NCBI RefSeq assembly: GCF_005047635.1
Contig: NZ_SUKC01000001.1
Span: 372,001-436,000, forward strand
Source of the DNA: Arthrobacter sp. CAU 1506
GTDB taxonomy: Bacteria > Actinomycetota > Actinomycetes > Actinomycetales > Micrococcaceae
Length of the DNA: 64,000 nucleotides
Direction: 5' to 3'
Positions 1 through 64,000 of the stretch are shown piece by piece. A program made the position numbers and the translations under genes. Position 1 is the stretch's first letter. Every line of letters starts with the position of its first letter. The notes under the pieces were generated by a model that did not search any database, was not told the DNA's origin, and was given only the letters and a program-made list of their open reading frames with translations.

Positions 1-146
1 GCCGACAACGGCAAATGCTCGCTCCCCTGATCCGGCTTTCCGGCGAGGCCGGGTCGTGCCGGCTGGGATGACTTCCCACTGACGGGCCGCGCCTGGTCGT
101 TCCGGCAGGATCGAATTTCACCCAAGGACGAGAAAGAGGCTTCAAG
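1..146 (+). other. left-edge region upstream of manA
   Basis: Frame 1 is open from the first base to a TGA at 28-30, so the last few codons of an upstream gene may lie here, but nine codons are too few to identify it. The rest is GC-rich spacer with weak inverted repeats. AGAGG at 135-139 sits seven bases before the manA ATG and is a plausible ribosome binding site. Confidence 0.3.
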
Positions 147-1424
147 ATGTACCGGTTGACCAATGTACTGCGACCCTACGCGTGGGGTTCGACGACGGCG
201 ATCGCCGAGCTGTTCGGCCGGGAACCCTCCGGCGGGCCGGAAGCAGAACTCTGGATCGGCGCGCATCCGGACTCCCCCTCCACGGTTCAGCTGGCCGACG
301 GGGACCAACCGCTGGACGAATTCATCAAGGAGAATCCGGGCGCCACCCTTGGCGAACCGGTGCTGGGCCTGTTCGGCGCCACCCTGCCCTTCCTGACCAA
401 GGTCCTCGCCGCCGATTCCGCCCTCTCGCTTCAGGTCCACCCCACGCTGGAGCAGGCAAAGTCCGGATTCGCGGCGGAAAACTCCGCCGGCATCTCCTTC
501 AACGACCCGCAGCGCAGCTACCGCGATGACAACCACAAGCCGGAGATGATCTTTGCGCTCAGCGACTTCCAGGCGCTGTGCGGTTTCCGTTCCCCGCGCG
601 ACGCCGCCCGGCTGCTGGCCGGCCTGCGGCCCAAGCTCGTTGAGTCCGGCGCCGGCCTTGAACTCCTGGACGAGGTGCTGCAGCTGCTGGAGGCCGGCGA
701 CGAAGAATCGGCCCTGCGAGGCGCTTTCGTCGCCCTGCTCGACGGCGGGGACCGCTCCGCCGCTTTGGCCACCGACACGGCCCGCGTCCTGGCGGCTGAA
801 CCCGCCGGAAGCCTGGGCAACGAATACGCAGCGGCCGCCCGTCTGGCAGAACTCTACCCAGGCGATCCTGGCGCCTTGATCTCGCTACTGCTGAACCTCG
901 TCACCCTCTCCCCCGGCCAGGCGCTGTGCTTGCCGGCCGGCAACATCCACGCCTACCTGCAGGGCCTTGGCGTCGAGGTCATGGCGACCTCGGACAACGT
1001 GCTGCGCGGCGGCCTCACGCCCAAGTACATCAACGTGCCGGAGCTGGTGAAGATCACCGATTTCCGCCCGATCACGCCTCCGTTCGTGGAACGCACCACC
1101 ACCGACGCGGGCCAGGAACTGTACTGCCCGCCGTTTGCCGAGTTCCAGCTCCAGCGCATTGAATTGTCCGACGGCGGCAACCCGGTGCCGCTGGCGCAGC
1201 ATGGTCCCACCATCGTGCTGGCGGTCTCCGGGAGCGTGCTGCTGGACTCGCCGAAATCCGACCTGACGATCAGCCGCGGCGAGGCCGCCTTCATTCCGGC
1301 TGCCGAACAGCCAGTGAACGTCCATCCGGCGGCCGGAACCGGTGCCGGCGCCGTGTTGTTTGCGGTCACCACGTCCGGCAGCACTCATGAATTCGACGAA
1401 CAACGAACGGGAGCAACACTTTGA
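147..1424 (+). CDS. manA: mannose-6-phosphate isomerase, class I
   Basis: Interconverts mannose-6-phosphate and fructose-6-phosphate in the cytosol, feeding GDP-mannose for mannolipids and wall glycans. At 425 aa it has the usual length of type I PMI. The zinc-site pattern is visible: QVH at residues 96-98, the NHKPEM signature at 129-134 and the GNIHAY histidine at 268. The TPKYINV segment typical of the family follows. The ATG at 147 has an AGAGG seven bases upstream. The stop overlaps the next start (TTGA), so it is probably cotranscribed with the FemX-like gene. The partner enzyme for GDP-mannose, a mannose-1-phosphate guanylyltransferase, lies far away at 56-57 kb. Confidence 0.95.
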   Translation: MYRLTNVLRPYAWGSTTAIAELFGREPSGGPEAELWIGAHPDSPSTVQLADGDQPLDEFIKENPGATLGEPVLGLFGATLPFLTKVLAADSALSLQVHPTLEQAKSGFAAENSAGISFNDPQRSYRDDNHKPEMIFALSDFQALCGFRSPRDAARLLAGLRPKLVESGAGLELLDEVLQLLEAGDEESALRGAFVALLDGGDRSAALATDTARVLAAEPAGSLGNEYAAAARLAELYPGDPGALISLLLNLVTLSPGQALCLPAGNIHAYLQGLGVEVMATSDNVLRGGLTPKYINVPELVKITDFRPITPPFVERTTTDAGQELYCPPFAEFQLQRIELSDGGNPVPLAQHGPTIVLAVSGSVLLDSPKSDLTISRGEAAFIPAAEQPVNVHPAAGTGAGAVLFAVTTSGSTHEFDEQRTGATL

Positions 1425-2458
1425 CCGCTTCGATCCTGCAGTCCGAACCGTGGGCCCGCTTCCAACGGAGCCTGGGCAAAGAGGTTTTTGAGCGCAGCGG
1501 AGACGGCTGGACCTTCCTGGCCATTACGGAAAAGACGCCGCTGGGCCGGTTCCTGTATGTCCCGTACGGCCCCGCGGCTGCAGACCACGCCGCACTGGTC
1601 CGCGCGCTGGCGGCCTTGCGTTCGCTGGCTGGCGAACAGCGCGCCCACTACGTGCGGATCGAACCCGTCGGCACGGACCTCGGCCAGCGGCCGCAGGCTG
1701 CGCTGCAATCCCTGGGCCTGGTCAAGGCCCCGGTGGACGTCCAGCCGAAACTGACCTGGATGCTGGATCTCAGCCAGCCGGAAGAGGACTTGCTGGCCGG
1801 CATGCGCAGCACCAGCCGAAACCTCTACCGAAACATCCACAAGAAGGGCGTCACCTTCGACGTCTCGACCGATCCCAAAGACATCGGCATTCTGCTGGGG
1901 TTCCTGCACGATGTCTCCGAGCGCGCCGATTTCAAGGCCCAGTCGGACGACTACTTGCGGCAGGCTGCCCGGAACCTGGTGCCGGCCGGCGCGGCCAAAA
2001 TCTTCATTGCGCGCTTGGAGGGAACGCCGATCGCGGCAGCGCTCTCCTACGACACGGAATCGACCCGGGTCTATGCCCACGCCGCCGCCGACGATGCCCA
2101 CCGCAAACTCAATGCCGGAATTCCGCTGGTGGTCACCATGATGATGGACGCCCGTGCCGCCGGCATCGACCGCTTCGATATGTGGGGCGTGAGCCCGGAA
2201 GACGAGCCCGACCATCAATGGGCCGGGTTCTCGCGGTTCAAACGGTCCTTCGGCGGCTATGAGGTCAGTTATCCGGGCAGCTGGGACCTGCCGGTCAACC
2301 AGCTCATGTACCGGGCCTACCTGCTCACCCGCCAGGCCCGCGAGTCGGCTGGCCCCGCCGTGCACAAGGCGCGCACCGCCGTCGTGCCCGCCGTGCACAA
2401 GGTGCGCAGCGCCGTCGTACCCTCCTTGCGGAAGCTGCGAAGCAAGCTGCCCCGCTGA
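1421..2458 (+). CDS. FemA/FemB/FemX-family peptidyltransferase-like protein
   Basis: FemABX enzymes use aminoacyl-tRNA to add residues to the peptidoglycan stem peptide and build the interpeptide bridge; the double GNAT fold acts at the cytoplasmic face. The 345-aa protein shows family features: an early W-x-R-F segment (SEPWARFQ), WMLDLSQPEEDLL and MRSTSRNLYRN near residues 110-130, and FDMWGVSPEDEPDHQWAGFSRFKRSFGG near 250-275. I choose the TTG at 1421 because it overlaps the manA stop. Oddly, the last 35 residues are a basic run of three near-repeats (PAVHKARTAVV, PAVHKVRSAVV, PSLRKLRSKL), possibly an amphipathic membrane- or RNA-contacting tail. The substrate residue cannot be told from sequence. 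Confidence 0.85.
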   Translation: MTASILQSEPWARFQRSLGKEVFERSGDGWTFLAITEKTPLGRFLYVPYGPAAADHAALVRALAALRSLAGEQRAHYVRIEPVGTDLGQRPQAALQSLGLVKAPVDVQPKLTWMLDLSQPEEDLLAGMRSTSRNLYRNIHKKGVTFDVSTDPKDIGILLGFLHDVSERADFKAQSDDYLRQAARNLVPAGAAKIFIARLEGTPIAAALSYDTESTRVYAHAAADDAHRKLNAGIPLVVTMMMDARAAGIDRFDMWGVSPEDEPDHQWAGFSRFKRSFGGYEVSYPGSWDLPVNQLMYRAYLLTRQARESAGPAVHKARTAVVPAVHKVRSAVVPSLRKLRSKLPR

Positions 2459-2499
2459 CCCGGCGTCGGCTGTCCCCGCCGGCGTGCCGGCGGGAACAG

Positions 2500-2535
2500 A
2501 AAACCCCGCACCAGCCTGGGCCGGTGCGGGGTTTT
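2500..2535. terminator. bidirectional intrinsic terminator between femX-like gene and glpX
   Basis: Perfect 13-bp arms (AAAACCCCGCACC at 2500-2512 and its complement at 2523-2535) with a T-run on either strand. It lies between two convergent genes. A second GC hairpin (CCCGCCGGC/GCCGGCGGG) precedes it at about 2476-2494. Confidence 0.9.
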
Positions 2536-2553
2536 CGTTATGCCGGTGGGCGG

Positions 2554-3675
2554 CTAGAGCTTCCGCTCGAAGCGGTCCCACTTGTATTCCTGGTGCTCAC
2601 CCTCGACGAAGCGGATGGTGCCGGACTTGGAACGCATCACGATCGACTGGGTCAGGACCTTGTGGTTCTTGTACCGGACGCCGCGCAGCAGGTCGCCGTC
2701 GGTGATGCCGGTGGCCACGAAGAAGCAGTTGTCGCTGGTGACCAGGTCATCGGTGGTCAGCACCCGGTCCAGATCGTGGCCGGCGTCGATGGCCTTTTGC
2801 TTTTCCTCGTCGCTGGTGGGCCAGAGCCGGCCCTGGATCACGCCGCCCAGCGACTTGATGGCGCAGGCCGTGACGATACCTTCCGGCGTGCCGCCGATGC
2901 CCATCAGGACATCCACGTCGGTGCCTTCGCGGGCCGCTGCGATGCCGCCGGCAACGTCGCCGTCCATGATGAATTTGGTGCGTGCTCCGGCAGCGCGGAT
3001 CTCCTCGACGTATGGCTTGTGCCGGTCGCGGTCCAGGATCATCACGTTGATCTGGTTGATCTTCTTGTTCTTGGCCTTCGCGATCAGGTGCAGGTTCTGC
3101 TTGATGGGCAGGCGCAGGTCCACCAGGTCCGCGGCTTCGGGGCCGGTGACCAGCTTCTCCATGTAGAACACGGCCGAGGGGTCGAACATGGTGCCGCGCT
3201 CGGAGACAGCCAGCACGGACAGCGCATTGTTGATGCCCAGCGCCGTCAGCCGGGTGCCGTCGATCGGGTCGACGGCGACGTCGCACTCGGCGCCCGTGCC
3301 GTCGCCGACCTTTTCGCCGTTGAACAGCATCGGGGCTTCGTCCTTTTCGCCCTCACCGATGACCACCACGCCGTTGAAGCTGACCGTGGACAGGAACGCC
3401 CGCATGGCGTCCACGGCTGCGCCGTCGGCGCCGTTCTTGTCTCCGTAGCCCACCCAGTGGCCGCCGGCAATCGCCGCGGCTTCGGTGACGCGCACCAGTT
3501 CCAGGGCCAGGTTGCGGTCCGGCTCGTTGTCGCCGACACGCATCGACGGGGGGAAGTTGGAAAAGGGATCAGCCTGGGCTTCGTGGGACACTTCGACCTC
3601 ATCTTCGAGTAGCTCTTCAGACAACACCGGCTGTGGTGCCGTGGTGGATGAATCTGCGGTGCGGACATCTTCCAT
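2554..3675 (-). CDS. glpX: class II fructose-1,6-bisphosphatase
   Basis: Hydrolyses fructose-1,6-bisphosphate to fructose-6-phosphate in gluconeogenesis; GlpX is the usual FBPase of actinobacteria. The protein carries [11 protein letters not shown] and DPIDGT, the metal and phosphate motifs of the lithium-sensitive phosphatase superfamily, and a GIGGTPEG loop. The 373 aa are some 30-40 longer than many GlpX proteins. The extra N-terminus (to about residue 44, before [11 protein letters not shown]) is acidic and low-complexity, so the true start could be internal; I keep the ATG at 3675. It is followed directly by the bidirectional terminator. Confidence 0.93.
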
Positions 3676-3787
3676 TGCTTTCGATCATAGTCGTCAGCAC
3701 CTGGGGATCCAGACGCGTCGCGGTCAGCGTCCCGCCGGTGGGCAGCCGCCGGTGTGCGCGCGGGCGGCGGGTATCTGAGATCATGGA

Positions 3788-4402
3788 GTGGTGAGTGAAG
3801 TACGTCCCGAGGAATCGACCGAAACGGCTGGATCGGCTGAATTGCCGGTCAAACCCGTGCTGACGGCCAAGCAGGCCAACCGGGCGAAAGCCCCGGTCGT
3901 GGGCATGCTGCTGGCCGTAGGGCTCACGCTGGCAGTGCTGCTGCCGGTGATGTTCCTGAACCCGGGCAGTAAGCCCGATGTCTACAAACGTAATATTGAC
4001 GTCCCGGGCGTCGCGCTGCAGGCCGAATCCACCGCTGGTTACCTGCCGCTCGCCGTTGACCTGCCGGACGGCTGGACCTCCAACTACGCCCGGTGGAACA
4101 CCGGTGGCACGGCCCAGGTACCGGCATGGGAAGTCGGCTACCTCACGCCCGGTGGGGAGTACATCGGGCTGGTCCAAACCGACAAGGCGAATCCCACCTG
4201 GATCGGCCAGACGACGGACTACGCACCCGTCACCGGCGACCGCAAGGCCGGGGCCAGCTGGGAACTGCGTGATGCCGGCAAGGGCGAGCGCAGCCTGGTG
4301 CTGGAGCGCGGCGATGTCACCGTCATCCTGAGCGGCACAGCGGAACTGGACGAATTCGACGTACTGGCCACCGCCGTCGCCAAAGAGCTGGACCGCAAGT
4401 AA
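3788..4402 (+). CDS. DUF4245 family membrane-anchored protein
   Basis: A 204-aa protein of unknown role, recognisable as DUF4245, a family commonly found beside glpX and fumC in actinobacteria. It has a short cytoplasmic N-terminus and one transmembrane helix at about residues 36-58 (VVGMLLAVGLTLAVLLPVMF), then an extracytoplasmic domain. There is no lipobox. Two adjacent GTG codons (3788 and 3791) are possible starts. It is divergent from glpX and precedes the carbonic anhydrase gene. The function is not known and none is inferred beyond an envelope location. Confidence 0.75.
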   Translation: MVSEVRPEESTETAGSAELPVKPVLTAKQANRAKAPVVGMLLAVGLTLAVLLPVMFLNPGSKPDVYKRNIDVPGVALQAESTAGYLPLAVDLPDGWTSNYARWNTGGTAQVPAWEVGYLTPGGEYIGLVQTDKANPTWIGQTTDYAPVTGDRKAGASWELRDAGKGERSLVLERGDVTVILSGTAELDEFDVLATAVAKELDRK

Positions 4403-4463
4403 CGAACGTCTCGGCGCGTCCCGGATGCACGGACCGTGCCGCTGCAAGCAGTAAGGTTGCTTC

Positions 4464-5078
4464 GTGCCCACCTCACTGACTCCCGCCCAAGCCTGGCAAA
4501 AACTTCTCGACGGCAATGCACGCTTTGTTGCAGGCACGTCGGTCCACCCCAACCAGGACGCCGCACGGCGCAGTTCGTTGGTCAACGAACAGAATCCTTT
4601 CGCCATCATCTTTGGCTGTTCCGACTCCCGCCTCGCGGCAGAGATCATTTTCGACCTGGGCCTGGGCGATGCCTTCGTGGTCCGCACTGCCGGCCACGTC
4701 CTCGGCGACTCGGTGATCGGCTCGCTGGAGTACGGCGTGGACGTGCTCAACGTCCCGCTGATCGTCATCCTGGGCCACGACAGCTGCGGCGCCGTCACCG
4801 CCGCCAAGGACACGGTGGACACCGGTGTGATGCCGCGCGGCTGGCTGCGTGACCTGGTGGAGCGGATCACTCCGTCGGTCCTGGCCGCCCGGCGTGCCGG
4901 ACACGACGACCTCAACGACATGGTGATCGAAAACGTGCGCCAGTCCTCCGAACGCCTGCTGGACAGCTCGCGCGCCATTTCTGAAGCCGTCGACGCCGGC
5001 CGGACCGCCGTGGTCGGCGTTGCCTACCGACTGGCGGACGGCCGCGCCGACCTGGTCGCAGGACACGGTTCGCTGTAG
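4464..5078 (+). CDS. beta-class carbonic anhydrase
   Basis: Zinc enzyme interconverting CO2 and bicarbonate, supplying bicarbonate to carboxylases. The 204-aa protein has the beta-class ligand set: GCSDSR with Cys52, Asp54 and Arg56, and GHDSCGAV with His105 and Cys108. No signal peptide is seen, so it is cytosolic. The GTG at 4464 has AAGG about eight bases upstream. Its length is normal for the family. It sits in the same orientation as DUF4245 and fumC. Confidence 0.93.
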
Positions 5079-5172
5079 CCCGGGCGGCCCCTCGCACGGG
5101 CCGCCGTCGCACCGCGGGCAGCGGGCGCAACACGATTCGGACCCGCGCCGCGGCGGGCATAAGCTTGGAGCC

Positions 5173-6600
5173 ATGACTTCTGCTGATTCTGCTGAATACC
5201 GCATCGAACACGACACCATGGGCGAGGTCCGGGTTCCGGTCAACGCCCTCTACCGTGCGCAGACCCAGCGCGCCGTCGAGAACTTCCCGATCTCCGGCAA
5301 GACGCTGGAGCGCGCCCACATCGAGGCCCTGGCCCGGATCAAGAAGGCTGCCGCCACCGCCAACGCCGAGCTGGGCGTGCTGGACGGCGAACTGGCCAAG
5401 GCGATCGCCGACGCCGCCGACCAGGTAGCCACCGGCCAGTACGACGGCGACTTCCCGATCGACGTCTTCCAGACCGGTTCCGGCACCTCCTCGAACATGA
5501 ACACCAACGAGGTTCTGGCCGAGCTCGCCACCCGCGCCCTGAAGGACGCCGGCAGCGACAAGACGGTCCACCCGAACGACCACGTGAACGCCTCGCAGTC
5601 CTCCAACGATGTGTTCCCGACCTCGGTGCACGTGGCAGCCACCTCGGCGCTGATCAACGACCTGATCCCGGCGCTGGACTACCTGGCTGCTTCGCTGGAG
5701 CGCAAGGCGGAGGAGTTCAAGGACGTAGTGAAGTCCGGCCGCACCCACCTGATGGATGCCACCCCGGTCACCCTGGGCCAGGAGTTCGGCGGTTACGCCG
5801 CACAGGTACGCTACGGCATCGAGCGCATTGAAGCCTCGCTGCCGCGCGTGGCCGAGGTCCCGCTGGGCGGCACCGCCGTCGGTACCGGCATCAACACACC
5901 GGCCGGGTTCCCGCAGCGCGTGATCGAGCTGCTGGCGGCCGACACCGGCCTGCCGCTGACCGAGGCCCGCAACCACTTCGAGGCGCAGGCCAACCGCGAC
6001 GGCCTGATCGAGGCCTCCGGCCAGCTGCGCAACATCGCCTACGGGTTCATGAAGATCAACAACGACCTGCGCTGGATGGGCTCCGGCCCCAACACCGGCC
6101 TGGGCGAGATCGCCATCCCTGACCTGCAGCCGGGCTCCTCGATCATGCCGGGCAAGGTCAACCCGGTCATCTGCGAGGCCGCCATCATGGTGGCCGCCCA
6201 GGTCGTGGGCAATGACACCACCATTGCCTTGTCCTCCACCAACGGCGCGTTCGAGCTGAACGTGGGCATTCCGGTCATGGCCGCCAACTTGCTGGAGTCC
6301 ATCCGCCTGCTGGCCAACACTTCCCGGGTCATGGCGGACAAGATGATCGACGGGCTGACCGCCAACGTGGAGCGCGCCCGCTTCCTGGCCGAGGCCTCCC
6401 CCTCGATCGTCACTCCGCTGAACAAGTACATCGGCTACGAAAACGCCGCCAAGATCGCCAAGCACTCGGTTAAGGAGGGCCTGACCGTGCGCGAGTCCGT
6501 CGTCGCGCTTGGCTTCCTTGAGCGCGGCGAACTGACCGAAGAGCAGTTGGATTCCGCCCTGGACGTGCTCTCCATGACGGTGCCGCCGCAGGCGAAGTAG
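5173..6600 (+). CDS. fumC: class II fumarate hydratase
   Basis: Iron-independent fumarase converting fumarate to malate in the TCA cycle. The 475-aa protein contains [13 protein letters not shown] near residue 100 and the superfamily signature [10 protein letters not shown] near 320. The frame stays open upstream to 5020, but I choose the ATG at 5173 because it has GGAG just upstream and gives the canonical N-terminus ([15 protein letters not shown]). A strong hairpin terminator follows at once. sdhCDAB, supplying its substrate, is in the same window at 57.8 kb. Confidence 0.97.
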
Positions 6601-6623
6601 TCCACCGCTCCCCCGCGGGCTTC

Positions 6624-6657
6624 GGAGGGCGTTCCGGCTTCGGCCGGGACGCCCTCC
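6624..6657 (+). terminator. intrinsic terminator of fumC
   Basis: 15-bp stem (GGAGGGCGTTCCGGC with one G-U pair) around a TTCG tetraloop, 23 bases after the fumC stop and followed by GTTTG. Confidence 0.88.
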
Positions 6658-6660
6658 GTT

Positions 6661-6716
6661 TGTCTGGGTCGCCCCCGCTTGTCTGGGTCGCCCCCGCTTG
6701 TCTGGGTCGCCCTCCT
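6661..6716. repeat. 19-bp tandem repeat, three copies, after fumC terminator
   Basis: Units begin at 6661, 6680 and 6699. The first two are identical (TGTCTGGGTCGCCCCCGCT) and the third diverges near its end. They are contiguous, without spacers. The array sits between the fumC terminator and the tetR promoter region. Confidence 0.9.
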
Positions 6717-6763
6717 CTGCGCCGTCGTCCCCTCGCCGGCCGGATGTGGCCCAGACCACTTTG

Positions 6764-6788
6764 TTGCACTATTTACCAAATAGTGCAA
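6764..6788. promoter_or_regulatory. perfect palindrome, likely TetR-family operator
   Basis: 11-bp perfect inverted repeat TTGCACTATTT / AAATAGTGCAA with a 3-base centre (ACC), immediately upstream of the TetR-family coding region. Placement and symmetry are typical of an autoregulatory operator, and the neighbouring MFS gene would be the co-regulated target. The exact -10/-35 boxes are not clear. Confidence 0.75.
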
Positions 6789-6799
6789 AAGTACACTTC

Positions 6800-7480
6800 G
6801 TGCCAGATGATGCAAATAACGACGGCGGCGGCCTGCGCGAGCGCAAACGCGCCGCCACACGCTCAGCCATCACGGCCGCGGCCCGGCTGCTCACAGCCCG
6901 CAGCGGCATCAACGGGTTCACCGTCGAGCAGGTCTGCGAGCGCGCTGGCATCTCCCGGCGCACCTTCTTCAATTACTTCCCCACCAAGGAAGATGCCATC
7001 CTGGGCCACCCCGGCGATGACATTCCGGAGGCCCTGGCGGAAGCGTTTATTGCAGGCGGCGGCAGCACAGGGCCAGACGTGGTCTCCGACTCCCTCTGGC
7101 CGGACTTCATTGAACTGGCCGTCGGCATGATGGAGTCAATGGCCATGACCCGCGCGGAAGTCGTTGCCCTCAAGGATGCCATCACGGCCGAGCCCCGGTT
7201 GATGGAACAAGCCATGCACGGTTCCAGCGCCGTCGAGCAGCACTACGTGGCAATGCTGGCGGAACGGGAATCCTTGCCGGCCGATGACCCGAGGCTGCAG
7301 ATGGCCATCGGCGCCATGGCCAGCGTGGCCAAGTACGCCGGGACGATGTTCTTCGCGCCGGACAACTCACGCAGCTACCGCGACATCCTCACCTCCGCCA
7401 TCGAGGCGCTGGCAGCCGTCGCGCCGCGGCCCGGCGCCACCGGAGCGGTCCACCTTCCGCCCGCTCCGCCATCCGACTGA
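6800..7480 (+). CDS. TetR/AcrR-family transcriptional regulator
   Basis: One-component repressor with an N-terminal helix-turn-helix at about residues 15-60 (ITAAARLLTARSG, then FTVEQVCERAGISRRTFFNYFPTKEDAIL, split here) and a ligand-binding C-terminal domain. The frame is open upstream, but no upstream start looks credible: those codons run through the operator palindrome and the tandem repeat. I choose the GTG at 6800, giving 226 aa; this start is not certain and lacks a clear ribosome binding site. It lies 81 bases before an MFS exporter on the same strand, the common arrangement for a drug-inducible efflux pair. The ligand is unknown. Confidence 0.85.
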   Translation: MPDDANNDGGGLRERKRAATRSAITAAARLLTARSGINGFTVEQVCERAGISRRTFFNYFPTKEDAILGHPGDDIPEALAEAFIAGGGSTGPDVVSDSLWPDFIELAVGMMESMAMTRAEVVALKDAITAEPRLMEQAMHGSSAVEQHYVAMLAERESLPADDPRLQMAIGAMASVAKYAGTMFFAPDNSRSYRDILTSAIEALAAVAPRPGATGAVHLPPAPPSD

Positions 7481-7519
7481 CCACCGGCCGCCCCGAGCGG
7501 CCTGACTCCTGATTCCTGA

Positions 7520-9289
<1,770 letters not shown>

Positions 9290-9321
9290 GCTTTCCGCAT
9301 CGATCCAGAGTGTCCGTTTTT

Positions 9322-9353
9322 GGAGGGCTTCGTCCGTGAGGACGGGGCCCTCC
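9322..9353 (+). terminator. intrinsic terminator after the MFS gene
   Basis: Two-step stem: GGAGGGC/GCCCTCC enclosing CGTCC-GTGA-GGACG, 32 bases after the MFS stop, with GATTTTG just downstream. Confidence 0.75.
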
Positions 9354-9394
9354 AGCGATTTTGACCTTCGCAGGCTGAAACGATTGAAAATGGC

Positions 9395-9423
9395 TTGTGC
9401 CCTTGGTGGGCCGTCTCTAGTAT
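9395..9423 (+). promoter_or_regulatory. candidate promoter of the subtilase gene
   Basis: TTGTGC at 9395-9400 and TAGTAT at 9418-9423 are separated by 17 bases, a sigma70-type layout. The predicted start lies about 90 bases before the ATG at 9520. Confidence 0.4.
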
Positions 9424-9519
9424 GAGCGCACACGTGCCCCTTGGGCGGCCGGTGGAAGCCGGATGCGGCAGCTGCCAGATCCATCCCCGGGGACATGCCG
9501 AACTGCCCAGGAGGTCTCC

Positions 9520-10830
9520 ATGATTGGCGATTCGCAGACCCCGTCCCTGAGGACGGCCGACTATCCCCTGCCGGAACATCCGAAAACTACTGGACGCTAT
9601 ATCGTCGTCTTCGCCGACCGCTCCGATGACTGCGCCGGCATCCTGGCCGAGGCAGCAGGGCTTAATAACGTGACGGACAGCCGTGACTTCGGCACGCGTG
9701 GTGTGGATCCGGACATGGCCTCTGGCGCGGAGGCAACCCTCTTCGCGAACTTGGGCATCGCCGTCGTCGACGCCGCGCCTGACCAAATCGGTGCGCTCCA
9801 GGTGAGCTCGGCAGACAAACACCGGGTCCTTTCGGTCTCGCCCGAACTCATCCACGATGTGCTGGGGTCGGCCGACGACTACGTTGCCGGCTACCGCGAC
9901 GGCGTGGCCGACCTGGCCGGACGTCTGGCGGCAGGCCCGCACACTGGCCGGGACAGCGGTGCCGCACCTGCAGAGTTCGCCGACAACAACAACTTCACGT
10001 GGGGGCTTCAAGCGACCAGGGCCGTCTCATCCCCTTACTCCGGACAAGGGGTGCGGGTCGCGGTACTGGATACCGGCGTCGACGGCTCGCACCCGGATTT
10101 CGCCGGCCGGGGCATCACCAGCGCGTCCTTCGTCACCGGGGAGCCGCCCCAGGACGGGCACGGACACGGCACGCACTGTATCGGGATCGCGTGCGGCCCC
10201 AAGGTTCCCGGGACAGGTCCGCGCTACGGAGTGGCTCACGAAGCAGAGATCTTTGCCGGAAAGGTGCTCAGCAATGCCGGTTCCGGGACCGATGCAGGCA
10301 TCCTGGCCGGGATCGACTGGGCGGTGGGCAACAGTTGTGCCGTGATCTCCATGTCCTTGGGCGCCGATGTGGCACAGATCCATCCGCCCTACACCGCGGC
10401 CGGAAGCCGGGCGCTGGAACAGGGATCGTTGATCGTCGCGGCGGCGGGCAATAATGCCGACCGCCGGAAAGGAGACTTTGGATTTGTGGGCTCCCCGGCC
10501 AACAGCCCGTTCATCATGGCAGTGGCGGCCCTGGACCAGGCCCTCGACATCGCGTTCTTTTCAGCCCGCAGCCTCCCGCTGCGCGGAGGGCAGGTGGACA
10601 GCGCCGGTCCTGGAGTCTATGTGTACTCGTCCTGGCCCATGCCCAAGCGGTACAACACCATCAGCGGCACCAGTATGGCGACGCCGCATGCTGCCGGCGT
10701 GGCGGCGTTGTGGGCGCAATCTACCGGGCGGCGAGGACTGGAACTGTGGGCCACTCTGGTCCAGGAAGCCGAGCGTTTGCCCCTGCTGTCGGTCGACGTC
10801 GGCGCAGGGCTGGTGCTTGCCCCGCAATAA
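9520..10830 (+). CDS. S8-family serine peptidase (subtilase)
   Basis: A 436-aa subtilisin-like protease. The catalytic triad is intact: Asp in VLDTGVDGSHPDF, His in GHGTHCIGIA and Ser in SGTSMATPHAAG, with the oxyanion Asn in AAAGNN. The first ~120 residues (RYIVVFADRS onward) look like an I9-type propeptide. No signal peptide is visible, so it is either cytoplasmic or exported by a non-Sec route. I choose the ATG at 9520 because AGGAGG lies just upstream (9509-9514), although an in-frame ATG exists at 9463. A 79-aa protein with an I9-like pattern follows 33 bases later. Confidence 0.9.
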   Translation: MIGDSQTPSLRTADYPLPEHPKTTGRYIVVFADRSDDCAGILAEAAGLNNVTDSRDFGTRGVDPDMASGAEATLFANLGIAVVDAAPDQIGALQVSSADKHRVLSVSPELIHDVLGSADDYVAGYRDGVADLAGRLAAGPHTGRDSGAAPAEFADNNNFTWGLQATRAVSSPYSGQGVRVAVLDTGVDGSHPDFAGRGITSASFVTGEPPQDGHGHGTHCIGIACGPKVPGTGPRYGVAHEAEIFAGKVLSNAGSGTDAGILAGIDWAVGNSCAVISMSLGADVAQIHPPYTAAGSRALEQGSLIVAAAGNNADRRKGDFGFVGSPANSPFIMAVAALDQALDIAFFSARSLPLRGGQVDSAGPGVYVYSSWPMPKRYNTISGTSMATPHAAGVAALWAQSTGRRGLELWATLVQEAERLPLLSVDVGAGLVLAPQ

Positions 10831-10863
10831 TCACTTCCCCCGGCCACCCGCCGGAGACATATC

Positions 10864-11103
10864 ATGGGTGGTATGCAGATCACCGTTACGGTGCGCCACG
10901 ACTACCTCTCCGATACCGGTCGGATTGCCGAGCAGTTGACGGCTGGAGGCATGCACGTGGAAAACGTGCTCTCCACCCTGGGCATGATCACCGGTTCACT
11001 TCCGGATGGACAGCGTGCGGCCCTTGCCGGGATCGAAGGCGTCGAATCCGTCGACGAAGACCGCCAAGTGGTCCTTCCACCACCCGACTCGGACGTCCAA
11101 TAG
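10864..11103 (+). CDS. small I9-propeptide-like protein next to the subtilase
   Basis: 79 aa, with no signal peptide. Predicted order is strand (MQITVTV), helix (GRIAEQLTAGG), two strands (VENVLSTLGMITGSL), helix (DGQRAALAG), strand (VESVDEDRQVVL), which matches the beta-alpha-beta fold of subtilisin propeptides (inhibitor I9). Small proteins of this kind are, as I recall, sometimes labelled ketohydroxyglutarate aldolase in databases, but no aldolase motif is visible. Position right behind a subtilase suggests a trans-acting inhibitor or folding helper. The ATG at 10864 has GGAG seven bases upstream. The function is inferred, not shown. Confidence 0.7.
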   Translation: MGGMQITVTVRHDYLSDTGRIAEQLTAGGMHVENVLSTLGMITGSLPDGQRAALAGIEGVESVDEDRQVVLPPPDSDVQ

Positions 11104-11118
11104 CTTCGTCCCATTGCC

Positions 11119-11592
11119 TCAGCGGACAAAGTCGGGGACGCCCGTGGCCCCCAGCGCTGCCTTCAGCCTGGCCCGGTGATAATCGGTCAACTCCGGCAGT
11201 TCATCCAGTCCAAACCAGCCCACCTCGGCCGATTCGTCATCGTTGACCCGGGCCTCTCCGCTGACGTACCGGCAGCGGAAGTTCAGCGTCAGGAACTGGG
11301 CCTGATCGCCGTTGACGAATTCCATCGGACCTCCCGCATAGATTTCGGCCAGATGTTCAACGACCGCAACGACGCCGGTCTCCTCCAGAACCTCGCGCAC
11401 AACGCCCACGGCGGGTTGCTCCCCCGGATCCAGGATTCCGGTGATCAGCGTCCAGCGCCCGTTGTCCGCGCGGCGGCCCAGCAGCACCCGGTTTCGGTCA
11501 TCCAGCACCACGGCTGTGACCCCTGGCAGCCAGAGCAGGTCGTGGCCAATCTTCTCGCGCAGCCGCAGGACGAAATCGGGAGTAGGCATCAT
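11119..11592 (-). CDS. Nudix hydrolase
   Basis: A 157-aa pyrophosphohydrolase. The Nudix box is complete: GILDPGEQPAVGVVREVLEE plus TGVV, giving G-x5-E-x7-RE-x2-EE-x-G. The N-terminus (GVTAVVLDDRNRVLLGRRAD) resembles the ADP-ribose or 8-oxo-dGTP branch, but the substrate cannot be assigned. It is transcribed toward the subtilase pair and is convergent with it, 15 bases apart. The prepilin peptidase lies upstream on the same strand. Confidence 0.9.
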   Translation of the reverse strand: MMPTPDFVLRLREKIGHDLLWLPGVTAVVLDDRNRVLLGRRADNGRWTLITGILDPGEQPAVGVVREVLEETGVVAVVEHLAEIYAGGPMEFVNGDQAQFLTLNFRCRYVSGEARVNDDESAEVGWFGLDELPELTDYHRARLKAALGATGVPDFVR

Positions 11593-11606
11593 CCAAGCCT
11601 ACGTCG

Positions 11607-12110
11607 CTACGGGATCAGCAGCGCCACCCACGTTCCCGCAACCATGAACGGCCCGAACGGGACATGGCTGCTCAGGGTGCCGCGCCGCAGCAGCACCAGC
11701 AGCAGTCCGTACGCACCGCCCAACAGGAACGAGGCGAACGTTCCCCACAGCAGGTGTTCGAAACCCAGATAACCGAGGTACATTCCCAGCACGCCGGCGA
11801 GCTTGACGTCGCCAAATCCCATGCCCGCCGGATAAGCGAACCGGACGGTGAAGTAAAACGCCCAGAGCAAGGCGCCACCGGCCAACACGCGCCAGAAGAC
11901 CTGGCCGTCGTGGCCGGCCAGCGAGGCTGCGAGCAGCAGCACCGAGGAGACGGCATAGGCCGGAAACACGATCCGGTTCGGCAACCGGTGCGTGCGCAGA
12001 TCGATCCAGCTCAACCCAATCCCGACGACCAGCAGATAACCGCCAGCGGCCAACAGCAGCCAAAATGCCAGCGTATGGTCGGGCCACAGCAGCACCAATT
12101 CCTCGACCAT
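11607..12110 (-). CDS. A24-family prepilin peptidase (TadV/CpaA-like)
   Basis: Polytopic aspartyl protease that cleaves prepilin leader peptides at the membrane. The 167-aa protein has about five or six helices and both catalytic motifs: IDLRTHRLPN (first Asp) and GFGDVKLAG (second Asp). It lacks the N-methylating domain of PilD, fitting the short TadV/CpaA or archaeal type. The stop lies 14 bases before the Nudix start on the same strand. No pilin, ATPase or Tad gene is in the window, so its substrates must be elsewhere. Confidence 0.88.
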   Translation of the reverse strand: MVEELVLLWPDHTLAFWLLLAAGGYLLVVGIGLSWIDLRTHRLPNRIVFPAYAVSSVLLLAASLAGHDGQVFWRVLAGGALLWAFYFTVRFAYPAGMGFGDVKLAGVLGMYLGYLGFEHLLWGTFASFLLGGAYGLLLVLLRRGTLSSHVPFGPFMVAGTWVALLIP

Positions 12111-12168
12111 GGACCCAACCTACTGCACCCCGAGCCGGGCCGCGTGACCCGGCCGCTACACTGTGGAT

Positions 12169-12954
12169 ATGAACGGCGCCAGCGTGCTGAGAACCGGCGA
12201 CGCGGCCGGCAATGCGGAAGTTTTCAGATGCCTTTGCCGGTCCTCGCCGTGGAAGTGGGACTCGCTGCGGTTCGAACTGCGCGCCGTCAACCCCGGTGCG
12301 GAGGAGGACCCGTCTGCCGGCATGTTGCGTGCGTGGACCCGCCGTCCTGGTGCCCTCCGGGTTGAGTCGGCCGAGGGCCAGTTGCTGTACAGCACCACAG
12401 GTATCAACGACTCGCGCGATGGCTTCTACGTCAGCGCCACCCGCAAGTCCTGGTTGCTGCCGCCGCATCTGGTGACACCCGTGTTCAACGGCATCGATCT
12501 GGTGAGCCGCCGGCCCGAGGCCGCGTACGGGGAACCGATCTTCGGCAACGGACGCTGGTCGGCGATGCTGGATCCGGTTGAACTGGCCGGCAATGCTCCG
12601 GTGGCCTACGAAACTCCCTTCGCCAACCCGGTCGAGATTCATGAACTGAGCGAAACCGAACGCGGGGGCCGCCACACACTGGAGGCCGTCGTCTCGCCCA
12701 ACCTCACCTACCGGCCCTACGACGCCGACAACCCGCTGCTGCTGGAAGGCCACACTCGGGTGCGGATCGACTGGCGGACGGGAATTTGTGTCTCTGCGGT
12801 TGCCTTGGACGGGCCGCTGCAGGGACGCGGCCATTCGCTGACCATTCTGGGTGTGGACGAGTACATGCTCGACGACCTGTTCCTCGAGGTCAGCATGAAC
12901 CTCACCGATGTGCGGGAACACATTCCTTGGCCGGTCCGGCCTCATCCGGCTTGA
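12169..12954 (+). CDS. unrecognised protein
   Basis: I do not recognise this 261-aa protein. It is soluble, with no signal peptide or membrane helix and no repeats. Visible local features are a Trp-rich N-terminal stretch (SPWKWDSLRFELR), an acidic middle and a C-terminal segment (EVSMNLTDVREHIPWPVRP). Codon usage is normal for the window and the frame is uninterrupted, so it is probably a real gene. GTG at 12163 is an alternative start. It is divergent from the prepilin peptidase gene and upstream of a SARP regulator, which gives no firm functional clue. Confidence 0.65.
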   Translation: MNGASVLRTGDAAGNAEVFRCLCRSSPWKWDSLRFELRAVNPGAEEDPSAGMLRAWTRRPGALRVESAEGQLLYSTTGINDSRDGFYVSATRKSWLLPPHLVTPVFNGIDLVSRRPEAAYGEPIFGNGRWSAMLDPVELAGNAPVAYETPFANPVEIHELSETERGGRHTLEAVVSPNLTYRPYDADNPLLLEGHTRVRIDWRTGICVSAVALDGPLQGRGHSLTILGVDEYMLDDLFLEVSMNLTDVREHIPWPVRPHPA

Positions 12955-13144
12955 CCGCTCTGCTCCGGCGCTGACCGGGCCCTGGCTTTGGGGGGACGAG
13001 GGCCAGGGCCCGGCGGCGTGGGCTCCGGGCCGACCTGCGGTGCAGCACTGGTACCGCGTGCGCTGCACCGCAGGCCTCGGAGGCACGATGACAGAATCGC
13101 CGGGGCTCCTTGGGAAAACCCGGTGTTGTACCGCACCCCCGCAA

Positions 13145-13232
13145 ATTGGGGGTGCAGGAATCCCCCACGATGGGCTGTCCTGCCACGACGATCACATCAC
13201 ACGATGGTTATGTACTCATTGGGGGGTGCATG
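13145..13232 (+). repeat. direct repeat pair upstream of the SARP gene
   Basis: ATTGGGGGTGCA at 13145-13156 recurs as ATTGGGGGGTGCA at 13218-13230, one base longer, 73 bases apart. SARP regulators bind direct repeats near promoters, so these could be an autoregulatory site; the spacing is larger than usual. The rest of the 12955-13229 spacer holds GC-rich sequence with no other clear signal. Confidence 0.35.
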
Positions 13233-14195
13233 CTACGAGGGGGAATCGTGGAGCAAATGAGTGGACGGGCCGTGCCCGTTTCAGTTCAAATGATCGGAAA
13301 TTTGCGTATTTCGCGGGGAAATACCGTGTTGACGGCGGAGAAGCTCGGTGGACCAAAACCACGTCAGGTTCTGGAGATCCTGCTCTTGAACGTCGGTTCG
13401 CCGATGTCCAAAGACCGTCTGGTGGACATGTTGTGGGGCGGTCGGGCGCCAGGCGAAGCCTTGGCCACTCTGGAAAGCTACGTCAGCATCTTGCGCCGCA
13501 ACCTGCAACCCGGCAGTGCCAAGTCCGGGCCGCTGCGCACAGCCAACGGCGGCTACATGATTGACCGGGAGATGGTCGACGTCGATTTGTACCGGTTCCA
13601 GCGGCTGCTTCGCGCCGCCGAGTTCGCCTCTCCGGCCAGCGCTTATCCGTTGTTGACCGATGCGCTCTCGCTAGCGTCCGGGCCCCTGCTCGGGGATGAA
13701 CTAACGCCGGAATGGGCTGAGGAAGCGCGGGCCGCCCACGCGGAGATGGTGCAGCATGCCCAATTGTTGGCGGCGGAGGCCGCGTTGACCCTAGGGCGGG
13801 CCGATGAGGCGGTGCTCTGGGCGCAGCGCTGCATCGCTGCCGCTCCGTTGAACGAAGCGGCTTGGACAGCACTCATCGTGGGGCTGGAGCAAAGCGACCG
13901 GCATGCCGATGGGCTGCAGGCCTATGAACGGTGCCGGCGTCTCTTCAGCGACGAACTGGGGTGTTGCCCGGGTCCTGGCCTGCAGGAAGTGTACGGGCGG
14001 CTGCTGCACGCCACCGCCGAGTCCAGCTTGTCGGAGGTGCTCGGCGCGCTCCTGGTCCTCAACGAACGGTTGGCGCCGTCGGACAACCGCACCCCGACCG
14101 CGCATCGGATGGCTTCTGTCCCGCTCGAATCCCATTACGCCGCGGCTGGGGATATCGTCAAGACCTTCCTGACCAAGGCGCTCATGGCCGGCTGA
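13230..14195 (+). CDS. SARP-family (AfsR/DnrI-type) transcriptional regulator
   Basis: A winged-helix DNA-binding domain (OmpR type, about residues 15-95, with PRQVLEILLLNVGSPMSKDR and LVDMLWGG) is followed by a bacterial transcriptional activation domain (BTAD) of TPR-like helices with YERCRRLFSDELGCCPGP. There is no NB-ARC module, so it is a small SARP. In Streptomyces these activate specialised metabolism; in Micrococcaceae the targets are mostly unknown. Start choice is open: ATG 13230, GTG 13248 (with AGGGGG upstream) or ATG 13257. A response-regulator/kinase pair follows on the same strand, and no biosynthetic cluster is nearby. Confidence 0.85.
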   Translation: MLRGGIVEQMSGRAVPVSVQMIGNLRISRGNTVLTAEKLGGPKPRQVLEILLLNVGSPMSKDRLVDMLWGGRAPGEALATLESYVSILRRNLQPGSAKSGPLRTANGGYMIDREMVDVDLYRFQRLLRAAEFASPASAYPLLTDALSLASGPLLGDELTPEWAEEARAAHAEMVQHAQLLAAEAALTLGRADEAVLWAQRCIAAAPLNEAAWTALIVGLEQSDRHADGLQAYERCRRLFSDELGCCPGPGLQEVYGRLLHATAESSLSEVLGALLVLNERLAPSDNRTPTAHRMASVPLESHYAAAGDIVKTFLTKALMAG

Positions 14196-14296
14196 AGAAC
14201 ATGGAGATCTGCCCCGTTCGGAGTATGTACAACCTTTCACTGGCCATGCATACTCATAGTGGGGTCAAGTCCATAGTGTCTTGAGTTGGGGTAAAA

Positions 14297-14962
14297 ATGA
14301 GCTCTTTGGGGAATGAGCATGAACTCCGTGTTGCCGTGGTGGATGACCACACCACGTTCGCGGAGCTGTTGTCTGATGCGCTGGGCAGGGAGCCGGATCT
14401 GATCAACGTCGGCAATGCCGCCGGCGTTGGTGAAGCGGTCGCCTTGTGCCGTCGGGCCAGGCCGGATGTAGTGATCATGGACTACCACCTGCCCGACGGC
14501 AACGGGCTGGACGCCGCCCAACAGATCCTTGCGTCCGAGCCCGCTACCCGGATCATCCTGCTGACCGGCAACCCGTCGCCCGAGGTACTCGCCCGTGCCG
14601 CCAGCTCGGGCCTGTGCGGGTTCCTGCCCAAAGACGGATCGCTGTCCACCCTGCTGGAGACCATCCGCTCTGCCAAGAGCGGCAGCATGGTGGTCTATCC
14701 CGCCATCCTCAGCCAAAACCGCCGGACGCCCGCTGCCAAGCCGCCGGGTACCCCGGCGTTGACCGAACGTGAGCACCAGGTGCTGGCCTTGATGGCTGCC
14801 GGCTACGACGTCCGCACCAATTCCCGGACGCTGGGCATCTCCCAGCACACCTGCCGGGGTTATGTGAAGTCGATTCTGGCCAAGCTCGGTGCCCATTCGC
14901 AGCTTGAGGCCGTCGCCACGGCGCAACGGCTGGAGCTGCTGGATGCTGGCCATGAGCGTTGA
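14297..14962 (+). CDS. NarL/FixJ-family response regulator
   Basis: 221 aa. The receiver domain (1-120) has the acidic pair in VVDDH, phospho-acceptor Asp62 in VIMDYHLPDG, and the conserved Lys112 in FLPKDG. A LuxR-type helix-turn-helix follows (about 150-215): LTEREHQVLALMAAGYD and the recognition helix region GISQHTCRGYVKSILAKLGA. Its stop overlaps the kinase start, so the two are translationally coupled and are a cognate pair. The start at 14297 has only a weak GGGGT upstream. Target genes are not evident. Confidence 0.93.
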   Translation: MSSLGNEHELRVAVVDDHTTFAELLSDALGREPDLINVGNAAGVGEAVALCRRARPDVVIMDYHLPDGNGLDAAQQILASEPATRIILLTGNPSPEVLARAASSGLCGFLPKDGSLSTLLETIRSAKSGSMVVYPAILSQNRRTPAAKPPGTPALTEREHQVLALMAAGYDVRTNSRTLGISQHTCRGYVKSILAKLGAHSQLEAVATAQRLELLDAGHER

Positions 14963-16337
14963 CCTGGGCTCCCGATTCCGGCGCAGCGTGCTCTTCGACT
15001 CCGGGAGCGAAGGGCGGAGGCGGAAGGGCTCGGAAATGCAGGCGGCGGTGCGGCGCTTCACGCTGTCCGGGCTGGCAGCCTTGATCATCGTCGCGATTCC
15101 TGTGGTCGTGGTGGCCCGTTCCTTGGCCGTCGACCAGGCGCTGGCTCACGTTGCCGAACGCACCAAGCAGATTGTGGAGCATGAATTTGCCCCGGACGTC
15201 ACGGATGCCCTGCTGGCCGGGGATGCCGCAGCCGTGGCGGAACTGGATGCCGAAGTTGACCCGCTGATCCGCGACGGCCACATTCTCAGGGTGACGGTCG
15301 GGGATGCAGACGGGACGATCCTCTATTCGGACCTCGATGAGCTGGTCGGACAGCAGTTCGACCTTCCCGACAACCTCTCGGCCCAGCTCCAGGACGGCAC
15401 ACCCGTCTCGGTGTTGGGCGCGCCGACCGGCGGCCCCGATCTCTTCGAAGTGGACCACGACAAATTCGTGGAAGTCTACGTCCAAGCGACCGGGGGCAAC
15501 GGCAGCGACTACATCTTCGAGTTGATCTATCCACCGGATGAAATCAACCGCATGGAAGACGAGATGCTCGGCATCCTTCCCGTCGTCCTGGTGGCGCTGG
15601 CGGTGCTGCAATTGCTCCAGCTGGCCCCTGCCATCCGCATGGCGCGCCGCCTGCAAGACGACGGCGAAGTCCGCCGCCGATTGCTCCAGCAGTCGATTAC
15701 CGCTTCGGATCGTGAACGCCAGAAGCTGGCCCGCACCCTGCATGACGATGTCATCCAGGATTTGGCTGCCCTGGCCTACAGTTTGGAATCACGCGAACAG
15801 CAGCAGACAAAGCCAGACCACGCCTTCCAGACGCTGGCCAAGAACATTGTCCAGGGCAGCATCGCCAGTCTGCGCCGGATCACCGTGGCGCTGTATCCGC
15901 CCGATCTCTCGGCCATGGGACTGCCGGTTGCCCTGGACGGATTGGGCGAGCTGGTCCGGAGACGAGGGGCGGAGTGGCAGTTGGAAATCGAGGCTTCGGC
16001 CCCGACGGACATGGTCCGGCCTGCCCTGCTCTACCGGGTTGCACGGGAGGCCGTGACCAATGCCGCCAAGCATGCGTCCGCCCAGGTGGTGCGGGTGTCG
16101 CTCAGGGACTGGGGGGACGCAGTGTTACTCGAAATTGTCGACGACGGCGACGGCTTCAGTCCGGCGGATGCGGCGCGCGAAGGCCACCTCGGGCTCCGCA
16201 TCCTACGCGACACGGTGCATGATGCCGGCGGCACCTTGCATATTGAATCCGCATCGGGTGCCGGAACCCGAGTCTCCGTGACCCTGCCGTCCGCTGGCGT
16301 TGACAGCCCGATTCTGGCCAACCGCAGCAACGCCTGA
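14952..16337 (+). CDS. HisKA_3 sensor histidine kinase
   Basis: 461 aa. One helix at about 35-55 and a second at about 205-225 flank an extracytoplasmic sensor of some 150 residues (Cache-like by size and position, VGDADGTILYSDLDELVG). The dimerisation/phosphotransfer segment has the His in LARTLHDDVIQDLAAL, and the ATPase has the N-box region AREAVTNAAKHA and G motifs DDGDGFS and GAGTRVSV. ATG 14952 overlaps the regulator stop; ATG 14943 is equally in frame. A rare TTA leucine codon is in frame at 16125-16127. It phosphorylates the regulator upstream; the signal is unknown. Confidence 0.92.
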   Translation: MSVDLGSRFRRSVLFDSGSEGRRRKGSEMQAAVRRFTLSGLAALIIVAIPVVVVARSLAVDQALAHVAERTKQIVEHEFAPDVTDALLAGDAAAVAELDAEVDPLIRDGHILRVTVGDADGTILYSDLDELVGQQFDLPDNLSAQLQDGTPVSVLGAPTGGPDLFEVDHDKFVEVYVQATGGNGSDYIFELIYPPDEINRMEDEMLGILPVVLVALAVLQLLQLAPAIRMARRLQDDGEVRRRLLQQSITASDRERQKLARTLHDDVIQDLAALAYSLESREQQQTKPDHAFQTLAKNIVQGSIASLRRITVALYPPDLSAMGLPVALDGLGELVRRRGAEWQLEIEASAPTDMVRPALLYRVAREAVTNAAKHASAQVVRVSLRDWGDAVLLEIVDDGDGFSPADAAREGHLGLRILRDTVHDAGGTLHIESASGAGTRVSVTLPSAGVDSPILANRSNA

Positions 16338-16351
16338 TCGGACCGGGCTGG

Positions 16352-17749
16352 CTAAATCTCCGCGCCCTCCAACAGCTCGGTCACCAGCGCTGCGATGGGT
16401 GAGCGTTCGGACCGGGTCAGCGTCACATGGCCGAAGAGCGGATGTCCTTTGAGCGTCTCCACCACCGCCGCAATGCCGTCGTGCCTGCCCACCCGCAGGT
16501 TGTCCCGCTGCGCCACATCATGGGTGAGGACGATCTTGGAGTTCTGGCCGATCCGGCTCATCACCGTGAGCAGGACGTTCTTCTCCAGGGACTGCGCCTC
16601 GTCCACGATCACGAAGGAGTCGTGCAGCGAGCGGCCCCGGATATGGGTCAGCGGCAGCACCTCCAGCATGCCGCGGTCCATGACTTCCTCGACAACCTCG
16701 GTAGAGACCAGCGCGCCGAGGGTGTCGAACACCGCCTGCGCCCACGGGTTCATTTTTTCCGATTCGGAGCCTGGCAGGTACCCCAGCTCCTGCCCGCCGA
16801 CGGCATACAGTGGCCGGAACACCACGACTTTCCGGTGCTCTCGCCGCTCCAGCACGGCTTCGAGTCCGGCGCAGAGCGCCAGCGCGGACTTTCCGGTTCC
16901 GGCGCGGCCGCCGAGTGAGACGATCCCCACCTCCGGGTCCATCAACAGGTCGATCGCCAGCCGCTGCTCTGCGGAACGCCCGTGCAGGCCGAACACATCG
17001 CGGTCGCCCTTGACCAGCCGTACCTGTTTGTCCGCGCCGACGCGGCCCAGTGCGGAACCGCGGCTGGACAGCAGCACCAATCCGGTATTGGCGGGCATCT
17101 CCGCTGCCGCCGGAATGAATACCGGCTCATGCGCGTACAGAGTGTTGACGTCGTCGTCGGCCGCGTCCAGTTCGGCCACCCCGGTCCAGCCCGAGTCCTT
17201 GACCAGTTCGTTGCGGTACTCATCTGCCTGGAGCCCCATCGCGGACGCTTTCACCCGCATCGGCAGGTCCTTGGAGACAACCGTAACGTTGCGTCCCTCG
17301 TCGGCCAGGTTCTTGGCCACCGCCAGAATCCGGCTGTCGTTGTCGCCGCCGCGGAACCCGGCGGGCAGCACCTCCGGTGAGATGTGGTTCAGTTCCACCC
17401 GCAACGTGCCGCCGTCGGCGCCAAGCGGGATGGGCTGGTTGAGGCCGCCGTGCTGCACGCGCAGGTCGTCGAGCAGGCGAAGCGCCTGGCGGGCAAAATA
17501 TCCCAGTTCCGGATCGTGCCGCTTGCCTTCAAGCTCGGTGATCACCACCACCGGCAGGATGACTTCGTGCTCGGCGAACCGCAGCAGTGCCCGGGGATCG
17601 GACAGCAACACGGAAGTGTCCAGAACATAAGAGGCCCGAGTTGCTTCCGCTTCCCCGGCGGAAACAACAAGACCGGACGAGGTGGCAGCTTCGGGCTGCT
17701 TCCCAAGTCCGGTCGTGGCGGTGCGGCGCTGGTTATTGCTGGCGGTCAT
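16352..17749 (-). CDS. PhoH-family protein with N-terminal PIN domain
   Basis: 465 aa. The N-terminal PIN-type nuclease fold has [15 protein letters not shown] and conserved acids ([10 protein letters not shown]), and the C-terminal PhoH ATPase has Walker A GRAGTGKS, a Walker B-like VIVDEAQ and SRIGQNSK. In mycobacteria this PIN-PhoH architecture is an RNA helicase/ribonuclease. The ATG at 17749 is preferred over 17770 because GGGAG lies upstream. It is convergent with the histidine kinase gene, 14 bases apart. A TTAC-type palindrome lies about 160 bases upstream of the start. Confidence 0.9.
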
Positions 17750-17909
17750 GCTGGCTCCCGTCCGGAGCACGACGGCTCCGAAGCTCTGGTGCGGGGCGCG
17801 GACGGTAGGGCCACCAGGCCGGAACCGGCCTCCCCCGATGCAGCGTTCGCTCTGCGCATCAAACTGGTGGCCTCCCGATCAATCTGCGGATTGCTGACTG
17901 ATGGTCCCA

Positions 17910-17927
17910 AATTACGCTGATGTAATT
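17910..17927. promoter_or_regulatory. AATTAC-N6-GTAATT palindrome upstream of phoH
   Basis: Six-bp inverted repeat with a 6-base centre (GCTGAT) in the phoH upstream region. It shares the TTAC-N6-GTAA core with sites near uppS/trhA and livK. The rest of 17750-18017 shows no gene. Confidence 0.4.
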
Positions 17928-18017
17928 CGCCAGCACAAGAGCCGGAGCCATGTCGAGTTTGCGAATTTTGGATGAACCGAACGACGCCGGCGCGTCAGCT
18001 GTTCCTGCCGGCCCGCC

Positions 18018-18779
18018 TCAGGCGCCGAAACGCCGCTGCCGGCTGGCGTAATCGCGCAACGCCCGCAGGAAGTCGAGGCGCCGGAAGTCAGGCCACAGCG
18101 CCTCGCAAAAGTAATATTCGCTGTAGGCGCTCTGCCACATCAGGAAGCCGGACAGCCGCTGTTCGCCGGACGTCCTGATCACCAGGTCCGGGTCCGGCTG
18201 GCCGCTGGTGTAGAGGTACTGGGAAATATCGTCCACGGTCAACGCGTCCGCGACCTCCGCCAGGCCCCTGCCGTCGGCCTCTGCGTGGCGCAACAGGCCC
18301 TTGACCGCGTCAACAATTTCCCGGCGGCCACCGTAGCCCACTGCCACGTTGACATGGACACCCTCCACGGCTGCGGTTTGCTCACCCAGGCTGCGGAGTT
18401 TGGCGGCAAGGTCTGCAGGGAGCGTCTCCAACGCACCGACGGGATGGACGCGCACGTTCTTGCCCTCGCCCAACCGGTCCAAGGTATTGCCGATGACACC
18501 CAGCAACTCCCGCAGCTCGTCTTCCGAGCGGCCCATATTGTCCGTGGACAGCATGTAGAGCGTGACCACCTTGACGCCCAGGTCGCCGCACCAGCCGAGG
18601 AACTCAAGAATCTTGTCCGCGCCGGCTTGATGCCCTTCCCTCGTCGGCGCTCCGGCCAGCCTGGCCCAGCGCCGATTGCCGTCCACCACCACTCCAATGT
18701 GGCCCGGGATGCGGTTTGGGGCCAGCGAGCGCTGCAGGCGACGCTCATAGAGGCGGTAGAGGACGCCGGGAAGTGACAC
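18018..18779 (-). CDS. cis-isoprenyl diphosphate synthase (isoprenyl transferase)
   Basis: Condenses isopentenyl diphosphate onto an allylic primer to make Z-prenyl diphosphates used as sugar or peptidoglycan carriers. Motifs are clear: HIGVVVDGNRRWA near the N-terminus with the catalytic Asp, YGGRREIVDA, DLVIRTSGEQRLSGF and the C-terminal LWPDF. The product is either undecaprenyl or short-chain (Z-FPP type); actinobacteria often have both, and sequence alone does not settle it here. The frame extends far upstream; I choose the GTG at 18779 with AGGAAGG upstream (253 aa), though GTG 18809 is possible. Confidence 0.93.
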   Translation of the reverse strand: MSLPGVLYRLYERRLQRSLAPNRIPGHIGVVVDGNRRWARLAGAPTREGHQAGADKILEFLGWCGDLGVKVVTLYMLSTDNMGRSEDELRELLGVIGNTLDRLGEGKNVRVHPVGALETLPADLAAKLRSLGEQTAAVEGVHVNVAVGYGGRREIVDAVKGLLRHAEADGRGLAEVADALTVDDISQYLYTSGQPDPDLVIRTSGEQRLSGFLMWQSAYSEYYFCEALWPDFRRLDFLRALRDYASRQRRFGA

Positions 18780-18855
18780 CGCACCCTGCCTTCCTGATCG
18801 CCCATTCACGACTTCGAATTCTATCCTCCCGCTCGGGCGGTCCCGAACACACCCC

Positions 18856-18875
18856 TTGTTACCCGTGAGTAACAA
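18856..18875. promoter_or_regulatory. TTGTTAC-N6-GTAACAA palindrome in the uppS-like/trhA intergenic region
   Basis: Perfect 7-bp inverted repeat around CCGTGA, between the divergent isoprenyl transferase and trhA genes and 28 bases before the trhA ATG. Placement fits an operator for one or both promoters. Confidence 0.5.
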
Positions 18876-18902
18876 AAGGCGCGCGGGCGCTAGAATATCC
18901 GC

Positions 18903-19658
18903 ATGAGTGAACACCGTGCTGCTGCCGGGCCGTACCCACGCGATATTGACGGTTCGAGGGCACGGGTAGAGGCGACGGACGGACCGGTCGAGCGGGCTGT
19001 TGAGCAGGTTGCGGACGCACTCAATATCAAACCGAAGTTTCGCGGCTGGCTGCATGCCGGTGCCACTCCCCTGGCCTTGGCAGCAGGGATCGTCCTCGTG
19101 GCGCTCGCGCCGACTGCGACCGGAAAATGGGCTTGCGCGGTCTATGCCTTGACCGGGCTATTGCTCTTCGGCGTCAGCGCCGTCTACCACCGCGGCAACT
19201 GGAGCCCGCCGGTCAAGCTGCTGCTCAAGCGTCTGGACCATACCAACATCATGCTGGTCATCGCCGGCACCTACACGCCGCTGGCGTGGGCACTGCTGGA
19301 ACCGCCGAAGGCCACGCTGTTGCTCTGGCTGATCTGGGCCGGCGCCATCGCCGGTGTCGGTTTCCGGGTGCTCTGGCCGCACGCCCCGCGTTGGCTCTAC
19401 GTCCCGATCTATTGCGCGCTGGGACTCGCGGCGCTGTTCTACTTGCCCGACTTCTTCGCTGCCAGCGTCCCCGCCGCGGTGCTGATCTGCGCGGGCGGCG
19501 CGTTCTACATTGCCGGTGCCGTCGTTTACGGAATCAAGCGGCCGAACTTCTCGGTGACCTGGTTCGGATTCCACGAGTTCTTCCACGCCTTCACCGTGGT
19601 GGCTTTCGTTTGCCACTACATTGCCATCATGATCGCGGTGCTTGGCTCCACCGGCTAA
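18903..19658 (+). CDS. trhA: PAQR-family membrane protein (hemolysin III / TrhA)
   Basis: A 251-aa integral membrane protein with seven helices and the family's metal-site residues: SAVYHRGNW, LKRLDHTNIMLVIAGTYTPL and a C-terminal FHEFFHAFTVVAFVCHY with two His. In other bacteria TrhA affects membrane fluidity; haemolytic activity is historical naming. The ~45-residue N-terminus is hydrophilic. The ATG at 18903 is preceded by a palindromic operator candidate. It is divergent from the isoprenyl transferase gene. Confidence 0.9.
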   Translation: MSEHRAAAGPYPRDIDGSRARVEATDGPVERAVEQVADALNIKPKFRGWLHAGATPLALAAGIVLVALAPTATGKWACAVYALTGLLLFGVSAVYHRGNWSPPVKLLLKRLDHTNIMLVIAGTYTPLAWALLEPPKATLLLWLIWAGAIAGVGFRVLWPHAPRWLYVPIYCALGLAALFYLPDFFAASVPAAVLICAGGAFYIAGAVVYGIKRPNFSVTWFGFHEFFHAFTVVAFVCHYIAIMIAVLGSTG

Positions 19659-19665
19659 GGACCGC

Positions 19666-19693
19666 CGCCGGCGTCAGAGGCGTCCGGCGTTTT
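19666..19693 (+). terminator. weak intrinsic terminator after trhA
   Basis: CGCCGG/CCGGCG stem (19666-19671, 19684-19689) followed by TTTTG, just downstream of trhA and before the convergent YyaL-like gene. Confidence 0.45.
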
Positions 19694-19706
19694 GTTGCCT
19701 GCGGCG

Positions 19707-21893
19707 CTAGCGACCTGCCGCGCCGGGCCCTGTCAGGCCGAGCTCCGTCAGCAAGGCAGCGGCGGTTGGCACCGGGCGGCGGCAGACCATCCCGCGGCAG
19801 ACATAGGCCAACGCGCCGTCCGCCGGAACCGGTTTGTCCGCCAGCAGCGGGGCCGGCCCTTCCTGTCCTGGCTCCGCCGGGTGGCGGGCGACGACGATGC
19901 CCGGGCTACCGCTGGCACGCGCAGCAGTGATCAGGTCAGCGGCTGCACCCGGGGCTCCGGTCACGGCCAGCTCGACCGGTCCGGCCGCGAGTGCCTGAGC
20001 TGCGGCCAGGCCCCACCCAGCGGCGCGCGGCGCGCGGGCCGCGATCCGACCCAGGTAACCGAGCAGCCGGCCGGCCAGTTCGCGGTGCTTTGCCGACCCG
20101 CTGTAGGCCGCGTAGGTGGCCAGCACGCCGGCGAACAGGCTGGTGCCGCTGGGGGTGGCACTCTCCAGCGGGTCAGCCGGCGGAACGGCTCCGGCGGCGG
20201 CTGCCACCTGGGCGGCCGGGACAGCCTGGTCGCTGAGCGTGCCGTCCCGCAGGAACACTGTCTCGGCCCGGAGGACCAGCCCCTCGGCGGCGCGGTACCA
20301 GCGGCTGTTCCCGGTAGCGGCGTACAGCGAGAACAATCCCTCCGCGCAGCCGGCATAGTCCTCCAGCAACCCTTCAAAGGGCTGCGCCGAACCATCGTGC
20401 GAAACGCGGGCCAGCCGGCCGGTGTCGTCCAGATGCACGGACAGCACATAGTTGGCCGCCGCCACGGCGGCCTCGGTGAGGTCGGCCCGGTCCAGCAACT
20501 CTCCCGCTTCGGCCAGCCCGGCCACGGCCAGCCCGTTCCAGCCGGCCACAACTTTTTCGTCCCGCGCCGGCTGTGGCCGCTGCTGCCGGGCCGCCAGCAG
20601 TACCGGACGCAGCGCCGCCCAGCGGAGCTGTTCGTCGGGTTCCAATGGCCGCCCGGGATGCAGCGTCGACCGCGTGGCGGTGACGTTGCCCCGCTCGCCC
20701 ACGCCCATGACGGACGCCGCCCAGCCGCCGTCGTCGTCGCCGAGCACCTCGCGCAGTTCAGCGGGAGACCACACATAGGTGGCACCCTCGTGGTGGACGC
20801 CGTCGACGACGGTGTCAGCGTCCAGCGAGGAAGCGATGCCCCCGTGGGACAGCTGCAGCCGGTCCACAAGCCACCCGGCAGTGCCCGCCGCGACGGCGCA
20901 ACCAAGTTCCCGGTCCGGTCCCGCCGGCGACTGGACGGCCCATTGCGTGTAGGCGCGCAACAATTGGACGTTGTCGTAGAGCATTTTCTCGAAGTGCGGC
21001 ACCGTCCAGCGGCGGTCCACCGTGTAGCGGGCAAAACCGCCCTCAAGCTGGTCGTACAACGCGGACCCCGCCATGGCCCGCAACGTGCGGGCGGACAATT
21101 CGGCGGCGAGCTGCGCCGATTCGGAGCGGGACGCTCCGGCATGCCGGAGCAGGAAATGCAGCACGGCCGACGGCGGGAATTTGGGCGCGCCGCCGAAACC
21201 GCCGAAGACCGTGTCCTCCTGGCCCGACAAGACTTCGACGGCTTCTTCGAGGACCGCCTGGCGGTCATCTCCCCCGGCGTCGGCGGGCGGCATCCGTACC
21301 GGCCCCCATCCGGCCTCCGGGCCTTCGGCCGGCAGCGGCGGGCCGCCACCGTGCTCCACGGAAAGGTCGCCGAGGAGCCCACGGTTCGCCTCCCCTGCCT
21401 GTGCCAGCGCCTGCGCCACCGACGCAGCCGTGGTCTCCACGGCCCCGCGCCGCTGCTCCCAGGCCTCCTGGACCGCTTGCAGGACCTGACGGAACGACGG
21501 CTGGCCCGGCTGCGGCCGCGGCGGGAAGTACGTGCCTGAGTAAAAGGCCCTGCCGTCCGGCAGGGCGAACACGCTCATGGGCCAGCCGCCCTGCCCGGTC
21601 ATCAGCTGAGTGGCCGACATGTAGATGCTGTCCACGTCCGGACGTTCTTCCCGGTCCACCTTGACCGGGATGAAGTGCTCGTTCAGATATTCTGCGGTGG
21701 CCTGGTCCTCGAAAGACTCCGCCGCCATCACGTGGCACCAGTGGCAGGCCGCATAGCCTATGGAAACAAAAACAGGCACGTCGCGCAGACGTGCCTGTTC
21801 GAAGGCCTGGTCACCAAAGGGCCACCAGTCCACGGGATTTCCGGCGTGCTGGCGCAGGTAGGCCGAGGCCTCCGAGCGCAGTCTGCCGGCCAC
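19707..21893 (-). CDS. YyaL/spermatogenesis-associated-20-like thioredoxin-domain protein (DUF255)
   Basis: 728 aa. The N-terminal thioredoxin-like domain carries YAACHWCHVMAAESF with a CHWC redox motif, then VKVDREERPDVDSIYM and GGWPMSVFALPDG. The C-terminal two thirds is an (alpha/alpha)6-type domain (GAPKFPPSAVLHFLLRH, GGFARYTVDRRWTVPHFEKM as first 20 residues). The biochemical role is unknown; redox or sugar-related functions have been proposed for the family. The GTG at 21893 lies two bases after the preceding stop, so it is cotranscribed with the small membrane protein and probably mca. Confidence 0.88.
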   Translation of the reverse strand: MAGRLRSEASAYLRQHAGNPVDWWPFGDQAFEQARLRDVPVFVSIGYAACHWCHVMAAESFEDQATAEYLNEHFIPVKVDREERPDVDSIYMSATQLMTGQGGWPMSVFALPDGRAFYSGTYFPPRPQPGQPSFRQVLQAVQEAWEQRRGAVETTAASVAQALAQAGEANRGLLGDLSVEHGGGPPLPAEGPEAGWGPVRMPPADAGGDDRQAVLEEAVEVLSGQEDTVFGGFGGAPKFPPSAVLHFLLRHAGASRSESAQLAAELSARTLRAMAGSALYDQLEGGFARYTVDRRWTVPHFEKMLYDNVQLLRAYTQWAVQSPAGPDRELGCAVAAGTAGWLVDRLQLSHGGIASSLDADTVVDGVHHEGATYVWSPAELREVLGDDDGGWAASVMGVGERGNVTATRSTLHPGRPLEPDEQLRWAALRPVLLAARQQRPQPARDEKVVAGWNGLAVAGLAEAGELLDRADLTEAAVAAANYVLSVHLDDTGRLARVSHDGSAQPFEGLLEDYAGCAEGLFSLYAATGNSRWYRAAEGLVLRAETVFLRDGTLSDQAVPAAQVAAAAGAVPPADPLESATPSGTSLFAGVLATYAAYSGSAKHRELAGRLLGYLGRIAARAPRAAGWGLAAAQALAAGPVELAVTGAPGAAADLITAARASGSPGIVVARHPAEPGQEGPAPLLADKPVPADGALAYVCRGMVCRRPVPTAAALLTELGLTGPGAAGR

Positions 21894-21895
21894 GG

Positions 21896-22255
21896 TCAGT
21901 CCCCGCGGTCCGGACGGCCCGAGCCGCCGCCGGCTTCGCTGGTTCCGCCGGCCGCCGGCGCCTCTCCCCCGGCATAGTGCTCCGTCCCGCTGTTACCGGC
22001 TCCGGCGGGTCCGGCCGATCCGGGCCCGGTCTGCCGTGCATCCGCGGCAAGGTTCTCGTCCACTTGCGAGCGGTAGCGGACCCGCCGGATGCGCCGGGTC
22101 ATGTCCCAGACCAGGAAGACCACGACGGCGGCCAGTGCAAAGGTGAAGAAGAAGCCCCACGGCCCAGGCGAAACCTGGTCCGCGTCGAGTCCGGGCCGGA
22201 GGGTGGGCTCGCCGGCACCGGCGGCGACGGCGGCAAGGATCTGGATCAGGGGCAA
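21896..22255 (-). CDS. small single-helix membrane protein
   Basis: 119 aa. One transmembrane helix at about residues 33-52 (GFFFTFALAAVVVFLVWDM), then a basic RRIRRVRYR stretch and a Gly/Ala/Glu-rich disordered tail. Not recognised beyond this. Similar small proteins are typical neighbours of mca in Micrococcaceae (from memory, not tested). It lies between mca and the YyaL-like gene on the same strand, with close spacing. Confidence 0.65.
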   Translation of the reverse strand: MPLIQILAAVAAGAGEPTLRPGLDADQVSPGPWGFFFTFALAAVVVFLVWDMTRRIRRVRYRSQVDENLAADARQTGPGSAGPAGAGNSGTEHYAGGEAPAAGGTSEAGGGSGRPDRGD

Positions 22256-22315
22256 ATCAGTCTCTTTCTGGGTGCAGCCGGGACACGAGGCTCCGGCGCT
22301 GGTTGGCTGCAGGCA

Positions 22316-23230
22316 CTATCTTATGCCTGCAAAGAAATCCGTCTCGGGCACGCTGGTCTCCACCCGTGCGTGGATCAGCGAGAAATCCTCCCAGGGCCAG
22401 ACCGTCCGCTGCATCTCCTCGGAGACGGCGAAGAAGAACCCCGCAGGCTCCACCTGGGTCCGGTGCGAGAGCAACGCGCGGTCGCGGTGGCGGAAGAAGT
22501 CGCCGCAGTCGATCTGCGTGGTGGTGCGGTGGTTCGGCATCGGCGGCTGGTGGCCTTCGGCGTCGGCCTCCAGCCATGCCGCGAGGCGCGCCGCGTAGGG
22601 CGACTGCAGCCCTGCTTCCTCCAGCGCATAGTGGAGTGCGCGGAACCGCTCCGGGTTGAAAGCACGGTCATAGTAGAGCTTCAGCGGCTCCCAGGCGCTG
22701 CCCGCCTCCGGATAACGCTCGGGGTCACCGGCTGCGTGGTACGCCTCCACCGCCACCTTGTGGGCCATGATGTGGTCCGGGTGCGGATAGCCACCGTTCT
22801 CGTCGTAGCTGATCACCACATGCGGCCGGAACTCACGCACCAGTTTGACCAGCGGCGCGGCGGCCCGCTCCAGCGGCAGCGTGGCGAAGCTGCCGAACGG
22901 CAGCGGCGGCAGCGGGTCTCCCTCCGGCAGGCCGGAATCTGCGAACCCCAACCAGCGCTGTTGGATACCCAACTCGGCCGCGGCCTGCGCCATTTCGACC
23001 CGGCGGATCCCGGCAAGGTCCCGGTGCGCCTGCGGATCCGAGGCCGCCTCGGCATTGAGAATGTCTCCGCGCTCACCGCCGGTGCAGGTAGCAACCATCA
23101 CCTGGACGCCCTCGGCGGCATAACGCGCCATCGAGGCCGCGCCTTTACTGGATTCGTCGTCCGGATGGGCATGGACCGCCAGCAGGCGCAGGCCGTCACT
23201 CTGCGCTGGCTGGGATGCATCGAAGCTCAC
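22316..23230 (-). CDS. mca: mycothiol S-conjugate amidase
   Basis: Zinc amidase that cleaves mycothiol S-conjugates to release mercapturic acids, detoxifying electrophiles; mycothiol occurs only in actinobacteria. The LmbE-like fold shows AHPDDESSKG with the metal His, Asp and Glu, and GYPHPDHIMAHK with the third ligand; the C-terminal FFRHRDRALLSHRTQVEP is characteristic. The homologous deacetylase MshB shares motifs, but length and C-terminus fit Mca. I choose the GTG at 23230 with AGGAG upstream (304 aa). DUF4307 is divergent. Confidence 0.93.
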   Translation of the reverse strand: MSFDASQPAQSDGLRLLAVHAHPDDESSKGAASMARYAAEGVQVMVATCTGGERGDILNAEAASDPQAHRDLAGIRRVEMAQAAAELGIQQRWLGFADSGLPEGDPLPPLPFGSFATLPLERAAAPLVKLVREFRPHVVISYDENGGYPHPDHIMAHKVAVEAYHAAGDPERYPEAGSAWEPLKLYYDRAFNPERFRALHYALEEAGLQSPYAARLAAWLEADAEGHQPPMPNHRTTTQIDCGDFFRHRDRALLSHRTQVEPAGFFFAVSEEMQRTVWPWEDFSLIHARVETSVPETDFFAGIR

Positions 23231-23280
23231 GTGGCTGCTCCTGGGAAATCTGGCGTGGGCGGGAGGATAAACTTGAGGGC

Positions 23281-23727
23281 GTGAGCACCGCAGGCCCCCG
23301 TACTCCTCAGACTTCCTCCAGCTTAACTGTTTCCAACCGTTACGGCACACCACGGCGATCGCTGTCCCGCCGCGCCAAACTTGCGCTGGCTGGCGGAGCC
23401 CTTGGAGTCGCCGTTATTGGCGCAGGCTTTTTTGCCCTGGGCCAAAACGGGCCGCAGATTGAGAGCAAGGACGTTGGCTTCACCGTGGCCGACGCCGGAC
23501 ACATCACCGTGGATTTCCAAGTCACCAAGGATCCGGAAGCCACCGTTCACTGCGCGGTGCAGGCCCTGAGCGACAACTATGCGGTGGTCGGCTGGAAGGT
23601 GGCCACGATTGGTCCCGCCGACGAAGCTACTTCCGGGACCACAGCGCACCGTGTCCAGCTCAGGACTGAATCCATGGCGGTCTCCGGCGGTGTGGACAGC
23701 TGCTGGGCCGACGACGCCAACAGCTGA
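23281..23727 (+). CDS. DUF4307 family membrane protein
   Basis: 148 aa, with a single transmembrane helix at about residues 33-55 (LALAGGALGVAVIGAGFFAL) and an extracytoplasmic domain of about 90 residues containing two Cys (VHCAVQAL and DSCWADD) that may form a disulphide. The family is a conserved actinobacterial one next to mca and greA, of unknown function. GTG 23281 is used; it is divergent from mca with a 50-base gap. Confidence 0.75.
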   Translation: MSTAGPRTPQTSSSLTVSNRYGTPRRSLSRRAKLALAGGALGVAVIGAGFFALGQNGPQIESKDVGFTVADAGHITVDFQVTKDPEATVHCAVQALSDNYAVVGWKVATIGPADEATSGTTAHRVQLRTESMAVSGGVDSCWADDANS

Positions 23728-23820
23728 CGCAGCACTCACCGCGGTACCGCGCCATCCGGCCCCTACCGGTCCGGCCGGCCGCACCCCGAATGGGTGAAAA
23801 CTTCCTTTACCACCTTGTTA

Positions 23821-23850
23821 TTGGGAAATCCGGCGACGGCTGACTACAAT
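23821..23850 (+). promoter_or_regulatory. candidate greA promoter
   Basis: TTGGGA at 23821-23826 and TACAAT at 23845-23850 with an 18-base spacer. The predicted transcript would start near 23857, just before the structured leader, leaving a 5' UTR of about 170 nt. Confidence 0.5.
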
Positions 23851-23856
23851 TGAGCA

Positions 23857-23975
23857 AATACATTCCGCCCCGCCAAGCTGGTGAACTGGGAACATCCCAG
23901 AACGAATTGATTCACCACCACGGCGGGGTCTTTGCATCAAGTGGCCGCCGGCATGGCGGCCTTTTGTGCAAAGTG
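23857..23975 (+). ncRNA. structured 5' leader of greA (candidate regulatory RNA)
   Basis: Two nested hairpin domains. Domain 1: CCCCGCC 23868-23874 with GGCGGGG 23922-23928; inside, TGGTGAA 23879-23885 with TTCACCA 23911-23917; innermost CTGGGA-ACA-TCCCAG 23886-23900; and a 10-nt bulge at 23901-23910. Domain 2: CTTTGCA 23930-23936 with TGCAAAG 23967-23973, enclosing GGCCGCC 23943-23949 with GGCGGCC 23955-23961 followed by TTTT. All stems are perfect. The inner stem plus TTTT could also act as a terminator. The greA ribosome binding site begins at 24017. I cannot assign it to a known RNA family. Confidence 0.65.
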
Positions 23976-24028
23976 CCACCGTGCCGGCACCGCGTCCAGC
24001 GGCTCCGGCAGCAATTAAGGAGAACTAC

Positions 24029-24520
24029 GTGTCCACTTCCAGCGCACCCGTCGCCTGGCTCACTCAGGAAGCCTACGACCGCCTGAAGGCTGAACTGGAT
24101 CACCTTTCGGGCCCCGGCCGGGCAGAGATCGTCGACCGCATCGAACAGGCCCGCTCCGAGGGGGATCTCAAGGAGAACGGCGGCTACCACGCGGCCAAGG
24201 AAGAACAGGGCAAGGCTGAAGCCCGGATCCGCCAGCTCACCGACCTGCTGCGGAATGCGCACGTGGGCGAAGCACCGGCAGATGACGGAGTCGTCGAGCC
24301 GGGCATGGTCATCGAGGCCAAGGTCGCCGGCGACACCGAGCGCTTCCTGCTCGGCAGCCGCGAGGTTGCCGGCGAATCCGACTTGGACGTGTACAGCGAA
24401 AAGTCCCCGCTCGGCGCGGCCATCCACGGTCTGCGGGCGGGAGATTCCACCACCTACGCTGCCCCGAACGGCAAGCAGATTTCGGTGGAAATCATCTCGG
24501 CCACTCCTTACACCGGCTGA
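24029..24520 (+). CDS. greA: transcription elongation factor GreA
   Basis: Stimulates cleavage of backtracked transcripts by RNA polymerase. The 163-aa protein has the N-terminal coiled coil (LTQEAYDRLKAELDHL onward; acidic tip region EGDLKENGGYHAAKEEQ) and a C-terminal FKBP-like domain (FLLGSREVAG, SPLGAAIHGLRAGD, Gly-rich). GTG 24029 is chosen for the AAGGAGA immediately upstream. It has its own probable promoter and a long structured leader, and is closed by a very strong terminator. Confidence 0.97.
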   Translation: MSTSSAPVAWLTQEAYDRLKAELDHLSGPGRAEIVDRIEQARSEGDLKENGGYHAAKEEQGKAEARIRQLTDLLRNAHVGEAPADDGVVEPGMVIEAKVAGDTERFLLGSREVAGESDLDVYSEKSPLGAAIHGLRAGDSTTYAAPNGKQISVEIISATPYTG

Positions 24521-24533
24521 TCAAGCACGCTGA

Positions 24534-24580
24534 CAGACGCGGAAGGCGGGTTCCCTGAGGGAACCCGCCTTCCGCGTCTG
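24534..24580 (+). terminator. strong intrinsic terminator of greA
   Basis: Perfect 23-bp arms (24534-24556 and 24558-24580) around a single central G, 14 bases after the greA stop. The arms start CAGACGCGGAAGG. It lacks a long T-run. Confidence 0.85.
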
Positions 24581-24625
24581 TACGGGTCGATAGCCGGCAG
24601 CCGTGACGGGCGGACGCCCATGCGG

Positions 24626-25201
24626 TCAGCCGAGTCGGGGCTTTCGACGGCGCAGCAGCACGGCGGCGATCACTCCGCCGACTGCCCCGAAGAGGTGGGC
24701 CTGCCAGGAAATGCCGGGCACCGCCGTCGGCAGCACACCCCACAGCACCGAGCCGTAGAAAATGAAGATGACCGCGGCCAGCAAGATCTGTCGCCAACTG
24801 CGGTTGTAGAAGCCGCGCACCAACAGATAGGTCAGCAGCCCGAAGACCACGCCCGAAGCGCCGATCGTCAGTCCCGCGCCCGTCAGCCAGACGCCCAGCC
24901 CGGAGGCCAGCCAGCTGCAGGACAGCACCACCAGGAACCGCCGGATCCCTTCCAGCAGCGTCAGGAACCCGAGCACCAGCAGCGGCAGTGTGTTGCTCAA
25001 CAGGTGGCTGGTATCAGCATGCAGCAGCGGGGCGAAGAGCACGCCGTCCAGCCCGTCCACCCGCCGGGGCGCAATCCCCAGCAGCGGGCTGAAGTAGCCT
25101 CCGGCGATCATATTGACCAGAAAGGCTGCCCAGAGCAACACCGCAAATACCCCGGCTCCGGCCAGGGCCTGGGCGGGGCGCAGGGCCTGACTGCCGGCCA
25201 C
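24626..25201 (-). CDS. rhomboid-family intramembrane serine protease
   Basis: 191 aa with six predicted helices. The catalytic Ser is in GASGVVFG and the His in WQAHLFGAVGG; HADTSHLLSNTLPL in helix 2 matches the rhomboid HxxxN region. It cleaves substrates within the membrane; targets are unknown. The GTG at 25201 lies three bases beyond the ilvA stop, so it is probably the last gene of the AI-2E-ilvA operon. Confidence 0.88.
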   Translation of the reverse strand: MAGSQALRPAQALAGAGVFAVLLWAAFLVNMIAGGYFSPLLGIAPRRVDGLDGVLFAPLLHADTSHLLSNTLPLLVLGFLTLLEGIRRFLVVLSCSWLASGLGVWLTGAGLTIGASGVVFGLLTYLLVRGFYNRSWRQILLAAVIFIFYGSVLWGVLPTAVPGISWQAHLFGAVGGVIAAVLLRRRKPRLG

Positions 25202-25204
25202 GGG

Positions 25205-26443
25205 TCAGTGGACGACGACGGGCTGGAAGCCCTCGGCGCGGAGGCTGCCGAGCACCAGTTCGCAGTGCTCGTGCCCCTTGGTCTCGATGTCGATGGTGAT
25301 GGCGACGTCGCCCATGCTGATGGAGCCGCCGATCCGTGTATGGTCCACACGGGTAACGTTGGCGTCCGATTCCGCGATGATCCGCGAAATCTGGGCCAGC
25401 GAGCCGGGTCGGTCGTCAAGCATGATCCGCACGGACATGAAGCGGCCGGAGGCGTACAGGCCCCGCTGGATGACCTTCAGCATCAGCATGGGATCGATGT
25501 TTCCGCCAGAGAGGATGACCGCCGTGGTTCCCGGATTCGGGATGACGCCCTCCATCAAGGCGGCCACGCCGACGGCGCCAGCCGGTTCGACCACCAGCTT
25601 GGACCGCTCGATCAAGAAGATCAGGGCGCGGGCCAGGGCGTCTTCGCTGACGGTGACCACGTCGTCGACCAGTTCCCTGATGATCGAGAACGGCAGCTGC
25701 CCGGGACGACCCACGGCGATGCCGTCGGCCATGGTGGACACCTTTTGCAGCGGCACCAGGGCATCGGCGGCGAGCGACGGCGGATAGGCCGCAGCATTTT
25801 CCGCCTGCACCCCGATGACCTTGATCTCGCGGCCCAACTCCTTGGCCCGTGCCTTGACGGCGGTGGCGACTCCGGCCAGCAGTCCGCCGCCGCCGACACC
25901 CATGACGATGGTGTCCACGTTGGGAACCTGTTCCAGGATTTCCAGGCCGAGCGTGCCCTGGCCGGCAATGATGTCCGGGCTGTCGAACGGGTGCACGAAC
26001 ACCGCGCCGGTCTCCTCCGCGAAGCGTTTGGCTTCGGCGAGGGCCTCGTCCACGTTGTGGCCATGCAGGACCACTTCGGCGCCGTGGCCCCGCGTGGCTG
26101 CCAGCTTGGGCAGCGCCACGCCCAGGGGCATGAAGATGCGCGCCTTGATGCCCAGTCGGGCCGCAGCCACCGCCACTCCCTGGGCGTGGTTCCCGGCGGA
26201 GGCGGCCACGACCCCGCGCGACTTCTCCTCGTCGGTCAGCCCCGCCATGCGCACATAGGCTCCGCGGACTTTGAAGGAGCCGGCGCGCTGCAGGTTCTCA
26301 CACTTGAAGAAGACATCGGAACCGACCATCCGGCCCAGCGCGCGGGATTGTTCGATCGGCGTCTTGGCGATGACTCCGTCAAGGGTTTTCCGTGCTGCCT
26401 GAATGTCATCAAGCGTGACGGGCAGTTGGGTGGTGGCTGTCAC
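25205..26443 (-). CDS. ilvA: threonine ammonia-lyase (threonine dehydratase)
   Basis: PLP enzyme converting threonine to 2-oxobutyrate, the first step toward isoleucine, or catabolic use of threonine. The 412-aa protein has the PLP lysine in SFKVRGAYVRM, the phosphate-binding GVGGGGLLAG and a C-terminal ACT domain (MSVRIMLDDRPGSLAQIS) near 330-400. The single ACT domain and length resemble the catabolic/short biosynthetic form. GTG 26443 overlaps the preceding stop by four bases (GTGA), so it is translationally coupled to the AI-2E gene. Confidence 0.93.
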   Translation of the reverse strand: MTATTQLPVTLDDIQAARKTLDGVIAKTPIEQSRALGRMVGSDVFFKCENLQRAGSFKVRGAYVRMAGLTDEEKSRGVVAASAGNHAQGVAVAAARLGIKARIFMPLGVALPKLAATRGHGAEVVLHGHNVDEALAEAKRFAEETGAVFVHPFDSPDIIAGQGTLGLEILEQVPNVDTIVMGVGGGGLLAGVATAVKARAKELGREIKVIGVQAENAAAYPPSLAADALVPLQKVSTMADGIAVGRPGQLPFSIIRELVDDVVTVSEDALARALIFLIERSKLVVEPAGAVGVAALMEGVIPNPGTTAVILSGGNIDPMLMLKVIQRGLYASGRFMSVRIMLDDRPGSLAQISRIIAESDANVTRVDHTRIGGSISMGDVAITIDIETKGHEHCELVLGSLRAEGFQPVVVH

Positions 26444-27717
26444 TTGTCGGACTCTTTTCTGCGCAGCTGGACGCGGCGTCGGCGGACGGGTTCCTGATCT
26501 GAAGTCTCTGGCGGGTTGCCCGGACCGGGCGAAGCCAGCGCCGGCTCAGGGGCCATGTAGGGCTCTTCCACCGGTGGAGGAGCCCCCAGTGCCGGATCTG
26601 TTTCCCATCCCCGCCCGGCGATGTACTTGACGACGGAGTTGAGGATAGCGAGCAGGGGCACGGCAAACAGTGCCCCGGCGATGCCGGCGACCATCGAGCC
26701 GCCTGCCACGGCAAGCACGACTGCCAGCGGATGCAGCGACACGGCCTTGCCCATGACCAGCGGCTGCAGCACATGCCCCTCGAGCTGCTGCACGCCCAGC
26801 ACGATGGCGAGCATGATGAGCGCATTGACCCAGCCGTTGGCGACCAGTGCCAGCAGCACAGCAACGAACCCGGTCACCAGCGCGCCAATGATCGGGATGA
26901 ACGAGCCGAGGAAGACCAGAACACCGAGCGGCAGGGCCAGCGGGACACCGATGATGGCGGCGCCGACACCAATGCCGACCGCGTCCACGAAGGCCACGAA
27001 CATTTGGACCCGGATGTACTGCACCATGGAAGTCCAGCCCTTGCGGCCTGCGCCGTTGCCGGCCGCCCTGGCTTTCTTGGGCAACAGGCCGACGATGAAA
27101 CGCCAGATCCGCTCGCCGTCGTAAAGGAAGAAGATCAGCGCGAAGATGGTCAGCAGCAGTCCGGTGAACAGATGCCCGGCGGTGGAACCCACGCTGAGGG
27201 CACTCGAAAAGATCGCACTGCTGTTGCTCTGCAGTTGCTGCAAGGCTTCGTTCAGGTAGGAGTTGAGTTGTTCGTTGGTCAGCCGGAGCGGCCCATTGGT
27301 CAGCCAGCCTTGAACCTGGCCAATGCCTTGGAGCACTTGGTCCCACAGCTCGCTGAAGCCGATGTAAAGCTGCCGGCCGACCAAGGAGAGCGCGCCACCG
27401 ATCAAGCCGAGGAAGCCAAGGATGGTGATGGCCACGGCCAGGCTCTTGGGCACCTTGGCCTTGCGCAGGAACCGGACCACCGGTGAAATCAGGGCGGAAA
27501 TCAGGGCGGCGACCATCAGCGGGATGATCAGCAGCGAGACGAAGCTGAGCAGCCAGACCAACAGTCCGCCGACAACCAGGATCAGGCCCACCCGCCAGGC
27601 CCACGCCGCGCTGATCCGCAGCGCATAGGGCACGTCCTCGCGCACGTGGTGCCTGCCGTCGGTGCCGGCCGATCGTCCCGCCGGCAGCGGGCGGTTTTCG
27701 GGGAATGACCGGTTCAT
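26440..27717 (-). CDS. AI-2E family transporter
   Basis: A 425-aa membrane protein of the PerM/TqsA family, with about eight helices and the family's long extracytoplasmic stretch (residues ~120-190) and GFVAVLLALVANGWVNALIM (20 residues) region. Family members have been linked to autoinducer-2 export or ion transport, and the substrate here is unknown. The C-terminal ~60 residues are a Pro/Glu-rich then Arg-rich cytoplasmic tail ending RRRRVQLRRK. First gene of the operon with ilvA and rhomboid. Confidence 0.85.
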   Translation of the reverse strand: MNRSFPENRPLPAGRSAGTDGRHHVREDVPYALRISAAWAWRVGLILVVGGLLVWLLSFVSLLIIPLMVAALISALISPVVRFLRKAKVPKSLAVAITILGFLGLIGGALSLVGRQLYIGFSELWDQVLQGIGQVQGWLTNGPLRLTNEQLNSYLNEALQQLQSNSSAIFSSALSVGSTAGHLFTGLLLTIFALIFFLYDGERIWRFIVGLLPKKARAAGNGAGRKGWTSMVQYIRVQMFVAFVDAVGIGVGAAIIGVPLALPLGVLVFLGSFIPIIGALVTGFVAVLLALVANGWVNALIMLAIVLGVQQLEGHVLQPLVMGKAVSLHPLAVVLAVAGGSMVAGIAGALFAVPLLAILNSVVKYIAGRGWETDPALGAPPPVEEPYMAPEPALASPGPGNPPETSDQEPVRRRRVQLRRKESDK

Positions 27718-27754
27718 AGACCCAATAGTTTCATATTGTCACCCCGACATGTGT

Positions 27755-28681
27755 TCAGTGAAGCTGCGCCGTAATGCCCCAGTTGCCGCCGAAAGAACCG
27801 CCGGGCCGCAGCCATGTCAGCCCGATGCCGGAATTGAAGCTGTCCGCCGGCGCCGTCATCGGTTCCGCCGCCAGCGCACAGGCCCTGCCCGGGTACTTGG
27901 AGGTGACGAATATATGCACGTACTGGAATGTTTCGTCCTGCCACAGACCGACCATCGAACCGCTGTCCGACACCAAGGTGCTCACCACCCGGCCGCCAGT
28001 CCCGGCAGACAGCCCGGTATAGGCACGGTCCATCGCCAGTTCCGCCAGCCGGGCACCTGTGCGGAGATCGGTCTGCTCATCGACCGGGACATCCGCCGCC
28101 GGAATCATGGTCTGCGGATCCGCCGGGAAGTATCGTGCGGCGGGGACCGTCAACGTCAATCGGTCGGCAGGCTCGTCTCCCAGCCGAAGGAATGGATGGG
28201 CGCCCAGCGCCACCGGCGCCGCCGCACCGGACAGGTTCAGCAGCTCCTGCCGCACGGTCAGGTCTCCGGCTTGGTCCAGGGAGTATTCGGCGCTGTGGCT
28301 GAGCCGGAAGGGGTACCCGTGCTGCGGGAAGATCTCGGCACGCAGCACCAAGCGGTGCTCGCTCCGTTCAACCAGCCGGTAGCCGGTATTGCGCAGCAGC
28401 CCGTGGATGGCATGTCCGCGCCCCGGCTCCGTGATGTCCAGTTGCTGGATCTCGCCGTCGAGCGTCCAGCGGCCTTCCGCGACCCGATTGGGCCACGGCG
28501 CCAACAGGATGCCGCAGGCCGAGGGCGGGATGCGATCGTCATCGTACGTCTCGGTCAGCCGCACACCGCCCTTTTCGAACAGCCGGAGACTGCCCGCCAG
28601 CTCGGTAATCACGGCCCGCGATCCGGCGCGCCGTAGTTCAAACTGTTCTCCGGTGGCTCCGTGGCCGCGCTCCCGCGTCAT
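27755..28681 (-). CDS. aldose 1-epimerase family protein
   Basis: Interconverts alpha and beta anomers of hexoses or hexose phosphates. The 308-aa protein has the galactose-mutarotase-like fold with LLAPWPNRVAEGRW, the His in GRGHAIHGLLR and the conserved GAHPFLRLG; a late Glu near the C-terminus would be the catalytic base. The ATG at 28681 is used rather than the GTG at 28690 three codons upstream. Exact substrate unknown. Confidence 0.88.
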   Translation of the reverse strand: MTRERGHGATGEQFELRRAGSRAVITELAGSLRLFEKGGVRLTETYDDDRIPPSACGILLAPWPNRVAEGRWTLDGEIQQLDITEPGRGHAIHGLLRNTGYRLVERSEHRLVLRAEIFPQHGYPFRLSHSAEYSLDQAGDLTVRQELLNLSGAAAPVALGAHPFLRLGDEPADRLTLTVPAARYFPADPQTMIPAADVPVDEQTDLRTGARLAELAMDRAYTGLSAGTGGRVVSTLVSDSGSMVGLWQDETFQYVHIFVTSKYPGRACALAAEPMTAPADSFNSGIGLTWLRPGGSFGGNWGITAQLH

Positions 28682-28713
28682 AGGGTCCACCGTACCGGCT
28701 GCCGCTTAAACAA

Positions 28714-28740
28714 CCGACCCCGGCACAGGGCCGGGGTCGG
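28714..28740 (-). terminator. intrinsic terminator of the BI-1-like gene
   Basis: 11-bp perfect stem (CCGACCCCGGC/GCCGGGGTCGG) with a 5-base loop. On the minus strand it is followed by TTGTTTAAG. It lies 20 bases after the BI-1-like stop. Confidence 0.8.
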
Positions 28741-28759
28741 TTCAAAAGGAAACTGGGGT

Positions 28760-29602
28760 TTATTCGTCGCCGCGCAGAATGGCGAGCAGGCGAAGGATCT
28801 CCACGTACAGCCAAATCAAGGTCACGGTCAGGCCGAAGGCCGCCGTCCACGAGTACTTGCGGTCCACGCCTTGCTTGACGCCCTGCTCGATCGAGGTGAA
28901 ATCGACGATTAGCGAGAAGGCGGCCAGTCCGATGGCGATCAGCCCGATGATGACGCCCAGCGGGATGCTGATGCCCATGATACTGATCTCAGCGCCGCGC
29001 ATGCCCCACTGGTTGTCCAGCACGCCAAACCACATCAGGCCGAGGTTCACCAGCGAGAAGAGTGCGTAGCCCAGCAGCGCAATCATGAAGAAGCGCATGG
29101 CCTTCGGCGTGGCCCGGACCTTGCCGCTCTTGAACAGCATCAAGGTGACGGCGAAGACGCACACGGTGCCCAGCACGGCCTGCGGGGCGACGCCCGGGTA
29201 CATGCCGTCAATAAACATGGACAGCCCGCCGACGAACAGGCCCTCGGCGCCTGCGTACGCCAGGATGAGCCCCTTGGACGGCTCCTTCTTGAAGGCGTTG
29301 ACCAGGCCGAGCACCAGGCCGACGATCATGCCCGGGATCATCAGGATCGGGAACATCCAGCCGATGGCGCCGCCCACAACCACTAGGGACAGGCAGGCCA
29401 AAGTCTTGAAGATGACATCGTCGTAGGTCATCCGGCCAGTCTGGGCAGGGCCAGCGGACGGCTGGTTGTACAGGTCCTGCAACTGCTGGCTGGTCAGTTG
29501 CGTCTGGCCGGCCAGCGCGGTCGAACCGGCGGCCGCAGATCCCGCTGGTGAACTGCGGAACGCGTTGGGATTGTTGAAAACCGGATTTCCTCCGATTGCC
29601 AT
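28760..29602 (-). CDS. Bax inhibitor-1/YccA family membrane protein
   Basis: 280 aa with seven helices after a disordered, Gln/Ala-rich N-terminus of about 60 residues. The C-terminal helices carry the family pattern (LIVDFTSIEQGVKQGVDRKY, then WTAAFGLTVTLIWLYVEILR and a final LLAILRGDE). Bacterial members act as pH-sensitive calcium leak channels or affect protease function; the role here is unknown. ATG 29602 is chosen because GGAGGA lies nine bases upstream; the ATG at 29617 is an alternative that would place the ribosome binding site inside the gene. Confidence 0.88.
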   Translation of the reverse strand: MAIGGNPVFNNPNAFRSSPAGSAAAGSTALAGQTQLTSQQLQDLYNQPSAGPAQTGRMTYDDVIFKTLACLSLVVVGGAIGWMFPILMIPGMIVGLVLGLVNAFKKEPSKGLILAYAGAEGLFVGGLSMFIDGMYPGVAPQAVLGTVCVFAVTLMLFKSGKVRATPKAMRFFMIALLGYALFSLVNLGLMWFGVLDNQWGMRGAEISIMGISIPLGVIIGLIAIGLAAFSLIVDFTSIEQGVKQGVDRKYSWTAAFGLTVTLIWLYVEILRLLAILRGDE

Positions 29603-29783
29603 CTTGTTGTCCTCCATCGTCAGGGGGGCGAGCTAATGCTTACACTACCAATCCCAACGAACGACACCGCGGAAAATTCCATAACGTGCCGGTGAACTCT
29701 TCCGGACATGGCATTGCGGTCCTTCGCGTCGCGGTGGGCGGCGCCCTGCCCGGCGGAGCAGCCGTCCCGTAGAGGAGCAGCCC

Positions 29784-29865
29784 CGCGGCGAAGCAGTTGG
29801 CCCGGGCGGCGCCCGCGGCGAAGCAGCCGGGGCGGGCGGAGCAGCCGGGCCCGGGCGGCGCCCGC
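29784..29865. repeat. GC-rich imperfect direct repeats upstream of the GroES-like gene
   Basis: CGCGGCGAAGCAG occurs at 29784 and 29814, and a 17-base perfect copy of GCCCGGGCGGCGCCCGC at 29800 and 29849. The block ends 18 bases before the GTG start. The remainder of 29603-29783 holds no gene that I can support. Confidence 0.7.
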
Positions 29866-29883
29866 CGCGGGTAGACTGCTCCG

Positions 29884-30243
29884 GTGACTCCTCCCAGTCC
29901 TTCCAATAAGCCCCGCCCCTCCGCGCAGGACAAACTGCCCCTGCGGATGCTCCATGACCGCCTATTGGTGGCCCCGGACCAGGACAGCAGCGAGCGCCGT
30001 TCATCATCAGGGATTGTCATTCCGGCCACGGCAGTGATGGGCAAACGCTTGGCGTGGGCAGAGGTGGTAGCCGCCGGCCCGCAGGTGCGCCAGGTTGCAG
30101 TGGGCGACCACGTGCTCTTCGACCCGGAGGACCGTGCGGAAGTAGAGGTCAACGCCACCGACTACACCCTGCTCCGAGAGCGTGACATCCACGCGGTGTC
30201 CCAGCCGGAGGAAGCGGACAGCAGCACCGGACTCTATCTGTAG
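29884..30243 (+). CDS. GroES-like (Cpn10) protein
   Basis: 119 aa. The Cpn10 fold is recognisable from PLRMLHDRLLVAPD, SSGIVIPATA (in place of the usual GGIvLP), VAAGPQVRQVAVGDHVLFDP and the C-terminal EVEVNATDYTLLRERDIHAV. The mobile-loop region is replaced by SSERRSSSG. It is not beside a groEL, so this is a stand-alone, divergent paralogue of the usual groES, with an N-terminal extension and a Glu/Ser tail. GTG start. The 3' end is involved in a degenerate tandem duplication. Confidence 0.8.
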   Translation: MTPPSPSNKPRPSAQDKLPLRMLHDRLLVAPDQDSSERRSSSGIVIPATAVMGKRLAWAEVVAAGPQVRQVAVGDHVLFDPEDRAEVEVNATDYTLLRERDIHAVSQPEEADSSTGLYL

Positions 30244-30340
30244 CCACCCGGACAGCAGCACCGGCCTCGTCCGCGCCGCTCTCTGGAGCCGCCCGAACAG
30301 GAGCGCCAACCTTGGTCCGCGCAGCTCTCTGTAGCCGCCC
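30216..30340. repeat. degenerate tandem duplication of the GroES-like gene 3' end
   Basis: Three related units at 30216-30249 (34 bp, containing the last codons and stop), 30250-30294 (45 bp) and 30295-30340 (46 bp). Each begins GGACAGCAGCACC or a variant and ends in a TG(T/G)AGCC(A/G)CCC motif. The 34-bp unit looks like the 45-bp one with an internal deletion. Confidence 0.65.
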
Positions 30341-30374
30341 TGCTCAGTGGTGCCCCAACGTTTTATCTTTGCTT

Positions 30375-30445
30375 AACAACTGCTTCACAGTTGTTACCTG
30401 ATCGCGACAGAACCGACCACCCGACCACCTGAGGCGCAGGTAACA
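30375..30445 (+). promoter_or_regulatory. inverted repeats in the liv operon promoter region
   Basis: AACAACTG-CTTCA-CAGTTGTT at 30375-30395 is a perfect 8-bp palindrome. Overlapping it, TGTTACCTG at 30392-30400 is matched by CAGGTAACA at 30437-30445, a perfect 9-bp pair 36 bases apart. Both are candidate operators for the livHMGF operon. The rest of 30244-30534 is repeat (above) and an AT-richer segment likely to hold the promoter. Confidence 0.45.
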
Positions 30446-30534
30446 TAAACGACACGTCGGTGATTTTTGTCACAGACGCTGTCAGTGCCTGCCGGTGATC
30501 CGGCGGACCACCCCACACTGTGGAGGTTCATATT

Positions 30535-31857
30535 TTGATAGCGATGCCGAAGCTTGTTCGGCCACTGGGGACGCTACTCGCCTTACTGGCGATCATCACG
30601 GGGATCTTGCTGTCCGCTCCCCCCTCACTGGCTTCGACCACCTCACCCGCGCCCGGAGCGACGACGGCGCCTGCGGAACCCTCCCCCTACAAGATCGGCG
30701 GTGTTATGCGGAACACCGACGGTCCTGTCCCGGGAGTGCGGATCACGGCGACGGGCGAGGGATTCAGCGGCGAGGCGACCACCGGGGACAACGGAACCTG
30801 GTCCATCGGAGTTCCGGTCAAAGGGACCTACCAAGTGGAGGTTGACGTCTCCACCCTGCCGGAGGGCGTGGAGTTGGCCAAGGGGACTCCGAATCCCCGC
30901 GAAGTCACCTTCACCAACACGTCCAATGCCGCAGCCGTCTTTCCGTTAGGCGAAGGCATTGTGGTGCAGAGCGCCAGTTTCGGCGAGATCTTCGTCGAAC
31001 GCGTGATTGCGGGCTTGAGCTTCGGCCTGCTGCTGGCCCTGGCTTCGGTAGGCTTGTCGCTGATCTATGGCACCACCGGCCTGACCAACTTTGCCCATGG
31101 CGAGATGGTCACACTCGGGGCGGTCGTGATGTTCGGTTTTTCTGTTGCGGGCTTCCCCGTCTGGCTGGCGATGCTGCTGGGTGTCATCTTCGGCGGTGCC
31201 TTCGGCTGGGTGCAGGATGGCTGGCTCTGGAAGCCACTGCGGCGGCGGGGTACAGCGCTGATCCCCATGATGATCATTAGCATCGGATTGGCGCTGGCCG
31301 CGCGCTATACCATCCTGTTCTTTTTCGGTGGCGCCACTCAGCAGCTTCCCGGGGCCAGCAGCCCCATCGTGGAGATTGGCGTCATCTCCATCAGCCGCAA
31401 CACCCTGCTCTCGCTGATTATCAGCCTGGTGGTGATCGTCCTGATCGCCATGCTGCTGCTCAAAACCCGGCTGGGCAAGGCCACCCGAGCCGTTGCCGAC
31501 AACCCCGCGCTTGCGGCGGCCTCCGGCATCGACGTCGACCGAGTCATCAGGATTGTCTGGACAGTGGGCGGTGTGCTGGCTGCCCTCGGCGGCATTCTGT
31601 GGGCCTACTACCGTCCAGGTGTCACCTTCAATATGGGCCAGCAGATCCTGCTTCTCGTGTTTGCCGGCGTCATTTTGGGCGGACTGGGCACCGTGTTCGG
31701 GGCCTTGGTGGGCTCGGTCATCGTCGGACTGTTCGTCGAATTGTCGACGCTCTGGCTCGTAGCGGACCTTAAGTACGTCGGCGCCCTGCTGATCATGATC
31801 GTCGTCCTGCTGTTCCGGCCTCAGGGAATCCTGGGCCGTCGAGAGCGTGTGGGTTAG
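30535..31857 (+). CDS. livH: branched-chain amino-acid ABC permease (LivH-type) with secreted N-terminal domain
   Basis: The C-terminal 290 residues are a standard LivH permease (EIFVERVIAGLSFGLLLALA, GTTGLTNFAHGEMVTLGAVV, EAA-like RAVADNPALAAASGID, GILWAYYRPG). Uncommonly, these follow a signal peptide (about 1-35, ending near SLAS) and a domain of some 110 residues resembling carboxypeptidase-regulatory/Ig-like folds (KIGGVMRNTDGPVPGVRITA, GDNGTWSIGVPVKGTYQVEV). I favour TTG 30535, which sits eight bases after GGAGG; GTG 30520 and ATG 30544 are alternatives. Two rare TTA codons occur at 30583 and 30946. First gene of an overlapping livHMGF operon; it would import leucine, isoleucine, valine or related compounds. 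Confidence 0.9.
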   Translation: MIAMPKLVRPLGTLLALLAIITGILLSAPPSLASTTSPAPGATTAPAEPSPYKIGGVMRNTDGPVPGVRITATGEGFSGEATTGDNGTWSIGVPVKGTYQVEVDVSTLPEGVELAKGTPNPREVTFTNTSNAAAVFPLGEGIVVQSASFGEIFVERVIAGLSFGLLLALASVGLSLIYGTTGLTNFAHGEMVTLGAVVMFGFSVAGFPVWLAMLLGVIFGGAFGWVQDGWLWKPLRRRGTALIPMMIISIGLALAARYTILFFFGGATQQLPGASSPIVEIGVISISRNTLLSLIISLVVIVLIAMLLLKTRLGKATRAVADNPALAAASGIDVDRVIRIVWTVGGVLAALGGILWAYYRPGVTFNMGQQILLLVFAGVILGGLGTVFGALVGSVIVGLFVELSTLWLVADLKYVGALLIMIVVLLFRPQGILGRRERVG

Positions 31858-31868
31858 GAGGCAACACC

Positions 31869-32849
31869 ATGGATTTCCTCAATATATTTACCAACGCACT
31901 CGGCGAGATCGTCAGCCCGACGACGGCCGCCTACGCCCTGGCTTCCCTGGGTCTAGCAGTCCATTTCGGCTTCACCGGACTGCTGAACTTCGGGCAAGCT
32001 GGTTTCATGGCCATCGGCGCCTATGGATTCGCCATACCGACCCTGTTGTGGGACGTCCCGTTCGCCGTCGGCGTCCTGATTGCGGTCGTCGGATCGGTGA
32101 TCTTTGCCTTGCTCTTGGGCATCCCTACCCTGCGATTGCGTGCCGATTACCTGGCCATTGTCACGATCGCCGCCGCCGAGATCATCCGGTATGTGGTCAC
32201 CACCAACGAACTGACCGACATCACCGGTTCGGCCAACGGGTTGGCCGCGTTTGAAGGCGGGTTCTACGCTATGAACCCGTTCCCACAGGGCACCTACAAC
32301 TTCGGCCTGACGAGCATGAACGAGCGGGACCTCTGGATCCGGGTCGTTGCGTGGACCTTGGTTGCCCTCTGCTGCCTGCTGGTGTTCCTGCTGATGCGTA
32401 GCCCCTGGGGCCGGATCCTGAAAGGCATCCGCGAAGACGAGAACGCCGTGCGCTCCTTGGGCAAGAACGTCTACTCCTACAAGATGCAGTCACTGATTTT
32501 CGGCGGCCTGCTGGGCACCTTTGCGGGCATGATCTTCACGCTCCCCCGTGGAGCTGTGCAACCTGCCAACTACCAGACGGAACTGACGTTCTTCCTCTGG
32601 ACGTGCTTGCTGCTGGGCGGCATGGCCACTGTCCTCGGCCCGGTCGTCGGCGCAATGATCTTTTGGGTAGTGCTCTCGCTGACCCAGGGGCTGCTCTACG
32701 GAGCCATCGAGGCGGGCTACATCACCTTCCTGACCACCACCCAGGCCGGTCAGCTGCGTTACATCCTGGTCGGTGTCGCTTTGATGCTGCTGATGATCTT
32801 CAGGCCCCAAGGGGTGCTGGGCAACAAGAAAGAGCTGGTATTCGCATGA
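31869..32849 (+). CDS. livM: branched-chain amino-acid ABC permease (LivM-type)
   Basis: 326 aa, polytopic. LivM-type features: GLAVHFGFTGLLNFGQAGFM (20 residues), LRADYLAIVTIAAAEIIRYV and the cytoplasmic GRILKGIREDENAVRSLGKN (EAA-like loop). It pairs with LivH to form the membrane channel. The ATG at 31869 has GGAGG upstream and lies 11 bases after the livH stop. Its stop overlaps the livG start (ATGA). Confidence 0.95.
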   Translation: MDFLNIFTNALGEIVSPTTAAYALASLGLAVHFGFTGLLNFGQAGFMAIGAYGFAIPTLLWDVPFAVGVLIAVVGSVIFALLLGIPTLRLRADYLAIVTIAAAEIIRYVVTTNELTDITGSANGLAAFEGGFYAMNPFPQGTYNFGLTSMNERDLWIRVVAWTLVALCCLLVFLLMRSPWGRILKGIREDENAVRSLGKNVYSYKMQSLIFGGLLGTFAGMIFTLPRGAVQPANYQTELTFFLWTCLLLGGMATVLGPVVGAMIFWVVLSLTQGLLYGAIEAGYITFLTTTQAGQLRYILVGVALMLLMIFRPQGVLGNKKELVFA

Positions 32850-33916
32850 GCGAACAAGACGGCATCGCGGCAGGCGGCGGCACCGCCGCCCCGGACCAAT
32901 CACCCGTAACCAACGAGTACATGACTGACACGCGGCCCATCGCGGCCGACGAACCTGGTCCCGGTTGCCGAAAGCGCGATCCCATCCTGGTGGCCAAGGA
33001 CGTCACGCGCCAGTTCGGTGGTGTCAACGCTGTGGACGTGGAGTATTTGGAGATCCCCCGGCACCAGATCACAGCGCTGATCGGGCCAAACGGCGCCGGC
33101 AAGACGACTCTGTTCAACCTGCTCACCGGATTCGACATCCCGCAGTCCGGTGAGTGGTCGTTCGAAGGCCACTCACTGGCAGGCGTGCCCTCCTACAAAG
33201 TGGCCCGAATGGGGATGGTCCGCACGTTCCAGTTGACCAAGGTCATGGGCAAGCTGACCGTCATCGAAAACATGCGCCTGGGCGCCACGGAGCAGTCCGG
33301 CGAGAACCTTTTCAGGGCCCTCTTCAAAAAGATCTGGGGGCCCAGGGAACAGGAAATCACCGAGCAGGCAGAGGACCTGTTGGTGAAATTCAAACTGGAC
33401 GCCAAACGGGACGACTACGCAGCCTCGCTCTCCGGCGGCCAGCGCAAATTGCTGGAAATGGCCCGAGCCCTGATGGTCCGGCCCAAGCTGGTCATGCTCG
33501 ACGAGCCGATGGCCGGCGTGAACCCGGCCCTGACCCAGTCCCTGCTGGAACATGTCAAGAACCTCAAGGCCGAGGGAATGACCGTGCTGTTCGTCGAACA
33601 CGACATGCACATGGTCCGCCACATTGCGGACTGGGTGGTGGTCATGGCCGAAGGCAGGATCGTGGCCGAGGGCCCGCCCGGCGTCGTCATGAAGGACCCC
33701 GCCGTGATTGACGCCTATCTGGGCGCCCACCACGACGTGGACCTTGGCGACGCGGAAGGCGTCGAAGCGCTCACCGAGGAACTCGCCCAGGACGCGGAGT
33801 CGGTCGTGGGCACGGCTGACGAGGGTGTCCTCGGCAGCCACATCAGCGAGCACGATTCGAGCGGGGATGAGGCCCGCGAAGCCGGCCAAGACCCGAACAG
33901 GAAGGACCAGGCATGA
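32846..33916 (+). CDS. livG: branched-chain amino-acid ABC ATPase (LivG-type)
   Basis: 356 aa. Walker A GPNGAGKTT, ABC signature LSGGQRKLLE and Walker B LVMLDEPMAGVNP, with the LivG-type insertion around residues 140-170 (SGENLFRALFKKIW). The protein is longer than typical LivG (about 255 aa) through a 45-residue hydrophilic N-terminal lead and a 60-residue acidic C-terminal tail. ATG 32846 overlaps the livM stop by four bases, which fixes the start over in-frame upstream codons. Confidence 0.95.
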   Translation: MSEQDGIAAGGGTAAPDQSPVTNEYMTDTRPIAADEPGPGCRKRDPILVAKDVTRQFGGVNAVDVEYLEIPRHQITALIGPNGAGKTTLFNLLTGFDIPQSGEWSFEGHSLAGVPSYKVARMGMVRTFQLTKVMGKLTVIENMRLGATEQSGENLFRALFKKIWGPREQEITEQAEDLLVKFKLDAKRDDYAASLSGGQRKLLEMARALMVRPKLVMLDEPMAGVNPALTQSLLEHVKNLKAEGMTVLFVEHDMHMVRHIADWVVVMAEGRIVAEGPPGVVMKDPAVIDAYLGAHHDVDLGDAEGVEALTEELAQDAESVVGTADEGVLGSHISEHDSSGDEAREAGQDPNRKDQA

Positions 33917-34683
33917 ATGCGCACCGGGCGGATACAAGCCCAACCACTGTGGAGGCGGGGGAAGCGGTGGTCGTCGTGCGGGACTTAGTGGCCGGCTACC
34001 TGCCCGGCGTCAACATCCTGAACGGCTGCAGCATCGAAGCCCGCCAAGGCGAATTGATCGGCATCATCGGTCCGAACGGCGCCGGCAAGTCAACACTGCT
34101 GAAGGCAATGTTCGGCTTGGTCAAAGTGCATTCCGGCACGGTTGTGGTCCGCGGTCAGGACCTGACCGGGCTGAAAGCCAATAAGCTGGTCAGCCGCGGC
34201 ATCGGTTTCGTTCCGCAGACCAACAACGTTTTTTCCGCGCTGACCATCGAAGAGAACATGGAAATGGGCATGTTCCAGCGGCCCAAGGACTTCAAGGAGC
34301 GCTTCGACTTTGTGGCCGGCATCTTCCCCGACTTGGCCAAGCGGCGCGCGCAGCGGGCCGGCTCGCTCTCCGGCGGCGAACGCCAGATGGTGGCCATGGG
34401 GCGGGCCCTGATGATGAACCCGGCGGTGCTGCTCCTGGACGAGCCCTCGGCCGGCCTCTCCCCGGTGAAGCAGGACGAGACATTCCTGCGGGTGCACGAG
34501 ATCAACCGGGCCGGCGTCTCGGTCATCATGGTGGAACAGAATGCACGCCGCTGCCTGCAGATCTGCGACCGCGGCTACGTCCTGGACCAGGGCAAGGACG
34601 CGTACACCGGCACCGGCCGCGAACTGCTCAAGGATCCGAAGGTCATCCAGCTCTACCTGGGCACCTTGGCGGATACTGCCTAG
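33913..34683 (+). CDS. livF: branched-chain amino-acid ABC ATPase (LivF-type)
   Basis: 256 aa. Walker A GPNGAGKST, signature LSGGERQMVA and Walker B VLLLDEPSAGLSP. A typical LivF size except for a ~17-residue N-terminal lead. The ATG overlaps the livG stop by four bases (ATGA). With livH, livM and livG it completes an importer; the binding protein livK is convergent downstream, so it is a separate transcript. Confidence 0.95.
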   Translation: MNAHRADTSPTTVEAGEAVVVVRDLVAGYLPGVNILNGCSIEARQGELIGIIGPNGAGKSTLLKAMFGLVKVHSGTVVVRGQDLTGLKANKLVSRGIGFVPQTNNVFSALTIEENMEMGMFQRPKDFKERFDFVAGIFPDLAKRRAQRAGSLSGGERQMVAMGRALMMNPAVLLLDEPSAGLSPVKQDETFLRVHEINRAGVSVIMVEQNARRCLQICDRGYVLDQGKDAYTGTGRELLKDPKVIQLYLGTLADTA

Positions 34684-34711
34684 GCATCTCCAGCCCCACC
34701 AGATCGACGCC

Positions 34712-34739
34712 GGCGCCTGCCCTTCGCGGGGCGGGCGCC
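34712..34739 (+). terminator. hairpin after livF
   Basis: GGCGCCTGCCC (34712-34722) and GGGCGGGCGCC (34729-34739), 11 bp with one G-U pair and a 6-base loop, 28 bases after the livF stop. There is no clear T-run, so it may be a rho-assisted or processing signal. Confidence 0.5.
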
Positions 34740-35000
34740 GCCGTCGTTGGTCTTCCGCTCGATCCACGCGGGGCGGCAGTTCGGGCCGGCGAGGGGCTTC
34801 GAGCCGTCGTCCGCCGCTGTCGTTGGTCCCTCCGTTGGACCCACCGTACGCGGCCCTCCGTGCCAGCCAGAGAGGCGTCACAAGAGTGTCGTCGCCAAAC
34901 GCACGGTAGCCGGCCTTCCCCGGGCCTGTCAGGGCGTCGAGTAGCGCACCCGATTGCAGTTCCCGGAGCGGCCTCAGGCGGCCTGCGTAGAGTCGGAACG

Positions 35001-35035
35001 GCAGAAGGCCCCAGCCGATGACTGGGGCCTTCTGC
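35001..35035. terminator. terminator hairpin between livF and livK
   Basis: Perfect 14-bp stem (GCAGAAGGCCCCAG / CTGGGGCCTTCTGC) with a 7-base loop, 24 bases downstream of the livK stop (minus strand), so likely its terminator. Confidence 0.75.
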
Positions 35036-35059
35036 GCTAGTACGGTAGTGTGAACCGCC

Positions 35060-36454
35060 TTACTCCAGCTTGCCGAACTCCTCAAGCTTCGGCTGCGGTA
35101 CGTTGGTGTCGTCGTACTGGTAGATGCCGATGTAGGCCTCTGTCGGGTCACCGTTCTTGTCGAACGTGATCGGCCCGGAGATGCCGTCGTAGTCGATGTC
35201 CTTGCCGTCGCGCAGCAGCGTCACACAACCGGCGAAGTCATAGCACTTCTCACCGCCTTCAGACACAGCCTGCATCTCCTTGGCGATGTCCTCGCCCTTG
35301 GTGCTGCCGGCTGCCTCGGAGGCCAGCGCCACGAGGTTCACCGCGTCGTAGGACTCGCCCGCGTATGAGTAGGAATTCAGTTTGTCGTCGACTTTCGCCA
35401 GTTGCGCCTGGAATTCGTCCTTGGCGAAGGTGCCGGGAATGGTTCCCTGCGCCCCTGCCATGGCACCCGGGTCAAGTTCCTTGCTCAGGTCCGAGGTGTT
35501 GCCGTCCACCAGGAACAGCTGGTCGGCCTTGACGCCCTTGGACAGCAGCAACGGTGCGATCGACTTGATCTGGTCGAACGTAATCAGCGCGATGGCGTCA
35601 GGCTTGGCGTTGACCACAGCATCAACCTGCGAGCTGAACTGCGAATCGCCCTCGTTGAACATCTCGGTTGCCACCACCTGGCCGCCGGAGCCTTCGAAGG
35701 CCTGCTTGACGTTGTCTGCCAGACCGGTGCCGTACGCGTCGTTCAGTACGATCATGCCGAGGGTCTGGGCACCGCAGGTCACCATGTAGTTGCCAAGGGT
35801 GCGTCCCTGCAGCACATCCGACGGAGCGGTGCGCCAGTACAGGCCCTTGTCATCCCACGTGGTGAAGTCCGGCGAGGTATTCGCCGGGGAGATTTGCAGG
35901 ACGCCCGCGCCGGTGATCTGGTTGATCACGGTAAAGGAAACACCCGAGGACGCCGCTCCCACGATCGCGTTGACCTTTTCGCTGAGCAGGTCGGTCACGG
36001 ACTGGGTGGCGATGTCCGTGGTGGTGTCACCGGAGTCGCGCTGAACAGTTTCCACGTCTTTGCCGAGCACGCCGCCGGCTTCGTTGATCTTGTCCACGGC
36101 AAGCTGGACGCCGGCAATTTCCGGTGGGCCGAGGAAGGCCAAAGTTCCGGTGGTCGGCAGCAGCGTGCCGATTTTCAGCGGCGTATCGGTGGATCCCTTG
36201 GACGCGGGAACGTCCGCCGGGTTTCCGGTTGCACCGCCGGTGGGTCCCCCGTCCTCGCCGGGGCCGGGACAGGTCAGACCCGATGCCGCCGCCGGTGCCG
36301 AGGACTCTCCCCCTCCAGTCTCCGACGGCGTGGAAGACCCTCCGCCGCAGGCCGAGGCAAACAAAGCGATCCCCAATCCGAGCGCGGCCAGCTTCCCCGC
36401 CCGCGCGGAGTTGCCGCCGGTGCCGAAAAGCACTGCGTTACGTGTTGCAGTCAT
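35060..36454 (-). CDS. livK: branched-chain amino-acid ABC substrate-binding lipoprotein
   Basis: 464 aa. Signal peptide with a lipobox (ALFASAC followed by GGG) near residue 36, then a Ser/Gly/Ala linker and a type 1 periplasmic-binding fold (PLKIGTLLPTTGTLAFLGPP, DKINEAGGVLGKDVE, NAIVGAASSGVSF). It delivers amino acids to the LivHMGF permease; the exact ligand is not determined. The ATG at 36454 follows GAGGGG. It has its own promoter region, with a leader hairpin and a GTTAC palindrome upstream, and is convergent with livF. Confidence 0.93.
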   Translation of the reverse strand: MTATRNAVLFGTGGNSARAGKLAALGLGIALFASACGGGSSTPSETGGGESSAPAAASGLTCPGPGEDGGPTGGATGNPADVPASKGSTDTPLKIGTLLPTTGTLAFLGPPEIAGVQLAVDKINEAGGVLGKDVETVQRDSGDTTTDIATQSVTDLLSEKVNAIVGAASSGVSFTVINQITGAGVLQISPANTSPDFTTWDDKGLYWRTAPSDVLQGRTLGNYMVTCGAQTLGMIVLNDAYGTGLADNVKQAFEGSGGQVVATEMFNEGDSQFSSQVDAVVNAKPDAIALITFDQIKSIAPLLLSKGVKADQLFLVDGNTSDLSKELDPGAMAGAQGTIPGTFAKDEFQAQLAKVDDKLNSYSYAGESYDAVNLVALASEAAGSTKGEDIAKEMQAVSEGGEKCYDFAGCVTLLRDGKDIDYDGISGPITFDKNGDPTEAYIGIYQYDDTNVPQPKLEEFGKLE

Positions 36455-36474
36455 GTATGTTTTCCCCTCGATCT

Positions 36475-36492
36475 AAAGGTTTATGAACCTTT
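36475..36492 (-). promoter_or_regulatory. small hairpin in the livK leader
   Basis: AAAGGTT-TATG-AACCTTT, perfect 7-bp arms, positioned just upstream of the livK ribosome binding site, so either a translational control hairpin or an operator half. Confidence 0.35.
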
Positions 36493-36563
36493 GATGCGAT
36501 TACCAGGTATTCCTGATTACTGAGAAAACTAGTCGAATTTGTTGTTGAAAATAAGCGTTTTCG

Positions 36564-36579
36564 GTTACATCCTTGTAAC
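36564..36579. promoter_or_regulatory. GTTAC-N6-GTAAC palindrome upstream of livK
   Basis: Perfect 5-bp arms with a 6-base centre (ATCCTT), about 110 bases before the livK start and 20 bases from the tRNA 3' end. It shares geometry with the sites near trhA and phoH. Confidence 0.4.
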
Positions 36580-36598
36580 GCTCGTCACACTCTTCGCG

Positions 36599-36671
36599 TA
36601 CCCCCGGTGGGACTCGAACCCACACTGGACCGATTTTAAGTCGGTTGTCTCTGCCATTGGACTACGGGGGC
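36599..36671 (-). tRNA. tRNA with UAA anticodon (Leu by codon, class I size)
   Basis: Cloverleaf read on the minus strand, 73 nt: acceptor GCCCCCG/CGGGGGT (first pair G-U), D-arm with 3 bp, anticodon stem ACCGA/TCGGT with loop CTTAAAA (anticodon TAA), 5-nt variable loop, T-arm GTGGG/CCCAC with TTCGAGT, and discriminator A. CCA is not encoded. UAA would read UUA (leucine), yet leucine tRNAs normally have a long variable arm, absent here. Isolated gene between livK and a GNAT gene. The RNA gene is well supported; its amino-acid identity is not. Confidence 0.85.
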
Positions 36672-36718
36672 GTGGCGTTCCTGCACCTATCTAGGGTACT
36701 GGATCGCCTGCTGCCGCC

Positions 36719-37219
36719 CTACAGGCGCCCAAAAGGCTCAGCGTAGGCAAAGGCCCCCGTAGGCGGCACTGATGCCAGCGGAAGCGCCATGAAGTTCTCG
36801 CCCCACGCTGGATTCGGCGCCTGGATGCCGGACTCGCTCGCGGGACGGTAGCCGAAGCGCGGATAGTAATCAGTGCTTCCGAGCAGCACGATGACGCTCT
36901 CCCCCGCGGCCTCGGCCCGCCGGCGCGTTTCGGCCAGCAGGGCAGCGCCGATGCCCGCACGTTGGCGGTCCGGTTCCACCGCGATCGGTCCCAGTCCGAG
37001 CGCGGGTGCCCCGTCAATCCAACCGCGGGTGCTGATGACCTGGCCAACGACGGTTCCCGCATCCTCGGCGACGAGGGAGAACTCCGGCAGGAACCCGTCG
37101 CAGGCGTACAACTCGGCCAGCAGTCGGGATTCAACGGGTTCGGAACCGTCACCGGCAGCGAAGGCCCGGGCCACGAGGTTGAGGACGGCAGGACGGTCCG
37201 CTGGTTGTTCTGTCCTCAT
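36719..37219 (-). CDS. GNAT-family N-acetyltransferase
   Basis: 166 aa. Acetyl-CoA-dependent acyltransferase with motif A LGPIAVEPDRQRAGIGAALL (R/Q-x-x-G-x-G/A) near residues 80-100 and a YYPRFGYRPA segment typical of the YhbS-like branch. The substrate is unknown. ATG 37219 is preferred; the frame has a TTG three codons earlier. Its 3' end is 48 bases from the tRNA gene. Confidence 0.88.
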   Translation of the reverse strand: MRTEQPADRPAVLNLVARAFAAGDGSEPVESRLLAELYACDGFLPEFSLVAEDAGTVVGQVISTRGWIDGAPALGLGPIAVEPDRQRAGIGAALLAETRRRAEAAGESVIVLLGSTDYYPRFGYRPASESGIQAPNPAWGENFMALPLASVPPTGAFAYAEPFGRL

Positions 37220-37338
37220 GAGCACCAAGACATTCTATGCCGCGGCCAGGCGGCAAAGCCGCAGACCCAAAGCAGCAGGCTTAAAACAGATGGCCCGACC
37301 ACCGCCGTGCGGTGGCCGGGCCTGCTGCCTTGCTGTGG

Positions 37339-38787
37339 CTAGCGGCCGGTGGAAGCGAGTTCCTTGTCCGACTCGGTGCCCTTGGTCTCTGCTGCGGGCT
37401 GGGGAGCTGCGGCGGCCTGCGGGCGCGGCTGCGGGGACGCGGCCTCGCGGAACTGGCGGTACGGAGTCTGCAGGTCAGCCAACCGCGTGGTGTCGCGGCC
37501 CAGGAAGATGGTCCAGAACCAGTTCGAGATCACGCGGATCTTGCGCTCCACGGTGGGCATGGCCAGTCCGTGGTAGCCGCGGTGGGCCATCCATGCCGGC
37601 CAGCCCTTGAGCTTGATGCCCATGATCTTGGCGACACCCTTGTTGAGGCCGAAGCCGGCAACAGCACCCAGGTTCTTGTGCTTGTACTGCTTGACGCTGC
37701 CCACACCCCAGCGGGCCGCATAGATGTTCTTGGCAAGCCGCTTGGCCTGGCGGATGGCGTGCTGGGCGTTCGGCACGCAGAAACCGCCCACTCCGCCGCC
37801 GGTCAGGTCCGGCACGGCGGCGACGTCGCCGGCGGTCCATGCGCCGTCGATCGGGCCGTTCTCGTCAACAATCCGGAGGGTGGCGTCGGCCTTGATCCGG
37901 CCGCGTTCATCCTGCGGGAAGCCAAAGCTGCGAGCCACCGGATTCGCCTGCACTCCGGCGGTCCACAGCAGGGTATCGGCCTCGAAAGTTTCGGCCGGAG
38001 TCTTGTCCGGCATGTTGATCAGTTCCAGCACGCCGCCCTCTGCCTTGGCCAGGGAGGTGTTGAGCATGACCTCGATGCCGCGGGAGCGCATGTGCTCGAC
38101 AACCCACTTGGCCTGCTCTTCGGTGACCTCGGGCATGATCCGGCCCATCGCCTCAACCAGCACGAAACGCAGGTCTTCCTGGCGCAGCCGAGCGTTCTTC
38201 CTGACCGCAGCGCGGGCCAGATCCTCGATTTCGGTCATCGCCTCGATGCCGGCAAAACCGCCGCCGACGCCAACAAACGTCAGGGCGCGGGTCCGCTCCG
38301 CCCCTGCCGGCAGCTGGGATGCGGTCTCGATCCGCTCCAGCACCTTGTTCCGCAGTTCCACGGCCTCTTCGATGGTCTTCAGGCCAATGCCGGCTTCGGC
38401 CAGCCCCGGGATCGGGAAGGTGCGGGTCACGGCGCCGGCGGCAACGACGACGTCGCGGTAGTCCAGTTCGAAGGCCTCGCCCGCTACGGGGGTGATGACG
38501 GCCTTCTTGGCGGCATGGTCGATGGAGGTGACCCGGCCGGTGATGAGTTCGGTGTCCTGCAGATGCTGGCGATGGTTGACCACGGCATGCCGGGCTTCGA
38601 TGCTGCCGGAAGCCACTTCGGGCAGGAACGGCTGGTAGGTCATGTAGGGCAGCGGATCCACCAACGTGACGATGCCGCCGTGCTGCTTTACCTTTTTCTG
38701 GAGCTTCAGCGCAACGTAGAGACCAACGTAGCCGCCGCCGACCACAAGGACGCGCGGGCGATCGGACAGAGCATCAGTGTTTGCCAT
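37339..38787 (-). CDS. ndh: type II NADH dehydrogenase (NDH-2)
   Basis: 482-aa peripheral membrane flavoprotein oxidising NADH and reducing menaquinone without proton pumping. FAD-binding VLVVGGGYVGLYVALK at the N-terminus, NADH-binding FVGVGGGFAGIEAM near 170, and WTAGVQANPVARSFG and AAVPDLTGGG in the C-terminal FAD part. A disordered Ala/Gln-rich tail of about 40 residues follows. ATG 38787 is used because GGAGGG lies just upstream. It shares the quinone pool with the SDH encoded at 58-61 kb. Confidence 0.93.
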   Translation of the reverse strand: MANTDALSDRPRVLVVGGGYVGLYVALKLQKKVKQHGGIVTLVDPLPYMTYQPFLPEVASGSIEARHAVVNHRQHLQDTELITGRVTSIDHAAKKAVITPVAGEAFELDYRDVVVAAGAVTRTFPIPGLAEAGIGLKTIEEAVELRNKVLERIETASQLPAGAERTRALTFVGVGGGFAGIEAMTEIEDLARAAVRKNARLRQEDLRFVLVEAMGRIMPEVTEEQAKWVVEHMRSRGIEVMLNTSLAKAEGGVLELINMPDKTPAETFEADTLLWTAGVQANPVARSFGFPQDERGRIKADATLRIVDENGPIDGAWTAGDVAAVPDLTGGGVGGFCVPNAQHAIRQAKRLAKNIYAARWGVGSVKQYKHKNLGAVAGFGLNKGVAKIMGIKLKGWPAWMAHRGYHGLAMPTVERKIRVISNWFWTIFLGRDTTRLADLQTPYRQFREAASPQPRPQAAAAPQPAAETKGTESDKELASTGR

Positions 38788-38844
38788 GCCCTCCAGTGTA
38801 GCGCCTTTTGTGAAAGTTTTCACGAAGTGGCCGGAGCCACAGTA

Positions 38845-40269
38845 TCAGCGCTTGGTCGGCTTCTGCTGGCCGTCGCGAATCGGCGGAATGAAGCCGGTGT
38901 CCGCTTCCTCGACGGCCTGCGCTCCGCGGGCAGCCCGGCGCGCCCGGACGGTCTGCACGGCGCCCAGCACCAGGACACCGGCAATCAGCGCGCCGAATGA
39001 GAAAACGAGGATGGCCGGCAGTACCGAGTTTTCGGTGCGCGGAGGAACTGCCACCGGCGTGGTCGGTTCCGGAATCTCCGGGGCCTGGGCCTTGGACTGC
39101 ACCGGAGACTGCGATTCCGGCGCCGCAACCTCGCCGCGGCGGTGCACGGTGATCCACTGGGCAATCGAACCCAGCGGGTTGGCTGATACCTCGGGGACTT
39201 CGGCGTTCAATGCCGCTTCAGCGTCCAGCAGACCGTAACCGTAGATCGGGTCATGTCCGGGTACGCCTGAGTCCTTGGCTGTGCTGATGATGCGGTTGAT
39301 GACCTGGGCGGCGCTCATGTCCGGGTATTTGGAGCGGATCAGTGCGGCCACGCCGGAGACCAGCGGGGTGGCACCGGACGTTCCGGACCAGTCGGCATAG
39401 AGCCCGCCGGGCAGCCCGCCGACCAGGTCCTCGGCCGGCGCCGCAACGCCAATGACGATGCTCTGGGCCGAGGCCTCCTGGCTGGCTTCGCCGTCGCGGT
39501 TAAGTCCGGCCACGGTTAGGACCCCCGGAATGGTGGCGGGAGCGCCCGACTGCTCGGTCCCTCCGGCGCGGTTTCCGGCGGCGGCAACCACCACCACGTC
39601 ATGCTGTTCGGCATAGAGGAATGCGGCGTCCCAGCTCTCCGGCCAGGAAGTGCTGGAACTGGTCAGCGACATGTTGATGACCTTGGCGCCGTTATCGACT
39701 GCCCAGCGGACGGCCGCGGGGATCTGCTCGTCGACACCGACGCCGGAAGGGTTCGGCGTCCCGAGCCAGGTTGAGGCGGTCAGGATCTGTGCCTTGGGCG
39801 CCACGCCGATCACGCCGTCGGTGCCGGCACCGATTCCCTTGTCCTTGGGATTGGGTTCTTTGTCCTTCTTCTTGTCATCTTTGTTGTCTTTGTCCGGGGC
39901 ATGTCCACGCCCGGCCAACAAGGTTGCCACCAGTGTGCCGTGCTCGGGCGTTTGTCCGATCCCGCGCTGACCGTCCGGATCGCCCGATCCGGAGACGTCC
40001 GTGCCGCCCGCCATGGCCCCTTTAAGGTCCGGATGGGTGCCATCGACGCCGCTGTCGATGACGGCGACCTTCACGCCTTCGCCCTGCGAGTCCTCCCAGG
40101 CGGCCCGGATCCCGTAGGAGTCCAGCCAGTATTGCTTGTCCCGGGTGGAGTCAGCCTGGGCCGGTCCTGCCAGTACCAGCGAGGCGAGCACTGCAATCGC
40201 CGACCCCAGCGAAAGGGCCTTCGCGGCGGACGAGCGCCTGCTTGGCCGTTCACTGTCGCGGTGGCGCAT
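38845..40269 (-). CDS. membrane-anchored S8 peptidase (mycosin-like)
   Basis: 474 aa. Signal peptide (to about residue 40, ending in GPAQA), a subtilase domain with Asp in VAVIDSGVDGTHPDL, His in TPEHGTLVATLLAG, Asn in AAAGN and Ser in SGTSGATPLVSG, then a Pro-rich linker and a C-terminal transmembrane helix (LPAILVFSFGALIAGVLVLG) with basic tail. This is the layout of type VII secretion mycosins, but no ESX genes are in view, so the link is untested. An unusual Asp/Lys run (DKDNKDDKKKDKEPNPK) interrupts the catalytic domain. ATG 40269 follows GAAGGGA. Confidence 0.88.
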   Translation of the reverse strand: MRHRDSERPSRRSSAAKALSLGSAIAVLASLVLAGPAQADSTRDKQYWLDSYGIRAAWEDSQGEGVKVAVIDSGVDGTHPDLKGAMAGGTDVSGSGDPDGQRGIGQTPEHGTLVATLLAGRGHAPDKDNKDDKKKDKEPNPKDKGIGAGTDGVIGVAPKAQILTASTWLGTPNPSGVGVDEQIPAAVRWAVDNGAKVINMSLTSSSTSWPESWDAAFLYAEQHDVVVVAAAGNRAGGTEQSGAPATIPGVLTVAGLNRDGEASQEASAQSIVIGVAAPAEDLVGGLPGGLYADWSGTSGATPLVSGVAALIRSKYPDMSAAQVINRIISTAKDSGVPGHDPIYGYGLLDAEAALNAEVPEVSANPLGSIAQWITVHRRGEVAAPESQSPVQSKAQAPEIPEPTTPVAVPPRTENSVLPAILVFSFGALIAGVLVLGAVQTVRARRAARGAQAVEEADTGFIPPIRDGQQKPTKR

Positions 40270-40296
40270 GGATGTCCCTTCGGTTGGCACAGCTGT

Positions 40297-41265
40297 CTAG
40301 GTTCCTGGGGCTTGCTGGGTGGGCAGCCGGCTGGCGGCACTCAGGGCGATTCCATCAAGAATATCGTGTTCGCTGGCTGTTGCGCCGTCCACCCGACCGG
40401 CGGTCAATGCCGTGAGCCGCCGTGACACGGTCCGCCAAATCAGCGCTCCGGCGCCAATGACGTCCACCCGCCCGGGGTGCATGTACGGTAGCGCAGCACG
40501 TTGTTGCCGCGTCATCTCCAGCAAGGAGGTGCAGGCCGCATCCAGCCGGTCCCCTTCCAGGCGAGCCCCGTGGATCTCTTCGGAACGGTACCGGTCCAAC
40601 TGCAGGGCGTGCGCGGTGATCGTGGTGACGGATCCGGCAACCCCTACCAGCCGGTCCACCTCCGCCAGCGGCACCTCGTCCAGCACGCGAGCCAGATGCT
40701 GTTCGGCGTCGGCCACGGCTTCGGCAATCTCCGCAGCAGTGGGCGGGTCTGAGCGCAGGTGCCGCTCGGTGAATCGGACGCAGCCCATGTCCGTGCTGAG
40801 CGCGGCCACCACTCCGTCGGCGGTGCCCAGCACAAACTCCGTGCTGCCGCCGCCGAGGTCGACCACCAGGACCTTTTCGCCCGGCGCCGGCGCCAGCACA
40901 CTGGAGGCGCCGGCGAAGGACAGTTCGGCCTCCTCGCGGCCGCTGATCACTTCAGGTTCCACACCGAGGCGGTCCCGGATACCGTCGACAAAAACCTGCC
41001 GGTTGACAGCGTCGCGGGTTGCCGAGGTGGCAACGAATCGCAGGCTTTCGACGCCCAGGCTGCGCAGTTGCTCTGCGTATTCTTCCGCCGCTGCGAACGT
41101 CCGGTCCAGCGCTTCGGGTGCCAGCGCTCCGGTGGCGTCGACGCCTTGCCCCAGCCGCACGATCTTCATCTCCCGGACCACGTCGCTGAGCCCGCTGTCC
41201 TGAACGTCGGCGATCAACAGGCGGATCGAGTTGGTTCCGCAATCGATGGCTCCGACCCGTGCCAC
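40297..41265 (-). CDS. exopolyphosphatase/GppA-family phosphatase
   Basis: 322 aa, ASKHA fold with AIDCGTNSIRLLIAD and VLVVDLGGGSTEFVLG (phosphate loops), GREEAELSFAG and SVTTITAHAL. It hydrolyses polyphosphate or pppGpp; the shorter length and context match the actinobacterial Ppx2-like proteins, and activity cannot be decided here. GTG 41265 shares a base with the DUF501 stop, so the two are coupled. Confidence 0.9.
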   Translation of the reverse strand: MARVGAIDCGTNSIRLLIADVQDSGLSDVVREMKIVRLGQGVDATGALAPEALDRTFAAAEEYAEQLRSLGVESLRFVATSATRDAVNRQVFVDGIRDRLGVEPEVISGREEAELSFAGASSVLAPAPGEKVLVVDLGGGSTEFVLGTADGVVAALSTDMGCVRFTERHLRSDPPTAAEIAEAVADAEQHLARVLDEVPLAEVDRLVGVAGSVTTITAHALQLDRYRSEEIHGARLEGDRLDAACTSLLEMTRQQRAALPYMHPGRVDVIGAGALIWRTVSRRLTALTAGRVDGATASEHDILDGIALSAASRLPTQQAPGT

Positions 41266-41963
41266 TAGGAGATCACTCCACCGGCTGGCGTCTGCGGAGC
41301 TCCGGCGTCGTCGCCGTCGGAGGATTCTTTGCTGACGGAACGCCGGGCCTTCTTGGCGGCCAGCTCGTGGGCGGACAGGCCCTGCGTCCGGGTATGCCGG
41401 CTCAGGTCGCGGGCGGGCGCGGCACCTTCAACGTCCCAGGCGCCGGCGCAATAGCAGCGGTCGGCCGTCCACCACTCCGCGATGCCCTCTAGCGCCTCGT
41501 CGCCCAGCGGATTCACGCCCGGGCCCGCGGCCAGCGAATGGCCCACCAGCACGTGTAGGCACTTGACCCGGGTGGGCATACCGCCGGCCGACACACCAGC
41601 GATTTCCGGCACGTCCCCGATACCGGCCCGGTGGCCCACCTCGTCGCGCGCGGCCAGGTACTGCTCATGGGCGCGCCGGTACGCGACGGCCAGTTCAGCA
41701 TCGCTCTCCAGCCGCTCGGTCATTTCCGTCATCACCCCGGCCGCTTCCAGTCGGGACACCGCGGCAGTAATGACCGGGTGGGTCAGGTAGTAGGTGGTGG
41801 GGAACGGGATGCCGTTGCCCAACCGCGGTGCGGTCGTGGCGACGAGCGGGTTTCCGCAGACGCAACGTGCGCCGATTTCCACGACGTCCCGTACCGGCCT
41901 GCCGAGCTGGCGGCTTAGCGTGTCGAGGTCTTCGGGGGTGGGTGTACGCTGAGCGGTGTTCAT
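41265..41963 (-). CDS. DUF501 family protein
   Basis: 232 aa, soluble, of unknown function. Recognisable from LGRPVRDVVEIGARCVCGNP, TAPRLGNGIPFPTTYYLTHP and AGVSAGGMPTRVKCLHVLVG. The paired Cys and His residues (CVCG, C-LH, CYCAGAW) suggest metal or disulphide potential. It lies between an FtsB/DivIC gene and ppx in a cluster conserved across actinobacteria. C-terminal tail is disordered. Confidence 0.85.
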   Translation of the reverse strand: MNTAQRTPTPEDLDTLSRQLGRPVRDVVEIGARCVCGNPLVATTAPRLGNGIPFPTTYYLTHPVITAAVSRLEAAGVMTEMTERLESDAELAVAYRRAHEQYLAARDEVGHRAGIGDVPEIAGVSAGGMPTRVKCLHVLVGHSLAAGPGVNPLGDEALEGIAEWWTADRCYCAGAWDVEGAAPARDLSRHTRTQGLSAHELAAKKARRSVSKESSDGDDAGAPQTPAGGVIS

Positions 41964-42037
41964 GGCTCAGTCCTTCCTGGCGCTGCGGTTGGTCTGGCAG
42001 CATGCCGTGTGATCCGGCAGCGGTGGCTGGCGGGATG

Positions 42038-42835
42038 TTAGTCGGCGGCGGGCGCGTCGGTGGCGGCCCGGGTCATCGAGTTCCACAGTGCGTCGACCCA
42101 CGGCAAATCCTCGGGAGCCGTGGCGGATGCGTGTTCGTCCGACTCACCCAGTCCTTCCGCGCCGGTGACCATGTACCGCTTCTCCCCCGGCATTACATAG
42201 AATATGCGATCCCGCGCCTGCTGTTTGATATAGGCCGGGTCGTCCCAACGGGCCAGCTCCTTGGTCAACTGCTCGTTGGAGTCCTTCTTGGCGGCGATGT
42301 CCTCCTGCAGGGCCGCCAGTTCCGCCCGCTGCTCAATGAAAACCCGCACCGACGGTGCCAGCAGCACCGTGATCGAGACCAGGACCACCGCCAGCGCCAG
42401 CAGTCGGCCGGAGAAGGCTTTGGCCGGGACCGGGACGGCATCGGCAGGCGCTTCCCGGGCAGGTTCGCGGGGTTCCCGGGCAGGTTCGCGGGGTTCCCGG
42501 CGCATGGCCGGTTCTTCCGGCTGCCTGATTCCCCCGGACAGCTGCCGGCGTTCGGCGGCGCGGGCTTCCGAGGGCGCCGGCTTCGGCTTCGCCGGTGGCT
42601 TCGGTCTCCGGCGCTGGCCCGCCTCCGGGGTGCTCGGGGAGCCGGCGGCAGTCCGGTCCCCCGGCGCGCGGTTCACCGGCGCAGGAGACGTCCGGCCGAA
42701 GTCGGCCCGGATGACTTTTCCGGTCTCTGGTTCCCTGCCGCCGGTGTCCGTTCCGGCCCCCTGTCCGCCGCCCTGCGCAGGCCCGCTGCCGGCCGGACGG
42801 CCAGCCCGCGGCATGTTGGGGCGTCGGGTGGACAT
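42038..42835 (-). CDS. FtsB/DivIC-family septum formation initiator protein
   Basis: 265 aa. A long disordered, Pro/Arg/Glu-rich N-terminus (about 130 residues) contains a repeated REPAREP segment derived from a 21-bp duplication. Then one transmembrane helix (LLALAVVLVSITVLLAPSV) and a coiled coil (FIEQRAELAALQEDIAAKKD), followed by the typical KQQARDRIFYVMPGEKRYMV end. It belongs to the divisome and links FtsQ and FtsL. It lies upstream of DUF501 and downstream of enolase. Confidence 0.9.
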   Translation of the reverse strand: MSTRRPNMPRAGRPAGSGPAQGGGQGAGTDTGGREPETGKVIRADFGRTSPAPVNRAPGDRTAAGSPSTPEAGQRRRPKPPAKPKPAPSEARAAERRQLSGGIRQPEEPAMRREPREPAREPREPAREAPADAVPVPAKAFSGRLLALAVVLVSITVLLAPSVRVFIEQRAELAALQEDIAAKKDSNEQLTKELARWDDPAYIKQQARDRIFYVMPGEKRYMVTGAEGLGESDEHASATAPEDLPWVDALWNSMTRAATDAPAAD

Positions 42836-42923
42836 GGGGGCTCCTCACCGTGGTTGTCGTGCGGGGGCCGGCGTCGGCTGACGGCCGGTCCCCGCTTAAG
42901 ACATTACCGAGGGTTGGGCCGAA

Positions 42924-44294
<1,371 letters not shown>

Positions 44295-45245
44295 TCAGCC
44301 GGTGGAGTTTTCTTCCGTTACGCGCTGCTGGAATCGCCGGACTGCGGCCCGGAGGGCCTGCTCCGGGTCCACGCCTGCCTCTGCAGCGCGGCGGACGACG
44401 GCGAACAGCGCCTCGCCGACCTCGGCTTCCCCCGGTGATCGGCCAAGGCCCTCAAAGGCCGCGCGGAGTTCCTCTGGCAGATGCGGTCCCTTCGCGGCAG
44501 GGTCGGCGTTGTGGCGCACCGGCTGCGTCTCCACGCGGCGCTGCGCGCCTTGGTCGACGATCGAGGGGCGGGACTCAGCGCTTTGGTCGACGACCGAGGG
44601 GCAGTGCTGGACGCTTTGGTCGCCGACCGACGGCTGGTGCTGGGCGCCTTGGTCGACGACCGAGGGGCGGGACTCAGCGCTTTGGTCGACGACCGAGGAG
44701 CGGCGTGCCCGGTCCAGGGATTTAGCCGCCAGGGTCAGTGCCGGCAGCGACGTCGGCACGCCGTCGAACGGAGTGCTGCGCTCCGGCTTCTCTGCGGCCT
44801 TGACCGCGTCATAGCTGGCCACGATCTCGGCGATGGTCTCCGGGAACGTCTCCTGCAGGGACCCGTCCGGCCGGAAAACGTGCCGGTTCCGCCGGATGAG
44901 TTTGGCGGTCAGTGCGGCAGCCACGGCGTCGAAATCAAAATGCCCGCGTTCTTCCTGCAACCGGGCATGCAGCAGCACCTGGAACAGCACGTCGGCCAGT
45001 TCGCCCCTGAGTTCGGCGACGTCGGCCGGGCCGGTGTGGCCCGTTTCGATCGCCTCGGCCAGCTCGTGCGCCTCTTCGACCAGGTACTCGATCAGCGATT
45101 CATGCGTCAGCGCGGCAGTCCACAAGCAGTGGTCGCGCAGTTGCGCGACCACCTCGAGCAGCCGCGGAACCGCCCAGCCCGGGCCGGGCTCCGCCGTCGT
45201 GCTGTCCCGGCGCCGTCCGGGTGATGGAGGAACGGAGTCGGGCAT
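44295..45245 (-). CDS. mazG: MazG nucleotide pyrophosphohydrolase with in-frame tandem repeats
   Basis: Hydrolyses noncanonical NTPs to NMP. The N-terminal MazG domain is recognisable: YLVEEAHELAEAIE, ELRGELADVLFQVLLHARLQ (first 20 residues) and the Glu/Asp metal set. The C-terminal part resembles a degenerate second domain (EELRAAFEGLGRSPGEAEVG). Between them lies an 11-aa repeat (PSVVDQSAESR and variants), about five copies, from a 33-bp DNA repeat. It probably lacks catalytic consequences but is an odd insertion. ATG 45245 is seven bases from the add stop, and the operon continues to eno. Confidence 0.9.
   Translation of the reverse strand: MPDSVPPSPGRRRDSTTAEPGPGWAVPRLLEVVAQLRDHCLWTAALTHESLIEYLVEEAHELAEAIETGHTGPADVAELRGELADVLFQVLLHARLQEERGHFDFDAVAAALTAKLIRRNRHVFRPDGSLQETFPETIAEIVASYDAVKAAEKPERSTPFDGVPTSLPALTLAAKSLDRARRSSVVDQSAESRPSVVDQGAQHQPSVGDQSVQHCPSVVDQSAESRPSIVDQGAQRRVETQPVRHNADPAAKGPHLPEELRAAFEGLGRSPGEAEVGEALFAVVRRAAEAGVDPEQALRAAVRRFQQRVTEENSTG
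44547..44711. repeat. 33-bp tandem repeat inside mazG
   Basis: Units begin at 44547, 44580, 44613, 44646 and 44679 (last partial). Units 1 and 4 differ by one base. Period 33 keeps the frame, coding an 11-residue repeat in MazG. Confidence 0.95.
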
Positions 45246-45252
45246 GGTCCCG

Positions 45253-46398
45253 TCAGTCCAGCTGGCTGCGGAAGCCCTCGGCGATGAACTCGACCAGTGC
45301 CTCGCGCTCTTCCAGCGGCAGGAAGGCGGCTTCTGCGGCGTTGAGCGTGATCTCCAACAGGTCGTCCAGATCGTAATCGAAGGTCTCCACCAGCAACTCG
45401 TACTCGTCCGAGAGCGTTACCCCGCTCATCAGACGGTTGTCCGTGTTGATCGTGACCTTGAACCCGGTCTGGTACAGCAGGTCGAACGGATGGGCCTCGA
45501 TGCCTTCGCCGAAGACGGCGATGGCTCCGGTCTGGAGGTTGGACGACGGGCTGCACTCCAGCGGGATGCCGCGGTCGCGGACCCAGCTGGCGACGCGGCC
45601 CAGGGTGACCATACCGACCTCTTCGCCGTCTTCCTCGTCCGGGCCGAAGTCCACGGTGATGTCCTCGGCGATCCGCACGCCGTGGCCCAGCCGCAGTGCA
45701 CGGCCGCTGACCAGGGCATCCGCGATGCTGTCCACTCCGGCCGCCTCGCCCGCGTGGACGGTGACCGGGAACTGGTGTTCGGCCAAGTAGGTGAAGGCGT
45801 CCTTGAAGCGCGAGGCCGGGAAGCCGTCTTCGGCACCGGCGATGTCGAAGCCGACGGCGCCGCGGTCGCGGTGGCGGATGGCGAGTTCGGCGATCTCCTG
45901 TGAACGGTCGGCGTGCCGCATGGCGGTGATCAGCTGTCCCACCTGGATGGGCCGTCCGCTGGCCTCGACCGCGTCCACGCCCGCTTCCAGTCCGGCCTGG
46001 ACGGCTTCCACCGCTTCGTCCAAGGTCAGGCCCTTGGCCAGGTGCTGCTCCGGCGCCCAGCGGACCTCTCCGTACACGACGCCGTCGTCGGCCAGATCTT
46101 CGACGAATTCCTGTGCCACCCGGAACAGGCCTTCCTTGGTCTGCATGACGGCAACCGTGTGATCGAAGGTTTCCAGGTAGCGGACCAGCGAACCGGAGTC
46201 TGCCGACTCGCGGAACCACTCGCCCAGGGCCACCGGATCGGTGGAGGGCAGTTCGTGGCCCACGGCCGCGGCCAGTTCGATGATCGTGGCCGGACGCAAA
46301 CCGCCGTCCAGGTGGTCGTGCAGAGATACCTTCGGCAGGCTGCGGATGTCGATGTCCATGTCGGCTGCGGTGTCTTCGGAGTAATCAGGCTCAGTCAC
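45253..46398 (-). CDS. add: adenosine deaminase
   Basis: Deaminates adenosine or deoxyadenosine to inosine. The 381-aa TIM-barrel protein has the metal motif LHDHLDGG, the His in VTVHAGEAAG, the Glu/His of LRLGHGVRIAED and the late Asp pair in TINTDNRLMS. GTG 46398 is preferred because AAGGTGG lies just upstream; other GTG codons lie three codons before. It is followed by mazG in the same operon and with cdd and deoA makes a nucleoside-salvage set. Confidence 0.95.
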   Translation of the reverse strand: MTEPDYSEDTAADMDIDIRSLPKVSLHDHLDGGLRPATIIELAAAVGHELPSTDPVALGEWFRESADSGSLVRYLETFDHTVAVMQTKEGLFRVAQEFVEDLADDGVVYGEVRWAPEQHLAKGLTLDEAVEAVQAGLEAGVDAVEASGRPIQVGQLITAMRHADRSQEIAELAIRHRDRGAVGFDIAGAEDGFPASRFKDAFTYLAEHQFPVTVHAGEAAGVDSIADALVSGRALRLGHGVRIAEDITVDFGPDEEDGEEVGMVTLGRVASWVRDRGIPLECSPSSNLQTGAIAVFGEGIEAHPFDLLYQTGFKVTINTDNRLMSGVTLSDEYELLVETFDYDLDDLLEITLNAAEAAFLPLEEREALVEFIAEGFRSQLD

Positions 46399-46458
46399 AC
46401 GCACCACCTTACGCGAGCACGTGGCCTGCCTGAACCGGCACGCCTGCTGCGGGCCGGT

Positions 46459-47301
46459 TCAATCGTCCAGAGCGGCCGTGGAACGGTTGCGCGACGGCAC
46501 GCTGGCATGGACGTACGGCTCAAAGCGCACCGTGCGCGAACCGGATTCCGGCGGTTGGTCGCCGGGATGCCGCCACGCCTGGGCTGGGGCCCCGGCGGCC
46601 GACGACGCGCCGTCGTCGTCGGCGGCCTGCTGCCCTGCTCCGGCCGGCCCGGCCGGGCTGTGCGCGGCCTGTGCTGCCGCACGCAGCCGTGCGGCGTGGC
46701 GGCGGCCGACCAGCTTCATTGCATGGTCCAGCACCAGGCCCAGCGACAGTGCCAGCACGATGGCCAGGCCCGCGGCCAGCAGCGTGTGGTCATGGAACCA
46801 CTGGCCCGCCAGCGCGCCGATGCCCACCGAGTACAAGGCCCACGAGATGCCGGCCGCCACCGAGAAAAGGACGAACTTGCGGTGGTGGTATCCGGTGGCC
46901 CCGGCCGTCATGTTGACTGCTACCCGGCCCACGGGGATGTAGCGGGCGCCCAAGATCAGCAGGGCGCCGCGCCGGTCCAGTTCCCGGCGGGCCCAGGCGA
47001 AGGCGGCGGCTACGCGTGGGCGCTGCATCCAGCGGAAGCGGTCCGCTCCGATGCTGCGGCCGATCAGATAAGCGATGTTGTCGCCGGCGATGGCGCCCGC
47101 CGCCGCCACGGCAACGATCAGCCAGATGTTGGGCGCTCCGGCCGAGATGGCGATCGCGGCCAGCGCGACGACGACCGATTCGCTGGGTACCGGTGGAAAG
47201 ATGCCGTCGATCAGGCAGAGCGCCAAGAGCAGTGGGTAGATCCACCATTGTGCTGCCGCGTCGATGATGAAGACGCTGAGCGCGTCCATAAAAGTCTGCA
47301 C
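46459..47301 (-). CDS. DedA-family membrane protein
   Basis: 280 aa, with about four to six helices and the family segments GIFPPVPSESVVVALAAI and GRFVPVGR-like YIPVGRVAVNMTAGATG. Bacterial DedA proteins act in lipid carrier flipping and membrane homeostasis. The C-terminus (about 80 residues) is disordered, Ala/Gly/Pro-rich and hydrophilic. Start at 47301 (ATG) with a weak ribosome binding site. It sits alone between deoA and add. Confidence 0.9.
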   Translation of the reverse strand: MQTFMDALSVFIIDAAAQWWIYPLLLALCLIDGIFPPVPSESVVVALAAIAISAGAPNIWLIVAVAAAGAIAGDNIAYLIGRSIGADRFRWMQRPRVAAAFAWARRELDRRGALLILGARYIPVGRVAVNMTAGATGYHHRKFVLFSVAAGISWALYSVGIGALAGQWFHDHTLLAAGLAIVLALSLGLVLDHAMKLVGRRHAARLRAAAQAAHSPAGPAGAGQQAADDDGASSAAGAPAQAWRHPGDQPPESGSRTVRFEPYVHASVPSRNRSTAALDD

Positions 47302-47514
47302 GAGGTGTTCCTGTCCGCTGGATGTCTAGTCCAACGATGCCATGCCGCATTTGGTGCCGCTATCGGGTAAATCCCTGACCGGGCCCCCAACGATCGATGC
47401 CGCAGACCCTGCAGTGCGCCGGAGCCCTCCCCCTGGCTCCGGCCGCACACATCATCGTAGCGGGGTGTGGTAAGGCCGGGAAGAGGTTTATCCAGCGAAT
47501 CTATAAACGGCTAT

Positions 47515-47536
47515 CCCCAGATGTTTTCGGCTGGGG
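47515..47536 (-). terminator. hairpin after deoA
   Basis: CCCCAG/CTGGGG six-base stem with a 10-base loop directly after the deoA stop (minus strand); no T-run, so weak. The rest of 47302-47514 is an untranslated spacer with no clear gene. Confidence 0.5.
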
Positions 47537-48823
47537 CTAGGCGATCCGGTCAATGATCAACCGGCGGGCAGGCCGGCTTCCCTCGGGAGCAATAACGACG
47601 GCGTCGCGCAGCGCGTCCTTGGCGCGGTCGAACTTCTCCGGGGTATCGGTCAGCAACGTCATGAGCGGTTCGCCAGCGCGGACAGTTGCCCCGGGCTTGG
47701 CATGCAGCCGAACGCCGGCACCGGCCTGCACGGCATCCTCCTTGCGGGCGCGTCCTGCACCCAGCCGCCAGGCCGCCACGCCCACCGACAGGGCGTCCAG
47801 TTGGACCAGCACACCGTCAGCCGGCGCGTAGACCACCTCGGATTCCTTGGCCACGGGCAAGGGCGCGTCGGGGTCACCGCCCTGGGCGCGGATCATGGAC
47901 TTCCAGACATCCATCGCCCGGCCGTCGCGCAGCGCTGACGCCGGGTCGGCGTCGGCCACGCCGGCCGCCTGCAGCATCTCCTCGGCCAGCTTGACGGTCA
48001 GCTCCACCACGTCCTCGGGGCCGCCGCCGGCCAGCACCTCCACCGATTCCTCGACTTCGATGGCGTTGCCCGCGGTGAGCCCCAGCGGGGTGCTCATGTC
48101 CGTGAGCAGGGCCACGGTGTTCACGCCGGCGTCCTTGCCCAGGGCCACCATGGTTTCGGCCAGTTCGCGGGCGTTGCGCTCATCCTTCATGAAGGCACCG
48201 CTGCCGACCTTCACGTCCAGTACCAGCGAGCCGGTGCCTTCCGCGATCTTCTTGCTCATGATCGAAGAGGCAATCAGCGGGATCGCTTCCACCGTTCCGG
48301 TCACGTCCCGCAGCGCGTACAGCTTCTTGTCCGCCGGGGCCAAGCCGGAGCCGGCCGCGCAGATCACCGCGCCGACGTCGGCCAACTGGTTCATCATCTC
48401 GTCATTGGTCAGCAGCGCCCGCCAGCCCGGGATCGATTCAAGCTTGTCCAGGGTGCCGCCGGTGTGGCCCAGTCCGCGTCCGGACAGCTGCGGCACGGCC
48501 ACACCGAAAACGGCCACCAGAGGGGCCAGCGGGAGGGTGATCTTGTCCCCCACTCCACCGGTCGAGTGCTTATCCGCCGTCGCCTTGCCGAGCGATGCAA
48601 AGTCCATCCGCTCGCCGGAGGCGATCATCGCCGTCGTCCAATGCGAGATCTCTTCCCGGTCCATGCCGTTGAGCAGGATGGCCATGTTCAGCGCGGACAT
48701 TTGCTCGTCTGCGATGACCCCGCGGGTATAGGCATCGATGGTCCAGGCGATCTGCTCCGGGCTCAGCGTTCCCTTGTCGCGCTTGGTCCGGATGATGTCC
48801 ACCGCGTCAAAAGTTTCGTTCAT
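47537..48823 (-). CDS. deoA: thymidine phosphorylase
   Basis: Phosphorolyses thymidine or deoxyuridine to base and deoxyribose-1-phosphate. The 428-aa protein has the family signature SGRGLGHTGGTLDKLESIPG (20 residues), HSTGGVGDK (phosphate site), and an N-terminal helical domain (IRTKRDKGTLSPEQIAWTID). The frame is open upstream into cdd but ATG 48823 is chosen: GAGGAAGAGG precedes it and it gives the canonical start. It lies 32 bases from the cdd stop and is last in the nucleoside operon. Confidence 0.96.
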   Translation of the reverse strand: MNETFDAVDIIRTKRDKGTLSPEQIAWTIDAYTRGVIADEQMSALNMAILLNGMDREEISHWTTAMIASGERMDFASLGKATADKHSTGGVGDKITLPLAPLVAVFGVAVPQLSGRGLGHTGGTLDKLESIPGWRALLTNDEMMNQLADVGAVICAAGSGLAPADKKLYALRDVTGTVEAIPLIASSIMSKKIAEGTGSLVLDVKVGSGAFMKDERNARELAETMVALGKDAGVNTVALLTDMSTPLGLTAGNAIEVEESVEVLAGGGPEDVVELTVKLAEEMLQAAGVADADPASALRDGRAMDVWKSMIRAQGGDPDAPLPVAKESEVVYAPADGVLVQLDALSVGVAAWRLGAGRARKEDAVQAGAGVRLHAKPGATVRAGEPLMTLLTDTPEKFDRAKDALRDAVVIAPEGSRPARRLIIDRIA

Positions 48824-48855
48824 GCCCTCTTCCTCACTTGATCTGTGCCGGGTTA

Positions 48856-49260
48856 TCAAGCCAGATGCTGCGGACCGAAGGCATCCGGCAGCACCTCGTC
48901 CATGGTCTTGACGCCGGCCGGCGTCATCAGCAGCATGCCGGGCGCCCGGAATTCGTACAGCAACTGCCGGCAGCGGCCGCACGGCATCAGCGCGCTGCCG
49001 TCCCGGTCCACGCAGCTGAAGGCAGCCAGTTTTCCGCCGCCGGTCATGTTCAACTGGCTGACCAGCGAACACTCGGCGCACAGGGTCAGCCCGTAGGACG
49101 CGTTTTCCACGTTGCAGCCGGAGACCACCCGCCCGTCGTCGGTCAGTGCCGCCGCGCCGACCGGGAACCCCGAGTACGGCACATAGGCCCGCTGCATGGC
49201 GTCCGCTGCGGCTCGTTGGAGTGCGTCCCAGTCAACCGGTCGGCCCGTCGTCGGTTCCAT
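48856..49260 (-). CDS. cdd: cytidine deaminase
   Basis: Deaminates cytidine and deoxycytidine to uridine. The 134-aa homotetrameric type has the zinc signature: Cys-Ala-Glu in LCAECSLVSQ and PCGRCRQLL, plus the substrate loop NVENASYG. ATG 49260 is three bases after the permease stop, so it belongs to the ABC operon. Confidence 0.96.
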   Translation of the reverse strand: MEPTTGRPVDWDALQRAAADAMQRAYVPYSGFPVGAAALTDDGRVVSGCNVENASYGLTLCAECSLVSQLNMTGGGKLAAFSCVDRDGSALMPCGRCRQLLYEFRAPGMLLMTPAGVKTMDEVLPDAFGPQHLA

Positions 49261-49263
49261 CCT

Positions 49264-50553
49264 TTACCCCTTGATGTACGGCACGCCGCTGGCGGCCGGC
49301 GGTCGGGCGCGGCCCACCAGACCGGCGACCGCGAAGATGGTCACCACGTAGGGCAGCATGGCCAGGAACTGGTTCGGCACCGTGGAGCCGAGGGCACTGA
49401 GCACGTACTGCAGGTTGGTGGCAAAACCGAACAGCAGGGCGGCGAAGAAGGCCCCGAGCGGGTTCCAGCGGCCGAAAATCAGCGCCGCCAGCGCGATGTA
49501 GCCCTGCCCGGCCGTCATATCCCGGCCGAAGCTGGAGACGAGGACCAGGGTAAAGAAGGCGCCACCGAACCCGGCGACGACGCCGGCCAGCAACACGTTC
49601 ATGAACCGCATCCGGTTGACTTTCACGCCCAGTGTGTCGGCGGCCTTGGGGTGCTCGCCGACCGCACGGGTCCGCAGGCCCCATTTGGTGTGGAACAGGC
49701 CCACGTAGATGACCGCCAGCGCGATGTACATCAAGTAGCCGACCACCGACTGCTCAAACAGGATGGGGCCGAGCACCGGGATGTCGGACAGCACCGGGAT
49801 GCTGATGATCGGCAGGCGCGGCGGCGAGTTCCACTTGGCCGGATCCGAGGAGAGGACGGTGGAGAACAGAAATCCGGTCAGGCCGGAGACCAGCACGTTG
49901 AGCACCACGCCGACAATCACCTGGTTGACGATGTACTTGATGCTGAACACCGCCAGCACCGCCGACACCAAGACGCCGCCGATGGCCGCGGCGGCCAGGC
50001 CAACGAAGGCGTTGCCGGAGAGCGATCCGGCAACCGCAGCCGAGAACGCGCCGAAGAGCAACTGCCCTTCGATGGCGATGTTGACCACGCCGGACCGTTC
50101 GCACAGCACGCCGGAGAGGGATCCGAAGATCAGCGGAACGGCCAAGGTGAAGGAACCGGCCAGCAGCCCGTAGAGGGCCACGTTCGGCGTGCGGGCGCTG
50201 CCCACCACCCAGGTCAGGAAAGCGACAATGAAGAGGACGGCAAAAACAGTCACCAGCCAGCCGGGGACCTTACGGCCGGACCGGACCAGCTGGAACGACC
50301 AGACGGCGGCGGCGAGCATCAGGATAGCGGTGACCCAGCCTGTGACGACTGCCGACAGCACGATATCGGGCAGCACTAGGGCGTCGTTGGTAGCCGACAG
50401 CCGGAAGGTGACGGAGTTGTCCGGGGCACCGATGGCGAAGACCAGGAGGGACAGGACGGAGAGCACGGCGAGGATGACCGGGGTCTTCCAGTTGCGCACG
50501 ACGTCCGTGGGGGCCGAGCCCTGTTGCGGTTCGGTGGCAGTAGCCGTGCTCAT
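49264..50553 (-). CDS. ABC permease of nucleoside (BMP-type) transporter, second subunit
   Basis: 429 aa, about ten helices, BPD_transp_2 family (LivH/YufQ-like). Conserved VNIAIEGQLLFGAFSAAVAG and YIALAALIFGRWNPLGAFFA segments. Its ATG overlaps the upstream permease stop (ATGA). With the first permease and ATPase it imports nucleosides, judging by the BMP lipoprotein and by cdd/deoA downstream; the transported species is inferred. Confidence 0.9.
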   Translation of the reverse strand: MSTATATEPQQGSAPTDVVRNWKTPVILAVLSVLSLLVFAIGAPDNSVTFRLSATNDALVLPDIVLSAVVTGWVTAILMLAAAVWSFQLVRSGRKVPGWLVTVFAVLFIVAFLTWVVGSARTPNVALYGLLAGSFTLAVPLIFGSLSGVLCERSGVVNIAIEGQLLFGAFSAAVAGSLSGNAFVGLAAAAIGGVLVSAVLAVFSIKYIVNQVIVGVVLNVLVSGLTGFLFSTVLSSDPAKWNSPPRLPIISIPVLSDIPVLGPILFEQSVVGYLMYIALAVIYVGLFHTKWGLRTRAVGEHPKAADTLGVKVNRMRFMNVLLAGVVAGFGGAFFTLVLVSSFGRDMTAGQGYIALAALIFGRWNPLGAFFAALLFGFATNLQYVLSALGSTVPNQFLAMLPYVVTIFAVAGLVGRARPPAASGVPYIKG

Positions 50554-51911
50554 GCTGCACCTCCGGTGCTTGCGGTCTTGCGGGGTTTCGCCGTCAACCG
50601 GCCCGGCTCAGGCAGTCGGAAAATTGCCCGGACCAGTGGCGGAGCGGCGATGAACAGGACAATCAGGGACTGGACCACCAGCACAATGTCGATCGCGGTG
50701 CCGGTGTTGGTCTGCATGGTGACGCCACCGGCGCGGAATGCGCCGAACAGCACACCAGCCGCGAACGTTCCCCACGGCGTCGAGCGCCCCAGCAGCGCGA
50801 CGGTGATGGCATCAAAGCCGAAGCTGGCCGCTACACCGGCGGTCAACACCTGTTCGGTGCCGGCCACCTGGGCGGTGCCGGCCAGGCCGGCCAGCGCACC
50901 GGCGATCACCATGACCACGACGTAGCCCTTGGTGACGCTGATGCCCGCGGTCCGGGCGGCATGCGGGTTGGAGCCCACGGCGCGCAACTCGAAGCCGATC
51001 GTCGAACGGTTGAGCAGCCACCAGGCAAAGGCTGTGGCCAGGATGGCAACGATGAAGCCCCAATGCAGACGGAAGGCGTCGCCAAAGAGCGGCGGGTACA
51101 TGGCCGTCTCGTCCAGCTGGGGACTGATCGGGTTGGTGGATCCCGGGCGCTGGAAGGCCGGAATGGTCAGCAGGTACAGCACCAAGTTGATGGCCACATA
51201 GTTGAGCATGATCGAGACGATCACCTCATGGGCGCCGGTTTTGGCCTTCAACAAGCCAACCAGGCCGCCCCAGAGTGCGCCGCCCACGATGCCGGCCAGG
51301 ATGACCAGCAGCAGGTGCAGCCCCACCGGCAGGTGCCAGCTGAAACCCACCCAGGCGGCCAGGGTGGCGCCGATGATGATCTGGCCCTGGGCGCCGATGT
51401 TGAACAGCCCGGCACGGAAAGCCAGCGCAACGCCCAGACCGGCGCAGATCAGCGGCGCCGCCACCGTCAGCGTCTGGGTCAGCGGGTAGATCATCCGGGT
51501 AAAGGTGGACCCGTCGGCGTTGAAGACAGCCCCTTGGAAGAGGGCGATGTAGGCCTCGGATGAAGCTGTCCAGGCCGCGATCAACATGTCCTGCGGCCTG
51601 GCAAAGAAGTAGCTGGAAGTCCGGGCCACTTCTTCGTTGGTGAGTGCGATCAGGATGCCGCCGGCGACCAGCGCCAGCACCACCGCGAGGACCGATACCA
51701 GGGCATTGCCGGTGACGATCCGCTGGATCACGGTCTGCTGCTCGCGCAGTTCCGGCTGCAGCCGCTCCGCCGAGGCCGGGACCGCCGGCGGCGCCTGGGT
51801 GCCGTCGCCGAGTTCGGCGGCCGCTAGCAGCCGCTGCTCGTCGCTGGCCGCTGGCTTGCCACCGTGTTCCGGCCGGTTCCCGGTCTGCTGACCGGTCTCA
51901 TCCGCACTCAT
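50550..51911 (-). CDS. ABC permease of nucleoside (BMP-type) transporter, first subunit
   Basis: 453 aa. About 70 residues of hydrophilic N-terminus (Glu/Gln-rich) precede ten helices. Typical YufP-like segments: LAFRAGLFNIGAQGQIIIGA and FRAGGVTMQTNTGTAIDIVL. The start overlaps the ATPase stop (ATGA), and its own stop overlaps the next permease start, so the ABC genes are translationally coupled. Confidence 0.9.
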   Translation of the reverse strand: MSADETGQQTGNRPEHGGKPAASDEQRLLAAAELGDGTQAPPAVPASAERLQPELREQQTVIQRIVTGNALVSVLAVVLALVAGGILIALTNEEVARTSSYFFARPQDMLIAAWTASSEAYIALFQGAVFNADGSTFTRMIYPLTQTLTVAAPLICAGLGVALAFRAGLFNIGAQGQIIIGATLAAWVGFSWHLPVGLHLLLVILAGIVGGALWGGLVGLLKAKTGAHEVIVSIMLNYVAINLVLYLLTIPAFQRPGSTNPISPQLDETAMYPPLFGDAFRLHWGFIVAILATAFAWWLLNRSTIGFELRAVGSNPHAARTAGISVTKGYVVVMVIAGALAGLAGTAQVAGTEQVLTAGVAASFGFDAITVALLGRSTPWGTFAAGVLFGAFRAGGVTMQTNTGTAIDIVLVVQSLIVLFIAAPPLVRAIFRLPEPGRLTAKPRKTASTGGAA

Positions 51912-53485
51912 GCCTCGCCTCCTTCGACGTCTGTCTGTTCTGCTTCGACCTGTGCCTGCTGTGCCTGCGCTTCCTCGGCGTTCATGCCGGCCATCATCAG
52001 GCCCAGCTCGCCGCGCGAAGTGCCCGCCGGCACGATCCCCATCAGCCGTCCTTGGTACAGCACGGCGATCCTGTCGGCCAGCTCCAGCACTTCGTCCAAC
52101 TCGGTGGAGACGATCAGCACCGGGGTGCCGACGTCGCGCTCGGCGACGATCCGCTTGTGCAGAAACTCAATGGAGCCCACATCGACGCCACGGGTCGGTT
52201 GCGAGGCGATGAAGAGCTTCAAGGGCCTCGACAGCTCCCGCGCCATCACCACCTTCTGCTGGTTTCCGCCCGACAAGGTGCCCGCCGCGGCTTCCGCCGA
52301 CTGCGTGCGCACGTCGAACTCGGCAATGTATTGCTCGGCATTCTTGTTGATCACGGCCGGTTTCATGGCCAGGCCGCGGGCGAAGGGCGGCTGGTCATAA
52401 CGGTTGAGGATGAGGTTTTCCGCCACGGAGAAGGTACCGACCAGGCCTTCGACGCTGCGGTCCTCCGGCACAAAGCCGACCCCGGCTTCGATGATGTCCT
52501 TGACCTTTTTCCCCACCAACTCGTGGCCTTCCAGCCGGATGGAGCCGGACACATGGTCTTGCAAGCCCAGAATGGCCTCGGTCAGTTCGGTCTGTCCGTT
52601 GCCCTGCACGCCGGCCACTGCCATGATCTCGCCGCGGGCAATGCCAAAGCTGAGTCCGTCCACCACGCGCTGGCCGGTGGCCGAAAGCACGGTGAGGTCG
52701 GAGACCGTGAAGGTTTCCTCTCCCGGCTGCGCTGCTGCCTTGTTCAGGGTCAGGCTGACCGCCCGGCCCACCATCATTTCCGCCAATTCCGTGGTGGAAG
52801 CCGACGGCGGGGCGTCGCCGACCACCTTGCCGCGGCGGATCACGGTAATGATGTCCGAAACCGCTTTGACCTCGCGCAGCTTGTGCGAAATGAAGACGAT
52901 CGCTTTGCCGTCGGCCTTGAGCTGGCCCATGATGCCCAGCAGTTCATCGGTTTCCTTGGGCGTGAGCACAGCGGTCGGCTCGTCCAGAATCAAGACTTCG
53001 GCGTCGCGGACCAGAGCCTTGATGATTTCCACGCGCTGCTGCACGCCGACGGGCAGGTCCTCGATCACGGCGTCCGGGTCCACCTGGAAGCCGTACTGGT
53101 CCGAGATCTCCCGGATCCGGGCCCGGGTGTCGTCGAGGTTCAGCATGCCGGCGGCCTTCGTGGCCTCGTTGCCCAGCGCCACGTTTTCCGCGACCGTAAA
53201 GACCGGGACCAGCATGAAGTGCTGGTGCACCATGCCGATGCCGGCAGCCATGGCGTCGCCGGGCCCGTCGAAGGTCACCGGCTTGTCGTCGACCAGAATC
53301 TGGCCTTCGGTCGGCTCGTAGAGCCCGTAAAGGACGTTCATCAGTGTCGACTTCCCGGCCCCGTTTTCGCCGAGCAGGCTGTGCACCTGGCCCGGCTGGA
53401 CCACAAGGTCAATGTGGTCGTTGGCGACCAGGGAACCGAACCGTTTGGTGATTCCTTTGAGCTCGAGCTTCAAACCCCAACCCAC
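51908..53485 (-). CDS. double-domain ABC ATPase of nucleoside transporter
   Basis: 525 aa with two ATPase domains: the first with GENGAGKST, LPVGVQQRVEIIKAL and VLILDEPTAVL; the second with GVQGNGQTELTE (degenerate Walker A) and LSGGNQQKVVMARELS. This is the RbsA/YufO architecture. It energises the two permeases that follow. GTG 53485 is listed; TTG 53473, which gives LKLEL at the N-terminus, is equally possible. A 49-base hairpin region separates it from bmpA. Confidence 0.93.
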   Translation of the reverse strand: MGWGLKLELKGITKRFGSLVANDHIDLVVQPGQVHSLLGENGAGKSTLMNVLYGLYEPTEGQILVDDKPVTFDGPGDAMAAGIGMVHQHFMLVPVFTVAENVALGNEATKAAGMLNLDDTRARIREISDQYGFQVDPDAVIEDLPVGVQQRVEIIKALVRDAEVLILDEPTAVLTPKETDELLGIMGQLKADGKAIVFISHKLREVKAVSDIITVIRRGKVVGDAPPSASTTELAEMMVGRAVSLTLNKAAAQPGEETFTVSDLTVLSATGQRVVDGLSFGIARGEIMAVAGVQGNGQTELTEAILGLQDHVSGSIRLEGHELVGKKVKDIIEAGVGFVPEDRSVEGLVGTFSVAENLILNRYDQPPFARGLAMKPAVINKNAEQYIAEFDVRTQSAEAAAGTLSGGNQQKVVMARELSRPLKLFIASQPTRGVDVGSIEFLHKRIVAERDVGTPVLIVSTELDEVLELADRIAVLYQGRLMGIVPAGTSRGELGLMMAGMNAEEAQAQQAQVEAEQTDVEGGEA

Positions 53486-53587
53486 CTGTTCTTTGTCCGT
53501 AGGTACGACGGTCCTCGTCCGGCATCGTCGGGCGGTGCCGGTCCTTCAAGCTGTGCCTAGCCTAAACCGATTCGGCTGCTGACAGCA

Positions 53588-53636
53588 CGAACCGCCGCCC
53601 TCGGCACCGATGTCCGGCACGGAGAGCGGCGGTTCG
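53588..53636 (-). terminator. hairpin between bmpA and the ABC ATPase
   Basis: CGAACCGCCGC (53588-53598) and GCGGCGGTTCG (53626-53636) form an 11-bp stem around a 27-base loop, nine bases after the bmpA stop on the minus strand. There is no strong T-run, so it may attenuate rather than end transcription, giving more binding protein than ABC subunits. Confidence 0.5.
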
Positions 53637-53644
53637 CTTCATGC

Positions 53645-54760
53645 TTACTGCTGCGGGCTGGCCTTGGATTCGACCTTGATCTCGCCGGAGATGATCGATT
53701 CCTTGATGGTGTCCAGTTCCGACTTGGTGTCGTCGGATACCGCAGCGTCGAGATCGTGGAACGGAGCCAGTGCCACGCCGCCGTTTTCCAGCGTTCCGAC
53801 GTACGGGGTGCTGTCGAAGTTGCCCTCGGTGTCGGTCTTGATGACGTCCTCGACGGCGTTGCCCATCAGCTTCATCACGGAGGTGAGGATGAATTCCTCT
53901 GCCTTGCCCGCGGTCTCGTAGCCGTCCGAGTCAACCCAGACAACCTTGGCCTCCTTGCCGTCGGCGTTGGCCTCGATCACTGCATCCAGGGTGCCCAGGC
54001 CAACCGGCCCGGCCACCGGCATGATGATGTCGGCGCCTTCGTTGATGAAGTTCAGGGTGTTGGTCTTGCCCTTGCCCTGGTCCTCGAAGTTGCCCACGAA
54101 GGTGCCGTTCTGGGACTTCTTGTCCCAGCCGAGCAGTTCAACATTGGCGTCCTTCTGCTTGTTGTAGTAGTCCACGCCATCGGCGAAACCGTCCATGAAG
54201 ATGGTGACGGTCGGGATGTTCATTCCGCCGTAGGTGGCCACCTTGCCGGTCTCGCTGGTTGCCGCGGCGGCGTAGCCGGCCAGGAACGCAGCCTGGGCGG
54301 TGTCGTAGACGATCGGCTTGACGTTGTCGGTGAACTCCGGGTCGTTGTAGTCGACGATCGCGAAGTTGGTCTCGGGGTTGTCTGCCGCAGCTTCCTTGGT
54401 GACGTCGCCCAGCAGGAAGCCCACGGTGAGGATCATGTTGCAGTCGGCCTGCACCATGGCGTCCACGTTCGGGCCGAAGTCGGTCTCGGCCTGGGATTCC
54501 GCTTCACGGATCTTGATGCCCAGGTCCTGTTCGGCCATCTTCAGGCCTTCATAGCTGGACTGGTTGAACGAACGGTCGTCGAATCCGCCGGAGTCGGAAA
54601 CGATGCAGCCCAGGTAATCGGTGGCTTCCGCTGCCGGGCTGCCGCTGCCGCCTTCCTGGGCCGGCGGAGCACCGCAGCCGGTCAGGACCAGGGCGGACGC
54701 GCCGAGCACTGCGGCGGAGAGGCCGGTGCCACGCTTGATCTTGCGCAGTGAAGTCTTCAA
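53645..54760 (-). CDS. BMP-family nucleoside-binding lipoprotein
   Basis: 371 aa. Signal peptide with a lipobox (LVLTGCGAPP, Cys29), then the Bmp/Med domain with GGFDDRSFNQSSYEGLK, ADCNMILTVGFLLG and GLGTLDAVIEANADGK. Bacterial relatives (PnrA/BmpA) bind purine nucleosides. It heads the gene cluster with the ABC, cdd and deoA genes; the specific ligand is not determined. The ATG has GGAGGA shortly upstream. Confidence 0.93.
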   Translation of the reverse strand: MKTSLRKIKRGTGLSAAVLGASALVLTGCGAPPAQEGGSGSPAAEATDYLGCIVSDSGGFDDRSFNQSSYEGLKMAEQDLGIKIREAESQAETDFGPNVDAMVQADCNMILTVGFLLGDVTKEAAADNPETNFAIVDYNDPEFTDNVKPIVYDTAQAAFLAGYAAAATSETGKVATYGGMNIPTVTIFMDGFADGVDYYNKQKDANVELLGWDKKSQNGTFVGNFEDQGKGKTNTLNFINEGADIIMPVAGPVGLGTLDAVIEANADGKEAKVVWVDSDGYETAGKAEEFILTSVMKLMGNAVEDVIKTDTEGNFDSTPYVGTLENGGVALAPFHDLDAAVSDDTKSELDTIKESIISGEIKVESKASPQQ

Positions 54761-54850
54761 TTATCCTCCATAAAAGAATGTCTGCCCACGCCACAGTTCA
54801 ATGGTTGCTTCACAAAGTGCGGCGCATGCCTTGTACTCCGCGTGGCACAA

Positions 54851-54867
54851 CACCTGGCCTGCAGGTG
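54851..54867 (-). promoter_or_regulatory. CACCTG-N5-CAGGTG palindrome upstream of bmpA
   Basis: Perfect 6-bp inverted repeat about 90 bases before the bmpA start, in the region expected to hold its promoter. A candidate operator for the nucleoside cluster; no regulator gene is adjacent. Confidence 0.35.
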
Positions 54868-54950
54868 CACAGTTGATGAGCCTACAGTAGTGGGCCGCCG
54901 GGCAACGGGCGACGCCATCGGACGTGCGCGCCCGGATTGTTGAAAAGTTG

Positions 54951-56180
54951 TTACTTTTGGGTAGCTCCGGCCGCGATATCCCGGTGGCGCCGTGCGGCCA
55001 GCGTCGCTGCCTTGGCCATCACCCGGACGCCCACGCCGATGGCATGCTCGTCCGGGGTGTAGTCGCCCCGGTGCAGATCAAAGGTTTCGCCCCCGGGGGT
55101 CCGCGTTCCCAGCCGCATCATGGCGCCGGGCACTTCCTGTGTCATCCAGGCAAAGTCCTCGCCGCCCATGGACTGCGGGGTCAGCGTCACCGCGTCTTCA
55201 CCCAATTCGCTCCGGGCCGCGGCTTCGATCAGCGCCGTCTCCCGCTCGGTATTGATGACCGGCGGAACCCCGCGGATGTGTTCCAGTTTCACGTCCACGC
55301 CGAACGGTGCCGCTACTTGTGTCACTACCTCGTCCACCAGTTCCCCGGCGGCCTGCCAGGCTTCGCCGTCGAGGCAGCGCATGGTTCCGGCCATGTAGCC
55401 GACGGCCGGGATGGCGTTCGGGGCCGCGCCGGCCTGGATCTGTCCCCAGACCAGCGAAACAGCACTGCGGACGTCGATCCGCCGGTTGATCACGGCCGGC
55501 ACACTGACAGCGATCTCGGCCAGCGCGAACACCAAGTCCTCCGTCAAGTGCGGACGCGAGGTGTGTCCGCCACGGCCATTGAGCTGGATGCGGATGGTGT
55601 CGGAGGCGGATGTGATGGCGCCGATCCGGGTACCGACCTGTCCGACGTCGATCCGCGGGTCGCAGTGCAGCGCCAGGATGCGCGGCAGGCCTTCCAGGAC
55701 GCCCTGCTCAATGACGGCCAAAGCCCCGCCCGGCATGGTTTCCTCGGCCGGCTGGAAAATCACCCGGACGCGCGCTGGCAACTCGCCTTCCAGGTCGAGC
55801 TTGCGCAGCACAAGCGCTACACCGAGCATCACCGTGGTGTGGATATCGTGCCCGCAGGCGTGGCTGATGCCGGTATTGACCGAAGCGTAGGCCAGGCCGG
55901 TTTCCTCCAGGATCGGCAGCGCGTCAATGTCCGCGCGCAGTCCGATGGCCAGAGGGCCTTCGCCGACGTCCACAAAAAGCCCGGTCCCGTCCAGCCGCTG
56001 CGGTTCCAGTCCTGCGGCCGCCAACCGGGCCGCGAGCTTCTCGGTGGTGAGGAATTCCTTGTGCGACAGCTCGGGATGCTGGTGCAGGTCCCGCCGGAAG
56101 TGCCTCAGCTCATCCAGCAGCGGCGATGCCCAGACGCCGATATTGAGATTGGCCGTCGGAGTTTCTGAAATCTTCTGCAC
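54951..56180 (-). CDS. M20-family amidohydrolase
   Basis: 409-aa metallohydrolase (IAA-amino acid hydrolase/aminoacylase branch). Conserved LRADIDALPI, SHACGHDIHTTVMLG (metal His, Asp), IFQPAEETMPGGA (Glu-Glu) and a late FHRGD-like DLHRGDYTPDEHA. The lid domain is in the middle (LNGRGGHTSRPHLTED). It hydrolyses N-acyl amino acids or peptides; the substrate is not determined. Own transcription unit on the minus strand between mpg and bmpA. Confidence 0.9.
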   Translation of the reverse strand: MQKISETPTANLNIGVWASPLLDELRHFRRDLHQHPELSHKEFLTTEKLAARLAAAGLEPQRLDGTGLFVDVGEGPLAIGLRADIDALPILEETGLAYASVNTGISHACGHDIHTTVMLGVALVLRKLDLEGELPARVRVIFQPAEETMPGGALAVIEQGVLEGLPRILALHCDPRIDVGQVGTRIGAITSASDTIRIQLNGRGGHTSRPHLTEDLVFALAEIAVSVPAVINRRIDVRSAVSLVWGQIQAGAAPNAIPAVGYMAGTMRCLDGEAWQAAGELVDEVVTQVAAPFGVDVKLEHIRGVPPVINTERETALIEAAARSELGEDAVTLTPQSMGGEDFAWMTQEVPGAMMRLGTRTPGGETFDLHRGDYTPDEHAIGVGVRVMAKAATLAARRHRDIAAGATQK

Positions 56181-56288
56181 ACAAGCACTCTAGCGACTTG
56201 CGCGCGTGCCGACTCAGGCGGGGTGCCGGACACTGGTGTTTCCCGGTAACTTTTGCCAGCTTCCGCCGGTTCCGCTCCGCCGGTTCCG

Positions 56289-57440
56289 CTACAGGACGTC
56301 GGTATCGCCGCTGGCTTTGAGGTGTTCCACGGCCGACTTCACCTTCTGCGCGTGTTCCTTGGTGGTGACCAGCAGCGCGTCCGGGGTATCGACCACGACG
56401 ACGTCGTCGATCCCGATCAGCGCGATCACCCGCTTGGTATCGGAGACCACGACGCCGGTAGCGGACTCGGCGAAGACCCTCGCCCCGTCGCCGAGCACCG
56501 TCAGCCCGGACGTTTCGCTGGCGGTGTTCAGCCGCCCGATGGCGGCGAAGTCGCCGACGTCGTCCCAGGAGAACGAACCAGGGATCATCGCCACGTCCCC
56601 CGCGGCCGCCGCAGGTTCGGCCACCGCGTAGTCGATGGCTGTCTTGGGCAGGCCGGGCCAGACCCGCCGCATCACCGTTCCGCGCTCCGGCGTGTCCCAG
56701 GACTCGGCGATCTCGGTCAACCCGGCGAACAGCTCTGGCTCATTGGTCTCCAGGTGCTTGAGCAGTACGTCCACGGGGGCCACGAACATGCCCGCGTTCC
56801 ACGAATACTCCCCGGTCGCCAGGTAGCCGCGCGCCACCTGCTCGTCCGGCTTCTCCACGAACTCGGCTACCGCATGCGCGTTTGGAGCCCCCGGCACTTG
56901 CAGCGCCCCGGCGGAGCGGATGTACCCGAAGCCGGTGGCCGGGTGGGTCGGCGTGATCCCGATCGTGACGATGTAGCCTTCGGCCGCGGTATGCACTGCC
57001 TCCCGCACCGCCTGCTGGAAATCTTCTACCGGGGTGATCACCTGGTCGGCGGCGAACGATCCCATGATGATGCGCGGATCGCGGCGGTGCAGGATGGCCG
57101 CGGCCAGGCCGATGGCCGCCGCGGAGTCCTTCGGTTCCGGCTCCAGCACCAGGTTGGCGTCCTCCAGTTCCGGCAACTGCGCGCAGACGGCCTGGCGGTG
57201 GACCTTGCCGGTGACCACCAGCGTCCGCCCGTGGCACAACGGCTCCAGGCGTGCATACGTGGCGCGGATCAGCGTGGACCCGGACCCGGTGAGGTCATGC
57301 AGGAATTTAGGTGCCGCCGCCCGCGACAGCGGCCACAACCGGGTCCCGGTACCGCCGGCCGGGATCACGGCATAGAAACGATCCAGCACGGCATCATCGG
57401 CCGCGCCCCGGCCTGCATCTTGAGTCTTCACCCTCTCCAC
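56289..57440 (-). CDS. mannose-1-phosphate guanylyltransferase
   Basis: Makes GDP-mannose from GTP and mannose-1-phosphate, for wall glycans and lipoglycans. The 383-aa nucleotidyltransferase has the Gly-rich GGTGTRLWPLSRAAAPKFL, the F-V-E-K-P motif as VAEFVEKPDEQVARG, WNAGMFVAPVDV and a short C-terminal tail; no isomerase domain. I choose GTG 57440 because AGGGGA lies six bases upstream; GTG 57431 is an alternative. It is divergent from sdh, and manA at the other end of the window provides mannose-6-phosphate. Confidence 0.93.
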   Translation of the reverse strand: MERVKTQDAGRGAADDAVLDRFYAVIPAGGTGTRLWPLSRAAAPKFLHDLTGSGSTLIRATYARLEPLCHGRTLVVTGKVHRQAVCAQLPELEDANLVLEPEPKDSAAAIGLAAAILHRRDPRIIMGSFAADQVITPVEDFQQAVREAVHTAAEGYIVTIGITPTHPATGFGYIRSAGALQVPGAPNAHAVAEFVEKPDEQVARGYLATGEYSWNAGMFVAPVDVLLKHLETNEPELFAGLTEIAESWDTPERGTVMRRVWPGLPKTAIDYAVAEPAAAAGDVAMIPGSFSWDDVGDFAAIGRLNTASETSGLTVLGDGARVFAESATGVVVSDTKRVIALIGIDDVVVVDTPDALLVTTKEHAQKVKSAVEHLKASGDTDVL

Positions 57441-57759
57441 GGTAATCCCCTGAAAAGCTGCTGGCCTCCACCCCGGGGCTGATTTCGTGCGCCGACGGCA
57501 GTTGCCCCGCACAGGACGGAACGAAAAACCACAATTAGGGCATGATTAAGTTGCGTATATCGCCGAAATCCCGCGGAATACCGCGGCGGGGCCACCCTCT
57601 TGCCGATTGCTGTTAAAAAGGTCACACTGGCTGGTTCCTAAATTGAATAAGCCCTCAGCGAAGCCTAGATTAGTCTTGAGCTAAAGAGCGCTCTCGCACC
57701 GGCGTCAACTCTTGCGTGGAAGCCACGCTGCGCCTCTGCGATGCAGGGAGGGTAATTCA
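57441..57759. other. divergent intergenic region between mpg and sdhC
   Basis: 319 bases with no gene. AT-richer than its neighbours in the middle (57600-57680). It holds the candidate sdh promoter at 57643-57671 and, presumably, the mpg promoter on the other strand, which I could not pinpoint. Confidence 0.6.
57643..57671 (+). promoter_or_regulatory. candidate sdhCDAB promoter
   Basis: TTGAAT (57643-57648) and TAGATT (57666-57671) with a 17-base spacer, about 90 bases before the sdhC GTG. Each box matches the sigma70 consensus at four of six positions. Confidence 0.5.
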
Positions 57760-58155
57760 GTGTCGAAGACACCAGCAGGGACCTTATACCGCGGCCGAGA
57801 AGGCATGTGGTCTTGGGTAGGACACCGCATCACGGGCGTCTCAATCTTTTTCTTTCTCTTGGTACACGTACTCGACACCGCGTTGGTCCGGGTATCTCCG
57901 GGTGCCTACGACGCCGTCATGGCCACGTACAAGAACCCGATCATGGCCGTCTTGGAAGCCGGTCTCGTCGCAGCCATCGTCTTCCATGCCTTCAACGGGC
58001 TGCGGATCATCCTCATCGACTTCTGGAAGAAGGGCCCCAAGAACCAGGCCAAGCTTCTGTGGGGCGTCGTCGGTCTGGCGGTCATCGTCATGATTCCGTT
58101 CCTCATCCGCCACCTCACGCTCGCTTTCACGTTCGCCTTCAACGGGGGTCACTAA
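57760..58155 (+). CDS. sdhC: succinate dehydrogenase cytochrome b556 subunit
   Basis: 131-aa membrane anchor with three helices. SdhC features include HRITGVSIFFFLLVHVLDTA with the haem/quinone-region His, and HAFNGLRIILIDFW. It anchors SdhAB to the membrane and binds menaquinone. GTG 57760 follows GGGAGG. First gene of the sdhCDAB operon; the sdhD start is three bases after its stop. Confidence 0.93.
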   Translation: MSKTPAGTLYRGREGMWSWVGHRITGVSIFFFLLVHVLDTALVRVSPGAYDAVMATYKNPIMAVLEAGLVAAIVFHAFNGLRIILIDFWKKGPKNQAKLLWGVVGLAVIVMIPFLIRHLTLAFTFAFNGGH

Positions 58156-58158
58156 CTC

Positions 58159-58629
58159 ATGTCGGTCAACTCTGAAATCCAGGCTCCCCGCAGCGCACGC
58201 ATTGCTCCCGAGTACATGCGCAACAAGGGGCGCAAGGGCAACTTTGAGATGTACGCCTGGCTGTTCATGCGGCTCTCCGGCCTCATCCTGGTCGTGCTCG
58301 TCTTCGGCCACTTGTTCGTCAACCTGATGCTGGGCGATGGCGTCCATGCGATCAACTTCGGCTTCGTGGCCGGCAAGTGGGCGGACCCGTTCTGGCAGGT
58401 GTGGGACCTGGCCATGCTCTGGCTGGCTATGCTGCACGGCACCAATGGTGTCCGCACCATCATTGAGGACTACGCGGAGAAGGACAGCACCCGTTTCTGG
58501 TTCAAGATGGTGCTGTACGTGGCCTCTGCCGTCATCATCGTGCTCGGCACCCTGGTGATCTTCACCTTCGATCCCTGCCCGGCCAACGCCAGCGCTGAGC
58601 TGCTGCCGTCCTTCTGCCCGGCACCGTAA
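58159..58629 (+). CDS. sdhD: succinate dehydrogenase hydrophobic anchor subunit
   Basis: 156 aa with three helices; the conserved His is in VLVFGHLFVNLML and a second in MLHGTNGVRTIIEDY. The N-terminal ~35 residues are basic and hydrophilic. With SdhC it forms the quinone site. It lies 86 bases before sdhA. Confidence 0.93.
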   Translation: MSVNSEIQAPRSARIAPEYMRNKGRKGNFEMYAWLFMRLSGLILVVLVFGHLFVNLMLGDGVHAINFGFVAGKWADPFWQVWDLAMLWLAMLHGTNGVRTIIEDYAEKDSTRFWFKMVLYVASAVIIVLGTLVIFTFDPCPANASAELLPSFCPAP

Positions 58630-58715
58630 CCGGGTCCGCGGAGAACGCGGTCCCGCTGCCTCGCCGCGGGTTTGAAGCGGCGGCAATCTTCAGTTCAACA
58701 GAAAGAGCATCCAGT

Positions 58716-60503
58716 ATGCAGGTCCATAAGTACGACGTCGTCATTGTCGGTGCAGGTGGCGCCGGAATGCGCGCGGCCATCGAATCCGGCCAGCGCGCGC
58801 ACACGGCAGTACTGACCAAGCTGTACCCCACTCGTTCCCACACCGGCGCTGCCCAGGGCGGCATGTGCGCCGCGCTGGCCAACGTCGAAGAGGACAACTG
58901 GGAGTGGCACACCTTTGACACCATCAAGGGCGGGGACTACCTGGTAGACCAGGACGCCGCCGAAGTGATGGCCAAGGAAGCCATCGACGCCGTGCTGGAC
59001 CTGGAAAAGATGGGCCTGCCGTTCAACCGGACGCCCGAAGGCAAGATCGACCAGCGCCGCTTCGGCGGGCACACCCGCGACCATGGCAAGGCCCCCGTGC
59101 GCCGCGCCTGCTACGCCGCGGACCGCACCGGCCACATGATCCTGCAGACCCTGTACCAAAACTGCGTCAAGCACAACGTTGAGTTCTACAACGAGTACTA
59201 CGTGCTGGACCTGCTGATGGTGGAGGAAGACGCCGTCCGCGAAGACGGCACGCCGTACAAGCAGAAGCGCGTTGCCGGCGTCGTCAGCTATGACCTCGCC
59301 TCCGGCGAACTCCACGTCTTCCAGGCGAAGTCCGTGATCTTCGCCTCCGGCGGCGTGGGCAAAGTCTTCAAGACCACGTCCAACGCCCACACCCTCACCG
59401 GTGACGGCATGGGCATCGCCTTCCGCCGCGGCCTGCCGCTGGAGGACATGGAGTTCGTCCAGTTCCACCCGACCGGCCTGGCCGGCCTGGGCATCCTGCT
59501 CTCCGAGGCCGCCCGCGGCGAAGGCGGAATCCTCCGCAACGCCGACGGTGAGCGTTTCATGGAGCGCTACGCCCCCACCATTAAGGACCTGGCGCCGCGC
59601 GACATTGTGGCCCGCTCGATGGCCCTTGAGGTCCGCGAAGGGCGCGGCTGCGGCCCGAACAAGGACTACGTCCTCCTCGACCTGACCCACCTGGAGCCGG
59701 CGCACATTGACGCCAAGCTGCCGGACATCACCGAGTTCGCCCGCACCTACCTGGGCGTCGAGCCGTACACCGAGCCGGTGCCGGTCTTCCCCACGGCGCA
59801 CTACGCCATGGGCGGCATTCCAACCAACATCAAGGGCGAAGTGCTGCAGGACAACGACACCGTTGTTCCCGGCCTGTACGCCGCCGGCGAGGTTGCCTGC
59901 GTTTCCGTGCACGGCTCCAACCGCCTGGGCACCAACTCCCTGCTGGACATCAACGTGTTCGGCAAGCGCTCCGGCATCAACGCGGCCGAGTACGCCAAGA
60001 CCGCGGACTTTGTGGAACTGCCGGAGAACCCGGAGCAGTACACGATGGACCTGCTCGAGACCGTCCGCGGTGCCGCCGGTACCGAGCGTGTCGCCCAGAT
60101 CCGCAAGGAACTGCAGGACATCATGGACGCCAACGTTCAGGTGTTCCGCGATGAGCGGTCCCTGACCGAAGCGCTGAACGTGATCGCGTCGCTGCGTGAG
60201 CGCTACAAGAACATCAGCGTCCAGGACAAGGGCAAGCGGTTCAACCTGGACCTGCTCGAGGCCGTGGAACTCGGCTTCCTGCTGGACATGGCCCAGGTCA
60301 TGACCGTGGCCGCGCTGCACCGCACGGAGTCCCGCGGCGGACACTTCCGCGAGGACTTCCCGGACCGCGACGACGAAAACTTCATGAAGCACTCCATGTG
60401 CTACCTGGATGCCGATGCCGTCACCGACGTGACGGCAGGCATCCGCATGGATACCAAACCGGTGGTATTCACGCGCTACGAACCGATGGTGAGGAAGTAC
60501 TGA
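58716..60503 (+). CDS. sdhA: succinate dehydrogenase flavoprotein subunit
   Basis: Oxidises succinate to fumarate with covalently bound FAD; 595 aa. Motifs: VVIVGAGGAGMRAAIE, SHTGAAQGGMCAAL with the FAD-linking His, the active-site HPTGLAGLGIL, ARSMALEVREGRGCGPNKDY and SVHGSNRLGTNSLLD. It overlaps sdhB by one base (TGATG). Confidence 0.98.
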   Translation: MQVHKYDVVIVGAGGAGMRAAIESGQRAHTAVLTKLYPTRSHTGAAQGGMCAALANVEEDNWEWHTFDTIKGGDYLVDQDAAEVMAKEAIDAVLDLEKMGLPFNRTPEGKIDQRRFGGHTRDHGKAPVRRACYAADRTGHMILQTLYQNCVKHNVEFYNEYYVLDLLMVEEDAVREDGTPYKQKRVAGVVSYDLASGELHVFQAKSVIFASGGVGKVFKTTSNAHTLTGDGMGIAFRRGLPLEDMEFVQFHPTGLAGLGILLSEAARGEGGILRNADGERFMERYAPTIKDLAPRDIVARSMALEVREGRGCGPNKDYVLLDLTHLEPAHIDAKLPDITEFARTYLGVEPYTEPVPVFPTAHYAMGGIPTNIKGEVLQDNDTVVPGLYAAGEVACVSVHGSNRLGTNSLLDINVFGKRSGINAAEYAKTADFVELPENPEQYTMDLLETVRGAAGTERVAQIRKELQDIMDANVQVFRDERSLTEALNVIASLRERYKNISVQDKGKRFNLDLLEAVELGFLLDMAQVMTVAALHRTESRGGHFREDFPDRDDENFMKHSMCYLDADAVTDVTAGIRMDTKPVVFTRYEPMVRKY

Positions 60504-61291
60504 TGAGCACCCCGACCGAAATTCCCGAAGGACCGTCTAAGGTCGAGCTGGCTCCCGGGGTCGGCGGCGGCGGCGAAATCCCCAGCTTCGACGTCACCCT
60601 GAAGGTTCGCCGCTACGATCCCGAGGTTTCCGCGGAAGCCCGCTGGGACGAGTTCAAGGTCACCATGTACGGTACGGACCGCGTTCTGGACGCGCTGCAC
60701 AAGGTCAAGTGGGAGCATGACGGCTCGGTCTCCTTCCGCCGCTCCTGCGCCCATGGCGTCTGCGGTTCCGATGCGATGCGCATCAACGGCCGCAACCGCC
60801 TGGCCTGCAAGACCCTGCTGAAGGACCTTGACACCTCCAAGCCGATCACGGTGGAGCCGATCAAGGGCCTGCCGGTGGAGAAGGACCTGATCGTGGACAT
60901 GGAGCCGTTCTTCCAGTCCTACCGCGAGATCATGCCCTTCCTGATCAACAACGGCCACGAGCCCACCCGCGAGCGGCTGCAGTCCGCGGAGGACCGCGAG
61001 CGGTTCGACGACACCACCAAGTGCATCCTCTGCGCAGCCTGCACGTCCTCGTGCCCGGTGTTCTGGACCGACGGCCAGTACTTCGGTCCGGCCGCGATCG
61101 TGAACGCGCACCGCTTCATCTTCGACTCGCGCGATGACGCCGGTGACATGCGTCTGGAGATCCTCAACGACAAGGAAGGCGTGTGGCGCTGCCGCACCAC
61201 CTTCAACTGCACCGAGGCGTGCCCCCGCGGCATCCAGGTGACCAAGGCCATTGCCGAGGTCAAGCAGGCCGTCCTGAGCCGCTCCGTCTAG
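60503..61291 (+). CDS. sdhB: succinate dehydrogenase iron-sulphur subunit
   Basis: 262 aa. The 2Fe-2S cluster is at SCAHGVCGSDAM plus ACKTLL, the 4Fe-4S cluster at CILCAACTSSCPVFW and the 3Fe-4S cluster at CRTTFNCTEACPRGIQ. It passes electrons from SdhA to the quinone. The ATG at 60503 shares a base with the sdhA stop; the open frame upstream is excluded by this coupling. It is followed by a strong terminator. Confidence 0.98.
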   Translation: MSTPTEIPEGPSKVELAPGVGGGGEIPSFDVTLKVRRYDPEVSAEARWDEFKVTMYGTDRVLDALHKVKWEHDGSVSFRRSCAHGVCGSDAMRINGRNRLACKTLLKDLDTSKPITVEPIKGLPVEKDLIVDMEPFFQSYREIMPFLINNGHEPTRERLQSAEDRERFDDTTKCILCAACTSSCPVFWTDGQYFGPAAIVNAHRFIFDSRDDAGDMRLEILNDKEGVWRCRTTFNCTEACPRGIQVTKAIAEVKQAVLSRSV

Positions 61292-61333
61292 TTGCTCCAG
61301 CAGTCCAACGGGTCATCCCGGGACTAGCCCCAC

Positions 61334-61366
61334 GTGGCGCCGACTCCGCCCAGGAGTCGGCGCCAC
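61334..61366 (+). terminator. intrinsic terminator of sdhCDAB
   Basis: Perfect 14-bp stem (GTGGCGCCGACTCC / GGAGTCGGCGCCAC) with a 5-base loop, 42 bases after the sdhB stop. Confidence 0.85.
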
Positions 61367-61377
61367 ATGGCATTTAA

Positions 61378-61549
61378 GGCTCGCGTGGGAACCTAGGGCT
61401 CGCGTGGGGACCTAACGCCCGCGTGGGAACCGAAGGCTCGCGTGGGGACCTAACGCCCGCGTGGGAACCGAAGGCTCGCGTGGGGGACCTAACGCCCGCG
61501 TGGGAACCGAAGGCTCGCGTGGGGACCTAGGGCTGGTGTGGGGACCTAA
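61378..61549. repeat. 19-bp tandem repeat array, nine copies, downstream of sdhB
   Basis: Contiguous units of 19 bp (one of 20) with two alternating forms, GGCTCGCGTGGGGACCTAA and CGCCCGCGTGGGAACCGAA, plus edge variants. The period and direction are constant and there are no spacers, so it is not CRISPR. It lies between the sdh terminator and the convergent YihY-family gene. Confidence 0.95.
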
Positions 61550-61568
61550 GCCTCGGTCCGGACGGCTG

Positions 61569-62636
61569 TCAGACGACCGCCGCTCCCCCGTTCCGGCTGG
61601 GTCCTTTCCCGGGCTTCCGGCGGCGCAGGCGCCATGCCCGCCGCCGCAGCGAGCGGCTGCCCCGGCCGCCTGCCAACGCATGCCTGGCCACCGCGTCCGC
61701 CTTGCCGATGGCTCCCCAGGCAGTGGCGACCATGTACAGCTGGCTGAGCAGGTAGAACCACACGAACAGGCCTAAGATGACGGCGGAAGAGGCCAGCAGC
61801 GGATTGTTGCCGACACTGCCCAAGAGGATCGAGGAGAAGTACCGGAGCACGGTGCTCCCGGCTCCGGCAATCAACGCGCACTGCAGCATGATGGGGCGCG
61901 GCATCCGGATCCCTGATGCCACCCGGAACAGGACCACTGCCACCGCCATGTCCAGCAGCAGCATGATCACGATGCTGCCGATGCGCGCCAGCGGTTCGGC
62001 AGCGGCGCCTTCGAAGTGCAGCCAGTCCACGATCAGGCCCAGGGCGGTATTAGCAACGACGGCGAGGGCCGTGGTCACGATCAAGGCCACGGCCAGGATC
62101 AGCAGCGTTCCCGTGTCCTTGAGCTTGACCAGAACGATGTTCCTCTTCAGCGGCGGCAGGTCGAAGATGCCGCGCATGCCGGTGCGCAGTCCGGCGATCC
62201 ACCCCAGTGACGTCCAGATCATCAGCGCCGTGGAAATGACGAGGCTGACGCCGAATCCGCCGCCCAGCGAGAACAGTTGCTCGGGTGTGACCAGGCCGTC
62301 CCCGGTTTCGCCGGTGGTGTTGATCAGGCCTGGGGTGGTCTCGTCCAGCACCCGGATGATGGCCAGCTGCAGTTCACGGTTGCCGGAGACCACCAGGCCG
62401 AGAATGGAGAACCCTGCGACCAGCATCGCTGCCACCGAGAAGAACAGGTTGTAGGCGCAGCCGGCGGCCAGCAGCGGCCCGTGCCGCAGTGCGTAGAGAT
62501 TGAAGACCCGCATCAGTCGCCAGGAATTGAGCTGCGCCAGCCGGTACTGGGCGCTGGCCAGCATCCCCTTCCATCTGCCGCCTTCGCGCCTGGCCCGGCC
62601 TGCTTCGCGCCGCAGCCTTAGGGCAGCGAGGACCAT
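61569..62636 (-). CDS. YihY/virulence factor BrkB-family membrane protein
   Basis: 355 aa with about six helices; family segments include AAGCAYNLFFSVAAMLVAG, LGWIAGLRTGMRGIFD and FVWFYLLSQLYMVATAWGA. The function is unknown despite the old RNase BN label. The frame continues upstream into the 2'-5' ligase gene, where the sequence is clearly not YihY-like; I choose ATG 62636, which is the first plausible in-frame start. The C-terminus is Arg-rich. Convergent with sdhB across the repeat array. Confidence 0.85.
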   Translation of the reverse strand: MVLAALRLRREAGRARREGGRWKGMLASAQYRLAQLNSWRLMRVFNLYALRHGPLLAAGCAYNLFFSVAAMLVAGFSILGLVVSGNRELQLAIIRVLDETTPGLINTTGETGDGLVTPEQLFSLGGGFGVSLVISTALMIWTSLGWIAGLRTGMRGIFDLPPLKRNIVLVKLKDTGTLLILAVALIVTTALAVVANTALGLIVDWLHFEGAAAEPLARIGSIVIMLLLDMAVAVVLFRVASGIRMPRPIMLQCALIAGAGSTVLRYFSSILLGSVGNNPLLASSAVILGLFVWFYLLSQLYMVATAWGAIGKADAVARHALAGGRGSRSLRRRAWRLRRRKPGKGPSRNGGAAVV

Positions 62637-62667
62637 TTGCTGCCGTTGCAGCGGGTCCGGCCTTCCG

Positions 62668-63267
62668 TCAGCCTTCTCCTGCGGATTCGGCGCCAAAGGC
62701 CAACTCTTCCCGTAGTTTCCACACACCCGTCGCATCGTGCTCGTAGAGGCCCATGCTACTGACGAGGAAGGCTGCCTCATAACCGGCGAGCTTGCTCTCG
62801 GCCGAATCCATGCTGGCGTCGCTGACATCGTGGGCCACGGTGACATGCGGGTGGAAGTCGAACTCGAGTTCGCGTTCCAGGGGCCCGGACTGCAGCTTGC
62901 GGTGCAGTTCAACGCAATCGTTGAAACCGTCCCGGATGCCCAGATAGACCACCGGCGAGACCGGACGGAAACTACCCGTTCCGCACATGGCCAACGTGAA
63001 GGGGGCCTGCTGGCGGGCAACCGAGCGCACGTGGTCGGTCGCCTCATCCCAGTCGTGCACCGGGGTGGTGGTGATCAGGGTGATGTGCGGCGGGATCACC
63101 GCGGCCAGCGGGTCCCCGAAGGACGCCCGCCAGCCGCGCAGTTCGCTGGCCATGGGCTCGGGGATCCCGATCACCACTCCGACGCTCCCGACTGCAGGCC
63201 GGGCACCCGGGTCAGTACCGCCGTCGTGCTCCACGCGGGCGATGCTGTCCTGGTCCTGCTGGCTCAT
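62668..63267 (-). CDS. 2'-5' RNA ligase family protein
   Basis: 199 aa, 2H phosphoesterase fold with two HxT motifs: HITLITTTPVHDWD and HPHVTVAHDVS. Enzymes of this family ligate or hydrolyse 2',5'- or cyclic phosphodiester bonds; the substrate here is unknown. The ATG is two bases after the trpS stop, so it is cotranscribed with trpS, and YihY follows on the same strand. Confidence 0.88.
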   Translation of the reverse strand: MSQQDQDSIARVEHDGGTDPGARPAVGSVGVVIGIPEPMASELRGWRASFGDPLAAVIPPHITLITTTPVHDWDEATDHVRSVARQQAPFTLAMCGTGSFRPVSPVVYLGIRDGFNDCVELHRKLQSGPLERELEFDFHPHVTVAHDVSDASMDSAESKLAGYEAAFLVSSMGLYEHDATGVWKLREELAFGAESAGEG

Positions 63268-63269
63268 GG

Positions 63270-64000
<731 letters not shown>

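Follow-up and report, generated by a model that had tools for sequence, protein, structure and literature searches.

A conserved hairpin before actinobacterial greA, a probable leader terminator

The greA gene of Arthrobacter sp. CAU 1506 is preceded by a structured leader. Judging from the sequences of relatives, the conserved part of the leader is a long hairpin (domain 1) with its U-rich tail, not the second hairpin (domain 2) downstream of it. Position, structure, and U-rich tail are conserved, and the element is specific for greA. We propose that domain 1 and its tail probably form a promoter-proximal intrinsic terminator in the greA 5′ leader, predicted to attenuate greA.

The locus lies in a stretch of 64,000 nt (the window; assembly GCF_005047635.1, contig NZ_SUKC01000001.1, positions 372,001-436,000, forward strand), in whose coordinates the features are listed in Table 1. 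Upstream of greA, on the same strand, a DUF4307 gene (Pfam) ends at 23727, with a PIG-L family deacetylase beyond it. An earlier note on this DNA had pointed to the promoter-like pair TTGGGA/TACAAT. The pair is present and is the sole such site found in 22800-25200, where 0.2 would be expected from shuffles. Transcription is predicted to start at about 23857, placed by the usual distance from the -10 box. In the greA leaders of relatives, the -10 box occupies the same place ahead of the hairpin, and ATAC lies between box and hairpin in 45 of 65 Micrococcaceae leaders, namely those with both hairpin and tail by the filter described below. Read by eye, six loci (L038, L040, L052, L056, L061, and L150) have a predicted greA -10 box that shares bases with the stop codon of DUF4307, the gene upstream. 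On the 3′ side of greA, the window carries a long perfect hairpin at 24533-24581, which has no U tail and is unlike the leader hairpin.

Table 1 Features of the greA leader and gene in the window.
Feature	Position	Strand	Details
Predicted greA promoter, TTGGGA - 18 nt - TACAAT	23821-23850	+	TTGGGA 23821-23826; TACAAT 23845-23850
ATAC just after the predicted start	23858-23861	+	Common in Micrococcaceae
Domain 1, long hairpin with outer stem, two inner stems, and 10-nt bulge	23868-23928	+	Folding z -6.2; outer stem CCCCGCC 23868-23874 / GGCGGGG 23922-23928; inner stem TGGTGAA 23879-23885 / TTCACCA 23911-23917; innermost stem CTGGGA 23886-23891 / TCCCAG 23895-23900; bulge 23901-23910
U-rich tail TCTTTGCATC, proposed termination zone	23929-23938	+	T-richness, kept motif; TCTTTGC 23929-23935
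Domain 2, second hairpin	23930-23973	+	Outer arms CTTTGCA 23930-23936 / TGCAAAG 23967-23973, around inner arms GGCCGCC 23943-23949 / GGCGGCC 23955-23961 and TTTT 23962-23965
Third hairpin, TGCCGG / CCGGCA	23982-24010	+	Arms 23982-23987 and 24005-24010; ahead of the greA Shine-Dalgarno sequence
greA Shine-Dalgarno sequence AAGGAG	24017-24022	+	Sequence
greA, GTG start at 24029	24029-24520	+	Pfam GreA_GreB_N 2e-28, GreA_GreB 1.2e-11

The same note had described two nested, perfectly paired domains, the first with three stacked stems and a 10-nt bulge, and had judged them to be beyond chance. All of these parts are present in the sequence. The folding energy of 23857-23975 is -61.7 kcal/mol, as compared with a mean of -37.4 kcal/mol (sd 3.9) for dinucleotide shuffles (z -6.2), none of which is as stable (0/200), in agreement with that judgement. 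The segment 23857-24040 gives a z of -5.9.

Conservation was assessed in at least 80 greA loci from named genomes and in further loci from other genomes, with family and order labels taken from record titles and kinship labels. After L111 was left out and L142 and L146 were lost to wrong orientation, 196 leaders were kept for reading. Most Micrococcaceae leaders, read by eye, present a -10 box, then CCCCGC...GCGGGG, then TCTTTGC[AT]TG. An Arthrobacter-like greA with a Micrococcaceae leader also occurs on two contigs whose titles read Vibrio cholerae 35D (L004; 82% identity) and Acidobacteria MAG G2_11 (L011; 77% identity); the titles probably reflect contamination or mislabelling. In L008 and L026, GCTTGTTTGACCA is tandemly duplicated between the leader hairpin and greA.

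An unanchored search for the most stable hairpin often picked other structures in these GC-rich leaders. It was replaced by an automatic search for the best hairpin beginning 3-36 nt after the best -10 box, with 11 leaders of unclear start or orientation set aside (L124, L143, L144, L147, L160, L161, L171, L177, L180, L186, and L192). In this anchored search, which used the same data as the unanchored one and was chosen after the sequences were seen, a hairpin is present in 74/75 Micrococcaceae, in 51/61 from the rest of the order, and in 34/49 from the rest of the class. A joint test for a strong hairpin with at least four T in an 8-nt tail was applied to 41, 45, and 33 representatives, respectively, after removal of leaders for which no promoter had been scored (8 from the rest of the order, 4 from the rest of the class) and then of near-duplicates. 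The combination precedes greA in 32/41 Micrococcaceae, 14/45 others of the order, and 1/33 others of the class; the corresponding rates in shuffled leaders are 0.61%, 0.33%, and 0.00%. None of 33 other promoter-like sites, taken from the window and 33 of these loci, has such a hairpin with tail.

Hairpin and tail are found together in 65 of the 74 Micrococcaceae leaders, and in 61 of these 65 the hairpin starts 13-18 nt past the -10 box. The distance from hairpin to start codon ranges from 27 to 137 nt and is 40 nt or less in 26 of the 65, leaving no room for a promoter there, so that greA transcripts must cross the hairpin. In 53 of the 74 leaders, TTTGC[AT]T follows no more than 3 nt from the stem, and the first 8 nt of the tail hold 4.2 T on average as compared with 1.6 in shuffles.

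For alignment A1, 40 of the 74 Micrococcaceae leaders were picked and two were dropped for a wrong anchor (L100 and L103), leaving 38. The outer stem of domain 1 is nearly invariant in these. Covariation is accordingly almost nil (term -0.09, with two-sided change at one of seven pairs), there being so little variation in the outer five pairs. Although its sequence is not conserved, the interior of domain 1 folds better than shuffles, with a mean z of -1.73 over 37 leaders that are related and not independent; z is below -1 in 70% of them.

Domain 2 behaves differently from domain 1. Among eight leaders of the genus read by eye, the inner stem of domain 2 is recognisable in six, and the U run that comes straight after it and the complete outer stem occur only in the window's species. 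Because its U run is so confined, domain 2 was rejected as the main terminator. The built-in terminator that the earlier note had suggested thus survives as the probable terminator of a structured greA leader but not as domain 2, which is not kept outside the genus, whereas domain 1 with its tail is. In the window, the domain 1 tail overlaps the 5′ arm of domain 2. The arms of the third hairpin are recognisable in six of the eight genus leaders.

Leaders of the same layout precede greA in two further families, f22 and f37, which we infer to be Mycobacteriaceae and Streptomycetaceae. In the Mycobacteriaceae-type, a hairpin such as TACACGGTTCC...GGAACCGTGTA occupies the first bases of the predicted transcript in 29 of 30 leaders (by eye), with TTGCTGCATT or a variant as the tail. 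Alignment A2 comprises 26 of the 30 leaders (L254 and L258 had a wrong anchor, L277 is a duplicate, and L279 has no hairpin). All 274 of 274 stem cells are paired, and two-sided changes occur at 4 of 11 pairs. No shuffle of 500 reaches this covariation, and no slide of the alignment comes close. Compensatory changes, which the earlier note had proposed to look for in homologous leaders, are clear in the Mycobacteriaceae-type but almost lacking in the Micrococcaceae outer stem.

In the Streptomycetaceae-type, the commonest form is TTGTTAGGCTCGTGGTTTCGCCC... and GGGCGTTGCTTTGTA. Alignment A3 comprises 22 of 29 distinct stretches (30 loci), without the divergent L281, L282, and L284, the near-duplicates L290 and L296, and L308 and L310, in which the usual arm is absent. 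Pairing is retained in 89.8% of 216 cells, and 19 cells have two-sided changes as compared with 5.5 in shuffles. We regard this alignment as weaker evidence, since the number of pairs with two-sided changes is not above that of shuffles (4 vs 2.7; 90/500) and shifting the alignment by +1 gives a similar result (5 pairs, and 18 cells vs 19).

In both alignments, the hairpin starts 7-8 nt past the -10 box, where the RNA itself would begin. The families share place and shape and differ in stem and loop sequences. T is more frequent in the tail than elsewhere in the leader, at 0.44 vs 0.15 in the Mycobacteriaceae-type (25/30 leaders) and 0.48 vs 0.10 in the Streptomycetaceae-type (26/30), values that include a few leaders whose tail was misplaced in parsing (two of the Mycobacteriaceae-type and at least one of the Streptomycetaceae-type). 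A TTGC motif in the tail was considered as a general feature and dropped: it occurs in 25/40 Micrococcaceae and 19/30 Mycobacteriaceae-type leaders but in only 4/30 of the Streptomycetaceae-type, and elsewhere in 2/43 other order members and 9/79 terminator-like sites of the window's own genome.

A hairpin at the very start of an mRNA could serve another purpose. It may shield greA mRNA from 5′-end-dependent RNases and not stop transcription at all. This is the main rival to a terminator, and we consider it rather unlikely. It would account for a hairpin whose first base lies some 10 nt or less from the predicted start, or at the first RNA bases in the Mycobacteriaceae- and Streptomycetaceae-types, and for a sequence that is free to vary while pairing is kept. 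It leaves unexplained the U-rich, sequence-conserved 8-10 nt after the stem.

The leader might also hide or free the greA ribosome-binding site. In 38 leaders, the Shine-Dalgarno core is predicted to be unpaired with an intermediate mean probability of 0.43, which leaves some scope for such control. The Shine-Dalgarno sequence lies outside domain 1, however, and the variable distance between hairpin and start codon makes translational control improbable.

The specificity of the element was examined with covariance models built from the greA leader alignments: R1 (Micrococcaceae), R2 (Mycobacteriaceae-type), and R3 (Streptomycetaceae-type). In genome searches, in which stricter filters were used for sets of more than 40 genomes and weak matches were lost, R1 matches 90 of 149 Micrococcaceae genomes, R2 83 of 101 Mycobacteriaceae-type genomes, and R3 all 41 Streptomycetaceae-type genomes, leaving 59/149 Micrococcaceae and 18/101 Mycobacteriaceae-type genomes without a match. 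Within the window's genus, R1 matches 10 of 10. Primary matches could be compared with known greA coordinates for 30 of 92 genomes matched by R1, 49 of 83 by R2, and 41 of 41 by R3; all 120 lie on the same strand as greA and no more than 320 nt upstream of it. R1 and R3 give a single match per genome. R2 gives eleven second matches, ten of which are the opposite strand of the same site and one of which is a weak match elsewhere (G492, 27.5 bits). Finding greA leaders is expected, since the models were trained on them; what is informative is the lack of any further match beyond the R2 echoes and the one weak match.

These results bear on the suggestion that the leader is a riboswitch-like attenuator sensing a protein or a ligand. 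The leader length and the several stacked stems in the window are compatible with a sensor, and leader attenuators often sense something. Against this, there is no conserved aptamer core: the interior of domain 1 is unrelated in sequence even within Micrococcaceae, and the stems are unrelated between families. The element serves one gene only, occurring once per genome and before greA in every checked match with the one weak exception, and no Rfam family scores above its cut-off. A permissive Rfam scan of 23720-24100 returned six matches up to E 10, none of them a greA leader; the sole Rfam match in the window as a whole is a minus-strand tRNA gene at 36599-36671. We therefore regard the ligand sensor put forward in the earlier note as very improbable. 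Least credible of all is a chance terminator of the upstream DUF4307 gene, whose same-strand transcripts the hairpin would stop too, given that the predicted greA promoter precedes the hairpin at a fixed distance and that 26/65 leaders have no room for another promoter.

Place, shape, and U-rich tail are kept between families, and stem, loop, and interior are not. This pattern fits a terminator acting on RNA polymerase, not an aptamer. In the proposed mechanism, RNA polymerase starting near 23857 would make a GC-rich hairpin within the first 70 nt. Over the U-rich residues that follow, some polymerases would release an RNA of ~80 nt, and the others would read through into greA. The released RNA (about 23857-23937) would resemble GraL, the short RNA of the E. 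coli greA leader. The set point would probably depend on polymerase state (on GreA itself, if E. coli GraL is a guide, and perhaps on NusG) and not on a bound metabolite, because only shape, place, and U-rich tail are kept between families. Termination, its extent, feedback by GreA, and any action of the short RNA in trans are inferred.

A hairpin with a U-rich tail lies near the predicted greA transcription start, as in GraL-type leaders. By a strict, E. coli-like definition of intrinsic terminators (GC-rich stem, then at least 5 T in 8), domain 1 of the window fails with 4 T in 8. Strict scans pass over it and flag the inner hairpin of domain 2 instead. Some other members of the order, among them L045 (TTTTTCG) and L079 (TTTTTT), have tails that pass; the Mycobacteriaceae-type tail is poorer still in T than the domain 1 tail of the window. 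Interrupted tails also follow other terminator-like hairpins of the window's genome (79 sites in 464 kb, many of which may be chance). According to the available text of a review, canonical terminators are scarce in mycobacteria and NusG strongly stimulates intrinsic termination there (PMC12288462). The tail of 4 T in 8 and this scarcity count against a terminator, as do the near-nil Micrococcaceae covariation, the weak Streptomycetaceae-type alignment, the 1/33 outside the order, and the model-negative genomes.

GreA levels set the rescue of backtracked RNA polymerase. A broader and more tentative possibility is that greA leader attenuators exist throughout the actinobacteria and arose apart from those of enterobacteria and bacilli. 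The hairpin with its imperfect U tract might itself sense RNA polymerase pausing or backtracking, and hence GreA activity, without an aptamer or leader peptide, and the released 5′ RNA might act in trans like GraL. In E. coli, GreA limits its own synthesis via a leader terminator. If the same is true in actinobacteria, the shared place, hairpin, and imperfect U tract narrow what the sensor can be, and the three families provide ready natural variants for testing it. The three covariance models now describe a leader that is absent from Rfam.

In the part of the open-licence literature covered, no report of an actinobacterial greA leader was found. Under the terms used, the leader is not discussed in the available portions of a mycobacterial GreA paper (PMC7104715) and of two transcript-end papers (PMC10937400, PMC8780764). 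A table entry in another paper, itself available in part, places a WhiB7 binding site upstream of greA in Mycobacterium abscessus (PMC10727445), and a second layer of greA control via WhiB7 is thus possible in that species.

Attenuation as such has precedents in these bacteria and for this gene. Seliverstov et al. are said to have described, in 2005, leader-peptide attenuators of amino-acid genes in actinobacteria (PMC1262725). The greA leader is like them in being a candidate for attenuation in an actinobacterial leader. It differs in that no leader peptide was recognised in reading the leaders, where the structure begins near +10 and compact forms offer little space for one. For greA, leader terminators have been predicted in several lineages: as far as the available text goes, Naville and Gautheret 2010 (PMC2965389), on greA and rnk leaders, name Proteobacteria, bacilli, and Clostridia and give few terminator predictions in Actinobacteria. 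Antiterminators are described there, whereas none was identified in the actinobacterial leader.

The closest comparison is the E. coli greA leader with its short RNA GraL (RF01769; Dylewski et al. 2019, PMC6829880). According to the available portions of that paper, the hairpin spans +19 to +48 and about two thirds of the transcripts end there, GraL falls about 4-fold without greA, and GreA must be catalytically active to lower read-through; the sequence of the hairpin counts in addition to its structure, and the effect is not seen in vitro. The gene is the same, and in both cases a hairpin in the first tens of nucleotides is followed by a U-rich tail (GACCTGGG..CCCGGGTC and TATTTTTTTGC in E. 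coli, locus L250). Termination and GreA dependence are demonstrated in E. coli and only predicted for the actinobacterial leader. The actinobacterial tail is interrupted and poorer in U, the hairpin starts nearer +1, and there is no similarity in sequence or model. RF01769 scores 127.5 bits on E. coli as a positive control and, at the gathering score, has no match in nine actinobacterial loci or the window, in keeping with the earlier suggestion of an unrelated analogue of GraL. Bacteria may therefore have found the same GreA throttle more than once, with the actinobacterial leader like that of E. coli in kind and unrelated to it in sequence.
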